Positions 1 through 40,910 of a stretch of DNA of 40,910 bases are shown here, in pieces. How positions within the stretch are numbered: position 1 is the first letter of the stretch; each line of letters opens with the position of its first letter. The stretch is taken from positions 1 through 40,910 of the forward strand of contig JAJBBF010000101.1 in assembly GCA_020532215.1 (NCBI GenBank). Reading direction: 5' to 3'. The DNA comes from Candidatus Cloacimonadota bacterium. GTDB taxonomy: Bacteria > Cloacimonadota > Cloacimonadia > Cloacimonadales > Cloacimonadaceae. The notes below the pieces were generated by a model. The model did not search any database. It saw only the letters and a program-made list of their open reading frames with translations, and had not been told where the DNA came from. Both the position numbers and the translations under genes were made by a program.

Positions 1-938
1 ACGGCAAGGTCCATTTCTGGTATGGCAAGACGGAATTCAAGAGCGACCGGGCCCTGATCTTCGATCTGCAAAAGATCGCCCGGCTGGACGGCAATGTGAA
101 GGTGAACAACGATTCCCTGAGCCTGGCCGCGGACAGCCTCACCTACTACCGGATCCCTGAGGAACTAAACGCCGGGGGAGGGGTGCTGATCGAAGAAAAG
201 AAGCAAGGCAAGGTCATCCGCTGGTTCCGCTCTGATTACGCCATCTACAACAAGTTTCACAACACCGTGACGGTTTGGAAAGAAGTAAGTTCCTACGACC
301 GGGAGGAAAACGCCACCCTCAGCTGCGGCTACGCCTTCTGGGACCGCAAGAACCGCTATGCCTACATGATCGAGGAGCCCCGGATGGAGATTGCGGGCAA
401 AGACACCCTCAGCGTTCGTGCGGACAAATTCGAGTATTTCGAGGAGGAACGCAAGCTGATGGCCACTTTCAACGTTTTGGCGCGCAGCCAGGATTACGAG
501 GCCGGCAGCGACTTTCTGGTTTATCTGCTCAAAGAGGAGAAAGCGGTGTTCCTGGGCGAGCCGGAATTCCGCTCCGAAGAGGCCACCGCCAGCGCCAGGG
601 AGTTCTATATCTTTTTTGAAGAGAGGGAGTTGCGGCGGGCTGAGCTGGTGGAAAATTGCCGACTGGACTTTGCCGGGGAGGAGCAGGGCCAGAAGCTGAA
701 CTGGGTGAAGGCGAACTTTGTCCGGATCGATTTTGAGGACCGGCAGATCCGCGGCTTTGAGGCCGAAAACACGGTCAGCTACCGCTATCATCAGGAACAG
801 AACGAGGAGCGCGATTTTTTCCTGAATACGGCAGCGGGAGACTATTTGGAGGCTAAGTTCAACTCAGAAAACAAACTGGAGTTCATGAAGATGCGCTCCC
901 GGATCCAGGGCAATTACAAATTTCACAACGACTCTTGA
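1..938 (+). CDS. LptA/OstA-like LPS-transport protein, 5' partial
   Basis: The frame is open from the left edge (first full codon at base 3), so the true start lies outside the window; an internal GTG at 96 should not be taken as the start. About 311 residues are visible. They are built of short repeated beta-strand units of the OstA/LptA type, for example an ADSLTYYR unit, an RADKFEYFEEERKL unit and an ASAREFYIFFEERELRRAELV unit. In the family such strands form a beta-jellyroll that carries lipopolysaccharide across the periplasm from LptB2FGC to LptD. The gene lies directly upstream of lptB, which is the classic lptA-lptB order and supports the call. It is longer than E. coli LptA, so it may be a multi-repeat OstA-like protein or an LptC-LptA combination; the missing N-terminus prevents deciding. 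No signal peptide can be seen because the start is absent. Confidence 0.75.
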   Translation, partial: GKVHFWYGKTEFKSDRALIFDLQKIARLDGNVKVNNDSLSLAADSLTYYRIPEELNAGGGVLIEEKKQGKVIRWFRSDYAIYNKFHNTVTVWKEVSSYDREENATLSCGYAFWDRKNRYAYMIEEPRMEIAGKDTLSVRADKFEYFEEERKLMATFNVLARSQDYEAGSDFLVYLLKEEKAVFLGEPEFRSEEATASAREFYIFFEERELRRAELVENCRLDFAGEEQGQKLNWVKANFVRIDFEDRQIRGFEAENTVSYRYHQEQNEERDFFLNTAAGDYLEAKFNSENKLEFMKMRSRIQGNYKFHNDS

Positions 939-962
939 CAAACCCGGCTTTCGGGGTATTAT
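935..962 (+). promoter_or_regulatory. Candidate sigma-70 promoter of lptB, predicted leaderless mRNA
   Basis: A perfect TTGACA (935-940) overlaps the TGA stop of the upstream gene (936-938). TATTAT follows at 957-962 after a 16-nt spacer; an alternative TATAAC at 960-965 gives 19 nt. Transcription would start around 968-971, at or next to the lptB ATG (971). No Shine-Dalgarno sequence is visible before that ATG. Confidence 0.5.
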
Positions 963-970
963 AACAGTAT

Positions 971-1720
971 ATGGAAGCGCACAAAATTCAGGCCAAAAAC
1001 CTGGTTAAAATATACGGCAGACGCAAGGTGGTCGATGATCTCAGCATGGACATGAACCAGGGGGAGGTCGTGGGCATTTTGGGACCCAACGGCGCGGGCA
1101 AGACCACCACCTTCCACATGATTCTGGGCCTGGCCAAGCCGAACCGGGGCAAGGTGCTTTTGGACGGTAAAGACATCACCCATTATCCGATGTATCGTCG
1201 CGCCAGGCTGGGTTTGGGTTATCTGGCCCAGGCTCCTTCGATCTTTGCCAAACTGACCGTGCGCGAGAACATCCTGGCTATCCTGCAGACCCTCAAGATC
1301 AGCAAGAGAGAGCAGAAAGACCGGCTGGAAAGCGCTCTGGAGGAACTCAATATCGCCCCTTTGGCCAAACAAAAGGCCTACACGCTTTCCGGCGGAGAAC
1401 GCCGCAAGCTGGAGATCACCCGCTCGCTGGTCACCAAACCCACCTTCATCTTCATGGATGAGCCCTTCGCCGGGGTCGATCCCATCGCCGTGGCGGATAT
1501 TCAGGACATCATTGCCAAGCTGCGGGATAAAAACATCGGCGTTATGGTCACGGACCACAACGTTATTGAGACTTTGAAAATAGTCAACCGGGCTTATATT
1601 ATCTTTGAAGGAAAGATCATAGTGTCAGGTTCTTCACTGGAGCTGATCAATGATGAACAAGCCAAGAAACTATACCTGGGAGAACGCTTCCTGTCCAATC
1701 CATTCGAGCCAAGTAAATGA
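971..1720 (+). CDS. lptB: LPS export ABC transporter ATP-binding protein LptB
   Basis: This is the cytoplasmic ATPase that powers LPS extraction from the inner membrane by LptFGC. All ABC motifs are visible: Walker A GPNGAGKTT (residues 38-46), the LSGGERRK signature (about 139-146), Walker B FIFMDEP (about 160-166) followed by FAGVDP, and the H-loop TDHN (about 195-198). Its 249 residues are normal for LptB, and FAGVDPIAVADIQ after Walker B is typical of LptB rather than LivG/LivF amino-acid importers. There is no Shine-Dalgarno upstream, and a TTGACA/TATTAT promoter ends at the start codon, so translation may be leaderless or coupled to the upstream gene. The stop codon overlaps the rpoN start as ATGA. 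Confidence 0.95.
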   Translation: MEAHKIQAKNLVKIYGRRKVVDDLSMDMNQGEVVGILGPNGAGKTTTFHMILGLAKPNRGKVLLDGKDITHYPMYRRARLGLGYLAQAPSIFAKLTVRENILAILQTLKISKREQKDRLESALEELNIAPLAKQKAYTLSGGERRKLEITRSLVTKPTFIFMDEPFAGVDPIAVADIQDIIAKLRDKNIGVMVTDHNVIETLKIVNRAYIIFEGKIIVSGSSLELINDEQAKKLYLGERFLSNPFEPSK

Positions 1721-3174
1721 GCCCTCTTAGCCAAAACCTCAACCTCAAGCAAAAGCAGGAGCTGGCGCTCAAGCCCAAGATGCTGCAATCCCTGAAGATG
1801 CTATCTCTGCCCATCTTGGAGTTGGAGGCCTACATCAAACAGGAGCTGGAGCAGAATCCGCTGCTGGAGCTGCGGGAAGAAAAAGACGAGGAGGAGCTTG
1901 AGCGGGAGAATCTTGAAACCCCGGCGGCGGAGAGCAAGGAGGCTTTGGAGGATTCCCAAAGCAGCGGGGAACAGGGTCAGACCTTGAACGAAGCCCGCGA
2001 GCTGACGGAGATCCTGGACCAGTGGAACGATTATCATCTCAGCTACGAAGGCTGGCACGAGGAGCCCGAAACTGAACAGCGGGAATCCCTGATCCGCTAT
2101 GAAGAGGATGGCAGGGAGAAGTTTCTGCGGCAGCTCTATCCTCTTTCCCTGCCGGAACCTGAGGTGGAATTCGCAGCCGAACTGATTGACGCCTGCGACA
2201 GTTACGGTTTTCTGCCACCGAACTACTCTCTGGAAAATACAGCCAGGCAATACGGGATCAGCGCCAAACGCGCCGGACAGCTGCATCAGATCATCCTGCA
2301 TCTCAATCCCCAGGGCATCACGGCCCGCAACATCGGCGAGTGCCTCCTGGCTCAGCTTACTGAAGAGCAGCGCGAAAACCGCATTCTGGTGGGCCTGTGT
2401 TCCGATCAGTTTGGAAACCTCATCCACCGCCGCTATCAGAAGATCGCATCCCACTTCGGAGTGGGGGAGGACTATATCCTGTTTTTGAGGGATGTAGTGG
2501 CAAAACTCGATCCCAAGCCCGGCCTGCGCATCCTGGCGCCCAATGCCGCCTACGTCTTTCCCGACATCACCATCAAGCAGATCGAAGGAAAGTTCGAGGT
2601 GATCATCAACGACCATATCACCCCCAATATCATCATCAGCCAGCGCTACCGGCAGATGATCAACCGCGGCCGCTTCGACCGCGACACCCTCAAATTTGTG
2701 CGCGACCGCATCAACAGCGCCAAGTTTCTCATCAAAAGCATCTACATGCGCACCCGAACCCTGCAGCGGGTCGCCCAGTCCATCATCAAATACCAGCCGG
2801 ATTTCTTTCAGCTGGGCACCGGGCTCATTCATCCCCTCACCTACGCCGTCATTGCCCGCGACCTCTCGGTGAGCGAATCCACCATTTCCAGGGTTGTGAA
2901 GCACAAATTCGCCGAAACACCTTACGGCATCTATCCCCTGAAAGCCTTTTTCAGCGGCACCGCGGGGTTGGACAGCAACTATGAAGGGATCTCACGCCAG
3001 CACGTGAAATCCCAGATCAGCCACATGGTCGAGCTTGAGGACAAGCATCACCCCCTCTCCGACCAGGATGTTGTGGAACTGCTGCGTTCCGACGGACTGA
3101 GCATTTCGCGCCGGATCGTGGCCAAATACCGTTCGGAGCTGGGTATTCTGAACAGCCGTTTGCGCAGGCAATGA
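1717..3174 (+). CDS. rpoN: RNA polymerase sigma-54 factor RpoN
   Basis: Alternative sigma factor that directs RNA polymerase to -24/-12 promoters and needs AAA+ activators. The N-terminal activator-interacting region is clear (LKQKQELALKPKMLQSLKML and LEAYIKQELEQNPLLEL, residues about 8-50). A Glu-rich acidic linker follows (about 50-110), then the core-binding region. The C-terminal RpoN box reads SRRIVAKYR (464-472), matching the family ARRTVAKYRE that contacts the -24 element. At 485 residues the length is normal. The ATG overlaps the lptB stop by 4 nt, suggesting translational coupling. The lptB-rpoN-hpf order is conserved with proteobacteria, although here lpd sits between rpoN and hpf. 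I did not find a convincing sigma-54 promoter in the window. Confidence 0.97.
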   Translation: MSPLSQNLNLKQKQELALKPKMLQSLKMLSLPILELEAYIKQELEQNPLLELREEKDEEELERENLETPAAESKEALEDSQSSGEQGQTLNEARELTEILDQWNDYHLSYEGWHEEPETEQRESLIRYEEDGREKFLRQLYPLSLPEPEVEFAAELIDACDSYGFLPPNYSLENTARQYGISAKRAGQLHQIILHLNPQGITARNIGECLLAQLTEEQRENRILVGLCSDQFGNLIHRRYQKIASHFGVGEDYILFLRDVVAKLDPKPGLRILAPNAAYVFPDITIKQIEGKFEVIINDHITPNIIISQRYRQMINRGRFDRDTLKFVRDRINSAKFLIKSIYMRTRTLQRVAQSIIKYQPDFFQLGTGLIHPLTYAVIARDLSVSESTISRVVKHKFAETPYGIYPLKAFFSGTAGLDSNYEGISRQHVKSQISHMVELEDKHHPLSDQDVVELLRSDGLSISRRIVAKYRSELGILNSRLRRQ

Positions 3175-3184
3175 AGGAGGATCT

Positions 3185-4585
3185 TTGCCAGAACACAAAG
3201 TTTTGATCATTGGAGGCGGCCCGGGAGGTTTCGAAACTGCCATTCGCCTCAACCAATATGGCATAGACTGCGCCGTGGTCGAAATGGAACGCCTCGGCGG
3301 AGTTTGCTTAAATTGGGGCTGCATCCCCACCAAAGCCCTGGTAAAAAGCTCCGAGCTCTACACCGAAATGAAATCCGCCGCAGCTTATGGTTTCCCGCCG
3401 GTGGATCCAAGGCTGGATTATTCACTGGTCTTCGAGCGCAAAAACGCCGTAGTTGAACAGCTGGTGGGCGGTGTTGAGCACCTCTTCCGCAAGCGCGGCA
3501 TTCCTGTTATCAGGGAAAAAGCCATCAGCGTTTCCGCCCTGGACAAGGGTTACGAAGTCGTTACTGCCGCTGGAACAGCCATCCGGGCTGAGTACCTTGT
3601 CCTGGCCACTGGCTCGCTGCCAAAGGAACTTCCCCAGGTGAAGATCGACGAACATGCCGTGCTTTCCTCAACTGGGATCCTGGCTCTGGACAAGCTTCCC
3701 AACAGCCTGGCCATTGTGGGCGGCGGGGTTATCGGCTGCGAATTTGCCTCCATCCTGAACAGCTTTGGCGTTCAGGTTACGGTGATCGAATTCCTGCCCC
3801 GCATCCTGGCCACGGAGGATGAAGAGATCGGCAAACGCCTCAGCCTGGCTCTCAAGAAGGCCGGGATCAAGATCCTCACAGGCCTTGGCGTGGAAAGCGC
3901 TGCTTGCGGGGATCAGGGCTGTGAACTAAGCCTTTCCGACGGCAGCAGGCTCAGCTTCGAAAAAGTTCTGCTCAGCGTGGGGCGGGTGCCCCGCTGTGAT
4001 TTGGAATGGGCCGGCAACGGACCACAACTGGAACGTGGGGCCGTAGCCATCGATGACAAGATGCGAACCAGCCTGAACGGGGTTTACGCCATCGGCGACC
4101 TTACCGCCAAGCTGCCCTTGGCCCACACCGCCACCAAGCAGGGAATGATGGTGGCCGCGCACATCCGCAGCCAGGTGCAGGGAGTTGAATACACCCATCC
4201 CAACCTTGATTACGCCAATATCCCCCGCTGCACTTTCACCTATCCCGAGCTCGCCTCCGTTGGCTACACCGAAACAGAGGCCAGAGAGAAGTTCGGCAAT
4301 ATCAAGGTAGGGAAATTCCCTTACAGCGCGAACGGCAAAGCGCTGGCCATGAGCAGCACCTACGGAATGGTGAAAACCGTCTCGCGGACGGACGACTCCA
4401 CTCTGGTGGGCATGCACATCCTGGGCCACAGCGCTGCCGAACTAATCGCTCAGGGAGCTCTGATGCTCTCACTGGGCGCGAAAGACGATGTGGCTCAGGC
4501 AGTGACCTTTGCCCATCCCACCCTTTCCGAAACCATCAAAGAATCCCTCGAGGATTTGCACAGCCTTGCCATAAACAAAATTTAG
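3185..4585 (+). CDS. lpd: Dihydrolipoyl dehydrogenase (TTG start)
   Basis: FAD-dependent pyridine-nucleotide disulfide oxidoreductase that reoxidises dihydrolipoyl groups of 2-oxoacid dehydrogenases or the glycine cleavage system. Visible are the FAD dinucleotide fold IIGGGPGG (8-15), the redox-active disulfide C41-C46 in GGVCLNWGCIPTKAL, the NAD fold VGGGVIGCEFASILNSFG followed by VIE (the acidic residue favours NAD), the FAD-binding YAIGDLT, and the C-terminal active-site pair in HPTLSE (His near 444, Glu near 449). The start must be TTG at 3185: it has a perfect AAGGAGG (3174-3180) only 4 nt upstream, and the next in-frame Met would remove the FAD fold. Its position between rpoN and hpf is unusual. 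No E2 or lipoyl partner lies in the window, so which complex it serves is unknown. Confidence 0.93.
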   Translation: MPEHKVLIIGGGPGGFETAIRLNQYGIDCAVVEMERLGGVCLNWGCIPTKALVKSSELYTEMKSAAAYGFPPVDPRLDYSLVFERKNAVVEQLVGGVEHLFRKRGIPVIREKAISVSALDKGYEVVTAAGTAIRAEYLVLATGSLPKELPQVKIDEHAVLSSTGILALDKLPNSLAIVGGGVIGCEFASILNSFGVQVTVIEFLPRILATEDEEIGKRLSLALKKAGIKILTGLGVESAACGDQGCELSLSDGSRLSFEKVLLSVGRVPRCDLEWAGNGPQLERGAVAIDDKMRTSLNGVYAIGDLTAKLPLAHTATKQGMMVAAHIRSQVQGVEYTHPNLDYANIPRCTFTYPELASVGYTETEAREKFGNIKVGKFPYSANGKALAMSSTYGMVKTVSRTDDSTLVGMHILGHSAAELIAQGALMLSLGAKDDVAQAVTFAHPTLSETIKESLEDLHSLAINKI

Positions 4586-4600
4586 AAGGAGGAATCACGC

Positions 4601-5137
4601 ATGCAGATCACGATCACAGCCCGTCATTTCGAACTCACGAAGGCGATCCGGGACTACGTGGAATCTTCATGTCTGAAGATCAAAAAGTACTTCGACCACA
4701 TCATCACCATCCACGTGACCCTGTCCCTGGAAAACAGCCGCAACATCTGTGAGATCTCGCTCCAGGCCTCGAAATTCGGCCTGCAGAGCCAGGCGGAGGA
4801 GATGGATATGTACCTCTCCATCGACAACGCCCTGGACAAGATGGAAGCTCAGATCATGAAGCTGAAAGACCGTGTGACCGACCACCAGAAAAGGGCCCTC
4901 AAAGAGCAGTTCCTGCCCTTTTCCCGGGAAACTGATTTCCTGGTCAGCCCCGGAAACCGTGCCCACAAAACCGTAAAAACCAAACGCGCCGTGGCTGAGG
5001 ACCTCACCCTCGAGGAAGCCATGGAGAAGATCGACAACCAGAGGGATGAATTCCTCATCTTCAAAAATGTGGAAACCGACCGCCTGAACGTCCTGGTGAA
5101 ACGGGACGAGCAGAACTATAAACTGTTTGAACCATAA
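4601..5137 (+). CDS. hpf: Long-form ribosome hibernation promoting factor
   Basis: Binds the 30S decoding region and dimerises ribosomes into inactive 100S particles in slow growth. At 178 residues it is the long form: an N-terminal S30AE/RaiA domain (MQITITARHFELTKAIRDYV to about residue 100), a short linker, and a C-terminal dimerisation domain (about 120-178, LTLEEAMEKIDNQRDEFLIFKN). The C-terminal tail ends in NYKLFEP, close to the family's YGLI(E/Q)P ending. A perfect AAGGAGG (4586-4592) sits 8 nt before the ATG. Hpf follows rpoN and precedes phosphorelay genes, as in many bacteria, which suggests joint control with growth or nutrient status; no sequence evidence of regulation was found. 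Confidence 0.95.
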   Translation: MQITITARHFELTKAIRDYVESSCLKIKKYFDHIITIHVTLSLENSRNICEISLQASKFGLQSQAEEMDMYLSIDNALDKMEAQIMKLKDRVTDHQKRALKEQFLPFSRETDFLVSPGNRAHKTVKTKRAVAEDLTLEEAMEKIDNQRDEFLIFKNVETDRLNVLVKRDEQNYKLFEP

Positions 5138-5144
5138 TCTTAGA

Positions 5145-5193
5145 CCCCGGGCTGCCGGAGGCTCAAACCTCCGGCGGGCCCAGCGGGCCGGGG
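5145..5193 (+). promoter_or_regulatory. Structured leader between hpf and hprK
   Basis: The 63-nt gap holds a perfect hairpin GCCGGAGG (5154-5161), loop CTCAAA, CCTCCGGC (5168-5175). It is flanked by CCCCGG (5145-5150) and CCGGGG (5188-5193), which can close an outer stem. The GGGG at 5190-5193, the only ribosome-binding-like purine run before the hprK ATG (5201), lies in that outer stem. There is no U-tract, so this is not an intrinsic terminator; it may modulate hprK translation or be an mRNA-processing barrier. Confidence 0.45.
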
Positions 5194-5200
5194 ATCGCCT

Positions 5201-6178
5201 ATGAAATCCATAACCATCCGCGAGTTTTTCGACCTCAAGAAAAAAGACCTTGCCCTTTCGCTGGTCACCGAGCCGGAGACCCTGGACAAAAAGCTCAGCT
5301 CTCCCCACATCAACCGCCCGGGCCTGGCCCTGGCCGGTTATCTGGATGTTTTCTCCGCCGAATGCATCCAGGTCTTCGGCGAAGTGGAAGTGCGCTATCT
5401 GCAAAGCCTGAAAGAAGATCTGATGCTGGAACGCGCGCGCTCGATCTTCAAGCTGGACATCCCCTGCATCATCGTTACCAAGGGCCTCACCTTTCCGCCC
5501 GCGCTGGAATATCTGGCCAACGACCTGAACATTCCCATCCTCTCCAGCCGTTTCTCCACCACCCAACTCATCCAGCAACTCACCCGCTACCTCCAATACG
5601 TTTTCGCCCTGGAAAAAACCATCCATGCTACCCTGATGGACATTTTCGGCCTGGGCATCCTGCTCTCCGGGAAAAGCGGCATCGGCAAGAGCGAATGCGC
5701 CCTGGACCTCATCCACCGCGGACACAGCCTGGTGGGCGACGACATGATCACCATCAGGCATCTGGATGAACAGCTGGTGGGCAGGTCCGCCCGCGATTTC
5801 GGCCATTTCATGGAGATCCGCGGCGTTGGCTTCATCAATGTGGAACGCATGTTCGGCATCGAAAGGGTGCGCAGGCAGAAAAACATCGATCTCCAGATCG
5901 AACTGATGCCCTGGCAGGACAACATGGATTACGAACGCATGGGACTTTCCACCAACTATGCCGACCATCTCGGCGTGAAGGTTCCCGTGATCTTTCTGCC
6001 CGTCTCTCCGGGCAAAAATGTATCCGTGATCGTGGAAGTGGCGGCCATGAACATGATCCTGAAGGGCGTTGGTTACGACGCCGCCGAGGATTTCAACCGC
6101 CAGCTGCACGACGAGATCCGCAAACAGACCCTTCAAAAACCAAGCACCGCGCCCCTCGATGCTCCAGAAAAAGATTAA
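5201..6178 (+). CDS. hprK: HPr kinase/phosphorylase HprK
   Basis: Bifunctional ATP-dependent Ser46 kinase and phosphorylase of HPr. The C-terminal catalytic domain shows the P-loop GKSGIGKS (about 156-163), preceded by the conserved His in IHATLMDIFGLGILLSG and followed by GHSLVGDD. The HprK signature EIRGVGFINVERMFG (about 205-219) forms the capping loop used for HPr binding and dephosphorylation. The N-terminal domain is ordinary (ITIREFFDLKKKDLALSLV). At 325 residues it is full length. It overlaps ptsH by 20 nt. In firmicutes HprK sets carbon catabolite repression; in other Gram-negatives with HprK and an incomplete PTS it is thought to be regulatory. No CcpA or enzyme II gene is in view. 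Confidence 0.95.
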   Translation: MKSITIREFFDLKKKDLALSLVTEPETLDKKLSSPHINRPGLALAGYLDVFSAECIQVFGEVEVRYLQSLKEDLMLERARSIFKLDIPCIIVTKGLTFPPALEYLANDLNIPILSSRFSTTQLIQQLTRYLQYVFALEKTIHATLMDIFGLGILLSGKSGIGKSECALDLIHRGHSLVGDDMITIRHLDEQLVGRSARDFGHFMEIRGVGFINVERMFGIERVRRQKNIDLQIELMPWQDNMDYERMGLSTNYADHLGVKVPVIFLPVSPGKNVSVIVEVAAMNMILKGVGYDAAEDFNRQLHDEIRKQTLQKPSTAPLDAPEKD

Positions 6179-6425
6179 GATCACGAACTCCCTGGGCCTG
6201 CACGCGCGGCCCTCAACCCTGATTGTGCGCGCGGCCACCAAGTACCGCTGCGATTTCTATATCGAAAAAAACAGCATGCGGGTAAACGGCAAGAGCATCA
6301 TGGGAGTGATGATGCTGGCCGCGGAGTGCGGTTCCGAGCTCAACCTCATTGCCGACGGGATCGATGAGGAATACCTTCTTGAAGAGATCGAAGAGCTGAT
6401 CAAAAGCGGCTTTGGGGAGGATTGA
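6159..6425 (+). CDS. ptsH: Phosphocarrier protein HPr
   Basis: Small phosphocarrier of the PTS relay, 88 residues when started at the ATG at 6159, which lies inside the hprK end (20-nt overlap). The longer in-frame reading upstream is hprK in another frame and is not part of the protein. The enzyme-I-accepted His15 is visible in SLGLHARPS, and the regulatory Ser46 in GKSIMGVMML, both at their exact canonical positions. Ser46 plus an adjacent hprK means that Ser phosphorylation is very likely real here. No separate ribosome-binding site is obvious, so translation is probably coupled to hprK. The stop is directly followed by the ptsI ATG. Confidence 0.95.
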   Translation: MLQKKIKITNSLGLHARPSTLIVRAATKYRCDFYIEKNSMRVNGKSIMGVMMLAAECGSELNLIADGIDEEYLLEEIEELIKSGFGED

Positions 6426-8153
6426 ATGGCCACGCGCACCCTCAGCGGCATCATTATCCAGCCTGGCCTGATGATCGGTAAAGCGCGCAAGATCGCGCCG
6501 CAAAACTGGATCATCTCCCGGGTGAAGATCGGCAAAAAAGAGGTCAAAGCCGAGCTGGAGTCCCTGCAAACGGCTATTGCCACGGCTGAGCATGAGCTGC
6601 AGCAACAGCTACAGAATTTCACCGGAGACGATGACGATAAAGAGATCCTCAGCTCGCACCTGATGATCCTCAACGATCCGGAATTGATCAGCACCATCCG
6701 CCAGCAGATAACCGCCGGCTTGGTCTCCGCCGCCGCTTCTGTCCAGCGCGCTTTTGAAACTGTTCTGGACCATTTTTCCGGCTTGGACGATCTTTTCTTT
6801 GCCCAGCGCGCGGCTGATTTCCGCGACGTTCAGAACCGCCTGCTGGGAGAGCTCACAGGTTCCCGCGCCGCCAGCCTGGATGGCTGGGAGCCGGACCAGA
6901 TAGCGGTTCTGGAGGAAGCCGGACCCTCGCTGGTAAGCTCTTTCGGCCGCCACGAGGTGAAAGCGTATTGCTCCGAACAGGGCAGCTTCACCTCCCACGC
7001 CTCCATCCTCACCCGCTCGTTGAAGATCACCGCTGTTTCCGGCTTGAGCGGGCTTTACGCTTCGGTCCGGGACGGCGATGTCCTCATCCTGGACGGCATC
7101 GAAGGCAGGCTGATCATCGCTCCGGATCACGCCACCTTGAAGCTCTATGAACAACGCGTCCAGAAATACCGCCAGCAGTGTGAACAGGCCTTAAGCGAAG
7201 CTGGCCTGCCCGCCCAGACCCAGGACGGGCGCCGCATCAAGCTGCGCCTAAATCTGGACCTGCTCCCCGAGTTGGAGGAGTTGAACCGGCTCAAAGCCGA
7301 CGGTGTTGGCCTTTACCGCACCGAATTCCTTTATCTGGGCAAGGATGCGCTGCCGGGCGAAGAACACCAGTTTGAAACCTACCGCCAAATTGCCCGCCTG
7401 GCCGCTCCGCACAGCGTAACCATCCGTACCTTCGATCTCGGCGGCGACAAGCTTTCCCACCTCATTCCCTCCCCCCACGAGGAAAACCCCTATCTGGGCA
7501 ACCGCGGCATCCGTTTTTCCCTGGCCCACGAGGAGGTGTTCCGGGTTCAGGTTCGCGCTGTGCTGCGCGCCAGCGCCTTTGGCCGCCTCAAACTGATGTT
7601 TCCCATGGTAAGCGACCTCCGCGATTTCCTCCGCGCCCGCCGGATCGTGCAGTCCTGCCAGGAGGAACTGGCCCGGGAAGGCCTGCCTTATGACGACAAC
7701 ATCCCGCTCGGGGTGATGATCGAGGTTCCTTCCGCAGCCCTTTGCGCGGATGATTTTGCCCAAAACTGCGATTTCCTCAGCATCGGCACCAACGACCTCG
7801 TGCAGTACACCCTGGCCGCGGACCGCAACAATTCTGAACTCAGCCCCTATTACCTTACCCACCACCCATCCGTGCTGCGGCTTTTGCGCATCACCCTCGC
7901 GGCGGGCCAAAAGCACGGCAAGCCGGTCTCCGTTTGCGGCGAGATGGCCTCCCAGAGCGAATATCTGCCGCTGCTCGTCGGCCTCGGCTTCAGCGATCTC
8001 AGCGTTGGCCCCTCGGCCTGGCTGGGCTGTAAAAGCATCATCCGCCGCTGCGACGCCCGCCTCTCCGAATTGGTCCAAAACGCTGATCTGGACAGCTTTG
8101 GCGAGATCGAAAACCTCATCCACGACCTTCTGAAACCATATTACAGCCTCTAA
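6426..8153 (+). CDS. ptsI: PTS enzyme I (phosphoenolpyruvate-protein phosphotransferase)
   Basis: Transfers phosphate from phosphoenolpyruvate to HPr His15. The N-terminal HPr-binding and phospho-His domain has the active His near residue 191 in GSFTSHASILTRSL. The C-terminal TIM-barrel PEP-binding domain shows GVGLYRTEFLYLG, the FPMVSDLRD segment and the family signature DFLSIGTNDLVQYTLAADRNN. The total of 575 residues equals a standard enzyme I; there is no N-terminal GAF domain, so it is not the PtsP/EI-Ntr type. GGGGAGG at 6413-6419 precedes the ATG, which abuts the ptsH stop. No enzyme II gene is in the window, so the phosphate acceptor downstream of HPr is unknown. Confidence 0.96.
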   Translation: MATRTLSGIIIQPGLMIGKARKIAPQNWIISRVKIGKKEVKAELESLQTAIATAEHELQQQLQNFTGDDDDKEILSSHLMILNDPELISTIRQQITAGLVSAAASVQRAFETVLDHFSGLDDLFFAQRAADFRDVQNRLLGELTGSRAASLDGWEPDQIAVLEEAGPSLVSSFGRHEVKAYCSEQGSFTSHASILTRSLKITAVSGLSGLYASVRDGDVLILDGIEGRLIIAPDHATLKLYEQRVQKYRQQCEQALSEAGLPAQTQDGRRIKLRLNLDLLPELEELNRLKADGVGLYRTEFLYLGKDALPGEEHQFETYRQIARLAAPHSVTIRTFDLGGDKLSHLIPSPHEENPYLGNRGIRFSLAHEEVFRVQVRAVLRASAFGRLKLMFPMVSDLRDFLRARRIVQSCQEELAREGLPYDDNIPLGVMIEVPSAALCADDFAQNCDFLSIGTNDLVQYTLAADRNNSELSPYYLTHHPSVLRLLRITLAAGQKHGKPVSVCGEMASQSEYLPLLVGLGFSDLSVGPSAWLGCKSIIRRCDARLSELVQNADLDSFGEIENLIHDLLKPYYSL

Positions 8154-8163
8154 GGAGAAAGCC

Positions 8164-9519
8164 ATGCTGCGTTTCGAGCATTTCAACCTTTTGCATTCTG
8201 ATGCCCTGCCCACAGCCATCCCCGCCGCCAAGGTGAAGGATTATTACTACGCTTGTATGCAAGCCCACGAAGCGATCCAGGCAGATCGCCACGCGAACAT
8301 CCTCGGTTTTTACGACTTGCCGGAATCCGACCTTCGCCCCATCGAGGACTTCGTGGCCAGCATCGATCCCCGCTTCGACACTCTGGTGGTGCTGGGCATC
8401 GGTGGATCCGCCCTCGGCAACCGGGCCCTGTATTGCGCGCTCAAAACGGAGCAAGAACTGCCCCGCCGCCTCTTTGTCTTCGACAACGTCGATCCCGTCT
8501 TCCTCCACGAGATCCTGGCCCAGATCGACCTGGACACCACCCTCTTCAATATCATCACCAAAAGCGGAACCACCGCCGAAACCATGGCCGGATACATGAT
8601 CCTGGCCGATCTGATCCGTAAACGCTTCCCCGCGGATTACACCCGGCGGCTCATTATCACCACCGACCGCGAGAAAGGTTTCCTGCGCCAGGTGATCAAA
8701 AACGAGGGCTATCCCTCCTTTGTGGTGCCGGACAACGTCGGCGGCCGCTTCTCTGTGCTCACCGACGTCGGCCTGCTCTCCTCGGCTTTCGCCGGGATCA
8801 ACATCCGCGAACTCCTCAGCGGAGCGGCCTCCATGCGCGGCCGCTGTGAAAACTTGGATACCCTGGCCAATCCCGCCTACCTGAACGGCCTGCTCCACTA
8901 TCTCTATATGCGCGAAGGCAAAAACATCTCGGTGATGATGCCCTATTCCAACTCCCTTTACGACCTTGCGGACTGGTATCGCCAGCTCTGGGCCGAATCT
9001 TTGGGCAAACGCCACGACGTCAAAGGCCGCGAGGTTCTGGTGGGCCAGACCCCAGTCAAAGCGCTGGGCACCACGGACCAGCATTCCCAGGTGCAGCTCT
9101 ACACCGAGGGTCCCAACGACAAGGTCTTCACCTTCCTCACGGTGGAAAACTTCGCCCACGATTTCACCATCCCCAACCTCCATCCCGACCGTGGGGAGGT
9201 CAGCTACCTCGGCGGACGCAAACTCTCGGAACTGCTCAACGCAGAACGCCTCGCCACCGAGATCGCCCTCACCCAGGCCCACCGTCCCAACTGCAATCTT
9301 GTTTTCCCCGCCCTCGACGAATTCCATTTGGGCGAGTTCATCATGATGTACGAGATCCAAACCGTCTTCACCGGCAAGCTGTTGCACATTGATCCCCTGA
9401 ACCAGCCTGGAGTGGAGGCCGGCAAGATCGCCACCTACGCCCTTATGGGCAAAGCCGGCTTCGACAAAGAACGCGAAGAGATCCGGCAGTACCTGGATCG
9501 GCGGAAACAGCAAAGCTGA
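8164..9519 (+). CDS. pgi: Glucose-6-phosphate isomerase
   Basis: Interconverts glucose-6-phosphate and fructose-6-phosphate in the cytoplasm. Diagnostic segments are VVLGIGGSALGNRAL, NIITKSGTTAETMAGY (SIS sugar-phosphate site), VVPDNVGGRFSVLTDVGLLS, LTVENFAHDFTIPN and the C-terminal signature LHIDPLNQPGVEAGK. At 451 residues it is the shorter bacterial form common in firmicutes and Thermotoga, not the about 550-residue E. coli type. AAGGAG at 8152-8157, overlapping the ptsI stop, sets the ATG. Being last in the hprK-ptsH-ptsI run links the phosphorelay to glycolysis or gluconeogenesis. The last 73 nt of the gene recur in diverged form at 10460-10532, after the next gene. Confidence 0.95.
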   Translation: MLRFEHFNLLHSDALPTAIPAAKVKDYYYACMQAHEAIQADRHANILGFYDLPESDLRPIEDFVASIDPRFDTLVVLGIGGSALGNRALYCALKTEQELPRRLFVFDNVDPVFLHEILAQIDLDTTLFNIITKSGTTAETMAGYMILADLIRKRFPADYTRRLIITTDREKGFLRQVIKNEGYPSFVVPDNVGGRFSVLTDVGLLSSAFAGINIRELLSGAASMRGRCENLDTLANPAYLNGLLHYLYMREGKNISVMMPYSNSLYDLADWYRQLWAESLGKRHDVKGREVLVGQTPVKALGTTDQHSQVQLYTEGPNDKVFTFLTVENFAHDFTIPNLHPDRGEVSYLGGRKLSELLNAERLATEIALTQAHRPNCNLVFPALDEFHLGEFIMMYEIQTVFTGKLLHIDPLNQPGVEAGKIATYALMGKAGFDKEREEIRQYLDRRKQQS

Positions 9520-9628
9520 ACAGGTGTTGGAGTCCCTTTAACAGCCACCCGGCCACAACCGGCGACAGAAAGATCCTTCCCAGATGCAGAAGTAAAAAGG
9601 TCGATGGCACAAAGAAAGGTACTCAAGC

Positions 9629-10459
9629 ATGAAATCAAAGCTCGTAATCGTAGAAGGGCTCCCAGGTTCGGGAAAAACAACCTGGGCGTCCTCTATTCAC
9701 AATCTGCTGCGCGAGAGAGGACTGCCCGCACAACTCTACCCAGAGGGTGATCCCCGCCATCCCGCCGATTACGAAGCCACTGCCTGGATGCCCCGGCGTA
9801 CTTTTCGGCAAATCCGATCCCAATACCCGGATCATCAGGAAATCCTCAATAGGTTTGCCCTGCCCTCCGGCAATCATATTATCCTGCCCTACGGACAGCT
9901 ATCTCGCGAAATGGGAAAATCCTGTCCCGAAGAACTGGTACAAAAACTCGCCAGTCACGACATTTATGAAATTCCCCTCGAGCGGCATATGTCTCTGGTA
10001 ACGGAGCGTTGGAGGCAATTTACCCAAACCCCAAGGCGTCATCCATTGATCTTTGAGTGCTGTCTGATCCAGAATCCCGTCACTGTTACCATGCTCCGCG
10101 ACAACGCCCCCAAACAGCGGATCATCGATTACGTCCTGACACTTTGTGAAATCATCCGTCCGCTTGATCCGGTCATTTTGTATCTTGATCCATCTGATCT
10201 CGAAGAGCGCTTTCGCCGGGTCTTTGAGGAACGTCCGGAGCGGTGGCAGCGAATGTTCGTCTCCTACTGCACCCAAAGGGGATATGGGAAAGCCATGGGT
10301 TTGGAGGGTCTGGAGGGAACGCTCGAAGTTATGCTGAAACGACGCGAACTCGAACTGGAGATTCTTCCGTTGACCGGTCTAGCTTATGAAATAATCGATA
10401 ACACTTTACTGGACGAAAAGGATAGAACGCTGCGCATCGATAGAATCCTGAACCTCTAA
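9629..10459 (+). CDS. P-loop kinase-like NTPase of unknown substrate
   Basis: 276 residues beginning MKSKLVIVEGLPGSGKTTWA, a Walker A motif (GLPGSGKTT, 10-18) at the extreme N-terminus as in thymidylate-kinase-like and other small-molecule kinases. Other recognisable stretches are YPEGDPRHPADYEATAWMP, HPLIFECCLIQNPVT, a probable Walker B-like strand PVILYLDPSDLEERF, and RGYGKAMGLEGLEG followed by LKRRELELEIL. This resembles a family of about 270-residue uncharacterised P-loop proteins that I recall mainly from firmicutes; a nucleoside or nucleotide kinase role is only inference. AAGG at 9616-9619 lies 9 nt before the ATG. Codon use looks less C-ending than in the neighbours. The stop codon is followed immediately by a partial copy of the pgi end, so the gene sits in a rearranged, probably acquired, segment. 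Confidence 0.75.
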   Translation: MKSKLVIVEGLPGSGKTTWASSIHNLLRERGLPAQLYPEGDPRHPADYEATAWMPRRTFRQIRSQYPDHQEILNRFALPSGNHIILPYGQLSREMGKSCPEELVQKLASHDIYEIPLERHMSLVTERWRQFTQTPRRHPLIFECCLIQNPVTVTMLRDNAPKQRIIDYVLTLCEIIRPLDPVILYLDPSDLEERFRRVFEERPERWQRMFVSYCTQRGYGKAMGLEGLEGTLEVMLKRRELELEILPLTGLAYEIIDNTLLDEKDRTLRIDRILNL

Positions 10460-10532
10460 GGGCAACGCCGGCTTCGACAAAGAGCGCGAAGAGATACGGC
10501 AGTACTTGGATAGTCGCAAACAGCAGAACTGA
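10460..10532 (+). pseudogene. Diverged copy of the pgi 3' end
   Basis: Bases 10460-10532 align without gaps to pgi 9447-9519 with 64 of 73 identical bases (counted by eye). The reading frame is intact to a TGA: pgi ends GKAGFDKEREEIRQYLDRRKQQS, and this copy would read GNAGFDKEREE then IRQYLDSRKQQN. Five of the eight changed codons are synonymous. Similarity fades out about 35-45 nt past the stop, near an ACCCGGCC shared by both flanks. There is no start codon or upstream pgi sequence, so it is a remnant. Confidence 0.85.
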
Positions 10533-10575
10533 CCAGGGTTTCAAGCCCACTTGACTCAAAACCCGGCCCCAGCCC

Positions 10576-10664
10576 GCCCCTGTTATCATTACGGGATAAA
10601 TACGGGATCAATACGGATGAAATCCGTATTGATCCCGTATTTATCCCGTAATGATAACAGGGGC
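10576..10664. repeat. Long palindrome, copy 1
   Basis: A perfect inverted repeat with 43-bp arms (10576-10618 and 10622-10664) and a 3-nt loop GAA. The inner 71 bp (10585-10655) is identical to the element at 19116-19186. Each arm carries TCCCG-type units at an 11-nt period (TACGGGATAAA, TACGGGATCAA, TACGGAT in the left arm). The outer 9 bp of each arm are unique to this copy yet still self-complementary. It lies between the pgi remnant and the secreted amidotransferase gene. There is no U-run, so it is not a standard terminator. Confidence 0.95.
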
Positions 10665-10720
10665 CAAATTAGCCCTTGACAGGCGGTGGTGCCCCTCGAG
10701 AGTTTGCGTGGGAGAAAAAG

Positions 10721-12082
10721 ATGGTGATCAAAACGCGCGGCGGCGCGACCGGCAATGACCAGGCGCGGTCAGTTTGGACCGGCGGGTGCTTGCGCGCGAT
10801 TCTGGTAACCTTGTTTTGCCTGCTCGTTCCCAAGGGCCTCGAAGCCTGTGCGATGAGCGCCCTGATCAGCCGGGAGGGCTATACCCTGGATGATTTTGCC
10901 GAGGCGGATCCGCGGCCTGAGTATTGGCGTTACAACGATCCCTGGGACTATCTGGCCTTTGTGATGGCCAACAGCACTTCCAATTACAACAATGACGGCT
11001 ACGGGGTGGTGGCCTATTCCGAGGGCGTTCCTTTGCTGGATGGATCCCGGAAATGGTACAAGCGGGTGAAGCTGGCCTCCGATTTCAACCGCGTTTATTA
11101 TACCGGCCCCTATCCAGGCTGGGATGATTCCTCGCAGTACAATTGGGATGTTTTGGACTGGGCACTGGAGGCGCTGAAGCATGGCGGACTGGATCCAGCG
11201 ATAGTGCTTTGCCACGCCAGAAGCGCTTCTGGCCACACTTATGGCAACCATCCCTTCACTTTTGAAACCGCGGGCAGGACTTTCAGCTTCATGCACAACG
11301 GCTGGTGCGGCGGGGCACGGAATCTGATGATCGAGCGGATAAGGGCGCTGGACCCCGAATGGTTCAAGCGCCATCCCAGCGAGTTCTTCGGCTTGGATGA
11401 CCCCCTGCTCTGGGTGGATTCGGAGCTGCTGTTCCACTATCTGCTCGCACACGTCGAGGCCTCTGGGGGAGACGTTCTGACCGGCCTCAAGAAAGGCCTG
11501 GCGGGGCTGAAATACCAGCTGGAGCATCCGCAGAGCGGTATCTACAACTTCGTGCTGAGCGACGGCGAGCGGCTCTATCTGTTCCGCAACACACCGCAGC
11601 TGGGCTCTGGCTCCGGCTACAAGCTTTCCTACAAGGCCCATAAAGGTTTTTACGCCGCCCGGACCCTGTATCCCGGCAACGGAGACGTTGAGCTTGGACC
11701 AAGGGAGTTGGTGGTGCTGTCGCGGGACCGCCAACCCGCTCACTATCCCGGTTTTCACCTCTGGCCAAGCCCGGAGGGGGTCGCTGGCGCCAACCGGGAC
11801 GGAAGCGAAACTCCCAGGCTGGCGGTTTCGCCCAATCCGTTTGCGGTGGCCACTGAACTGCGGATCACAGGGAAAGGCGGGCTGGCGTTCGAAGTTGGGA
11901 TCCATGACCTCCGGGGCCGTAAAGTGTGGTCCAGCCTTGGCGTGCTGCCGGCTACCGGGATCCGAAAGATCGGCTGGGAAGGGCAGGATAGCGAAGGAAA
12001 ACGTTTGGCGGCAGGGGTTTATCTGATCCAGGTCAGGGTGGGGGAGCAGCAGATCTCCGGCAAGCTGGTCTTGTGTAAATGA
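10721..12082 (+). CDS. Secreted class-II glutamine amidotransferase-like protein with C-terminal sorting domain
   Basis: The start is the ATG at 10721, with GGGAG (10710-10714) 6 nt upstream; an in-frame TTG at 10676 has no ribosome site. The 453-residue protein starts with a hydrophobic segment (about 25-40) ending GLEA-CAMSAL. Cleavage there would expose Cys43 as the N-terminal nucleophile of a class-II amidotransferase or Ntn hydrolase; LEAC could alternatively be a lipobox. The YafJ/GATase_4 pattern follows: CHARSASG (about 163), YGNHPFTFE (about 173), FMHNGW (about 189) and NFVLSDGERLYLFRN. The C-terminal 89 residues (from about 365) form a FlgD-like sorting module: SPNPF, HDLRGRKVW, GVYLIQVRVGEQQISGKLVLCK. 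Glutaminase activity outside the cytoplasm is unusual; the real substrate is unknown. No transcription terminator is obvious downstream. Confidence 0.8.
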   Translation: MVIKTRGGATGNDQARSVWTGGCLRAILVTLFCLLVPKGLEACAMSALISREGYTLDDFAEADPRPEYWRYNDPWDYLAFVMANSTSNYNNDGYGVVAYSEGVPLLDGSRKWYKRVKLASDFNRVYYTGPYPGWDDSSQYNWDVLDWALEALKHGGLDPAIVLCHARSASGHTYGNHPFTFETAGRTFSFMHNGWCGGARNLMIERIRALDPEWFKRHPSEFFGLDDPLLWVDSELLFHYLLAHVEASGGDVLTGLKKGLAGLKYQLEHPQSGIYNFVLSDGERLYLFRNTPQLGSGSGYKLSYKAHKGFYAARTLYPGNGDVELGPRELVVLSRDRQPAHYPGFHLWPSPEGVAGANRDGSETPRLAVSPNPFAVATELRITGKGGLAFEVGIHDLRGRKVWSSLGVLPATGIRKIGWEGQDSEGKRLAAGVYLIQVRVGEQQISGKLVLCK

Positions 12083-12310
12083 CCTTGTAATCACAGAATC
12101 ATTAAGACGGGGATCCACAGAGAGCAATTTTGCCGCAGGGAAGGGCGGGGAGCGCTGAGAGAGGCAGATTTCACCTTCCCTGAAACACCTCTATCTGTGC
12201 CAGCTATTGTATCCGCGGAAAGAACAAACAGGCCTGCGCTTTTTCGCTTGACAGGGCATAGCCGGAGAAAATCCTTGCCTAACACTGGGTAAAATTCAAT
12301 TCAGGGAGCC

Positions 12311-12338
12311 TTGAGTACCGCTTGAGGCTTGATATAGA
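12311..12338 (+). promoter_or_regulatory. Weak candidate promoter upstream of mreB
   Basis: The 265-nt gap 12083-12347 has no gene. TTGAGT (12311-12316), a 16-nt spacer and TATAGA (12333-12338) form a modest sigma-70 match, but it nearly touches the mreB ribosome site. TAAAAT (12290-12295) and an isolated TTGACA (12248-12253) are alternatives without partners at proper spacing. Confidence 0.25.
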
Positions 12339-12347
12339 GGAGTTTAA

Positions 12348-13385
12348 ATGTCTTTTTTCGATTTTGTCGGCATGAAAGCCAATGACATCGCCATCGATCT
12401 GGGCACCGCCAACACCCTGGTTTACAAAAAGAACTCGGGCATCGTGATCGACGAGCCCTCGGTGGTGGCAGTTTCCAACGACAGTAAAAAGATCATCGCC
12501 ATCGGCCAGCAGGCCAAAGTGATGCTGGGCAAGAACCCGGATGAGGTTCGCGTGATCAAACCCATGAAAGACGGGGTGATCGCGGATTTCCAGGTAACCG
12601 AGCTGATGCTGCGGGACCTGATCCTGCGGGCGCAGAAAAAGCGCCTGCTGGTGCGTCCGCGGGTGATCGTCTGCGTGCCTTCGGGGATCACGGAAGTGGA
12701 AAAACGGGCAGTGCGGGACAGCGCTTTGCACGCCGGCGCCCGCGAGGTCTATCTGGTTTCGGAGCCCGTGGCGGCCGCCATCGGCGCGGACCTGCCCATC
12801 GAAGAGGCTTTTGGCAACATGGTGATGGACATCGGCGGCGGCACCAGCGAGATCGCCGTGATCTCGCTTTCCCACATCGTGGTGCACAATTCCATCCGCG
12901 TGGGCGGTGACAAGATGGACAACGACATCATCAGCTATCTGCGCAAGAAAAACAACCTTCACGTGGGACTGCAGACCGCCGAAAAGATCAAGATGGCGAT
13001 CGGCAGCGCTTATCCGCTGAAACAAGAACTTACCATGGATGTGCGGGGCAGGGACATCGTTTCCGGCTTCCCCGTTACCATCAAGATCAGCTCTGAAGAG
13101 ATCCGCGAGGCTCTCTCCGAAACCGTGGCCACGATGGTGGACGCCATCAAAAGGCTGTTTGAACGCACCGCACCGGAACTTTCGGCCGATATCGCCGAAC
13201 GGGGCATCTTCCTCACCGGCGGCGGCGCCATGCTCAAAGGCCTGGACGAAAAGATCTCCAAAACCGTGGATCTGCCCGTGTATGTGGTGCCGGACGCGCT
13301 GGAATGCGTGGTCAAAGGCGCCGGCAAGGTTCTGGACGAACTGGACCGCTACCGCGAAGTGCTGATCAAACGTATCGAAGACTGA
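12348..13385 (+). CDS. mreB: Rod shape-determining protein MreB
   Basis: Bacterial actin that organises the elongasome under the inner membrane. ATP-binding motifs are clear: phosphate 1 DLGTANTLVYKKNSGIVIDE (near the N-terminus), the central VCVPSGITEVEKRAVRDSA, phosphate 2 MVMDIGGGTSEIAVISL, and the adenosine motif IFLTGGGAMLKGLDE. At 345 residues it matches the family. GAGG at 12337-12340 precedes the ATG, which opens mreB-mreC-mreD-mrdA-rodA, the standard cell-wall elongation operon. The short N-terminal stretch MSFFDFVGMKANDIA could provide membrane attachment, as in other MreB proteins. Confidence 0.97.
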   Translation: MSFFDFVGMKANDIAIDLGTANTLVYKKNSGIVIDEPSVVAVSNDSKKIIAIGQQAKVMLGKNPDEVRVIKPMKDGVIADFQVTELMLRDLILRAQKKRLLVRPRVIVCVPSGITEVEKRAVRDSALHAGAREVYLVSEPVAAAIGADLPIEEAFGNMVMDIGGGTSEIAVISLSHIVVHNSIRVGGDKMDNDIISYLRKKNNLHVGLQTAEKIKMAIGSAYPLKQELTMDVRGRDIVSGFPVTIKISSEEIREALSETVATMVDAIKRLFERTAPELSADIAERGIFLTGGGAMLKGLDEKISKTVDLPVYVVPDALECVVKGAGKVLDELDRYREVLIKRIED

Positions 13386-13466
13386 TCCCGAACAGCTTGC
13401 GGCAACCTGCAACAACCCCGGCAAACCCGGCAGGAACCGGGTGAAAAATCCTGAAAGGATGAATCC

Positions 13467-14219
13467 GTGAAACGAATTATTTGGCCCCTGGCGCTGGTGC
13501 TGGCATCCCTGCTGCTGCTGCTGGGAAGCACCCAGGGCAGGGTCAAGCGGGCTTCATTGCTGGGCAAAACGGTGTTTTATCCTTTCACGCATTCACTCAA
13601 TCTCTTCCGCACCAATTCCGCCCTCAAGGCCGAGATCGCCAGCCTGCGTCAGCAGCAGGCCGCCACCACTTTGGAGAATCTCAATCTACGCAACGCCCTC
13701 AAGGAAAGCCAGACCCTGCAGGCGATCTCTTTCGATACCGGGCAGATAGCTTTCGAAGTGGGCGAAGTGATCGGCTATTCGGGGCAGTTTCAGCAGCGCA
13801 ACCTCGTTGTGAACAAAGGTTCGGCGGATGGAGTGGAGCTGGACAGCCCGGTGATCTCGGGACGCGGGATAGTGGGCAGGGTGATCTCCGTGGCCGCCAC
13901 CAATTGCGTGGTGCTGCCTTTCAGCAATCCCAGGTTCCAGATCCCTGTGATGGACAAAAAAACCAGCGTGCAGGGCATCCTCCAAGCCGATCTGGCCGGC
14001 AAAACGAACATGAACATGATCAAGCTGGGCTCCCAGATCAGCGCCGGCGACACCATCGTGACCTCAAACCTCTCCACGCTGTATCCCAAGGGATATCCGG
14101 TGGGAACGGTATCCCGCATCCGCGATTCCCAGGATTACCTCTATATCAGCGCGGAGCTGGAGCCTTTCACCCAGGTGGAAAACCTGGAACACGTTTTTAT
14201 CCTCCGGAGCAGGAAATGA
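13467..14219 (+). CDS. mreC: Rod shape-determining protein MreC (GTG start)
   Basis: Bitopic inner-membrane protein that links MreB to PBP2 in the periplasm. It has an N-terminal membrane helix (IIWPLALVLASLLLLLG, residues 4-20), a periplasmic coiled-coil stretch (SALKAEIASLRQQQAATTLENLNLRNALKES, about 50-82), then the two-domain beta-barrel region including VVNKGSADGVELDSPVISGRGIVGRV, which is the MreC hallmark. At 250 residues it is slightly short, as in many non-proteobacterial MreCs. GTG at 13467 is preceded by AAAGGA about 7 nt upstream; the nearby ATG at 13459 is out of frame and runs straight into a stop. Confidence 0.93.
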   Translation: MKRIIWPLALVLASLLLLLGSTQGRVKRASLLGKTVFYPFTHSLNLFRTNSALKAEIASLRQQQAATTLENLNLRNALKESQTLQAISFDTGQIAFEVGEVIGYSGQFQQRNLVVNKGSADGVELDSPVISGRGIVGRVISVAATNCVVLPFSNPRFQIPVMDKKTSVQGILQADLAGKTNMNMIKLGSQISAGDTIVTSNLSTLYPKGYPVGTVSRIRDSQDYLYISAELEPFTQVENLEHVFILRSRK

Positions 14220-14233
14220 GGGCTGCCAAAGGT

Positions 14234-14280
14234 CTCCGCTGCAGCGGCAAACCTCAGGGCCAGACTGGCCAACAGCGGAG
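14234..14280 (+). promoter_or_regulatory. Hairpin covering the mreD ribosome-binding site
   Basis: CTCCGCTG (14234-14241) pairs perfectly with CAGCGGAG (14273-14280), and an inner GGCC-AGACT-GGCC can stack within. The 3' arm contains the mreD Shine-Dalgarno GGAGG (14277-14281). A competing hairpin, the 12-bp palindrome CCGCTGCAGCGG, uses the same 5' arm and would free the site. This is a possible two-state translational switch. Confidence 0.45.
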
Positions 14281-14286
14281 GCGGCC

Positions 14287-14781
14287 TTGATCTGGAAACA
14301 CCTCTGGACCTTTATCCTTGGCCTTGTCTGTTTTTACGCGCAAGTGCTGCTGCTGCCTGCTTTCGAGCTGTTCGGCGTGATCCCGAACATCCTCATCGCC
14401 TGGGTGGTCTATCTGGTCTGGACGCGGGAACTGACCCCGGCCCTGATCGTGATCTTCATCATCGGCCTGCTCTACGACACCACCCAGCCGGAATCCTTTG
14501 GCATGCACGCGCTGGTATTGCTGCTGATCGCGATCGCGCTATACCAGTTCCGCAAACCCTTTGAGAGTGAAAGCGTCCTGGCCAGGATGCTGTCCCTGGT
14601 ATTGGCCAACCTGATCTTCCAGCTTGTCGCCTGGCTGGTGCTGGGCGTGGTTTACGGCTTCAGCGGAGAGCTGGCCGTTCTCTCCCTGATCGGTTTCGCT
14701 TACGGCCTGGTTGCCAGTTTCGCGGTTTTCTGGATCCTGCAGCTGGGTTCCCGGCTGCGGATCGTGCTGCTGGATGAATAG
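14287..14781 (+). CDS. mreD: Rod shape-determining protein MreD (TTG start)
   Basis: Small integral membrane protein of the elongasome. The 164 residues contain about five hydrophobic helices (WTFILGLVCFYAQVLLLPAF, LIAWVVYLVW, ALIVIFIIGLLYD, HALVLLLIAIALY, LANLIFQLVAWLVLGVV and a last one near LVASFAVFWIL). The order mreC-mreD-mrdA confirms the identity, as MreD sequences are poorly conserved. The start is TTG at 14287, with GGAGG (14277-14281) 5 nt upstream; the 67-nt gap from mreC contains a hairpin that can mask it. The end overlaps mrdA by 8 nt. Confidence 0.88.
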   Translation: MIWKHLWTFILGLVCFYAQVLLLPAFELFGVIPNILIAWVVYLVWTRELTPALIVIFIIGLLYDTTQPESFGMHALVLLLIAIALYQFRKPFESESVLARMLSLVLANLIFQLVAWLVLGVVYGFSGELAVLSLIGFAYGLVASFAVFWILQLGSRLRIVLLDE

Positions 14782-16687
14782 AAGCTTTCCGGTCCTGGTA
14801 TTCCGGATCACGCTGGGGCTGCTGTTTCTGCTGCTGGCGGTGTCGCTGTTCCGCCTGCAGGTGCTCAAAGGCGAATATTACGGCCGCATCGCGGAGAGCA
14901 ACTTCGTTCGCATCCGGCGAGTGGTGGCCACCCGCGGCGACATCTACGACAGCAAATACCGCCCCATAGTGCTGAACATCCCCTCCCACAACCTTTACCT
15001 TACCAGCGGCAGGATCGGCAACACCGAAAAGCTGGCGGTTTTTCTGAAAACGCATTTCGGGATCGAACCGGAAGAGTTGCGCGAGCTGGTGTTCGAGCAA
15101 CGGTTCAAGACTTACGAAGAGATCCTGCTGGCCGACAACATCCCCTATGAAACGATCCTCACCCTGTCCGAACGGATGGGCGATTTTCCCGAACTCACCT
15201 TTCGCAGCGGCACCACCCGGCACTACCTCTATCCGAACCATTTCACGGGCTACGTCGGCCGCATCAACGAAGAGGAATACAAGCTCTACCGCGAGGAGGA
15301 TTATTCGCTGAACGCCTATATCGGCAAAACGGGGCTGGAGCACTATTACGAGGTTCTGCTGCGGGGCCGGGACGGCAAAGAGATCATGCAGGTGGACGCC
15401 CAGGGCAGGAGCCTGGAGCTTTTCAGCGAAAACACCTCGATCCCGCCTCAGAACGGGCTCAGCCTGATCCTGAGCATCGACAACGACCTGCAGGAATACG
15501 CCAATTCGGTATTCCCGCCCGGGATCAAAGGCTGCGTGATCGTTGCGGATGTTGAGACCGGCGGGATCCTGGCTTATCTGAGCAAGCCGGATTACGATCC
15601 GAACATTTTCATGCAAAAGATCAGCACCGAGGTTTGGGCGGGGCTGAACTCGCCCGCCAAACCACTGCTGGACCGCATCATCAATGCCTCTTACCCGCCC
15701 GGGTCGGTATTCAAGACCGTCACCGGTTCCAAAGGCCTGGAAACCGGCGTGATCAACCGCCATACCCGGCTGGCCTCCTGCACAGGCGGACTCAAGATCG
15801 GCAACAGGTTTTTCCGCTGCTGGAATGCCGGCGGGCACGGTTCCCTGAACATAGTGGACGCCCACAAGGTTTCCTGCGACGTGTTTTTCTACGATCTGAT
15901 CCAAAAGCTGGATCTGGACGCCGTTGCCTCCCACGCCAAAGCTTGCGGTGTGGTGGAAAAGACCGGGATCGACCTGCCCGGAGAGCGCAGCGGTTTCTAT
16001 CCGGACAGAAAGTATTACCAGGACAAGCTGGGCCTCACTTCCGGGCTTAACGGCTACAAGGCGAACCTGGCCATCGGGCAGGGCGAAGTGCTCACTACTC
16101 CTCTGCAGATGAATACCCATTACGCTGCCATCGCTCGCGGAGGAATGATCATCCAGCCGCACCTTTTGGTGCAAACCATGGGCAGCGGCAGGATCACGCG
16201 CGAGCAGCTTCAGCCCCTGGCCAAGCATCAGCTGCCCTGGTCCGCCAGCACGATGCAGACCATCCGGGACGGGCTGTGGGCTGTTACCAACGCCCCCGGC
16301 GGAACGGCCAGGGCGATAAACGTTCCCGGCGCCACCAGCTACGGCAAGACAGGTTCCGCGCAAAACTTCATGGGCAACGTCACCCACGCCTGGTTCTGCG
16401 GTTTCATTGAAACCGACAAACCGGACATAGTTATCACCGTTTTCATGGAAAACGCCGGCGGAGGCGGCGCGATGGCAGCTCCGGTGGCCAACAAGATCTT
16501 CAACTATTACATAGGCAACCTGGACAAGATCCGGCAGCCGGCCCCCATCCCGGCGCAATTCAGGACCAGCGAGGAACGCCTGGAAGAGCCGCCCGAACCG
16601 GTTGAGGACCCTGTTCCGGCCTTGGAAGCGGAAGCCGTGGCGACAACTGAACCGCCGCAGCAAGAAGCTGGGGAAGGCGCAAGGTGA
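14774..16687 (+). CDS. mrdA: Penicillin-binding protein 2, peptidoglycan transpeptidase
   Basis: Elongation-specific DD-transpeptidase (class B PBP) that works with RodA. The ATG at 14774, inside the end of mreD, gives 637 residues; longer in-frame reading to the left is mreD in another frame. The N-terminal membrane helix (FRITLGLLFLLLAVSLFRLQ) is followed by the dimerisation domain (RRVVATRGDIYDSKYRPIVL). Catalytic motifs are S311 in PPGSVFKTVT, S367 in SCDVFFYD, and K525-T-G in SYGKTGSAQN. The tail (after about 600) is Pro/Glu-rich and probably disordered. The stop overlaps the rodA GTG by 2 nt. Confidence 0.96.
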   Translation: MNRSFPVLVFRITLGLLFLLLAVSLFRLQVLKGEYYGRIAESNFVRIRRVVATRGDIYDSKYRPIVLNIPSHNLYLTSGRIGNTEKLAVFLKTHFGIEPEELRELVFEQRFKTYEEILLADNIPYETILTLSERMGDFPELTFRSGTTRHYLYPNHFTGYVGRINEEEYKLYREEDYSLNAYIGKTGLEHYYEVLLRGRDGKEIMQVDAQGRSLELFSENTSIPPQNGLSLILSIDNDLQEYANSVFPPGIKGCVIVADVETGGILAYLSKPDYDPNIFMQKISTEVWAGLNSPAKPLLDRIINASYPPGSVFKTVTGSKGLETGVINRHTRLASCTGGLKIGNRFFRCWNAGGHGSLNIVDAHKVSCDVFFYDLIQKLDLDAVASHAKACGVVEKTGIDLPGERSGFYPDRKYYQDKLGLTSGLNGYKANLAIGQGEVLTTPLQMNTHYAAIARGGMIIQPHLLVQTMGSGRITREQLQPLAKHQLPWSASTMQTIRDGLWAVTNAPGGTARAINVPGATSYGKTGSAQNFMGNVTHAWFCGFIETDKPDIVITVFMENAGGGGAMAAPVANKIFNYYIGNLDKIRQPAPIPAQFRTSEERLEEPPEPVEDPVPALEAEAVATTEPPQQEAGEGAR

Positions 16688-17901
16688 TCAAGCGCAAGAA
16701 GTTCGACTTTATGCTGGCGGCCCTGCTGCTGGTGCTCATCCTCAGCGGTTGCGTGGCAATCTTCACCGCTTCCACCACCACCATCGGCGAATATACCACC
16801 ACCCAAAGCCACTGGTGGAAACAGCTGATCTTCGCGGGCATCTCTCTGGGCATGATCTTTCTGCTCATCCGGCTGCCGATGCCGGTGCTTGATCTGATCA
16901 TCATCCCCGCCTACCTGCTGAACATCCTGGCCCTCATCGTGGTGCTGTTCACGCCGGAAGTGAACGGCTCGCACCGCTGGTTCAGCTTTTTCGGGCTCAA
17001 CTACCAACCCTCGGAAAGCGCCAAGCTGCTAACCATTCTGGTGGTGGCGCGCGCGATTTCGCGGGACAATCTGACAGAGATCAAACAGATCCTCTACGGC
17101 CTGGGCCTGGTCCTGGTTCCGGTGCTGCTGATCCTGATCGAGCCGGATTTCGGCACCACCCTGGTCTTCTTTTTCGCCCTGCTGGCAATGCTGGTGGCGG
17201 CTGAAGTGCCCCTGGTCTATCTGCTGCTGCTGGTGAGCCCGGTGGTGAGCATGGTTTCCTCGCTGTGGTGGCCGGCGATCCTCATCTGGATCGCGGTCCT
17301 GGTGGTGCTTCTGCTCTGGAGCCGGCTTTCCTGGGTCACCACCACCATCGCCGCAATTATCAACGGCTTCATAGCCCTGATCATGCCAGTATTCTGGAAC
17401 GGGCTCAAGGACTATCAGCAAAGCCGCATCGTCTCGTTTCTGAACCCCATGGCCGATCCGCTGGGCGCCGGATACCAGATCATCCAGTCCAAGATCGCCA
17501 TCGGCAGCGGATCCATCTTTGGCAAAGGCTGGCTGTTGGGGACCCAGAAAAACATGAATTTTTTGCCGGAACACCACACCGATTTCATCTTCAGCGTGGT
17601 GGGCGAGGAATTTGGCTTCATCGGCGCTCTATTGCTGCTTACAGCCTTCATCCTCTTCTTCTGGCGGATCATCACCGACATCGGCGAGATCAAGGTTCGC
17701 GAGCGCAAGATCGCTTCCGCCGGCATTTTCGCCTACCTTATGTTTCAAACCTTCATCAATATCGGCATGAACATCGGCCTCGTTCCGGCCACGGGCATTC
17801 CGCTGCCCTTCATCAGTTACGGCGGTTCCAACCTGCTCTTCAACACCCTCGCTGTGGGCGTCATCCTCAAATATCTAAACGAAAGGGGTTTCATGAAATG
17901 A
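16684..17901 (+). CDS. rodA: RodA-type SEDS peptidoglycan glycosyltransferase (GTG start)
   Basis: Polytopic membrane glycosyltransferase that polymerises lipid II with PBP2. At 405 residues with about ten membrane helices it fits the SEDS family. Diagnostic stretches are LIEPDFGTTLVFFFALLAML (containing the catalytic-region Asp), NMNFLPEHHTDFIFSVVGEEFGFIG and IPLPFISYGGSNLLFNTLAVGVILKY. The GTG at 16684 overlaps the mrdA stop, and GGGGAAGG upstream can serve as ribosome site. The neighbourhood (mreBCD-mrdA) argues for RodA rather than FtsW or SpoVE. Confidence 0.95.
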   Translation: MIKRKKFDFMLAALLLVLILSGCVAIFTASTTTIGEYTTTQSHWWKQLIFAGISLGMIFLLIRLPMPVLDLIIIPAYLLNILALIVVLFTPEVNGSHRWFSFFGLNYQPSESAKLLTILVVARAISRDNLTEIKQILYGLGLVLVPVLLILIEPDFGTTLVFFFALLAMLVAAEVPLVYLLLLVSPVVSMVSSLWWPAILIWIAVLVVLLLWSRLSWVTTTIAAIINGFIALIMPVFWNGLKDYQQSRIVSFLNPMADPLGAGYQIIQSKIAIGSGSIFGKGWLLGTQKNMNFLPEHHTDFIFSVVGEEFGFIGALLLLTAFILFFWRIITDIGEIKVRERKIASAGIFAYLMFQTFINIGMNIGLVPATGIPLPFISYGGSNLLFNTLAVGVILKYLNERGFMK

Positions 17902-18509
17902 AAAACCGATACTTGTTCCGGATCCTGAATCTGATCCTCCTCCTGGCCCTGTCATCCTGCCTGGTTCACACCAGCCTGATCTATTTAGACAAAGACACCG
18001 AAGGGGTTCCCAACCTCATATCCAATCCCGGTTTCAGCGCCTATTCGCTGGATCCCCGGGAAGCCCTGCTGGGCTGGAGCGTGGATCTGCAGGGAAGCGG
18101 CGAGCTTACCCAAAACCCAGTCTTCATCGACGGCCGGGAAGCCATCCAGGGCAATTCCTCCCTGCGCGTTGACGCCTCTCCGCGCACGGTGGTGATAACT
18201 TCCGACGCCTTCCGGGTGAACCGCTACGGGGGCTATTACATCCGGCTCTGGGCCAAATCCCTACCAACGTCCGGGCCGCGGATCCAACTGCGCTTCATCA
18301 CTTTCAAACACAACGGCAAGATGGACCGCCAGTTCAAGGCCAGGCTCAAATCCACCGATATGTGGGAAAAGCAGACCATCAGCGCCGGCTTCCTGCGGCA
18401 GGGCGTAACCTACGGGCGCCTGCAGATCGTGATCCCGCCCTTTGAAGAAGGCTCCGTCTGGCTGGATGACACCGGCTGCTGGGAAGTTCACCGTTTTCGT
18501 CAGGACTGA
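17898..18509 (+). CDS. Lipoprotein with carbohydrate-binding-like jellyroll domain
   Basis: 203 residues from the ATG at 17898, which overlaps the rodA stop by 4 nt (ATGA). The N-terminus is a lipoprotein signal: MKNRYLFRIL, a hydrophobic run, then LSS-C21. The remainder reads like a CBM4/9 or galactose-binding-like jellyroll: PNLISNPGFSAYSLDP, LLGWSVDLQGSG, AIQGNSSLRVDA, YGGYYIRLWAK, WEKQTISAGF, and a terminal EGSVWLDDTGCWEV. This N-P-G-F, GWSV, SLRV, WLDD pattern is typical of that fold. A wall- or glycan-binding role alongside the elongasome is an attractive inference but unproven. Its last base is shared with the dtd ATG. Confidence 0.72.
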   Translation: MKNRYLFRILNLILLLALSSCLVHTSLIYLDKDTEGVPNLISNPGFSAYSLDPREALLGWSVDLQGSGELTQNPVFIDGREAIQGNSSLRVDASPRTVVITSDAFRVNRYGGYYIRLWAKSLPTSGPRIQLRFITFKHNGKMDRQFKARLKSTDMWEKQTISAGFLRQGVTYGRLQIVIPPFEEGSVWLDDTGCWEVHRFRQD

Positions 18510-18946
18510 TGCGGGTTCTGGTTCAGAGGGTGCTCTCGGCCCGGGTGGAGGTGGAGGGCCGGATTTGCGGAGAGATCGGCCCCGGGCTCCTGCTCTTTGT
18601 GGGCTTCGGGCGCTCCGACACGGAGGAATTGCTGCCGGTCGCCGCGCGCAAGATCAGGGAAATGCGCCTGTTCAGCGACCCCAACGGCAAGCTGAACCTG
18701 GATATCGGCGATGTGGGCGGCTCGCTGCTGGTGGTGTCGCAATTCACCCTCTATGCCAATTGCGGCCGGGGTCGCAGGCCGGATTTCACTCCCGCCGCAC
18801 CGCCTCAGCTGGCTGAAAACCTTTACGTCTCTTTCGTTAAGCTGCTTGAGGAGACTGGTATTCCCGCTCAAACAGGGATCTTTGGGGCGGACATGAAAGT
18901 GTCGCTGGTCAATGACGGACCGGTGAGCTTCATCCTGGATTTCTGA
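18509..18946 (+). CDS. dtd: D-aminoacyl-tRNA deacylase
   Basis: Hydrolyses D-aminoacyl-tRNAs (and Gly-tRNA-Ala) as a proofreading step. At 145 residues it is standard DTD length. The two family motifs forming the active site are seen: SQFTLYA (from residue 77) and NDGPVSF (135-141; the family has NDGPVTF). The N-terminus MRVLVQRVLSARVEVEG is also diagnostic. The ATG shares one base with the preceding stop (TGATG), so it is translated from the cell-shape operon. Confidence 0.96.
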   Translation: MRVLVQRVLSARVEVEGRICGEIGPGLLLFVGFGRSDTEELLPVAARKIREMRLFSDPNGKLNLDIGDVGGSLLVVSQFTLYANCGRGRRPDFTPAAPPQLAENLYVSFVKLLEETGIPAQTGIFGADMKVSLVNDGPVSFILDF

Positions 18947-18956
18947 AGGTTTTTTT
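18928..18956 (+). terminator. Weak intrinsic terminator after dtd
   Basis: CTTCA (18928-18932) and TGAAG (18944-18948) can form a 5-bp stem overlapping the dtd stop, followed by seven T (18950-18956). The stem is short, so efficiency is doubtful. The rest of the gap to 19115 holds no gene; a short tandem CACAGAG-GCACAGAG lies just downstream. Confidence 0.35.
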
Positions 18957-19115
18957 AACACAGAGGCACAGAGTCAAGGAGGCCCAGAGGAAGGGTGTGA
19001 ATTCAAAGCCTGGCAAAGATGCGGACACAGCCGGTAAACCAAGCTTCATATCGCCAGGAAATCCAGCCAGGAAATGTTACCGGATCTGACTGAAAAATCC
19101 CAGTCGGCCCCCAGT

Positions 19116-19186
19116 ATCATTACGGGATAAATACGGGATCAATACGGATGAAATCCGTATTGATCCCGTATTTATCCCGTAATGAT
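19116..19186. repeat. Long palindrome, copy 2
   Basis: A perfect inverted repeat, 34-bp arms (19116-19149 and 19153-19186), loop GAA. All 71 bp are identical to the core of the element at 10585-10655. It lies between two convergent transcription units, 13 nt past the stop of the - strand surface-protein gene, where a bidirectional RNA hairpin could act as a transcription or decay barrier. Confidence 0.95.
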
Positions 19187-19199
19187 CGCAAGAGCGAAC

Positions 19200-22025
19200 T
19201 TATTTGTGAAGCCAATTTCTCAATACAGCGGCTTCATCCTCAGCTCGGTAAAACTTGACTGCCTTAACATGATAGAGCATCCGAATCGCTTGTAAATCCA
19301 AACTGTAACTCAATCCTTGGGTAACACCAAAGAGTTCGTAATCGCCATATGGTTCAGCGCAGCGGTAGATGAAGTAATAACTTGGGTCCAGCGATGTGCC
19401 CTGCACAGTTTCCGTCACGGGTTCCCAATTCAGCGTGGCACCCATTTCAGACAGATTTAGTACAACTCCTTCTGGTGCTTGGGGCTGTGGTATCTCGCTG
19501 GTAGCGTAAAGGCTTAATGAAGCCAAGGGCAGGTTTTGGCTGTTGCTGGCAATCTGGATGATGTTGGAGAAATCACCTGCGGCGTTAGGTGTGAAACTGA
19601 TTTGCAACGCTGTGTTATCACCGGGAGCGAGTTCGATGGGATAAGTACGGCTCTCGAGCTCGAAAGGACCTGTTGTTACCACTAATTCGGATGAATAAAC
19701 CATTAGGTTGGACGTGCCTGTATTCGCAAGTGTTAGTTCCATGGATCCGCTGGTACCCAGCCATACCAGCCCAAAATCTATTCCATCGGCTGAAGAAAGG
19801 CTCAACACCGGAAAGCGGGGTAAAACAGTTATGTAGTCAATTTTTGTCATCGTGTCAGTTGCGTAGAAGGAGTTTGTAACAGAAAGGCTGACGCTGTAGC
19901 ATCCTTCATCCTGATAGGCGTGAAGCGGATTTTGCTGTTGAGAGCTGTTCCCGTCGCCAAAATCCCACAACCAGGACACGATATTCCCTGATCCAGGTTG
20001 GGAAACATCCGTGAACTGTATCTCGACCAATTCCAGCACTTCAGCTTCGTCAGCGTTGAAATCGGCGGTAGGCGCTAGTATCGGTGTTGCTTCAGCTTCG
20101 TTCGAATAGGTGGAATACACATTCACATTTAGCGCCCGTACTCGGTAAAAATATGTGTTACCATGCATCAAACCGGTGTTGCTGTAGTAACTGATGTTGG
20201 ATCCCAGATTGGCGATTTGGGACCAACTGCCCTCGGAACCAGTTTTGCGTTCCACCAGATATGATGTTTCCACGCCTGAATTATCGCTCCAGACAAGGTC
20301 CACTTGGGAGGCAGAAACAACCTCAGCGCTCAGGTTAGTGGGCGCGGCTGGAGTGGTGTACAAGGTGGTAGCGGAAGCTTCATTTGAGTATTCGGAAAGC
20401 ACGTCCGAGCAGTAGGCTCTCACCCGGTAGTAATATGTGGTGTACTGGGTCAGGCCAGAATTGGTGAAATCGCTAACGTTGGCATCCACACTTGCGATCT
20501 GGGTCCAGGAACCGGTGGATCCGGTTTTACGCTCTATCTGGAATCCCTCTTCGTTGATCGAGTTATCTGTCCAAGCAAGTTCGATGCTGGAACTGGATAG
20601 AGTAGTTGCGTTAAGGTTTGATGGCGCGGCCGGGGGAGAGCCAACAAATAGTATCTCTGTGTCTTCTTCCAGAATGCCGATTGTGTATGCCTCGGGTTCC
20701 CAGGTCCATCCTGGTTTTTGCAAGGTGAAATCACCTGCTGGAGGTGGGTCAAAGATATGGGGTGTGATGTAGCCGGTGTCCGCTCCGTCCACATGGATGA
20801 TTGCGCCGGAAGGTCCAGAGACCACGCTCAGGGAATACCAATCCAGATCAAAGCTGATGCTCAGGCTGAAATCTCTCTCATCAACCCAGGATTCCACAAA
20901 GCCTGATCTGCCGGTTGGGGAGGCAAGGATCTCGGCTTCAGTAACCACCCGCTCCGGAGGCAGCCAATGACCGCCGGGAACCGGGGCCATGCTGTAGGTC
21001 CCGGCCAGCTCCGAGGCAGCGTACGAGCTGAAAACATAAGGGGTGGCAAATCCGGTGCTGATCCCGTTTTTGAGAATGGTCTGTCCGCTGGGGCTGGAAC
21101 CAACCTGCAGGAACTTGGGTTCACTCACGAAATGTATGTTCATGTCCTCGTCCAGAGTGCTAAAAGAGAACTCTGCTGGATCCCAGTTGAACGAAGACGG
21201 GTGCAGTGAGTAGCTTCCAGGGATAGGGTCTATGAACGTGTGGGGAGTGTCGAAACCGGTGTCGACCCCATTATAGTAAACAGAATGTCCGGAGGGAGAA
21301 GACGTTACTTCCAGAGTATAATAGTGGAAAACGAAATTCTGTTCCAATGTATAGTTGTTGGAATCCACAGGGTCCTCCACCCAGGTGGTGTTAGCGTCGA
21401 TAATGAGGTTCGCAGGTATCCAGTAACCGTTGGCATTGTAAGGGTCTGGGGTATAAGTGCCGAAAATGCTGTCTGGTAATTCATAAGAATAGACTGGGCC
21501 CAGTATGTAAGGAGTATCATGGCCATTTATGGTGGCATCCTGGGGGTTAGTATCCATGTACACGGTGTGGATGGAAGGGAATATGTTGTCTAAAAACCAA
21601 GATGCTACATCGCCCCCAAACAAATCACCGTAGAAGACAGCTGCACTTCCTGCTGGAACTGGTAGTGAGTTGGAATCAGTAAGTCCGGTGGTCAGATAGG
21701 TGAGGGTGAAGGTAAGGGTTGAACCAGCTGGCCAGGCTTCCAGCCAAGGCTGCTGGTCGACTCTGACCACGGGGTAACCATAGATTTGACCAACTTGTGG
21801 TGACATGCCAAGCCCGTCAGCAGAACTGTAAATCTCTCCAGGGTATGCGCTGCATTCCACCGTCAGCAGGAAATCAGGGTCATGGGCGGGAAGTGAAGTA
21901 TTCACAAAGAAAGAGATGCCGGCTGGGTGATTTGTATCAACTTGCCAGTAGCAATCTCTTTGTGGAGCGGCAAAGGCAAGTACTATAATATTAAGGATAA
22001 TGAATGCCAATATGAACTTATTCAT
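19200..22025 (-). CDS. Large secreted PEGA/FN3/PKD/ASH multidomain protein
   Basis: 941 residues with a signal peptide (NKFILAFIILNIIVLAFAA, cleavage near 20). The order of modules is: a unique N-terminal region (20-150); about four PEGA-like repeats starting near 152, 234, 303 and 394, each carrying a core such as SSPSGHSVYYNGVDTGF or SGPSGAIIHVDGADTGY; two fibronectin type III domains (about 463-555 and 556-645, AWTDNSINEEGFQIERKTG and VWSDNSGVETSYLVERKTG); a PKD domain (about 648-735, WLWDFGDGNSS); an ASH/Hydin-type anchor domain (about 738-842); and a degenerate FN3-like tail. It has no C-terminal sorting domain, unlike the other secreted proteins here. AAGGAGG lies just before the ATG. 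Probably a surface adhesin or scaffold; the ligand is unknown. GC content is visibly lower than in neighbouring genes. Confidence 0.85.
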   Translation of the reverse strand: MNKFILAFIILNIIVLAFAAPQRDCYWQVDTNHPAGISFFVNTSLPAHDPDFLLTVECSAYPGEIYSSADGLGMSPQVGQIYGYPVVRVDQQPWLEAWPAGSTLTFTLTYLTTGLTDSNSLPVPAGSAAVFYGDLFGGDVASWFLDNIFPSIHTVYMDTNPQDATINGHDTPYILGPVYSYELPDSIFGTYTPDPYNANGYWIPANLIIDANTTWVEDPVDSNNYTLEQNFVFHYYTLEVTSSPSGHSVYYNGVDTGFDTPHTFIDPIPGSYSLHPSSFNWDPAEFSFSTLDEDMNIHFVSEPKFLQVGSSPSGQTILKNGISTGFATPYVFSSYAASELAGTYSMAPVPGGHWLPPERVVTEAEILASPTGRSGFVESWVDERDFSLSISFDLDWYSLSVVSGPSGAIIHVDGADTGYITPHIFDPPPAGDFTLQKPGWTWEPEAYTIGILEEDTEILFVGSPPAAPSNLNATTLSSSSIELAWTDNSINEEGFQIERKTGSTGSWTQIASVDANVSDFTNSGLTQYTTYYYRVRAYCSDVLSEYSNEASATTLYTTPAAPTNLSAEVVSASQVDLVWSDNSGVETSYLVERKTGSEGSWSQIANLGSNISYYSNTGLMHGNTYFYRVRALNVNVYSTYSNEAEATPILAPTADFNADEAEVLELVEIQFTDVSQPGSGNIVSWLWDFGDGNSSQQQNPLHAYQDEGCYSVSLSVTNSFYATDTMTKIDYITVLPRFPVLSLSSADGIDFGLVWLGTSGSMELTLANTGTSNLMVYSSELVVTTGPFELESRTYPIELAPGDNTALQISFTPNAAGDFSNIIQIASNSQNLPLASLSLYATSEIPQPQAPEGVVLNLSEMGATLNWEPVTETVQGTSLDPSYYFIYRCAEPYGDYELFGVTQGLSYSLDLQAIRMLYHVKAVKFYRAEDEAAVLRNWLHK

Positions 22026-22260
22026 GAAATCCTCCTTTTTGATGTTCGGCCATTTTAAGTGGTGATAATCCCATAGTGAAGGATATCACATGCATTTATC
22101 ACTCTAAAGCCAGTTCCTAAATCTTCTCTCACGGTGGAATCGCTTGTAAAACAAGTAAAAATCCTAGTGAGAATCTTTCAATAGTACTGATGCAAGCATG
22201 TTATGTTCAGATCGACTAATCCGTTATTTTGGTCATATTTATCTATACACCTGACTATCC
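22026..22260. other. AT-rich intergenic region upstream of the surface protein
   Basis: No gene is seen. A 13-bp palindrome CTTGT-AAA-ACAAG (22143-22155) lies about 120 bp upstream of the - strand start and could be an operator. A - strand TTGAAA/TTACTT pair lies nearby but is a poor promoter match. There is no terminator-like hairpin after the lipoprotein gene that ends at 22261. Confidence 0.3.
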
Positions 22261-23124
22261 TTATCTGTAATAATAAAGCTCCACCGGGGTTTCGCCCAGG
22301 CGTTCGCTGATGGTCAGATAGCCTTTCCCCTTTTCGTCGAAGGACACCGCCTCGCCCTGTTCCTCCAGCTTGTAGCGCATGAGCTTGTGTTTTCCGGCCA
22401 GGGATTCGGCCACGCTTTGGTTGCGGCCGCGTTTGTAGCAGTAAATATCGGAATAGGTTTTCACCAAAATGCGGTTGCCGGAGGGGCAGATATCGGCCGC
22501 GGTCACCCAATTGTAAGGAAGCGAGCCAACGCGGCTGGCGACATTGGCTTTGTCAAAGCTCTGGGGATAGGGCAAGCGGTAGAGGCCGCAGTTTTCCTCG
22601 CGTTTGCTGATCACATAGAGGTCTCCGCTAAGCGGATCGGCAAACAGCGCTTCGGCGTCGCGGGGCCCGTCCTCATAGGTAAATTCGATGCGGTCGATCC
22701 GGGATATGGTGATCAGGGTATCCAGGATCTCGGGTTCGGCAAAGCGGTAGATGCTCACGGAGGGATATCTGGCATTGTTGTCGCCGATCTCGCCCACGAA
22801 AACGTAAGGTTTGCCGTCGCGGGGATCGATGCCGGTGGCGATGTCTTCCCAATCGCGGTTGCTGGCGCCGTTTAAGACGATCTTGGCCGGCATGAGGCCG
22901 CGTTTGTTCAATACATAGACCGCCGCTTCGCCGCCGGAATCGTTGTGGGTGTAAAGCAGGCCGGGGGTTCTGATGCTGGAGGCCAGGCCCGAGGCTTCGT
23001 TGATCACAGCCTCTTCCACTGTGTCGCTTTGCAGCGCCGGCCTGCCCAGCAGGGCGCAGCCTATCAATCCCAAAAGCAAAGCCGCTGCCAGTAGCGGTGG
23101 CAGGCATTTTTTACAGGCGGTCAT
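22261..23124 (-). CDS. Lipoprotein with beta-propeller-like sequence
   Basis: 287 residues from the ATG at 23124, which has AAGGAG upstream (AGAAGGAGAC). A longer in-frame start at 23253 would run into the preceding gene and place a signal peptide in mid-protein. The N-terminus is a lipoprotein signal (LLAAALLLGLIG-C23). The mature part shows SGLASSIRTPGLLYTHNDSG, YVLNKRGLMPAKIVL, RDWEDIATGIDPRDGKPYVF, VGEIGDNNARYPSVSIYRF, RDAEALFADPLSGDLYVISKRE and DICPSGNRILVKTYSDIYCY. This strand-turn rhythm suggests a beta-propeller lipoprotein of the outer membrane or periplasm. I do not recognise a characterised homolog. It follows the PSD-like gene with a 31-nt gap. Confidence 0.65.
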   Translation of the reverse strand: MTACKKCLPPLLAAALLLGLIGCALLGRPALQSDTVEEAVINEASGLASSIRTPGLLYTHNDSGGEAAVYVLNKRGLMPAKIVLNGASNRDWEDIATGIDPRDGKPYVFVGEIGDNNARYPSVSIYRFAEPEILDTLITISRIDRIEFTYEDGPRDAEALFADPLSGDLYVISKREENCGLYRLPYPQSFDKANVASRVGSLPYNWVTAADICPSGNRILVKTYSDIYCYKRGRNQSVAESLAGKHKLMRYKLEEQGEAVSFDEKGKGYLTISERLGETPVELYYYR

Positions 23125-23155
23125 GAAATGTCTCCTTCTTGGGTTGGTGCCCGGT

Positions 23156-23803
23156 CTATTCCGGCTCAGGTTCACGGAGTGCATTATCCTCAGGGATGAT
23201 CCCGGACTGGAGGGGATCAGCGGCGTTAACGGAGTCTCCAGCCTGGACGCCAAGTTCAGCTTTACCGGGAAAAATCACCGAGCAGGAGCCGTTCCCGGCC
23301 ACCATTCCGATCAGGTTTCCCGCGCTAAAATCCGGATCCACGAACCACTGGATGCGGCTGAAACTGAAGCGGAAACTGATCTTGCCGGCCGCGGTGTCCA
23401 GATAAAGAACCCCATCCTCCAGGCGGCAGTTGGGATGGGGGCTGCGCAGTTCAACGCTGTCAAGCAGGTTCTTGCGAATTGTAAGCAGGGTGATGTCTCC
23501 GCTGGGGCGGACATGGTCGATGCGGCCCTGGATGGGGGAAAGCAGCGCGCCAGGCTCCGGAAGCGGAATGCGCTGGCGATATCGGAAGCAGAGGCCGATA
23601 AAGAAATAGACGGCGATGGCGGCTATGGCCAGGATCAGGGACAGGGTATAGAGCCAATTCCCGGCGTTGGGGAAGATGGTTTTGAGGGCGATGGCCACCG
23701 CCACCGCCACCAGGGCCGGCACCTGAGCCCGGAATTGGGCAAATTTGATGCGCCGCAGCGCGTCGGCGTCGGAAAGCAGGTATTTGCTGGTTTTATCAGG
23801 CAT
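23156..23803 (-). CDS. Divergent phosphatidylserine-decarboxylase-like membrane protein
   Basis: 215 residues with two hydrophobic helices (about 28-70, VPALVAVAVAIAL and LYTLSLILAIAAIAVYFFIGLCF) followed by a soluble part. LLSPIQGRIDHV recalls the VSPADGRV of Psd, and GNLIGMVAGNGSCSVIFPGKAELGVQAGDSVNAADPL recalls the Psd C-terminal half, where self-cleavage occurs at a Gly-Ser in a GS(S/T) context. The length resembles the short Psd form. Key differences (IQG instead of ADG, GSCS at the cleavage position) leave the activity open: it may be a true but diverged Psd or only share the fold. AGAGGA precedes the ATG. It lies in the run after purB and the DUF2147 gene. Confidence 0.5.
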   Translation of the reverse strand: MPDKTSKYLLSDADALRRIKFAQFRAQVPALVAVAVAIALKTIFPNAGNWLYTLSLILAIAAIAVYFFIGLCFRYRQRIPLPEPGALLSPIQGRIDHVRPSGDITLLTIRKNLLDSVELRSPHPNCRLEDGVLYLDTAAGKISFRFSFSRIQWFVDPDFSAGNLIGMVAGNGSCSVIFPGKAELGVQAGDSVNAADPLQSGIIPEDNALREPEPE

Positions 23804-23926
23804 ATATTCCTCTGGGCCCAGGCTCTGGCCTGGCCGGGTTGCATCTACTTATGTTTCTGGGTTGAGGCTCAGCTGAGGGCTTTCAACCCGGGCAAATTCT
23901 TGTGGCGGCGCGATGAAGCGAAAACG

Positions 23927-24367
23927 TCAGGGCGTGGCGCGGGTCCAGGTTTGCGTTCTTCCCAGCAGGGAAACGCCGATATAGCCACGCAGCTTCATGG
24001 TGTTGGGTCCGGTGAGCTCAGCCTTGCTGGCATAAGTGTTTCCGGATTTGGGATCGTAGATGGTGCCGCCGTCATACTTGTTGTTGCCTTTTGATTTGAG
24101 GTGCTTCACGATCACGAGGTTCATCAGCGGGCGGGAGCGGAGGCTTTTATCCGGGTTCTTTTTATCGACTTTGGGCTTTCCGTCTTCGTTCGGCACTTTC
24201 TGCCAGACGATCTTGCCGTCGTAGTTTCCGGACTTGGTTTTGTAGATCTGGATCTTGGCGTCCTTATCCTGGTCGTACCAGAGGCCTTCGATCTTGTAGA
24301 TCTCGGCCACCAGGGCAAGCGGCAGCAGCATCGCCAGGGCGGCGATGGCAAAAATCAGCTTTTTCAT
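23927..24367 (-). CDS. Secreted DUF2147 family protein
   Basis: 146 residues with a cleavable signal peptide (MKKLIFAIAALAMLLPLALVA, cut near 21). The mature domain has the whole DUF2147 pattern: EGLWYDQDKDAKIQIYK, YDGKIVWQKVPNEDGKPKVD, NPDKSLRSRPLMNLVIV, DGGTIYDPKSGNTYASKAEL, LRGYIGVSLLGRTQTWTR. The family is periplasmic or secreted and has a lipocalin-like beta fold; its function is unknown. GGAG lies upstream of the ATG, and purB ends 30 nt before it, so it is probably cotranscribed. A gap of 123 nt without features separates it from the next gene. Confidence 0.9.
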   Translation of the reverse strand: MKKLIFAIAALAMLLPLALVAEIYKIEGLWYDQDKDAKIQIYKTKSGNYDGKIVWQKVPNEDGKPKVDKKNPDKSLRSRPLMNLVIVKHLKSKGNNKYDGGTIYDPKSGNTYASKAELTGPNTMKLRGYIGVSLLGRTQTWTRATP

Positions 24368-24397
24368 TTGTTCCTCCAGGGAAATGGTTAAGCGGGC

Positions 24398-25693
24398 TCA
24401 GATGATCCCGCAGCGTTTGTAAATGGTATCCACATGCCGCAGATACCGGTCGTAAGAGAAGATGTCTTTGATCTCGGAAGCGGGGAGCAGCGCGGTTATC
24501 CTGCTGTCCGCCAGGATGTGGTCCACAAAGGGTTTGCCGCTTTCCCAGCATTGCATGGCGGCGGTTTGCACCAGGGCGTAAGCCTCCTCGCGGGGCAGGC
24601 CTTGCTTTACCAGATGCAGCAGCAGGGCCTGTGAGAAAACGAGGCCGTTGGTGAGCTCCAGGTTCGCCTTCATGTTCTGGGGATAGACGGCGAGGTTCGA
24701 GATCAGGCTGCAGCACTTGGCCAGCATGTAATGAGCGAGGATGCAGGAATCGGGCAGGATGATCCGTTCCACCGAGGAGTGGGAGATGTCGCGCTCGTGC
24801 CAGAGGGCGTTGTTCTCCAGCGCGGCAAGGGCGTTGGAACGCAGCAGCCGGGCCAGTCCGCAGAGCTGCTCGCTGAGGATGGGATTGCGTTTGTGGGGCA
24901 TGGCGGAGGAGCCTTTCTGGCCTTTGGCGAAACTCTCCTCGGCTTCCTGGACCTCGGTGCGCTGCAGATGGCGGATCTCCAGGGCGATCTTTTCCATGAG
25001 GGTGCCGATGAGGGCGATTTCGCCCAGGAAAAAGGCGTGGCGGTCACGCTGCAGCACCTGGGTGGAAACGTTGGCGGGCCTGAGGTCCAGATGCTTGCAG
25101 GCCAGTTCTTCCACCCGGGGATCGAGGTGGGCGAAATTGCCCACGGCACCGCTGAATTGGCCCACGGACACAGTCTCGAGGGCGGATTGGAGCCGGTCGA
25201 TGTTGCGTCTGGTCTCGTCGTGCCAGAGGGCAAATTTGAGGCCGAAACAGGTTGGTTCGGCATGGATCCCGTGCGAGCGGCCCATACAGAGAGTGCGGCG
25301 GTGTTCGCGGGCTTTCAGTTTGAGGGTTTCGGCCAGGCGGTGGAGTTCTGTGATGATCAGTTCTCCGGATTGTTTCAGCTGCAGGGCGGTGGCGGTGTCC
25401 AGGGTGTCGGAAGAGGTGAGTCCAAAATGGATCCAGCGGGCGGGTTCGCCCACGTATTCGGCAACGTTGGTGAGAAAGGCGATCACGTCGTGGCGCGTGA
25501 CAGCTTCGATCTCTTCGATGCGCTCGCAGGAAAAATCGGCCTTGTCTGAAATGACCTGCCAATCGTGATCGGGGATGATCCCCAGTTCGTGCATGGCCCG
25601 GGCCGCAGCCAGTTCCACCTCCAGCCAGCATTCATAGCGGTTCTGCTGGGTCCAGACCCGCTCCATTTCCGGCAGGCAGTAGCGGCTGATCAT
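24398..25693 (-). CDS. purB: Adenylosuccinate lyase
   Basis: Cytoplasmic fumarase-superfamily enzyme catalysing two steps of purine synthesis, SAICAR to AICAR and adenylosuccinate to AMP. The family signature GSSAMPHKRNP is at about 261-271, with RWIHFGLTSSDTLDTA and the catalytic His region GRSHGIHAEPTCFG also intact. At 431 residues it is the usual length of the firmicute-type enzyme. The ATG overlaps the stop of the upstream lipoprotein gene (ATGA), so it is coupled to lgt and the genes above it. Confidence 0.97.
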   Translation of the reverse strand: MISRYCLPEMERVWTQQNRYECWLEVELAAARAMHELGIIPDHDWQVISDKADFSCERIEEIEAVTRHDVIAFLTNVAEYVGEPARWIHFGLTSSDTLDTATALQLKQSGELIITELHRLAETLKLKAREHRRTLCMGRSHGIHAEPTCFGLKFALWHDETRRNIDRLQSALETVSVGQFSGAVGNFAHLDPRVEELACKHLDLRPANVSTQVLQRDRHAFFLGEIALIGTLMEKIALEIRHLQRTEVQEAEESFAKGQKGSSAMPHKRNPILSEQLCGLARLLRSNALAALENNALWHERDISHSSVERIILPDSCILAHYMLAKCCSLISNLAVYPQNMKANLELTNGLVFSQALLLHLVKQGLPREEAYALVQTAAMQCWESGKPFVDHILADSRITALLPASEIKDIFSYDRYLRHVDTIYKRCGII

Positions 25694-26388
25694 GGCTGCA
25701 CCGTTATCCCTTTCAGCAGTTCCAGCAGGCTTTGCGGATCGCCGTCGGCTTCCTTGCGGGGCAGGGGAACGGTTTCCGCGCCGCCGTAGCTGATGTTGTC
25801 CACCAAAAGCTCCAGCCGGGTGTTTTTGGAGATGCTCAGCACCACCGTGTCCGGGTCGCCTTTGGTGCTGTAGTCCACGGAAAGCTCCGCGCCGGAGGAG
25901 AGGTCCCGGATATTCTGAAGCTGCATCAGCGGGCTGAAAGTGAGGCGCAGGCCGCGCACATCAATACTGCCGGAATCCGCTATCGCCTGCCCGTATTGGC
26001 CGATAGTGCTTTCGGGGTCTGCCAGCAGGGCCAGGTAGGCAGAAGGGTCAGGCAGGGCCTGGGCATAATTCTGCAACTGGGGCAGGAAAGTGGATTCGAG
26101 GGCAAGATAATCGGCCAGATAAACCGAAACCAAGGGCGATGGCGAGATGCCGAAAGCGCCGCCGTCGATCACGTCCAGCCGGGCTGAAGCGGCAGTCTTG
26201 TCCAGAACGAACATCTTGTGCAGGGTGAGGCCGCTATAAGTGGCCCGCACGACCCCGTCGGCGCTGAAGTTTTGCCAGCGGGCCAGTTCAGCGCGTAAAA
26301 GGGCGATCTTGTCCACGGGTTTGATGGTGACGCAGGCACTCAGCAGCAGGGCGACAAGTATCAACAGAATAGATAGATAACGTTTCAC
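25690..26388 (-). CDS. LolB/DUF4292-like lipoprotein
   Basis: 232 residues with a clear lipoprotein signal (YLSILLILVALLLSA-C19). The body begins VDKIALLRAELARWQNFSADGVVRATYSG, then LHKMFVLDKTAASARLDVIDGGAFGIS, similar to LolB or DUF4292 proteins, which have a half-barrel that binds lipid tails. A role in lipoprotein or lipid transfer is inference. It is flanked directly by lgt, which makes the diacylglyceryl modification it needs; overlaps of 4 nt on both sides show tight coupling. Confidence 0.68.
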   Translation of the reverse strand: MKRYLSILLILVALLLSACVTIKPVDKIALLRAELARWQNFSADGVVRATYSGLTLHKMFVLDKTAASARLDVIDGGAFGISPSPLVSVYLADYLALESTFLPQLQNYAQALPDPSAYLALLADPESTIGQYGQAIADSGSIDVRGLRLTFSPLMQLQNIRDLSSGAELSVDYSTKGDPDTVVLSISKNTRLELLVDNISYGGAETVPLPRKEADGDPQSLLELLKGITVQP

Positions 26389-27209
26389 GCGGCTTTCCCC
26401 GGTTTCTTCCTATACAAGATCCAGATCCCGATGGCGGCGGCGACGATCATCAAGAAACTGAGGATCTGCCCGATGGTCATGAAGCCCAGGAAATAGCCGT
26501 ATTTATCGTAAACTTCCAGGGTGTCCGGCACCCGTACGAATTCCACCAGGAAGCGGAACAAGCCGTAAAGGCCGATGAAAGCCCAGAAAACGATCCCCTC
26601 CTTTTTACTCTTTTTGAGCAGGAGGAAGCAGACCGTGAAGAGCACCAGGCCTTCCAGAAACATTTCGTAAAGCTGGGTGGGATGGCGGGGCAGAGGCCCT
26701 GCATCAGCGCCGGGAAAGACCATGCCCCAAGGCAGCGTGGTAACCTTGCCCCAGAGTTCGGCGTTGATGAAATTGCCCAGGCGTCCCAGCCCCAAACCGA
26801 TGGCCACCAAGGGCATGGTGGGATCGGCCAGCTGGAAGAACCTGAGTTTCTGCCGCTTCAGGAAGATCCAGCAGGCGATGATCACACCAAGGGCGCCGCC
26901 GTGAAAACTCATGCCCCCTTCCCAGACGTAGAAGATCTCCTGCGGATGATGCAGATACCAGGGCAGGTTGTAAAACAGCACGTAGCCCAGCCGGCCGCCC
27001 AGGATAACGCCGAGCATGGCGGAAAAGATGATCCCCTCATACTGGTCCCGGGTGATCCTGACGTTCCTGATCTTCAGCATGTGGCGATAGAAGATGTAGC
27101 TCAGAATGAAGCTGAGAACATAGAGGAACCCGTACCAGCGGATGGCCAGTTCCCTGCCGAACAGGGAAAAACTCAGCAGGGTGGGGTCGATGTTTGGATA
27201 CTGCAGCAA
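26385..27209 (-). CDS. lgt: Prolipoprotein diacylglyceryl transferase (TTG start)
   Basis: Inner-membrane enzyme that transfers diacylglycerol to the lipobox Cys of prolipoproteins. Diagnostic motifs are LAIRWYGFLYVLSF, GGRLGYVLFYN, VWEGGMSFHGGALG, the Lgt signature GRLGNFINAELWG, and RHPTQLYEMFLEG. At 274 residues with about seven helices it is normal. The start is TTG at 27209: AAGGGAGG (27223-27216) lies 6 nt upstream, overlapping the end of etfB. Several lipoproteins lie nearby, including the one directly downstream. Confidence 0.96.
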   Translation of the reverse strand: MLQYPNIDPTLLSFSLFGRELAIRWYGFLYVLSFILSYIFYRHMLKIRNVRITRDQYEGIIFSAMLGVILGGRLGYVLFYNLPWYLHHPQEIFYVWEGGMSFHGGALGVIIACWIFLKRQKLRFFQLADPTMPLVAIGLGLGRLGNFINAELWGKVTTLPWGMVFPGADAGPLPRHPTQLYEMFLEGLVLFTVCFLLLKKSKKEGIVFWAFIGLYGLFRFLVEFVRVPDTLEVYDKYGYFLGFMTIGQILSFLMIVAAAIGIWILYRKKPGKAA

Positions 27210-27211
27210 GC

Positions 27212-28000
27212 TTAGCCTCCCTTGGTGATGCGGTCCAGGCGCTGGATGATCAGGTCCGCGGCCTCGCTGGGCGGAACGCTGAACTTTTCTGTTTGTTTGT
27301 CGTGCTTGGGGGTGAAGATTGTAACCACCTGGGTGGGCGAGCCGTTGAGGCCGATCTCTTTTTCGTCCAGGCCCAGGTCGTCGGCGTTCCAGACCTTCAA
27401 TTCGGCCGTTCTGGCGTTGCGTTTGCCCCGCAGGGAGGGCAGGCGCGGCGTGTTTATTTCTTTTACAACCGTGATCACAGCCGGCAGTTTCAGTTTCAGG
27501 CGGTCGTAGCCGTCTTCCATCAGGCGCTGGAGGGTTACCTCGCGATCGGTGAGTTCCTCGATTCCGCGCACAAAACAGGCCTGGCGGATGTCCAGATGCG
27601 CCGCGATGCCTGGCCCCACCTGCGCTGTATCGCCATCGATGGCCTGCTGGCCGGTGAAGACCAGATCGTAGCCGCCAATCTTGCTGATGGCGGCGGCCAG
27701 GGTGAGGCTGGTAGCCCAGGTGTCCGCTCCGGCAAAGCGCCGGTCGGAGAGCAAAACGATCTCGTCCACGCCCAGGGAAACCGCTTCGCGCAAGGTTTCC
27801 TCAGCTTGGGGAGGCCCCATGCACAGGGCTGTTACCGTGCCTCCGAATTGTTCCTTGAGGCGCACGGCTTCCTCGATGGCGTAGGTATCGAAAGGATTGA
27901 GAATGCTTTCCACCCCTTCGCGGACGAGGGTGTTGGTCAGCGGATCGATCCTGATCTCGGTGGTGTTGGGCACTTGTTTCACACAGACAATTATCTTCAT
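27212..28000 (-). CDS. etfB: Electron transfer flavoprotein, beta subunit
   Basis: Small subunit of the FAD/AMP-binding ETF heterodimer, which passes electrons from acyl-CoA or other dehydrogenases. The N-terminus MKIIVCVKQVPNTTEIRID, the domain NPFDTYAIEEAVRLKE and the signature AIDGDTAQVGPGIAAHL (about 120-136) identify it, as does the DRITKGG-type C-terminus. The 262 residues are complete. The ATG overlaps the aminotransferase stop by 4 nt. No etfA is found on either side, although etfB and etfA are usually adjacent, so its partner must be elsewhere. Confidence 0.95.
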   Translation of the reverse strand: MKIIVCVKQVPNTTEIRIDPLTNTLVREGVESILNPFDTYAIEEAVRLKEQFGGTVTALCMGPPQAEETLREAVSLGVDEIVLLSDRRFAGADTWATSLTLAAAISKIGGYDLVFTGQQAIDGDTAQVGPGIAAHLDIRQACFVRGIEELTDREVTLQRLMEDGYDRLKLKLPAVITVVKEINTPRLPSLRGKRNARTAELKVWNADDLGLDEKEIGLNGSPTQVVTIFTPKHDKQTEKFSVPPSEAADLIIQRLDRITKGG

Positions 28001-29112
28001 TGGTCCTTTCCCCGGTAAAAATCTCTGATGGCGTCGAATACATATAGTTTTTGGGCTTCCGTTAGTTCCGGATAGATCGGGATGGAAAGCACCTTCCGGG
28101 ATGTTTCCTCGGCCACGGGCAGATCACCCTCTTTATATCCCAGTTCAGCGAAGCAATCCTGCAAATGCAGGGGTTTGGGATAATAGACGGCGCAGCCGAT
28201 ATCGCGGGACCTGATGTGTTCCAGCAAGGCGTCGCGATCCTCGCAGACCAGGGTGTACTGGTTGTAGATGGAGACAGCTTCAGGCGCTATATAGGGGGTT
28301 CGCGCCTGCTTGATGGCAGCCAGGCGTTCGTTGTAATAAGCTGCATTGGCGCGCCGGGCCTCGCTCCAGGCGGCCAGATGATCCAGCTTTACGTCCAAGA
28401 CGGCAGCCTGCATGGTATCCAGCCTGCTGTTCAGGCCCACCCATTTGTGGTAATACTTGGGATTTTCACCGTGCACCCGCAGCTGGCGCAGTTTCGCGGC
28501 CAGATCGGCATCGTCGGTGAGGCACATGCCGCCGTCGCCCATGGCGCCGAGGTTTTTGCTGGGGAAAAAGGATAAGGTGCCGATGTCTCCGAAGCTGCAG
28601 CTCATCTTCCCGTTCCAGGTGCTGCCTATGCCCTGGGCGTTGTCTTCGATAACTTTCAGATGGTGCTTGCGGGCGATTTTCATGATCCTTTCCATGTCGC
28701 AGCACTGGCCAAAAAGGTGCACCGGCATGATGGCCCTGGTCCGGGGTGTGATGGCGGCTTCGATCTTGTTCGGATCGAGGTTGAAGGTGCGGGGATCGAT
28801 GTCCACAAACCTTGGTTTGGCGCCGTTTCTCCAGATCGAGGAAGCGGTGGCGAAAAAGGTGAAGGGAGTGGTGATAACCTCATCCCCCGGCCCGATGCCC
28901 AAAGCCTGTACGGCCAAAACCAGGGCGTCGGTTCCGGAAGCGCAGCCTATGGCATAGCGAATACCCAGATAGGCGGCAATTTTCTCTTCCAGTTCCTTCA
29001 CCTGGTGGCCCATGATGTAGTTGTGCTCGCTCATCACCTTGTCCAGGGCGGCCCTGATCTTGGGCAGCAGCGGTTCATATTGCGCTTGCAGGTCCAGCAT
29101 TGGTACTTTCAA
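27997..29112 (-). CDS. DegT/DnrJ/EryC1/StrS family PLP aminotransferase (TTG start)
   Basis: Sugar aminotransferase that makes amino sugars from nucleotide-linked keto sugars. The PLP-binding Lys is K186 in SFFPSKNLGAMGDGG; VIEDNAQGIGS holds the cofactor-binding Asp157; GCASGTDALVLA and DEVITTPFTFFATA are further family motifs. The start MKVPMLDLQAQYEPLL and the 371-residue length resemble WbpE/WlbC-type enzymes that act on 3-keto-hexosamine derivatives. The start is TTG at 29112, with AAGGAG (29125-29120) 7 nt upstream; an ATG four codons later lies too far from that site. It follows the SLBB gene by 11 nt, which supports a surface polysaccharide role. Confidence 0.9.
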   Translation of the reverse strand: MKVPMLDLQAQYEPLLPKIRAALDKVMSEHNYIMGHQVKELEEKIAAYLGIRYAIGCASGTDALVLAVQALGIGPGDEVITTPFTFFATASSIWRNGAKPRFVDIDPRTFNLDPNKIEAAITPRTRAIMPVHLFGQCCDMERIMKIARKHHLKVIEDNAQGIGSTWNGKMSCSFGDIGTLSFFPSKNLGAMGDGGMCLTDDADLAAKLRQLRVHGENPKYYHKWVGLNSRLDTMQAAVLDVKLDHLAAWSEARRANAAYYNERLAAIKQARTPYIAPEAVSIYNQYTLVCEDRDALLEHIRSRDIGCAVYYPKPLHLQDCFAELGYKEGDLPVAEETSRKVLSIPIYPELTEAQKLYVFDAIRDFYRGKDQ

Positions 29113-29123
29113 AAATCTGCTCC

Positions 29124-30461
29124 TTAATTCGTGAGAGTGCGGACGCCGAGGAAGATCGTGATCACCTGGGTGGCGATCAGCATGATGTCCTTGAAACGGG
29201 TCCAGGTATCATAAGTGTCATTTTCCGATACGTATACGGTGTCTCCGGGATCGAGGGCCAGCTTTTTGCTGGGCTTCACCCAGTTGCCGCTGGTGGCGCG
29301 GATGATCCTGGTTCCCAGCCAGCGTTTGTTGTTGGTGTAGCCGCCGGCTTGTTGAACGTAGTATTCGTAGTTTTGGCCTTCCACCCAGGGAATCAGGCCG
29401 GGATGGACCACCTGGCCGCTGACCTCCACCATGTCCATGTGCAGCGGTACATAGAGATAATCGCCGTCCCGCAAAACGGGGTTGGCTTCCTCACCCTGGG
29501 ATTCCCAGGTGCGGGAAACGTCGATGCTGTAACGCCCCGGATACTGGCGGATACGGTTCAGCATATAGCGGTATTCCATGGCGGTGAGGTCCGAAACCTC
29601 AAGCTGCATCAGGCGTTCCAGCTCCGGATCGGATTCCTGGGAACTGCCCCGGTTGGCGTATATGGCGCTGCGCAGATTTCCGCGTGAGCTGGGTCCGCCG
29701 CAGCGGACGAGGATCTCATACAGGGTGGTGTTCTCGTCGATGTAATACTCTCCGGGCGCTTTGACATTGCCCTCCACCGTTATCTTCCAGTCCCGGCGGT
29801 GTTCGGTGTCCGCCGTAATGCTGATGCGGTCGTGGGGGCGCAGAACGATGTCCTCCGCTGAGCGTTCCCGCAGATCGATCCGCAAGACCTCAAACTCGGG
29901 TGAATTCTCCCGGTAGCGGTAGATGGATACCGTTTCGCGGTTGGCAGCCAGGGTGAAACCCTGCGCCAGGGCCAGGATATCGGCCAGCCGGTCACCGGGA
30001 ACGTATTCATATTCTCCGGGGAAATAAACCTCGCCGGTGATGGTTACGGAGGTATCCAAAGAAGGCAGCTGGAGCAGGTCCCCGTCTTTGAGCAGGGGGT
30101 TTTGGCTGAGGTCGCCAGTACGGTTGAAACGCAGCAGGTCAAAGGTTTTGGTTTCCCCGCCCCGGGTGAGCCGCACCCTGCGCAGGCCCTGGAAATTTTC
30201 GAACAGCGAATCCCGCTCCGCCTTTCTGGCCTGTTGCGGCGTGAGAAACTGGGTGGCCGTCACAGTCGGGGTTACGCTGCCTGCCACTTTGATGGCATCG
30301 GAGATGCGGCTGAGCGGGCTCATCTGATAGGTTCCGGGGTTGGCCACGAAGCCGGTTACATTCACCGAGATCAGCACCTGATTGGTAAGCTGGGGAATGG
30401 TCTGCGCTGCCATAAGGCAGGTCAGAAACAGCAGCGCGGCGGTCAGCAGCTTAGTTTTCAT
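29124..30461 (-). CDS. SLBB-domain polysaccharide export protein
   Basis: 445 residues with a signal peptide (LLTAALLFLTCLMAA, cut near 19). Four SLBB (beta-grasp) domains are seen, near 32-63 (VTGFVANPGTYQMSP), 138-170 (ITGEVYFPGEYEYVPG), 224-256 (VEGNVKAPGEYYIDE) and 342-375 (VSGQVVHPGLIPWVEG). A hydrophobic C-terminal helix (IMLIATQVITIFLGV, about 423-440) ends the protein. The typical Wza N-terminal PES domain is not recognisable. In the family SLBB proteins line or cap the polysaccharide export channel. The start overlaps the epimerase gene by 11 nt with no clear Shine-Dalgarno, suggesting translational coupling. Confidence 0.82.
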   Translation of the reverse strand: MKTKLLTAALLFLTCLMAAQTIPQLTNQVLISVNVTGFVANPGTYQMSPLSRISDAIKVAGSVTPTVTATQFLTPQQARKAERDSLFENFQGLRRVRLTRGGETKTFDLLRFNRTGDLSQNPLLKDGDLLQLPSLDTSVTITGEVYFPGEYEYVPGDRLADILALAQGFTLAANRETVSIYRYRENSPEFEVLRIDLRERSAEDIVLRPHDRISITADTEHRRDWKITVEGNVKAPGEYYIDENTTLYEILVRCGGPSSRGNLRSAIYANRGSSQESDPELERLMQLEVSDLTAMEYRYMLNRIRQYPGRYSIDVSRTWESQGEEANPVLRDGDYLYVPLHMDMVEVSGQVVHPGLIPWVEGQNYEYYVQQAGGYTNNKRWLGTRIIRATSGNWVKPSKKLALDPGDTVYVSENDTYDTWTRFKDIMLIATQVITIFLGVRTLTN

Positions 30462-31410
30462 AGTAGTCGATCATCCGCTGGATGATGGCATCCAAGTTGT
30501 AGTTGGGTTCGTAACCTATGTACTGATTGATCTTGCCCAGATCGGGCATGCGGTTCATCATATCCTCAAAACCCTCTTCAAAGGCCTCTTCATAGCTCAT
30601 GTGCTCGATGCGGGACTTGCTGCCGCACATGGTTTTCACTTTCTTGGCCAGCTCCTCTATGGAGATGGATTCCGTGGTGCCCACGTTGAAGATCTCGCCC
30701 TGGCATTCGGGAGTGTTCATCAGTTTTATAAAAGCGCCCACAACGTCCGATACATCTGCGAAACAGCGGGTTTGCTTGCCGGAGCCGTACACGATCAGAG
30801 GCTGGTCCAGCAGGGCCGCTTTGATGAATTTGGGCAGCACCATGCCATACTGGCCGGTCTGGCGGGGGCCCACGGTGTTGAAACAGCGCACGATCACCAC
30901 CGGCAGCCGCTTTTCGCGGAAATAGGCCAGGGCCATGAATTCGTCGATGGCCTTGCTGTCGCTGTAACCCCAGCGGCTGATGCGGGTTGACCCCAGCAGG
31001 CGGTCGTCATCCTCGGAGAAAGGCACCTTTTCGCTTTTGCCGTAGATCTCGGAGGTGGAAGTGATCAGCACCTTGGCTTTGTGCTTGTTCGCCAGTTCCA
31101 GAACGTTGTCCGTGCCCACGATGTTCGTCTTGAGCGAAAGCAGGGGGTTTTCGATGATGTATTTCACGCCCACGGCCGCGGCCAGATGGTAAACCTGGTC
31201 TACGCTGGCCAGCAATTTTCCCATCAGTTCGCGGTTCAGGACACTGCCGATCGTATAGTGGAAATTGCCGTTATCCTTGATCGATTCGATGTTTTCCAGG
31301 CGGCCGGTGGAAAGATTGTCGATAATGCTGACTTGGTGTCCTTCTTCCAGCAGCCTTTCCGCCAGATGTGAGCCGATGAAACCGGCCCCGCCGGTGATGA
31401 GAATCTTCAT
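30451..31410 (-). CDS. NAD-dependent nucleotide-sugar epimerase/dehydratase
   Basis: Extended short-chain dehydrogenase of 319 residues acting on nucleotide sugars. The NAD fold TGGAGFIGSH (6-15), STSE (118-121) for the catalytic Ser, and the YSDSK dyad (Y149, K153) are intact. Substrate-side motifs include RCFNTVGPRQTGQYGMVLP. It resembles UDP-glucose 4-epimerases or UDP-glucuronate decarboxylases; the sequence alone does not decide. GGAGAA precedes the ATG. It heads the chain epimerase, SLBB export protein, DegT aminotransferase, so it probably supplies an activated sugar for a surface glycan. Confidence 0.87.
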   Translation of the reverse strand: MKILITGGAGFIGSHLAERLLEEGHQVSIIDNLSTGRLENIESIKDNGNFHYTIGSVLNRELMGKLLASVDQVYHLAAAVGVKYIIENPLLSLKTNIVGTDNVLELANKHKAKVLITSTSEIYGKSEKVPFSEDDDRLLGSTRISRWGYSDSKAIDEFMALAYFREKRLPVVIVRCFNTVGPRQTGQYGMVLPKFIKAALLDQPLIVYGSGKQTRCFADVSDVVGAFIKLMNTPECQGEIFNVGTTESISIEELAKKVKTMCGSKSRIEHMSYEEAFEEGFEDMMNRMPDLGKINQYIGYEPNYNLDAIIQRMIDYYEN

Positions 31411-31441
31411 AAGTTCTCCAAAATTGAAGTCGTTATCCTAT

Positions 31442-31497
31442 CCGGCAAACAGATTTTGCCATTACGTAACAAAATCTGCCTGCCGGGTTTTTGTCAA
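31442..31497 (-). promoter_or_regulatory. Leader hairpin and candidate promoter of the epimerase operon
   Basis: The - strand has TTGACA at 31497-31492. Directly behind it, 17-nt arms (31486-31470 and 31458-31442) with an 11-nt loop containing the palindrome TTACGTAA form a hairpin. Two positions mismatch in the + strand RNA (A opposite C) but are G-U pairs in the - strand RNA, which argues that the - strand transcript is the functional one. No good -10 is seen at 16-18 nt (TTTTGT), so the promoter itself is doubtful. Confidence 0.45.
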
Positions 31498-31656
31498 TAG
31501 AAAAGAGGATTTCGCCCTTTTCCGCCACTCATGATACTCAAGCCTGCACCCATTCCCTGTGGCCAAATTTGATGATGACCGCAGCCTCCTGTCCTGAGGA
31601 TGGACAAGGCCAAAACTGTTACTTCGCCCTTAGCCCCAGCCTGTTCACCCCTGATC

Positions 31657-31705
31657 CGCCTCCCGCTTAGTTCCCGCCTCGGATGCGGGAACTAAGCGGG
31701 AGGCG
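31657..31705. repeat. Palindrome, divergent member of the same TCCCG-period family
   Basis: A perfect inverted repeat with 21-bp arms (31657-31677 and 31685-31705) and loop CTCGGAT. Sequence differs from the elements at 10585 and 19116 but shares TCCCG-N6-TCCCG at 11-nt spacing in the arm. It lies 24 nt past the stop of the C45 hydrolase gene. The rest of the gap 31411-31729 holds no gene. Confidence 0.85.
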
Positions 31706-31729
31706 TATGGGATGTGAATGGGATAGGGC

Positions 31730-33241
31730 TCAGGGTGAGATCAGCAGTTTGCGCTGGGAACGGATTCCGGAACGTGATTCCAGGCTGAGCAGATAGACCC
31801 CGGCGGGCAGATGTGCAAGAGAGATCTCAACTTCGGTTTTTCCGGACAAATCGCGCTCAAAAACCTTTTGCCCGCGGATATTGTGCAGAGCGCAAATCTG
31901 GAGGGGTTGCGTGCTTTGCAGCTTCAAAGCCGTGTTCGCTGGGAGCGGATTGGGGTGGCAGGAAAAGCTGAACTGGGCCGCGGGGATGTTTTCATCCGCC
32001 ACGGGGGTGGAAAAATTGAATAAAACCGGGACGGAAAGGGAGATGGCGGGGTTTTGATAGGCGGGAAGGGTTATTGAAGCCCCTGCCCACAAAAGGGTAC
32101 CGGTGGAGGGTGTGTACTGGATGGCCGAAAGATTGGTATCCTGCCCCGCCGCGCCGGACATCAGGCTCCACTGGCGTTTGGCCGTGATGTTGTGATCTGT
32201 ATTCAGCGAATCCTGGATGTTGGCGTAGCGGCTGCAGCAGGAGGGAAAGGTCAGCAGCCGGAAATGGTTGGTGGCGGCCAGGTTTTGTCCCGGCAGATCG
32301 CTGTCGGGATCGTCATAATAGCGCAGGGCTGTGCCCATGTTGTTGTTTTCGATGGCGATCGAGACGGTCTGCCCGGCGCTTTCGCTGAGGGTGTGGATGA
32401 TGGTGCCGGTTAGGTTGTTCCCGGCCTGGATGGCGGCAGCGACGTCCAGGGCGTTGGAAGCTCCGTCCCCATTGTAATCCACCCTTTCCAGGCTCCGGCG
32501 GATGTCGAAGAAAATGGGATCGAGACCGGTTTGGTTGACCACAGAGTGGTCGCTGCCCACGTTCAGGGAGGCCCAGGCCCCGGTTTCGGAGATGGCGGAA
32601 GCCGCTCCCAACCAGCCTGGGACCGTGATGGCAAGCCATTTTTGCTCATCCGGCTCGGAGGGATGGTGAACCACCAGCAGTGGATTGTCGACCAGGCAAT
32701 CGTAGAGGGTCCAGTCCAGCCAGCGCGTGATCACGGAAGATCCGGCCAGCAGAGAATCCTGCTGGGTGGAGATCCCCCAGCTGGCCAGCGAGGCGCAGCC
32801 AAAATCCACATCCTCATCCCCCAGGGTATTGCGCAGGTGCTGGAGATCCAGAAAAGTATTGGCCAGCAAGACATCTTCGTAGGTGATATCGCGCTGTAAA
32901 CCGTTGTGATAAAGGCTCGAACCGGCAGCCCCGACACCGGCGATCAACCCCTGGGCCTCTTCGGCCAGGCGCGGATCGGTTTCAAAATGGTCCTGATAAT
33001 AGTTCCAGAGATAGGCGTAGCGGACGGGGTCCGAAAATACGAACATGGAATAGAAAAAGTCGTCGAATACATCAAGAGTGGGTCCGGCCAGCAGATAACC
33101 CTGGGCATAGCCGCGTTCGTAGTGGCTGCCCCAAACCTGCAGAATGGCTTTGTCGCCGATGTATTGGAGGTCTCCATTCACCTGGGCGGCCAGGGGCACG
33201 GCCAGGATGAAGAGGATCAGTAAAAGATATGTATGTTTCAT
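31730..33241 (-). CDS. Secreted C45-type Ntn hydrolase with C-terminal sorting domain
   Basis: 503 residues with a signal peptide (LLLILFILAVPLAAQ, cut near 19). The central region resembles acyl-CoA:6-APA acyltransferase or C45 peptidases: VWGSHYERGYAQGYLLA (36-52), then DFGCASLASWG with C149 as probable autocatalytic nucleophile, and ITRWLDW (171-177), matching the family's G-C-T-S ... N-W-D-W layout. An EF-hand-like DYNGDGASNALDV occurs in mid-domain. The C-terminal part (from about 423) is a sorting domain: CHPNPLPANTALKL, HNIRGQKVF, LPAGVYLLSLES and RKLLISP. Family members cleave or transfer amide bonds; the substrate is unknown. The ATG overlaps the preceding stop (ATGA). Confidence 0.78.
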   Translation of the reverse strand: MKHTYLLLILFILAVPLAAQVNGDLQYIGDKAILQVWGSHYERGYAQGYLLAGPTLDVFDDFFYSMFVFSDPVRYAYLWNYYQDHFETDPRLAEEAQGLIAGVGAAGSSLYHNGLQRDITYEDVLLANTFLDLQHLRNTLGDEDVDFGCASLASWGISTQQDSLLAGSSVITRWLDWTLYDCLVDNPLLVVHHPSEPDEQKWLAITVPGWLGAASAISETGAWASLNVGSDHSVVNQTGLDPIFFDIRRSLERVDYNGDGASNALDVAAAIQAGNNLTGTIIHTLSESAGQTVSIAIENNNMGTALRYYDDPDSDLPGQNLAATNHFRLLTFPSCCSRYANIQDSLNTDHNITAKRQWSLMSGAAGQDTNLSAIQYTPSTGTLLWAGASITLPAYQNPAISLSVPVLFNFSTPVADENIPAAQFSFSCHPNPLPANTALKLQSTQPLQICALHNIRGQKVFERDLSGKTEVEISLAHLPAGVYLLSLESRSGIRSQRKLLISP

Positions 33242-33618
33242 GAGAAGAACTTCCTTGTAACTTCGCGGTGGGCTTTCACCCGTTCATAAACCCTGTAGTT
33301 GTGGATCACCACGGCCAGGAACACCAGATTAGCCACTCCCAGCGTGATGTTCATGATCCGAGTCTCCTTTTTGGCGTAAATGGCAAAGGCGCCGCCCAAA
33401 ATCAGCAGCAGCACGGTTTTAAAGATCACGATCCCCCGGGGCAGGCCGAGTTTGCGAAAGAACCAGCGGGCCACGGGATTGCGTTCCCGGTGCAAATGAT
33501 TGGGGCGGATTACCTTCCAGGTGGAATGGCCGTCCAGGATATTGAGGAGCACAAAGATCCCAAACTGCCCCGCTAAAACCAGAACCTGATCCAGAATGCG
33601 TTCAAGCACGCTCAACAT
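33238..33618 (-). CDS. DUF5658-like membrane protein, second of a tandem pair
   Basis: 126 residues with about three hydrophobic helices. The motif LNILDGHSTWKVIRPNHLHRERNP followed by ARWFFRKLG is the DUF5658-type signature (LNxxDxxSTW ... ERNP). The gene overlaps its paralog upstream by 17 nt, and the C45 hydrolase gene starts at its stop (ATGA). Its closest relative here is the next entry, with the same LNILDG-STW, RPNH-HRERNP-AR pattern, so the pair arose by tandem duplication. The function of the family is not known to me. Confidence 0.78.
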   Translation of the reverse strand: MLSVLERILDQVLVLAGQFGIFVLLNILDGHSTWKVIRPNHLHRERNPVARWFFRKLGLPRGIVIFKTVLLLILGGAFAIYAKKETRIMNITLGVANLVFLAVVIHNYRVYERVKAHREVTRKFFS

Positions 33619-33985
33619 CGTTATCCTGGTTGGGTGGTTTCGCTGCCAGCAGGTCCTCCCGCTGCCGGATCTTTTGCCAGGCGCGGAAATTGCCGCTGAC
33701 CACCTGAAGGAAGATCAGCACTCCCAGGCAGAGCAGGATCAATAAAACGCTGCTGAGGAAGGGATGGCGGAACAGCAGAAAGAAGATCCCGCTGATAAAG
33801 CCGATCCACAATGTTTCTGACAGGATGATCCCCTTGGTGATGCCAAGCTTGGTGAAAATCCAGCGTGCCAGGGGGTTACGCTCCCGATGGTAGTGGTTGG
33901 GGCGAACCACTATCCAGGTGGAAACACCGTCGAGGATATTCAGCACCACCAAAGCGCCGTATAATGAAAACAGGGTTACCAGCAT
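33602..33985 (-). CDS. DUF5658-like membrane protein, first of a tandem pair
   Basis: 127 residues, paralog of the preceding entry: LVVLNILDGVSTWIVVRPNH, HRERNPLARWIFTKLG, then helices GIILSETLWIGFISGIFFLLF and SSVLLILLCLGVLIFLQVV, and a charged tail. The ATG at 33985 has no clear Shine-Dalgarno; the 75 nt before it, up to the formiminotransferase stop at 34061, hold no feature I can name. Function unknown; the strict conservation of RPNH-x-HRERNP between the two copies suggests that the region matters. Confidence 0.75.
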   Translation of the reverse strand: MLVTLFSLYGALVVLNILDGVSTWIVVRPNHYHRERNPLARWIFTKLGITKGIILSETLWIGFISGIFFLLFRHPFLSSVLLILLCLGVLIFLQVVSGNFRAWQKIRQREDLLAAKPPNQDNDVERA

Positions 33986-34060
33986 CGGTGATTCAGCCGG
34001 GACCAGCGCAGTTGTCGTATTTCGCCGCGGGGGCAGACGGAGCGGGCGTTAAGGCCAAGA

Positions 34061-35725
34061 TCAGATCCTGTTTCGGACCTTGGATTCGATCTCGCCGGCC
34101 AATTCCTGGCATTTGTTGATCAGTTCCGCGGCGCGGGATCTGATGTCGGCCTTGAAAGCATCGTTGGAACTGCCGGAGAGGTTGATCAGGATATTGTAGT
34201 CCGCTGCTTTGGCGGCGCTGAGGGCGGTGAGGGCAGCCACGCCAGCGTCGGAAAGGGCGTTGGCGTTGCCGGCGTCGGCCACCTTGTCTGCAAGCTGCAT
34301 CGCTTCCCAGGCCAGTTCCAAAGTCCTGAGAGGCACCAGGATGGCCTGCTGAGTGGTTTTTTCCAGCTCGGCATTGCGAAAGGCGATCTCCTCATCGGTC
34401 TTTTTGGGCAGGCGGGTGGCCTCCATCATGGCGTTGAAAGCGTCGGTGTCACTGTCGATGCACTGCAGCGCCTGAAGCTTGATCTCCTGGCCGCGCGGGG
34501 CCAGTTCGCGCACCTTGTCCTGCACGGATTCATAGCCCTTTTTATCCACCGTGAGGTTGGCAACCATCGCTGAAAGCGCTCCGGAAAGAGCGGCACAGAG
34601 AGCGGCCACACTGCCTCCTCCGGGGGCGGGCGCATCGGTGGAAAGAAGGTCGGCAAAATCCTGCAGGCTCAGCGAGCAAAGGCTGTCGGGGCGGGCAATG
34701 GCGTATTCTATAACTTTCTTGTCCAGATCGAAGGGTCCCAGTTCCGCCAGGCCCATCGACTGGATCGCGGTTTCCATGATCATCCGCTCCGGGATGCCCG
34801 TGCTTTCGCCCAGACGGCGAAGATAGTATTTACCAGCCTCCAGCAGAGCGGCTTTGGGGATCAGCCCCACCAGTTCGCTGCCGGTTACCTGGATACCCAT
34901 TTCAGAGGCCAGTTCGCGCACCTTTTCCAGCACCAGATGGGGAGGGGTGATCTTGTAGTTGGTGAGGTTGATGCTGATCTGGGCACGGTCATAGCTGTCG
35001 ATGTACCAGCCCACAGCCTTGCAGTGGGTGAAGAGGCCGGGAATGACAACTTTGTTGCCGTTCTCGTCCCTGATCAGCTTGCCTGCTTTATCCCGGGCGG
35101 ATTTGCCGCTTTCGCGGATGGTGATGGCCAGGGCGTGGGCTTTCTTTTTATCGCGGGTGTTCAGATTGATGTTGTAGGCGATCAGGAATTCGCGGGCGCT
35201 GATGGCGGTGGCGCCGGAGCGGGCGTTGAAGACCTGGGGCCCGAAATCCGGTTTCCAGGCCGGGTCCTTGGCTTTTTCCGGCAAGGCTTCATATTCGCCG
35301 GAGCGAACGTGGGCAAGGTTTTGCCATTCCTCTTTGGAAGCCGCGTTCTCATACAGATAGACCGGGATACCCAGTTCGTCGCCGACCCTTTTTCCCAATT
35401 TGCGGGCGTATTCAGCGCATTCCTCCATGGTCATGCCGGAGATGGGAATAAAGGGGCAGACGTCGGTTGCCCCCATGCGGGGATGGGCGCCGTGGTGTTT
35501 GCTCATGTCAATCAGTTCAGCGGCCTTTTTAATGGCCTGAAAAGCCGCTTCCACAACCGCTTCCGGCTCTCCGGCGAGAGTGAAAACGGTGCGATTGGTA
35601 TCCGCGCCGGGATCAACATCGAGCAATACGGCATTCTTCACAGAGCGCATGGCGGCAGCGATGGCGTCCAGAACCGCGTGGTCCCTGCCTTCACTAAAAT
35701 TGGGTACGCATTCCATCAGTTTCAT
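34061..35725 (-). CDS. Bifunctional formiminotransferase-cyclodeaminase
   Basis: Fused enzyme of histidine breakdown: it moves the formimino group of N-formiminoglutamate onto tetrahydrofolate, then deaminates it to 5,10-methenyl-THF. The N-terminal transferase (1 to about 330) starts [15 protein letters not shown] and has HHGAHPRMGATDVCPFIP (77-94, active-site His). The C-terminal cyclodeaminase (about 355-554) shows LLSTDAPAPGGGSVAALCAALSG, DSDTDAFNAMMEA and NALSDAGVAALTA. The 554-residue length matches the eukaryote-like fused form also known from Bacteroidetes and other anaerobes. AGAGGTGA precedes the ATG, which overlaps the CNNM-type stop. hutH, hutU and hutI are not in the window. Confidence 0.96.
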   Translation of the reverse strand: MKLMECVPNFSEGRDHAVLDAIAAAMRSVKNAVLLDVDPGADTNRTVFTLAGEPEAVVEAAFQAIKKAAELIDMSKHHGAHPRMGATDVCPFIPISGMTMEECAEYARKLGKRVGDELGIPVYLYENAASKEEWQNLAHVRSGEYEALPEKAKDPAWKPDFGPQVFNARSGATAISAREFLIAYNINLNTRDKKKAHALAITIRESGKSARDKAGKLIRDENGNKVVIPGLFTHCKAVGWYIDSYDRAQISINLTNYKITPPHLVLEKVRELASEMGIQVTGSELVGLIPKAALLEAGKYYLRRLGESTGIPERMIMETAIQSMGLAELGPFDLDKKVIEYAIARPDSLCSLSLQDFADLLSTDAPAPGGGSVAALCAALSGALSAMVANLTVDKKGYESVQDKVRELAPRGQEIKLQALQCIDSDTDAFNAMMEATRLPKKTDEEIAFRNAELEKTTQQAILVPLRTLELAWEAMQLADKVADAGNANALSDAGVAALTALSAAKAADYNILINLSGSSNDAFKADIRSRAAELINKCQELAGEIESKVRNRI

Positions 35726-36993
35726 GATTCACCTCTTGAACCGGTCTTATGTATCTTGACCTTGATAATTTTCTTGTCCGTGGCTTGCAGCACCTGCACC
35801 CGGTATTCGCCAACACTAACTATCTGGCCCTGATGCGGGATGCGGGCCAGCCGGTCCAGGATCAGCCCGGCGACGGTTTCGTAATCTCCCTCGGGAAGTT
35901 CGATCCCGTGTTCGTCGGCCAGCTTGTCGATCTCGGTGTCGGCCTGGACCAGCCAGGTATTCGGAGAAAGCTGTTCCACGTCCGGGATATCCTCCGCTTC
36001 GTCATATTCATCGGCGATATCGCCAAAGATCTCTTCCAGAATATCTTCCATGGTCACGATCCCGGAAGTGCCGCCATAGGAATCCACGACGATGGCGATG
36101 CTGCGGTGGTGCTGCTGCATTTCCCGGAGCAGAACGTCCAGATCGGTGTTTTCGGGAGTGAAAAAGGGCTGGTGGACCAGCTTGTTCACCAGGGTGTCCG
36201 GTGTGTATTCACGTTTGAGCACATCGTAGATGATCAGGATCCCCTTGATGTCGTCCAGATCCTTGCCATAAACCGGATAGCGGGTGAAGCCTTCTTCCCG
36301 GGCGATCTGGATGGCCTCGGCCACGGTGGCCGTTTCCGGGATGGCGACCAGTTCGGTGCGTGGGACCATCACGTTGCGGGCCATTTGCTCCGTGAAATCC
36401 AGGGCGTCCTCGATCATCTCCATCTGCGGTTCGTCCGCTTCGTCGGTTTCAGTGAGTGAAAGGAGGTAGGTGAGATCATCCTTGGTGAGATAGTTGAAAC
36501 TGTTGCCCTCGGTGATCTTCAGCCATTTCCGCAGCCGGGAGTTAAGCCAGGAAACACCCAGCACCAGCGGTTTCAGCAGAAGGTAGAAAAAGCGCATGGT
36601 GGAAAAGAAGGCCGGAACCATGGTGTCGGCTTTGTCCCGGAACAGCGCTTTGGGAACCACTTCGCCAAAGACCAGAACCACAGCGCCCACCACCAGGGAG
36701 GTGTATTCCGCGTTGAAGATGCCGGTTTCATGCACAATATAGGTGGCAAGGGTGGCCATCAGCACGTTGATGATGTTGTTTCCCAGCAGAGTGGTGCCCA
36801 GCCATTTATCCGGTTGGCGAACTCCGGAAAGGAATTTGGCCGCGGTCCGGCTTTTCCTGGCTTTTCTTTCCAGCTCCATCAGATCGATGGAGATGATGCC
36901 GGTCTCGAATCCGGCAAACAAAAACGACAAAGCCAGCAGGGCCAGGAAAACCACAACCCAGATGATTATTTGAACCACAGATAAGTTATTCAT
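35722..36993 (-). CDS. CNNM/CorC family transporter (DUF21, CBS pair, CorC-HlyC domains)
   Basis: 423 residues. The N-terminal DUF21 membrane domain (about 1-180) has helices [23 protein letters not shown] and [18 protein letters not shown]. The cytosolic CBS pair (about 195-320) contains [20 protein letters not shown] and [22 protein letters not shown]; the C-terminal CorC_HlyC domain (about 340-415) follows. Family members transport Mg2+ or Co2+, or act in Na+/Mg2+ exchange; older annotations as hemolysin are probably misleading. The start overlaps prfA by 8 nt, and its stop overlaps the next gene, so it is part of one tightly packed unit. Confidence 0.93.
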
Positions 36994-38053
36994 TTACCTT
37001 TTCATTGCGCCAGGCGATCCGCAGTGCCTGGATGAACTCGTCTATATTGCCAGCCAAAAAAGAATCCAGGTTGTAGCTTGTCAAGTTTATTCTGTGGTCG
37101 GTGACCCGGGATTGGGGAAAATTGTAGGTGCGGATCTTCGCAGAGCGGTCGCCGGTGCTCACCTGCGCTTTGCGCGAACGGGCTATCTCCTGTTCCTGTT
37201 TGCTGATCTCCGCGTCCAGAAGTCTGGAACGCAGCACTTTCATCGCTTTGGCTTTGTTTTTGAGCTGGGATTTTTCGTCCTGGCAGGTGACCACTATCCC
37301 GGAGGGCAGATGGGTGATGCGAACCGCAGAATCAGTGGTGTTCACGCTCTGGCCGCCGTGGCCGGAGCTGCGGTAAACGTCAACGCGCAGGTCGCTTTCA
37401 GCGATATCTATGTCGATGTCCTCTGCTTCGGGCAGCACCGCCACGCTTACAGCCGAGGTGTGGATGCGGCCTCCGGACTCGGTGACGGGGATCCTCTGAA
37501 CCCGGTGGACCCCGCTTTCAAAGCGCATCAGGCCATAGGCTTCCTCGCCGCTGAGCATGAAAACGATCTCCTTGTAACCCCCCAGGCCAGTTTCATTGAG
37601 GTCCAGCAGCTGGTGTTTCCAGCCTTTTTGTTCGGCATAATAGCTGTACATGCGGTAAAGGTCGGCCACAAACAGCGCGGCTTCCTCGCCGCCGGTGCCG
37701 GCGCGGATCTCCACGATGGCGTTCTTGCTGTTGTTGGGGTCGTTGGGGATCAGCAGTTCGCGCAGCCTCTGCTGGCTTTCCTGGACCCGCGCTTGCAGGT
37801 CTTCCATCTCCTGGCGGGCCATGTCGGCCATTTCGGGATCGGTTTCGGTCCTGATCAAATGCTCCACGCCGTGGATCTGGCATTCCAGATGGAGGAAGCG
37901 GTCCCATTCGCCGCAGATAGCGGTTAGCTCTTTGTTACGGCGCATCAAATCCCTGTAACGGCGCGCGTCGCTAAGTACAGAGGTGTCTGTGAGCGTGTTC
38001 TGCAGCTCCGCCAGTTCCTGTTTCAGTCCCTCCAGCTTTTCCCGGGGCAGCAT
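36986..38053 (-). CDS. prfA: Peptide chain release factor 1
   Basis: Releases nascent proteins at UAA and UAG codons. The codon-recognition tripeptide PVT is present in [18 protein letters not shown] (near residue 189), distinguishing RF1 from RF2 (SPF). The catalytic GGQ is in [20 protein letters not shown] (near 231). At 355 residues it is full length. It starts 1 nt after the DUF1385 stop, giving the order rpmE, DUF1385, prfA known from many bacteria. No prmC methyltransferase gene follows; a CNNM-type transporter lies in its place. Confidence 0.97.
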
Positions 38054-38054
38054 A

Positions 38055-39029
38055 TCAGCCTGGCATCACCTTCACGTTGTGCCCATCCAGATCCATATCC
38101 AAAGCGGCTTTCATCGCCACCAGGGCGGTTTCCACCATCTGGTCGTCCGGGGGCTGCGTGGTGATGCGTTGCAAGGCCATGCCGGGTATGGTGAGCAGCT
38201 TCACGATCGGGTGTTTGAGGTTCCTGCCGCTGAATTTGAGGATTTCATAGCTCACTCCCGAGACCAGCGGTATCAGCAGGATGTGGTAGGCCAGGCGAAG
38301 GTAGATGGGTACCTGGGCTTTGAGTATGAAGGCCGAAACGATCGTATCGGTGACCGAAAAAATCAGAATCGAGACCAGCAGTACAAAAAACATGAAGCTG
38401 GTCCCGCAACGGGGATGGATGGTGGTATTGGTCTGGATGGCGGCAATATCCAGGCCTGTCTCCTTTTCGTAGGCATTCACGTTCTTGTGCTCCGCGCCGT
38501 GGTATTGAAACAAACGGTGGATGTCCTTCATCCGGCTGATGAGCCAGATGTAGAGCACGAAAAACACGATCCGGATGCTTCCGGCAAAGAGGTTGAAATA
38601 GAAGTTCTGCTTGGAAAGGCCGATCCAGTCGCCTATCTGATAGGGCAGCCAGGCGAAAAGCACAAAGGCCAGGCCGAAAGCGATCACGTAAGAGATCAGG
38701 TTTTCAGCCTGTTGCGCGGCTTTGGATTTATCCTTCTGCTGTTTGCCCTGGGCCGCTGCCTCGGCCCTGATGTCCAGTTCCGCGCGGTTCGCTGAGAGGG
38801 TGATGGTCTTCATGCCGATCAACATCATCTCGATCAGGGACACAAAACCCCGGATGAGGGGGAGGCCCAGGAAAGTGCCTTTTTTCGCTTTGCTGGCAAA
38901 GGCTTGCTTGAACAGCTCGATCGTGCCGTCTTTTCTGCGGATCGCAGTGGCCAGAGATTCCGGACCGCGCATCATCACGCCTTCAATCACGGCCTGGCCG
39001 CCAACACTGATCTCTTTTTTAGGTTCCAT
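38055..39029 (-). CDS. DUF1385 membrane protein
   Basis: 324 residues from the ATG at 39029 ([20 protein letters not shown]). A longer in-frame TTG at 39086 would place the start inside the rpmE terminator and lacks a ribosome site. The DUF1385 hallmarks are [29 protein letters not shown] and [10 protein letters not shown]-like [10 protein letters not shown], together with about five helices. The family is often found between rpmE and prfA in firmicutes and other phyla, and is presumed membrane-associated; its biochemical role is unknown. Its expression probably needs its own promoter after the terminator, or read-through from rpmE. Confidence 0.92.
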
Positions 39030-39066
39030 TATCTGATCCCATATTTTGCAGCTTGTCCCTGAGATA

Positions 39067-39110
39067 CAAAAAAAGCCATCTCCCAAGCCCGGGGCTGCAG
39101 TGAAATGGCT
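39067..39110 (-). terminator. Intrinsic terminator of rpmE
   Basis: On the - strand AGCCATTTC (39110-39102) pairs with GAGATGGCT (39082-39074), a 9-bp stem with one G-U pair. A smaller AGCC/GGCT hairpin sits inside, and a run of seven T follows (39074-39068). It starts 17 nt past the rpmE stop. Confidence 0.8.
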
Positions 39111-39126
39111 GTCTTGGAAAGCTGAG

Positions 39127-39336
39127 CTACTTTTCTTCTTTCAGGTTGTATTTCTTGTTGAATTTCTCCACCCGTCCGGCGGTGTCGATAATCTTCTGCT
39201 TGCCAGTGTAGAAAGGATGGCAGACGTTGCAGATATCCACCTGCATGTCGCCTTTGGTGGAGCGGGTCTTGAAAACGTTTCCGCAGGCGCAACGCACGGT
39301 TGCCTCTTCATATTTGGGGTGAATTCCCTGTTTCAT
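39127..39336 (-). CDS. rpmE: 50S ribosomal protein L31, zinc-binding form
   Basis: 69 residues, [24 protein letters not shown]. The four zinc-binding Cys are present (CAC at 16 and 18; CNVC at 37 and 40), so this is the C+ type. AAGGAG lies 9 nt before the ATG. It is separately terminated and has a possible promoter upstream (TTGACA at 39402-39397). Being the first gene of the - strand run, with a separate terminator, it is expressed at ribosomal-protein levels, independent of prfA. Confidence 0.97.
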
Positions 39337-39374
39337 TTATCTTACTCCTTGATAATGTCATACGGTAAAAGGCC

Positions 39375-39402
39375 AGAATTTTTACAGGGGCGGATCTGTC
39401 AA
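39375..39402 (-). promoter_or_regulatory. Candidate rpmE promoter
   Basis: Perfect TTGACA (39402-39397) on the - strand, 16-nt spacer, then AATTCT (39380-39375), a weak -10. The start would fall about 30 nt before the rpmE ATG. CAGGGGCGGATC (39385-39396) in the spacer is repeated inverted at 39453-39464. Confidence 0.35.
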
Positions 39403-39464
39403 CTGCTTTTTTGCCTTCTGCGCGTTGAACTTATTTCCTCAGTATTTTGCCGGATCCGCCCCTG
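39385..39464. repeat. Spaced inverted repeat in the rpmE divergent region
   Basis: CAGGGGCGGATC (39385-39396) and GATCCGCCCCTG (39453-39464) are exact 12-bp inverted copies 56 bp apart. The left copy overlaps the rpmE promoter spacer. The whole 433-bp gap 39337-39769 has no gene: it holds the rpmE promoter, this repeat, and the promoter and leader of the + strand gene. Confidence 0.6.
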
Positions 39465-39582
39465 CCAGCCGGTACTGTTCATTCATTGCAGGAATGACGC
39501 TGTGCGCCTTGCTGCAGCGGAATTTCTGGAAGCGGAATGGCAAAAAATCCACAGCTATAAGCATAAAATGTGAAAATAAATC

Positions 39583-39611
39583 TTGACACGAATTATTGGT
39601 GTGCTTAACTT
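39583..39611 (+). promoter_or_regulatory. Candidate promoter of the 39770 gene
   Basis: Perfect TTGACA (39583-39588) with TAACTT (39606-39611) after a 17-nt spacer, in AT-rich sequence. It implies a leader of about 150 nt before the ATG at 39770. Confidence 0.5.
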
Positions 39612-39627
39612 GGTATCAGATGGTAGC

Positions 39628-39646
39628 AGTCCCGAAACTCGGGGCT
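39628..39646 (+). promoter_or_regulatory. Leader hairpin upstream of the 39770 gene
   Basis: AGTCCCGA (39628-39635), loop AAC, TCGGGGCT (39639-39646): an 8-bp stem with one G-U pair, about 10-15 nt after the expected transcript start. It may protect the 5' end of the mRNA. I found no match to a known riboswitch in the rest of the leader. Confidence 0.45.
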
Positions 39647-39769
39647 GAGTTATATATTGTGTAAAAACGAGAGTATGCGTTGTACCAGCATGCTGTCAGC
39701 CAGGCGGAAAGAAACGGGTTGCTGTTCGCGTCTGGGCTTACAAGAGGCAACCTGAAAGGAGAAAAAGGT

Positions 39770-40699
39770 ATGAAGAAGTTTTTATTATTAGCTGTAATTG
39801 CAACGCTGGTGTTTGGGGTATATGCTATTGATTATACCGTAAGTGTTCGGACCAATGATATACCTCAGGTATTCATGGTGTATCGGAATGGTAATCCGAT
39901 GGGTATGACAAATGGTATCACTCCGGTCGTATTTACTAACACAGACGTTACTATGCTGACTGGATTGTGGACGATTGATCCTGCTCCTCCCGGAAATTTC
40001 TGGGCTCCGCCTGTCCAGTTTCAGGTTCAATCGAATTGGTTCACCGAAAACAACAACCACTCCATCGTGCTCAATTGGAACCTCTTTGACGAGGTAGTAC
40101 CAGTTGAATTGAGCAGCTTCACCGCCACGCTTACAGCATTGAACGATGTGCAGATCAATTGGGTTACGCAAACCGAAACGAATATGCTTGGTTATCGGGT
40201 GTATCGTAATGACGGTGCCTCGCAGAACAATGCTGTTCTGATCACTCCAACTCTGATCCTGGCCCATAACACATCGCAGCTACAAAGCTACAACGTGGTG
40301 GATAATGAAGTAGAGATCGGCAGTACCTATTTCTATTGGCTGGAAAGCGTGGAAGCGAACTCCAGTGACTTCTTCGGCCCTGTCAGCATCACCGTCCAGG
40401 GCGAAGTGCCTCCGGTCTATCCGGAAGTCACCACCCTCAAGAAAGCCTATCCGAACCCCTTCCGGGCCAACACCAGCACCAACATCGAAGTTGAGCTGAA
40501 AGATGGCGAAACCGGCACCGTGACCATCTACAACCTTCAGGGCAAAGTCGTGAAGGTCTATGATGTAACCCCCGGGTCCCACACCATCACCTGGAACGGC
40601 ACGGACAGCAAGGGAGCGGCCTGCAGCAGCGGTATCTACCTCTACAAGCTGAGCACTCCTTCCGCGAACGCGACCGAAAAGATGGTCATCATCAAGTAA
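39770..40699 (+). CDS. Secreted FN3-like protein with C-terminal sorting domain
   Basis: 309 residues from the ATG at 39770, set by AAGGAG a few nt upstream; the in-frame GTG at 39680 would bury the signal peptide. The signal peptide is KKFLLLAVIATLVFGVYA. A unique beta-rich region follows, then an FN3-like domain typical of type IX-exported proteins: VPVELSSFTATLTALNDVQI, NMLGYRVYRND, STYFYWLESVE. The C-terminal sorting domain (about 225-309) has KKAYPNPFRANTSTN, IYNLQGKVVKVYDV, HTITWNGTDSKG, SSGIYLYKLST and EKMVIIK. The N-terminal half is AT-rich while the sorting module is GC-rich, suggesting that the module was joined on. It has its own promoter and terminator, so it is a monocistronic, probably well-expressed surface protein of unknown role. 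Confidence 0.82.
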   Translation: MKKFLLLAVIATLVFGVYAIDYTVSVRTNDIPQVFMVYRNGNPMGMTNGITPVVFTNTDVTMLTGLWTIDPAPPGNFWAPPVQFQVQSNWFTENNNHSIVLNWNLFDEVVPVELSSFTATLTALNDVQINWVTQTETNMLGYRVYRNDGASQNNAVLITPTLILAHNTSQLQSYNVVDNEVEIGSTYFYWLESVEANSSDFFGPVSITVQGEVPPVYPEVTTLKKAYPNPFRANTSTNIEVELKDGETGTVTIYNLQGKVVKVYDVTPGSHTITWNGTDSKGAACSSGIYLYKLSTPSANATEKMVIIK

Positions 40700-40720
40700 A
40701 CTGAATTTCGCATTGAAACA

Positions 40721-40748
40721 AAGTCCCGGCGCAAGCCGGGACTTTTTT
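40721..40748 (+). terminator. Intrinsic terminator of the 39770 gene
   Basis: AAGTCCCGGC (40721-40730), GCAA tetraloop, GCCGGGACTT (40735-40744), with six T at 40743-40748. A 10-bp perfect stem plus T-run, 21 nt past the stop codon. Confidence 0.95.
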
Positions 40749-40841
40749 GGCGTCCAGGCTTGTTGGCTTGGGACAAAGCCGGACTGAATAAGACCTTTGC
40801 GTAATACCAAAGTGTCCAGCTTTCCAGGATCTACTTTGTAG

Positions 40842-40901
40842 TTATCCACAATTTTTTCATAATTTCTCAACATGAACCCTGAAAAAGCTCAGTTATCCAC
40901 A
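40842..40901 (+). other. Pair of perfect DnaA boxes at the window edge
   Basis: TTATCCACA, the strongest DnaA-box consensus, occurs at 40842-40850 and again, in the same orientation, at 40893-40901. The 51-bp spacing is near five helical turns, and the DNA between is AT-rich. I noticed no other perfect copy in the window. This could be the edge of a replication origin or of a DnaA-regulated promoter to the right. Confidence 0.55.
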
Positions 40902-40910
40902 TATTCTGCC

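Follow-up and report, generated by a model that had tools for sequence, protein, structure and literature searches.

Palindromes found between bacterial genes, such as REP, ERIC and RPE, are commonly explained as mobile debris or as hairpins at mRNA ends. The locus considered here is an exact hairpin at 31657-31705 of the window (the whole stretch of DNA that was analysed, 40,910 nucleotides long), and it raises the question of which kind of element it belongs to, whether it is related to two other palindromes of the same stretch, and whether the short units that recur in its arms are kept as DNA sequence or as structure. The window is contig 5 of a MAG (G000; other genomes are numbered likewise) that is 80% complete and comprises 178 contigs totalling 1.95 Mb; its source is an uncultured Candidatus Cloacimonadota. 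The reading that we tentatively favour, with a probability of about 0.42, is that the hairpin belongs to an old, vertically kept, ERIC-like family of intergenic palindromes, family B, whose phased 11-bp units would be read by a putative protein. No earlier description of such elements was found among the open-access papers that were searched.

The hairpin and the element around it

The hairpin has arms of 21 nt and a loop of 7 nt; its left arm reads TCCCG-CTTAGT-TCCCG at 31661-31676, with the mirror at 31686-31701, and the units start 11 nt apart. The first-pass annotation had reported a perfect hairpin with this spacing, the same as that of TCCCG-TATTTA-TCCCG in the other two palindromes, and in the sequence this is exact. 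A motif search of the genome drew in diverged copies and revealed that the similarity reaches well past the hairpin: 15 copies align nearly gap-free over 128 nt, mirror-symmetric, with 53 paired columns and with CGCCCTKAGCCC and GGGCTMAGGGCG at their ends. The search model for family B was a covariance model, R1, which matches the window element at 31617-31745 on both strands with 118 bits. In an alignment of 67 copies the pairing dies away at a half-length of about 57, which puts the window element at about 31624-31738. The features on which the argument draws are these:

31657 to 31705, no strand assigned: inner perfect hairpin, 21-nt arms and 7-nt loop
31661 to 31676, plus strand: TCCCG-N6-TCCCG of the left arm, two 11-nt units (window sequence)
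31686 to 31701, minus strand: TCCCG-N6-TCCCG mirrored in the right arm (window sequence)
about 31624 to 31738, no strand assigned: full family B element, imperfect palindrome of about 115 nt centred on 31681 (R1 match and extent of pairing)
31730 to 31732, minus strand: TGA stop of the ORF 31730-33241, within the outer arm of the B element (ORF calls)
10576 to 10664, no strand assigned: family A palindrome, a comparison element, 11-nt units of opposite polarity to B
19116 to 19186, no strand assigned: family A palindrome, a comparison element

The hairpin had been placed just past a stop codon. A stop is indeed near, the nearest being the minus-strand TGA at 31730-31732, but the hairpin forms no more than the centre of the palindrome of about 115 nt, which encloses that stop. 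Both flanking ORFs, 30451-31410 and 31730-33241, run on the minus strand; the terminus of the second, whose stop lies in the element, resembles by eye a putative type IX secretion sorting domain. Elsewhere in the window, two direct copies of 99 nt (9444-9542 and 10457-10555, 81% alike) lie over the ends of neighbouring plus-strand ORFs and, judged by position, are a local gene duplication. At gathering thresholds, Rfam gave no match anywhere in the window.

The shared TCCCG might suggest kinship with the palindromes noted at 10585 and 19116, a view that has to be given up. These belong to family A, whose members are perfect palindromes with a 3-nt loop and with arms of three 11-nt units each; this genome carries near-identical copies of them at about 50 places. 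Followed outward from the loop, the family A unit is TCCCGTATTTA, opposite in polarity to B, where TCCCG runs loopward; the shared motif therefore does not make one family. A single family for all three window palindromes was rejected, the polarity of TCCCG being opposite and little being shared beyond it. Species-specific versions of A occur in G003 (unit TTCCGTATTGA), G007 (GTCCGTATTGA), G012 (TTCCGTATTTA) and also G009. At the region orthologous to the window B site, G009 carries a family A element, and G005 (L210) carries variant C with the unit GACCGCGCAAT. A further perfect palindrome, element D, has 40-nt arms and an unrelated 11-nt unit, CTTGATTAAGN; it was seen once, at L227:2035-2117 in G009, near a Y1 gene.

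Distribution of family B and its 11-nt period

The R1 search placed family B at about 40 separate sites of this genome, mostly full length, and most copies overlap with no ORF of at least 140 codons. The surmise that the hairpin represents a repeat family was thus correct, and the genome scan gave matches far above the expectation from shuffled sequence. R1 matches on both strands, about two per element, number 75 here, at least 110 in G002, at least 112 in G003 and at least 81 in G007; a deeper search of G003 gave at least 146 matches, or at least 73 elements, and G002 holds at least 55 copies. G009 and G012 are likewise rich in B. As a single long imperfect palindrome, the element falls within the 100-130 bp expected of the ERIC kind. 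The family occurs in 12 of the 31 genomes searched, all within the same taxonomic family. From the rest of the order, 12 genomes belonging to other families gave no R1 match, and neither did G004, G008, G010 and G011 of the same genus. Regular chromosomal spacing was not seen, the positions on large G003 contigs being irregular by inspection. Three low-scoring relatives in this genome (L132, L134 and L136), in which the inner stem GATCCCCGC replaces AGTTCCCGC, are possibly a B subfamily. Carriage of either family by viruses was considered and rejected: the family A pattern had no match in IMG/VR, and the B pattern had 11 short matches there, none of which fits the B model.

The hairpin statistics draw on 420 kb of this genome, together with stretches selected around B copies in G003 (391 kb) and G002 (325 kb). 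Within the 420 kb, TCCCG pairs 11 nt apart number 33, against 1-6 at each other distance from 5 to 25, so that the period proposed for this motif does stand above chance; 29 of these pairs lie in family A, three in family B and one elsewhere. The period itself is found again in further B copies, and other palindromes from the genus show it too. Across 67 copies from three genomes, the B arm matches itself best at lag 11, with an identity of 0.54, and next best at lag 22, with 0.44; no other lag from 2 to 26 exceeds 0.38, and shuffled arms give 0.34. Shared ancestry cannot inflate this signal when one consensus is tested at a time, and in that test lag 11 was still best; no more than 0.4% of shuffles gave as high a value at any lag. 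Positional conservation likewise has its highest autocorrelation at lag 11 in both arms. The units of B thus recur at about one helical turn; in G002 they can be read in a row as CATCCCATTCA CATCCCATTCA CTTCCCGCTGA GTTCCCGC. Each of five sequences tested from A, C and D was also best at lag 11, with a value never reached in 500 shuffles.

Positions, concerted change and the rival explanations

Single-flank probes from 16 B loci of G000 located 12 sites in G003, ten of them with B, and seven in G002, five with B. No clean empty site was seen in these two genomes, three of the absences coming without the other flank and one with other repeats. The only B site with both flanks but without B, L296:1750-2300 in G003, is occupied by dispersed repeats of another kind, the GTCATTCCGGGG type. 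A set of 16 orthologous B pairs was obtained from the G003 and G002 stretches; as these had been picked around B copies, they are biased towards finding shared sites, and the probe test from G000 is less affected. The G002 copies are 77% identical among themselves, versus 64% for G000-G002 orthologues, and the CTTAG of G000 copies is CTTTG in nearly all copies of G002. Paralogues and orthologues are about equally alike in G000 and G003, so the concerted effect is clearest in G002. Family B is therefore a dispersed family with an 11-nt period that keeps its positions across species and evolves in concert within a genome, if only weakly in G000 and G003.

In our judgement the main rival to a protein-read site, and a possible one, is that B is the relic of a non-autonomous mobile element (MITE/ERIC-like) whose transposase has been lost or is unrecognised, its positions being old insertions and the likeness of its copies the outcome of re-amplification or gene conversion. 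The family is dispersed, intergenic, palindromic and patchy among congeners, all of which suits such a relic, and the same genomes carry family A, which, with its near-identical copies and species-specific versions, looks recently amplified. Against this, a search for target-site duplications over 67 B copies gave no signal above multiple testing, and such duplication was accordingly rejected for B; the sites are mostly common to species rather than polymorphic, and a clean empty site is wanting. Moreover, re-amplification alone cannot account for genome-specific changes at orthologous sites.

The first-pass annotation had also allowed for a family that evolves through compensatory changes, and this is true only in part, mainly of the inner stem. 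Complementarity of the B arms over 67 copies is 69.0%, versus 68.6% with partners shuffled within each genome (z 0.8); covariation appears mainly in the inner stem, at pairs 12-14 and 16-17 counted from the centre (z 3.2-4.5 at four, 2.7 at the fifth), and at one outer pair, 43. Compensatory evolution of the whole stem was rejected outside the inner stem, the impression given by the window element and its G003 orthologue having failed the shuffle test. Because the complementarity is what column composition leads one to expect, the two arms mainly represent a single conserved sequence that is present twice, in inverted orientation, and a common arm consensus without general covariation suggests that sequence rather than structure is kept. 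The covariation of the inner stem speaks against a reading by sequence only, as structure matters in part, and the inner stem may also be required as a hairpin or cruciform.

This bears on the less likely proposal that B acts as RNA: its long hairpin, formed where transcripts end, would stabilise the mRNA or terminate transcription bidirectionally. The fold of the window B element is very stable (z = -8.7), the inner stem covaries, and convergent gene pairs are over-represented. By simple ORF calls, 63 copies fall into 25 convergent, 25 tandem and 13 divergent gaps, where all gaps of at least 120 bp comprise 69, 138 and 78, a moderate convergent excess of 40% of copies versus 24% of gaps. The expectation that copies cluster at gene ends nevertheless fails as worded, since the 13 copies between divergent genes adjoin no gene end, and these also tell against an RNA role. 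Selection for folding of the transcribed strand would raise G-U pairs above A-C pairs there; at tandem sites G-U pairs are 119 and A-C pairs 101, a small and unconvincing difference. General covariation is not evident, the aligned hairpin has by eye no T-run behind it, and an 11-nt sequence period is unnecessary for a hairpin. An RNA role is judged improbable.

REPINs are tied to a transposase (a RAYT) and consist of two short REP palindromes (20-50 nt, usually with GTAG before them) around a spacer (PMC3116915, PMC8266576). Family B resembles REPIN/BIME in being a dispersed intergenic palindromic repeat with paired inverted parts, but is one continuous hairpin, and it does not depend on a Y1 transposase being present, as G002 (98% complete) gave no Y1_Tnp match despite its B copies. 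No B core lies beside the three Y1_Tnp genes of this genome, and the B arm consensus is, by inspection, C-rich, not self-complementary and without the GTAG tag. Family B fails the REPIN features that were tested, namely a linked Y1 transposase and GTAG-tagged short REPs, and a RAYT/REPIN origin was rejected for it. Downstream of two of this genome's three Y1 genes, at a distance of about 260-330 bp, lies a family A palindrome, and palindromes with 11-nt units lie within about 1 kb of Y1_Tnp genes at L067 and L069 (this genome), L227 (G009), L228 (G007), and L231 and L241 (G003). As most Y1 loci are without an A-like palindrome, this proximity is suggestive only, and a Y1 transposase is a possible mobiliser of family A. 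That A and B are both REP/REPIN-type elements mobilised by the Y1 transposases of these genomes, whether RAYT or IS200-like, is very improbable.

A putative protein-read site and its known counterparts

Returning to the protein-read site, each arm of B is a short tandem array of 11-bp units, the two arms having the same consensus in inverted orientation. A putative protein that sees one helical face would read these units as DNA sequence, and the sequence of each unit would be kept because it is read. Copies within a genome may drift together by tracking the specificity of this reader, by homogenisation through gene conversion, or by both. A protein that reads one DNA face had been proposed at the outset, and such a putative reader fits the data. 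On the other side, several congeners manage without B, and the concerted change is weak in G000 and G003.

The parC centromere of plasmid R1 consists of two blocks of about five 11-bp units bound by a protein on phased helical turns. Its 11-bp units offer an analogy for what B might do; the parC repeats are direct, plasmid-borne and confined to a single locus, whereas the blocks of B are inverted and dispersed over the chromosome. Rickettsia palindromic elements (RPE) are known for their in-frame location inside genes. These palindromes are long, 105-146 bp, and numerous (PMC2229807). In length and multiplicity B is comparable, but it is intergenic.

The ERIC sequences of enterobacteria (also IRU or RU-1) are long imperfect palindromes of 127 bp with tens to hundreds of dispersed intergenic copies and one long stem-loop, and their description includes inverted repeats of 7 bp at the termini, TA ends and duplication of the target site (PMC2229807, PMC2267715). 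By size, copy number and placement, as well as in its single long stem-loop, B is closest to the ERIC kind. It is not ERIC itself, as it has no duplication, its arms are built of 11-nt units, and its copies change in concert at conserved positions.

A broader and rather doubtful view is that the genus carries chromosome-wide intergenic sites made of inverted blocks of phased 11-bp units, which would serve a putative undescribed DNA-binding system. Family A with its variant C, family B and the once-seen D would be parallel versions of such sites, and a change of reader from one species to the next would rewrite their units throughout the genome.

Family B combines conserved places across species, concerted sequence change within a genome and phasing at one helical turn. 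With this combination one can test directly whether such a family is a relic, an RNA hairpin or a DNA site read by a protein, and this in a phylum where genetics hardly exists.
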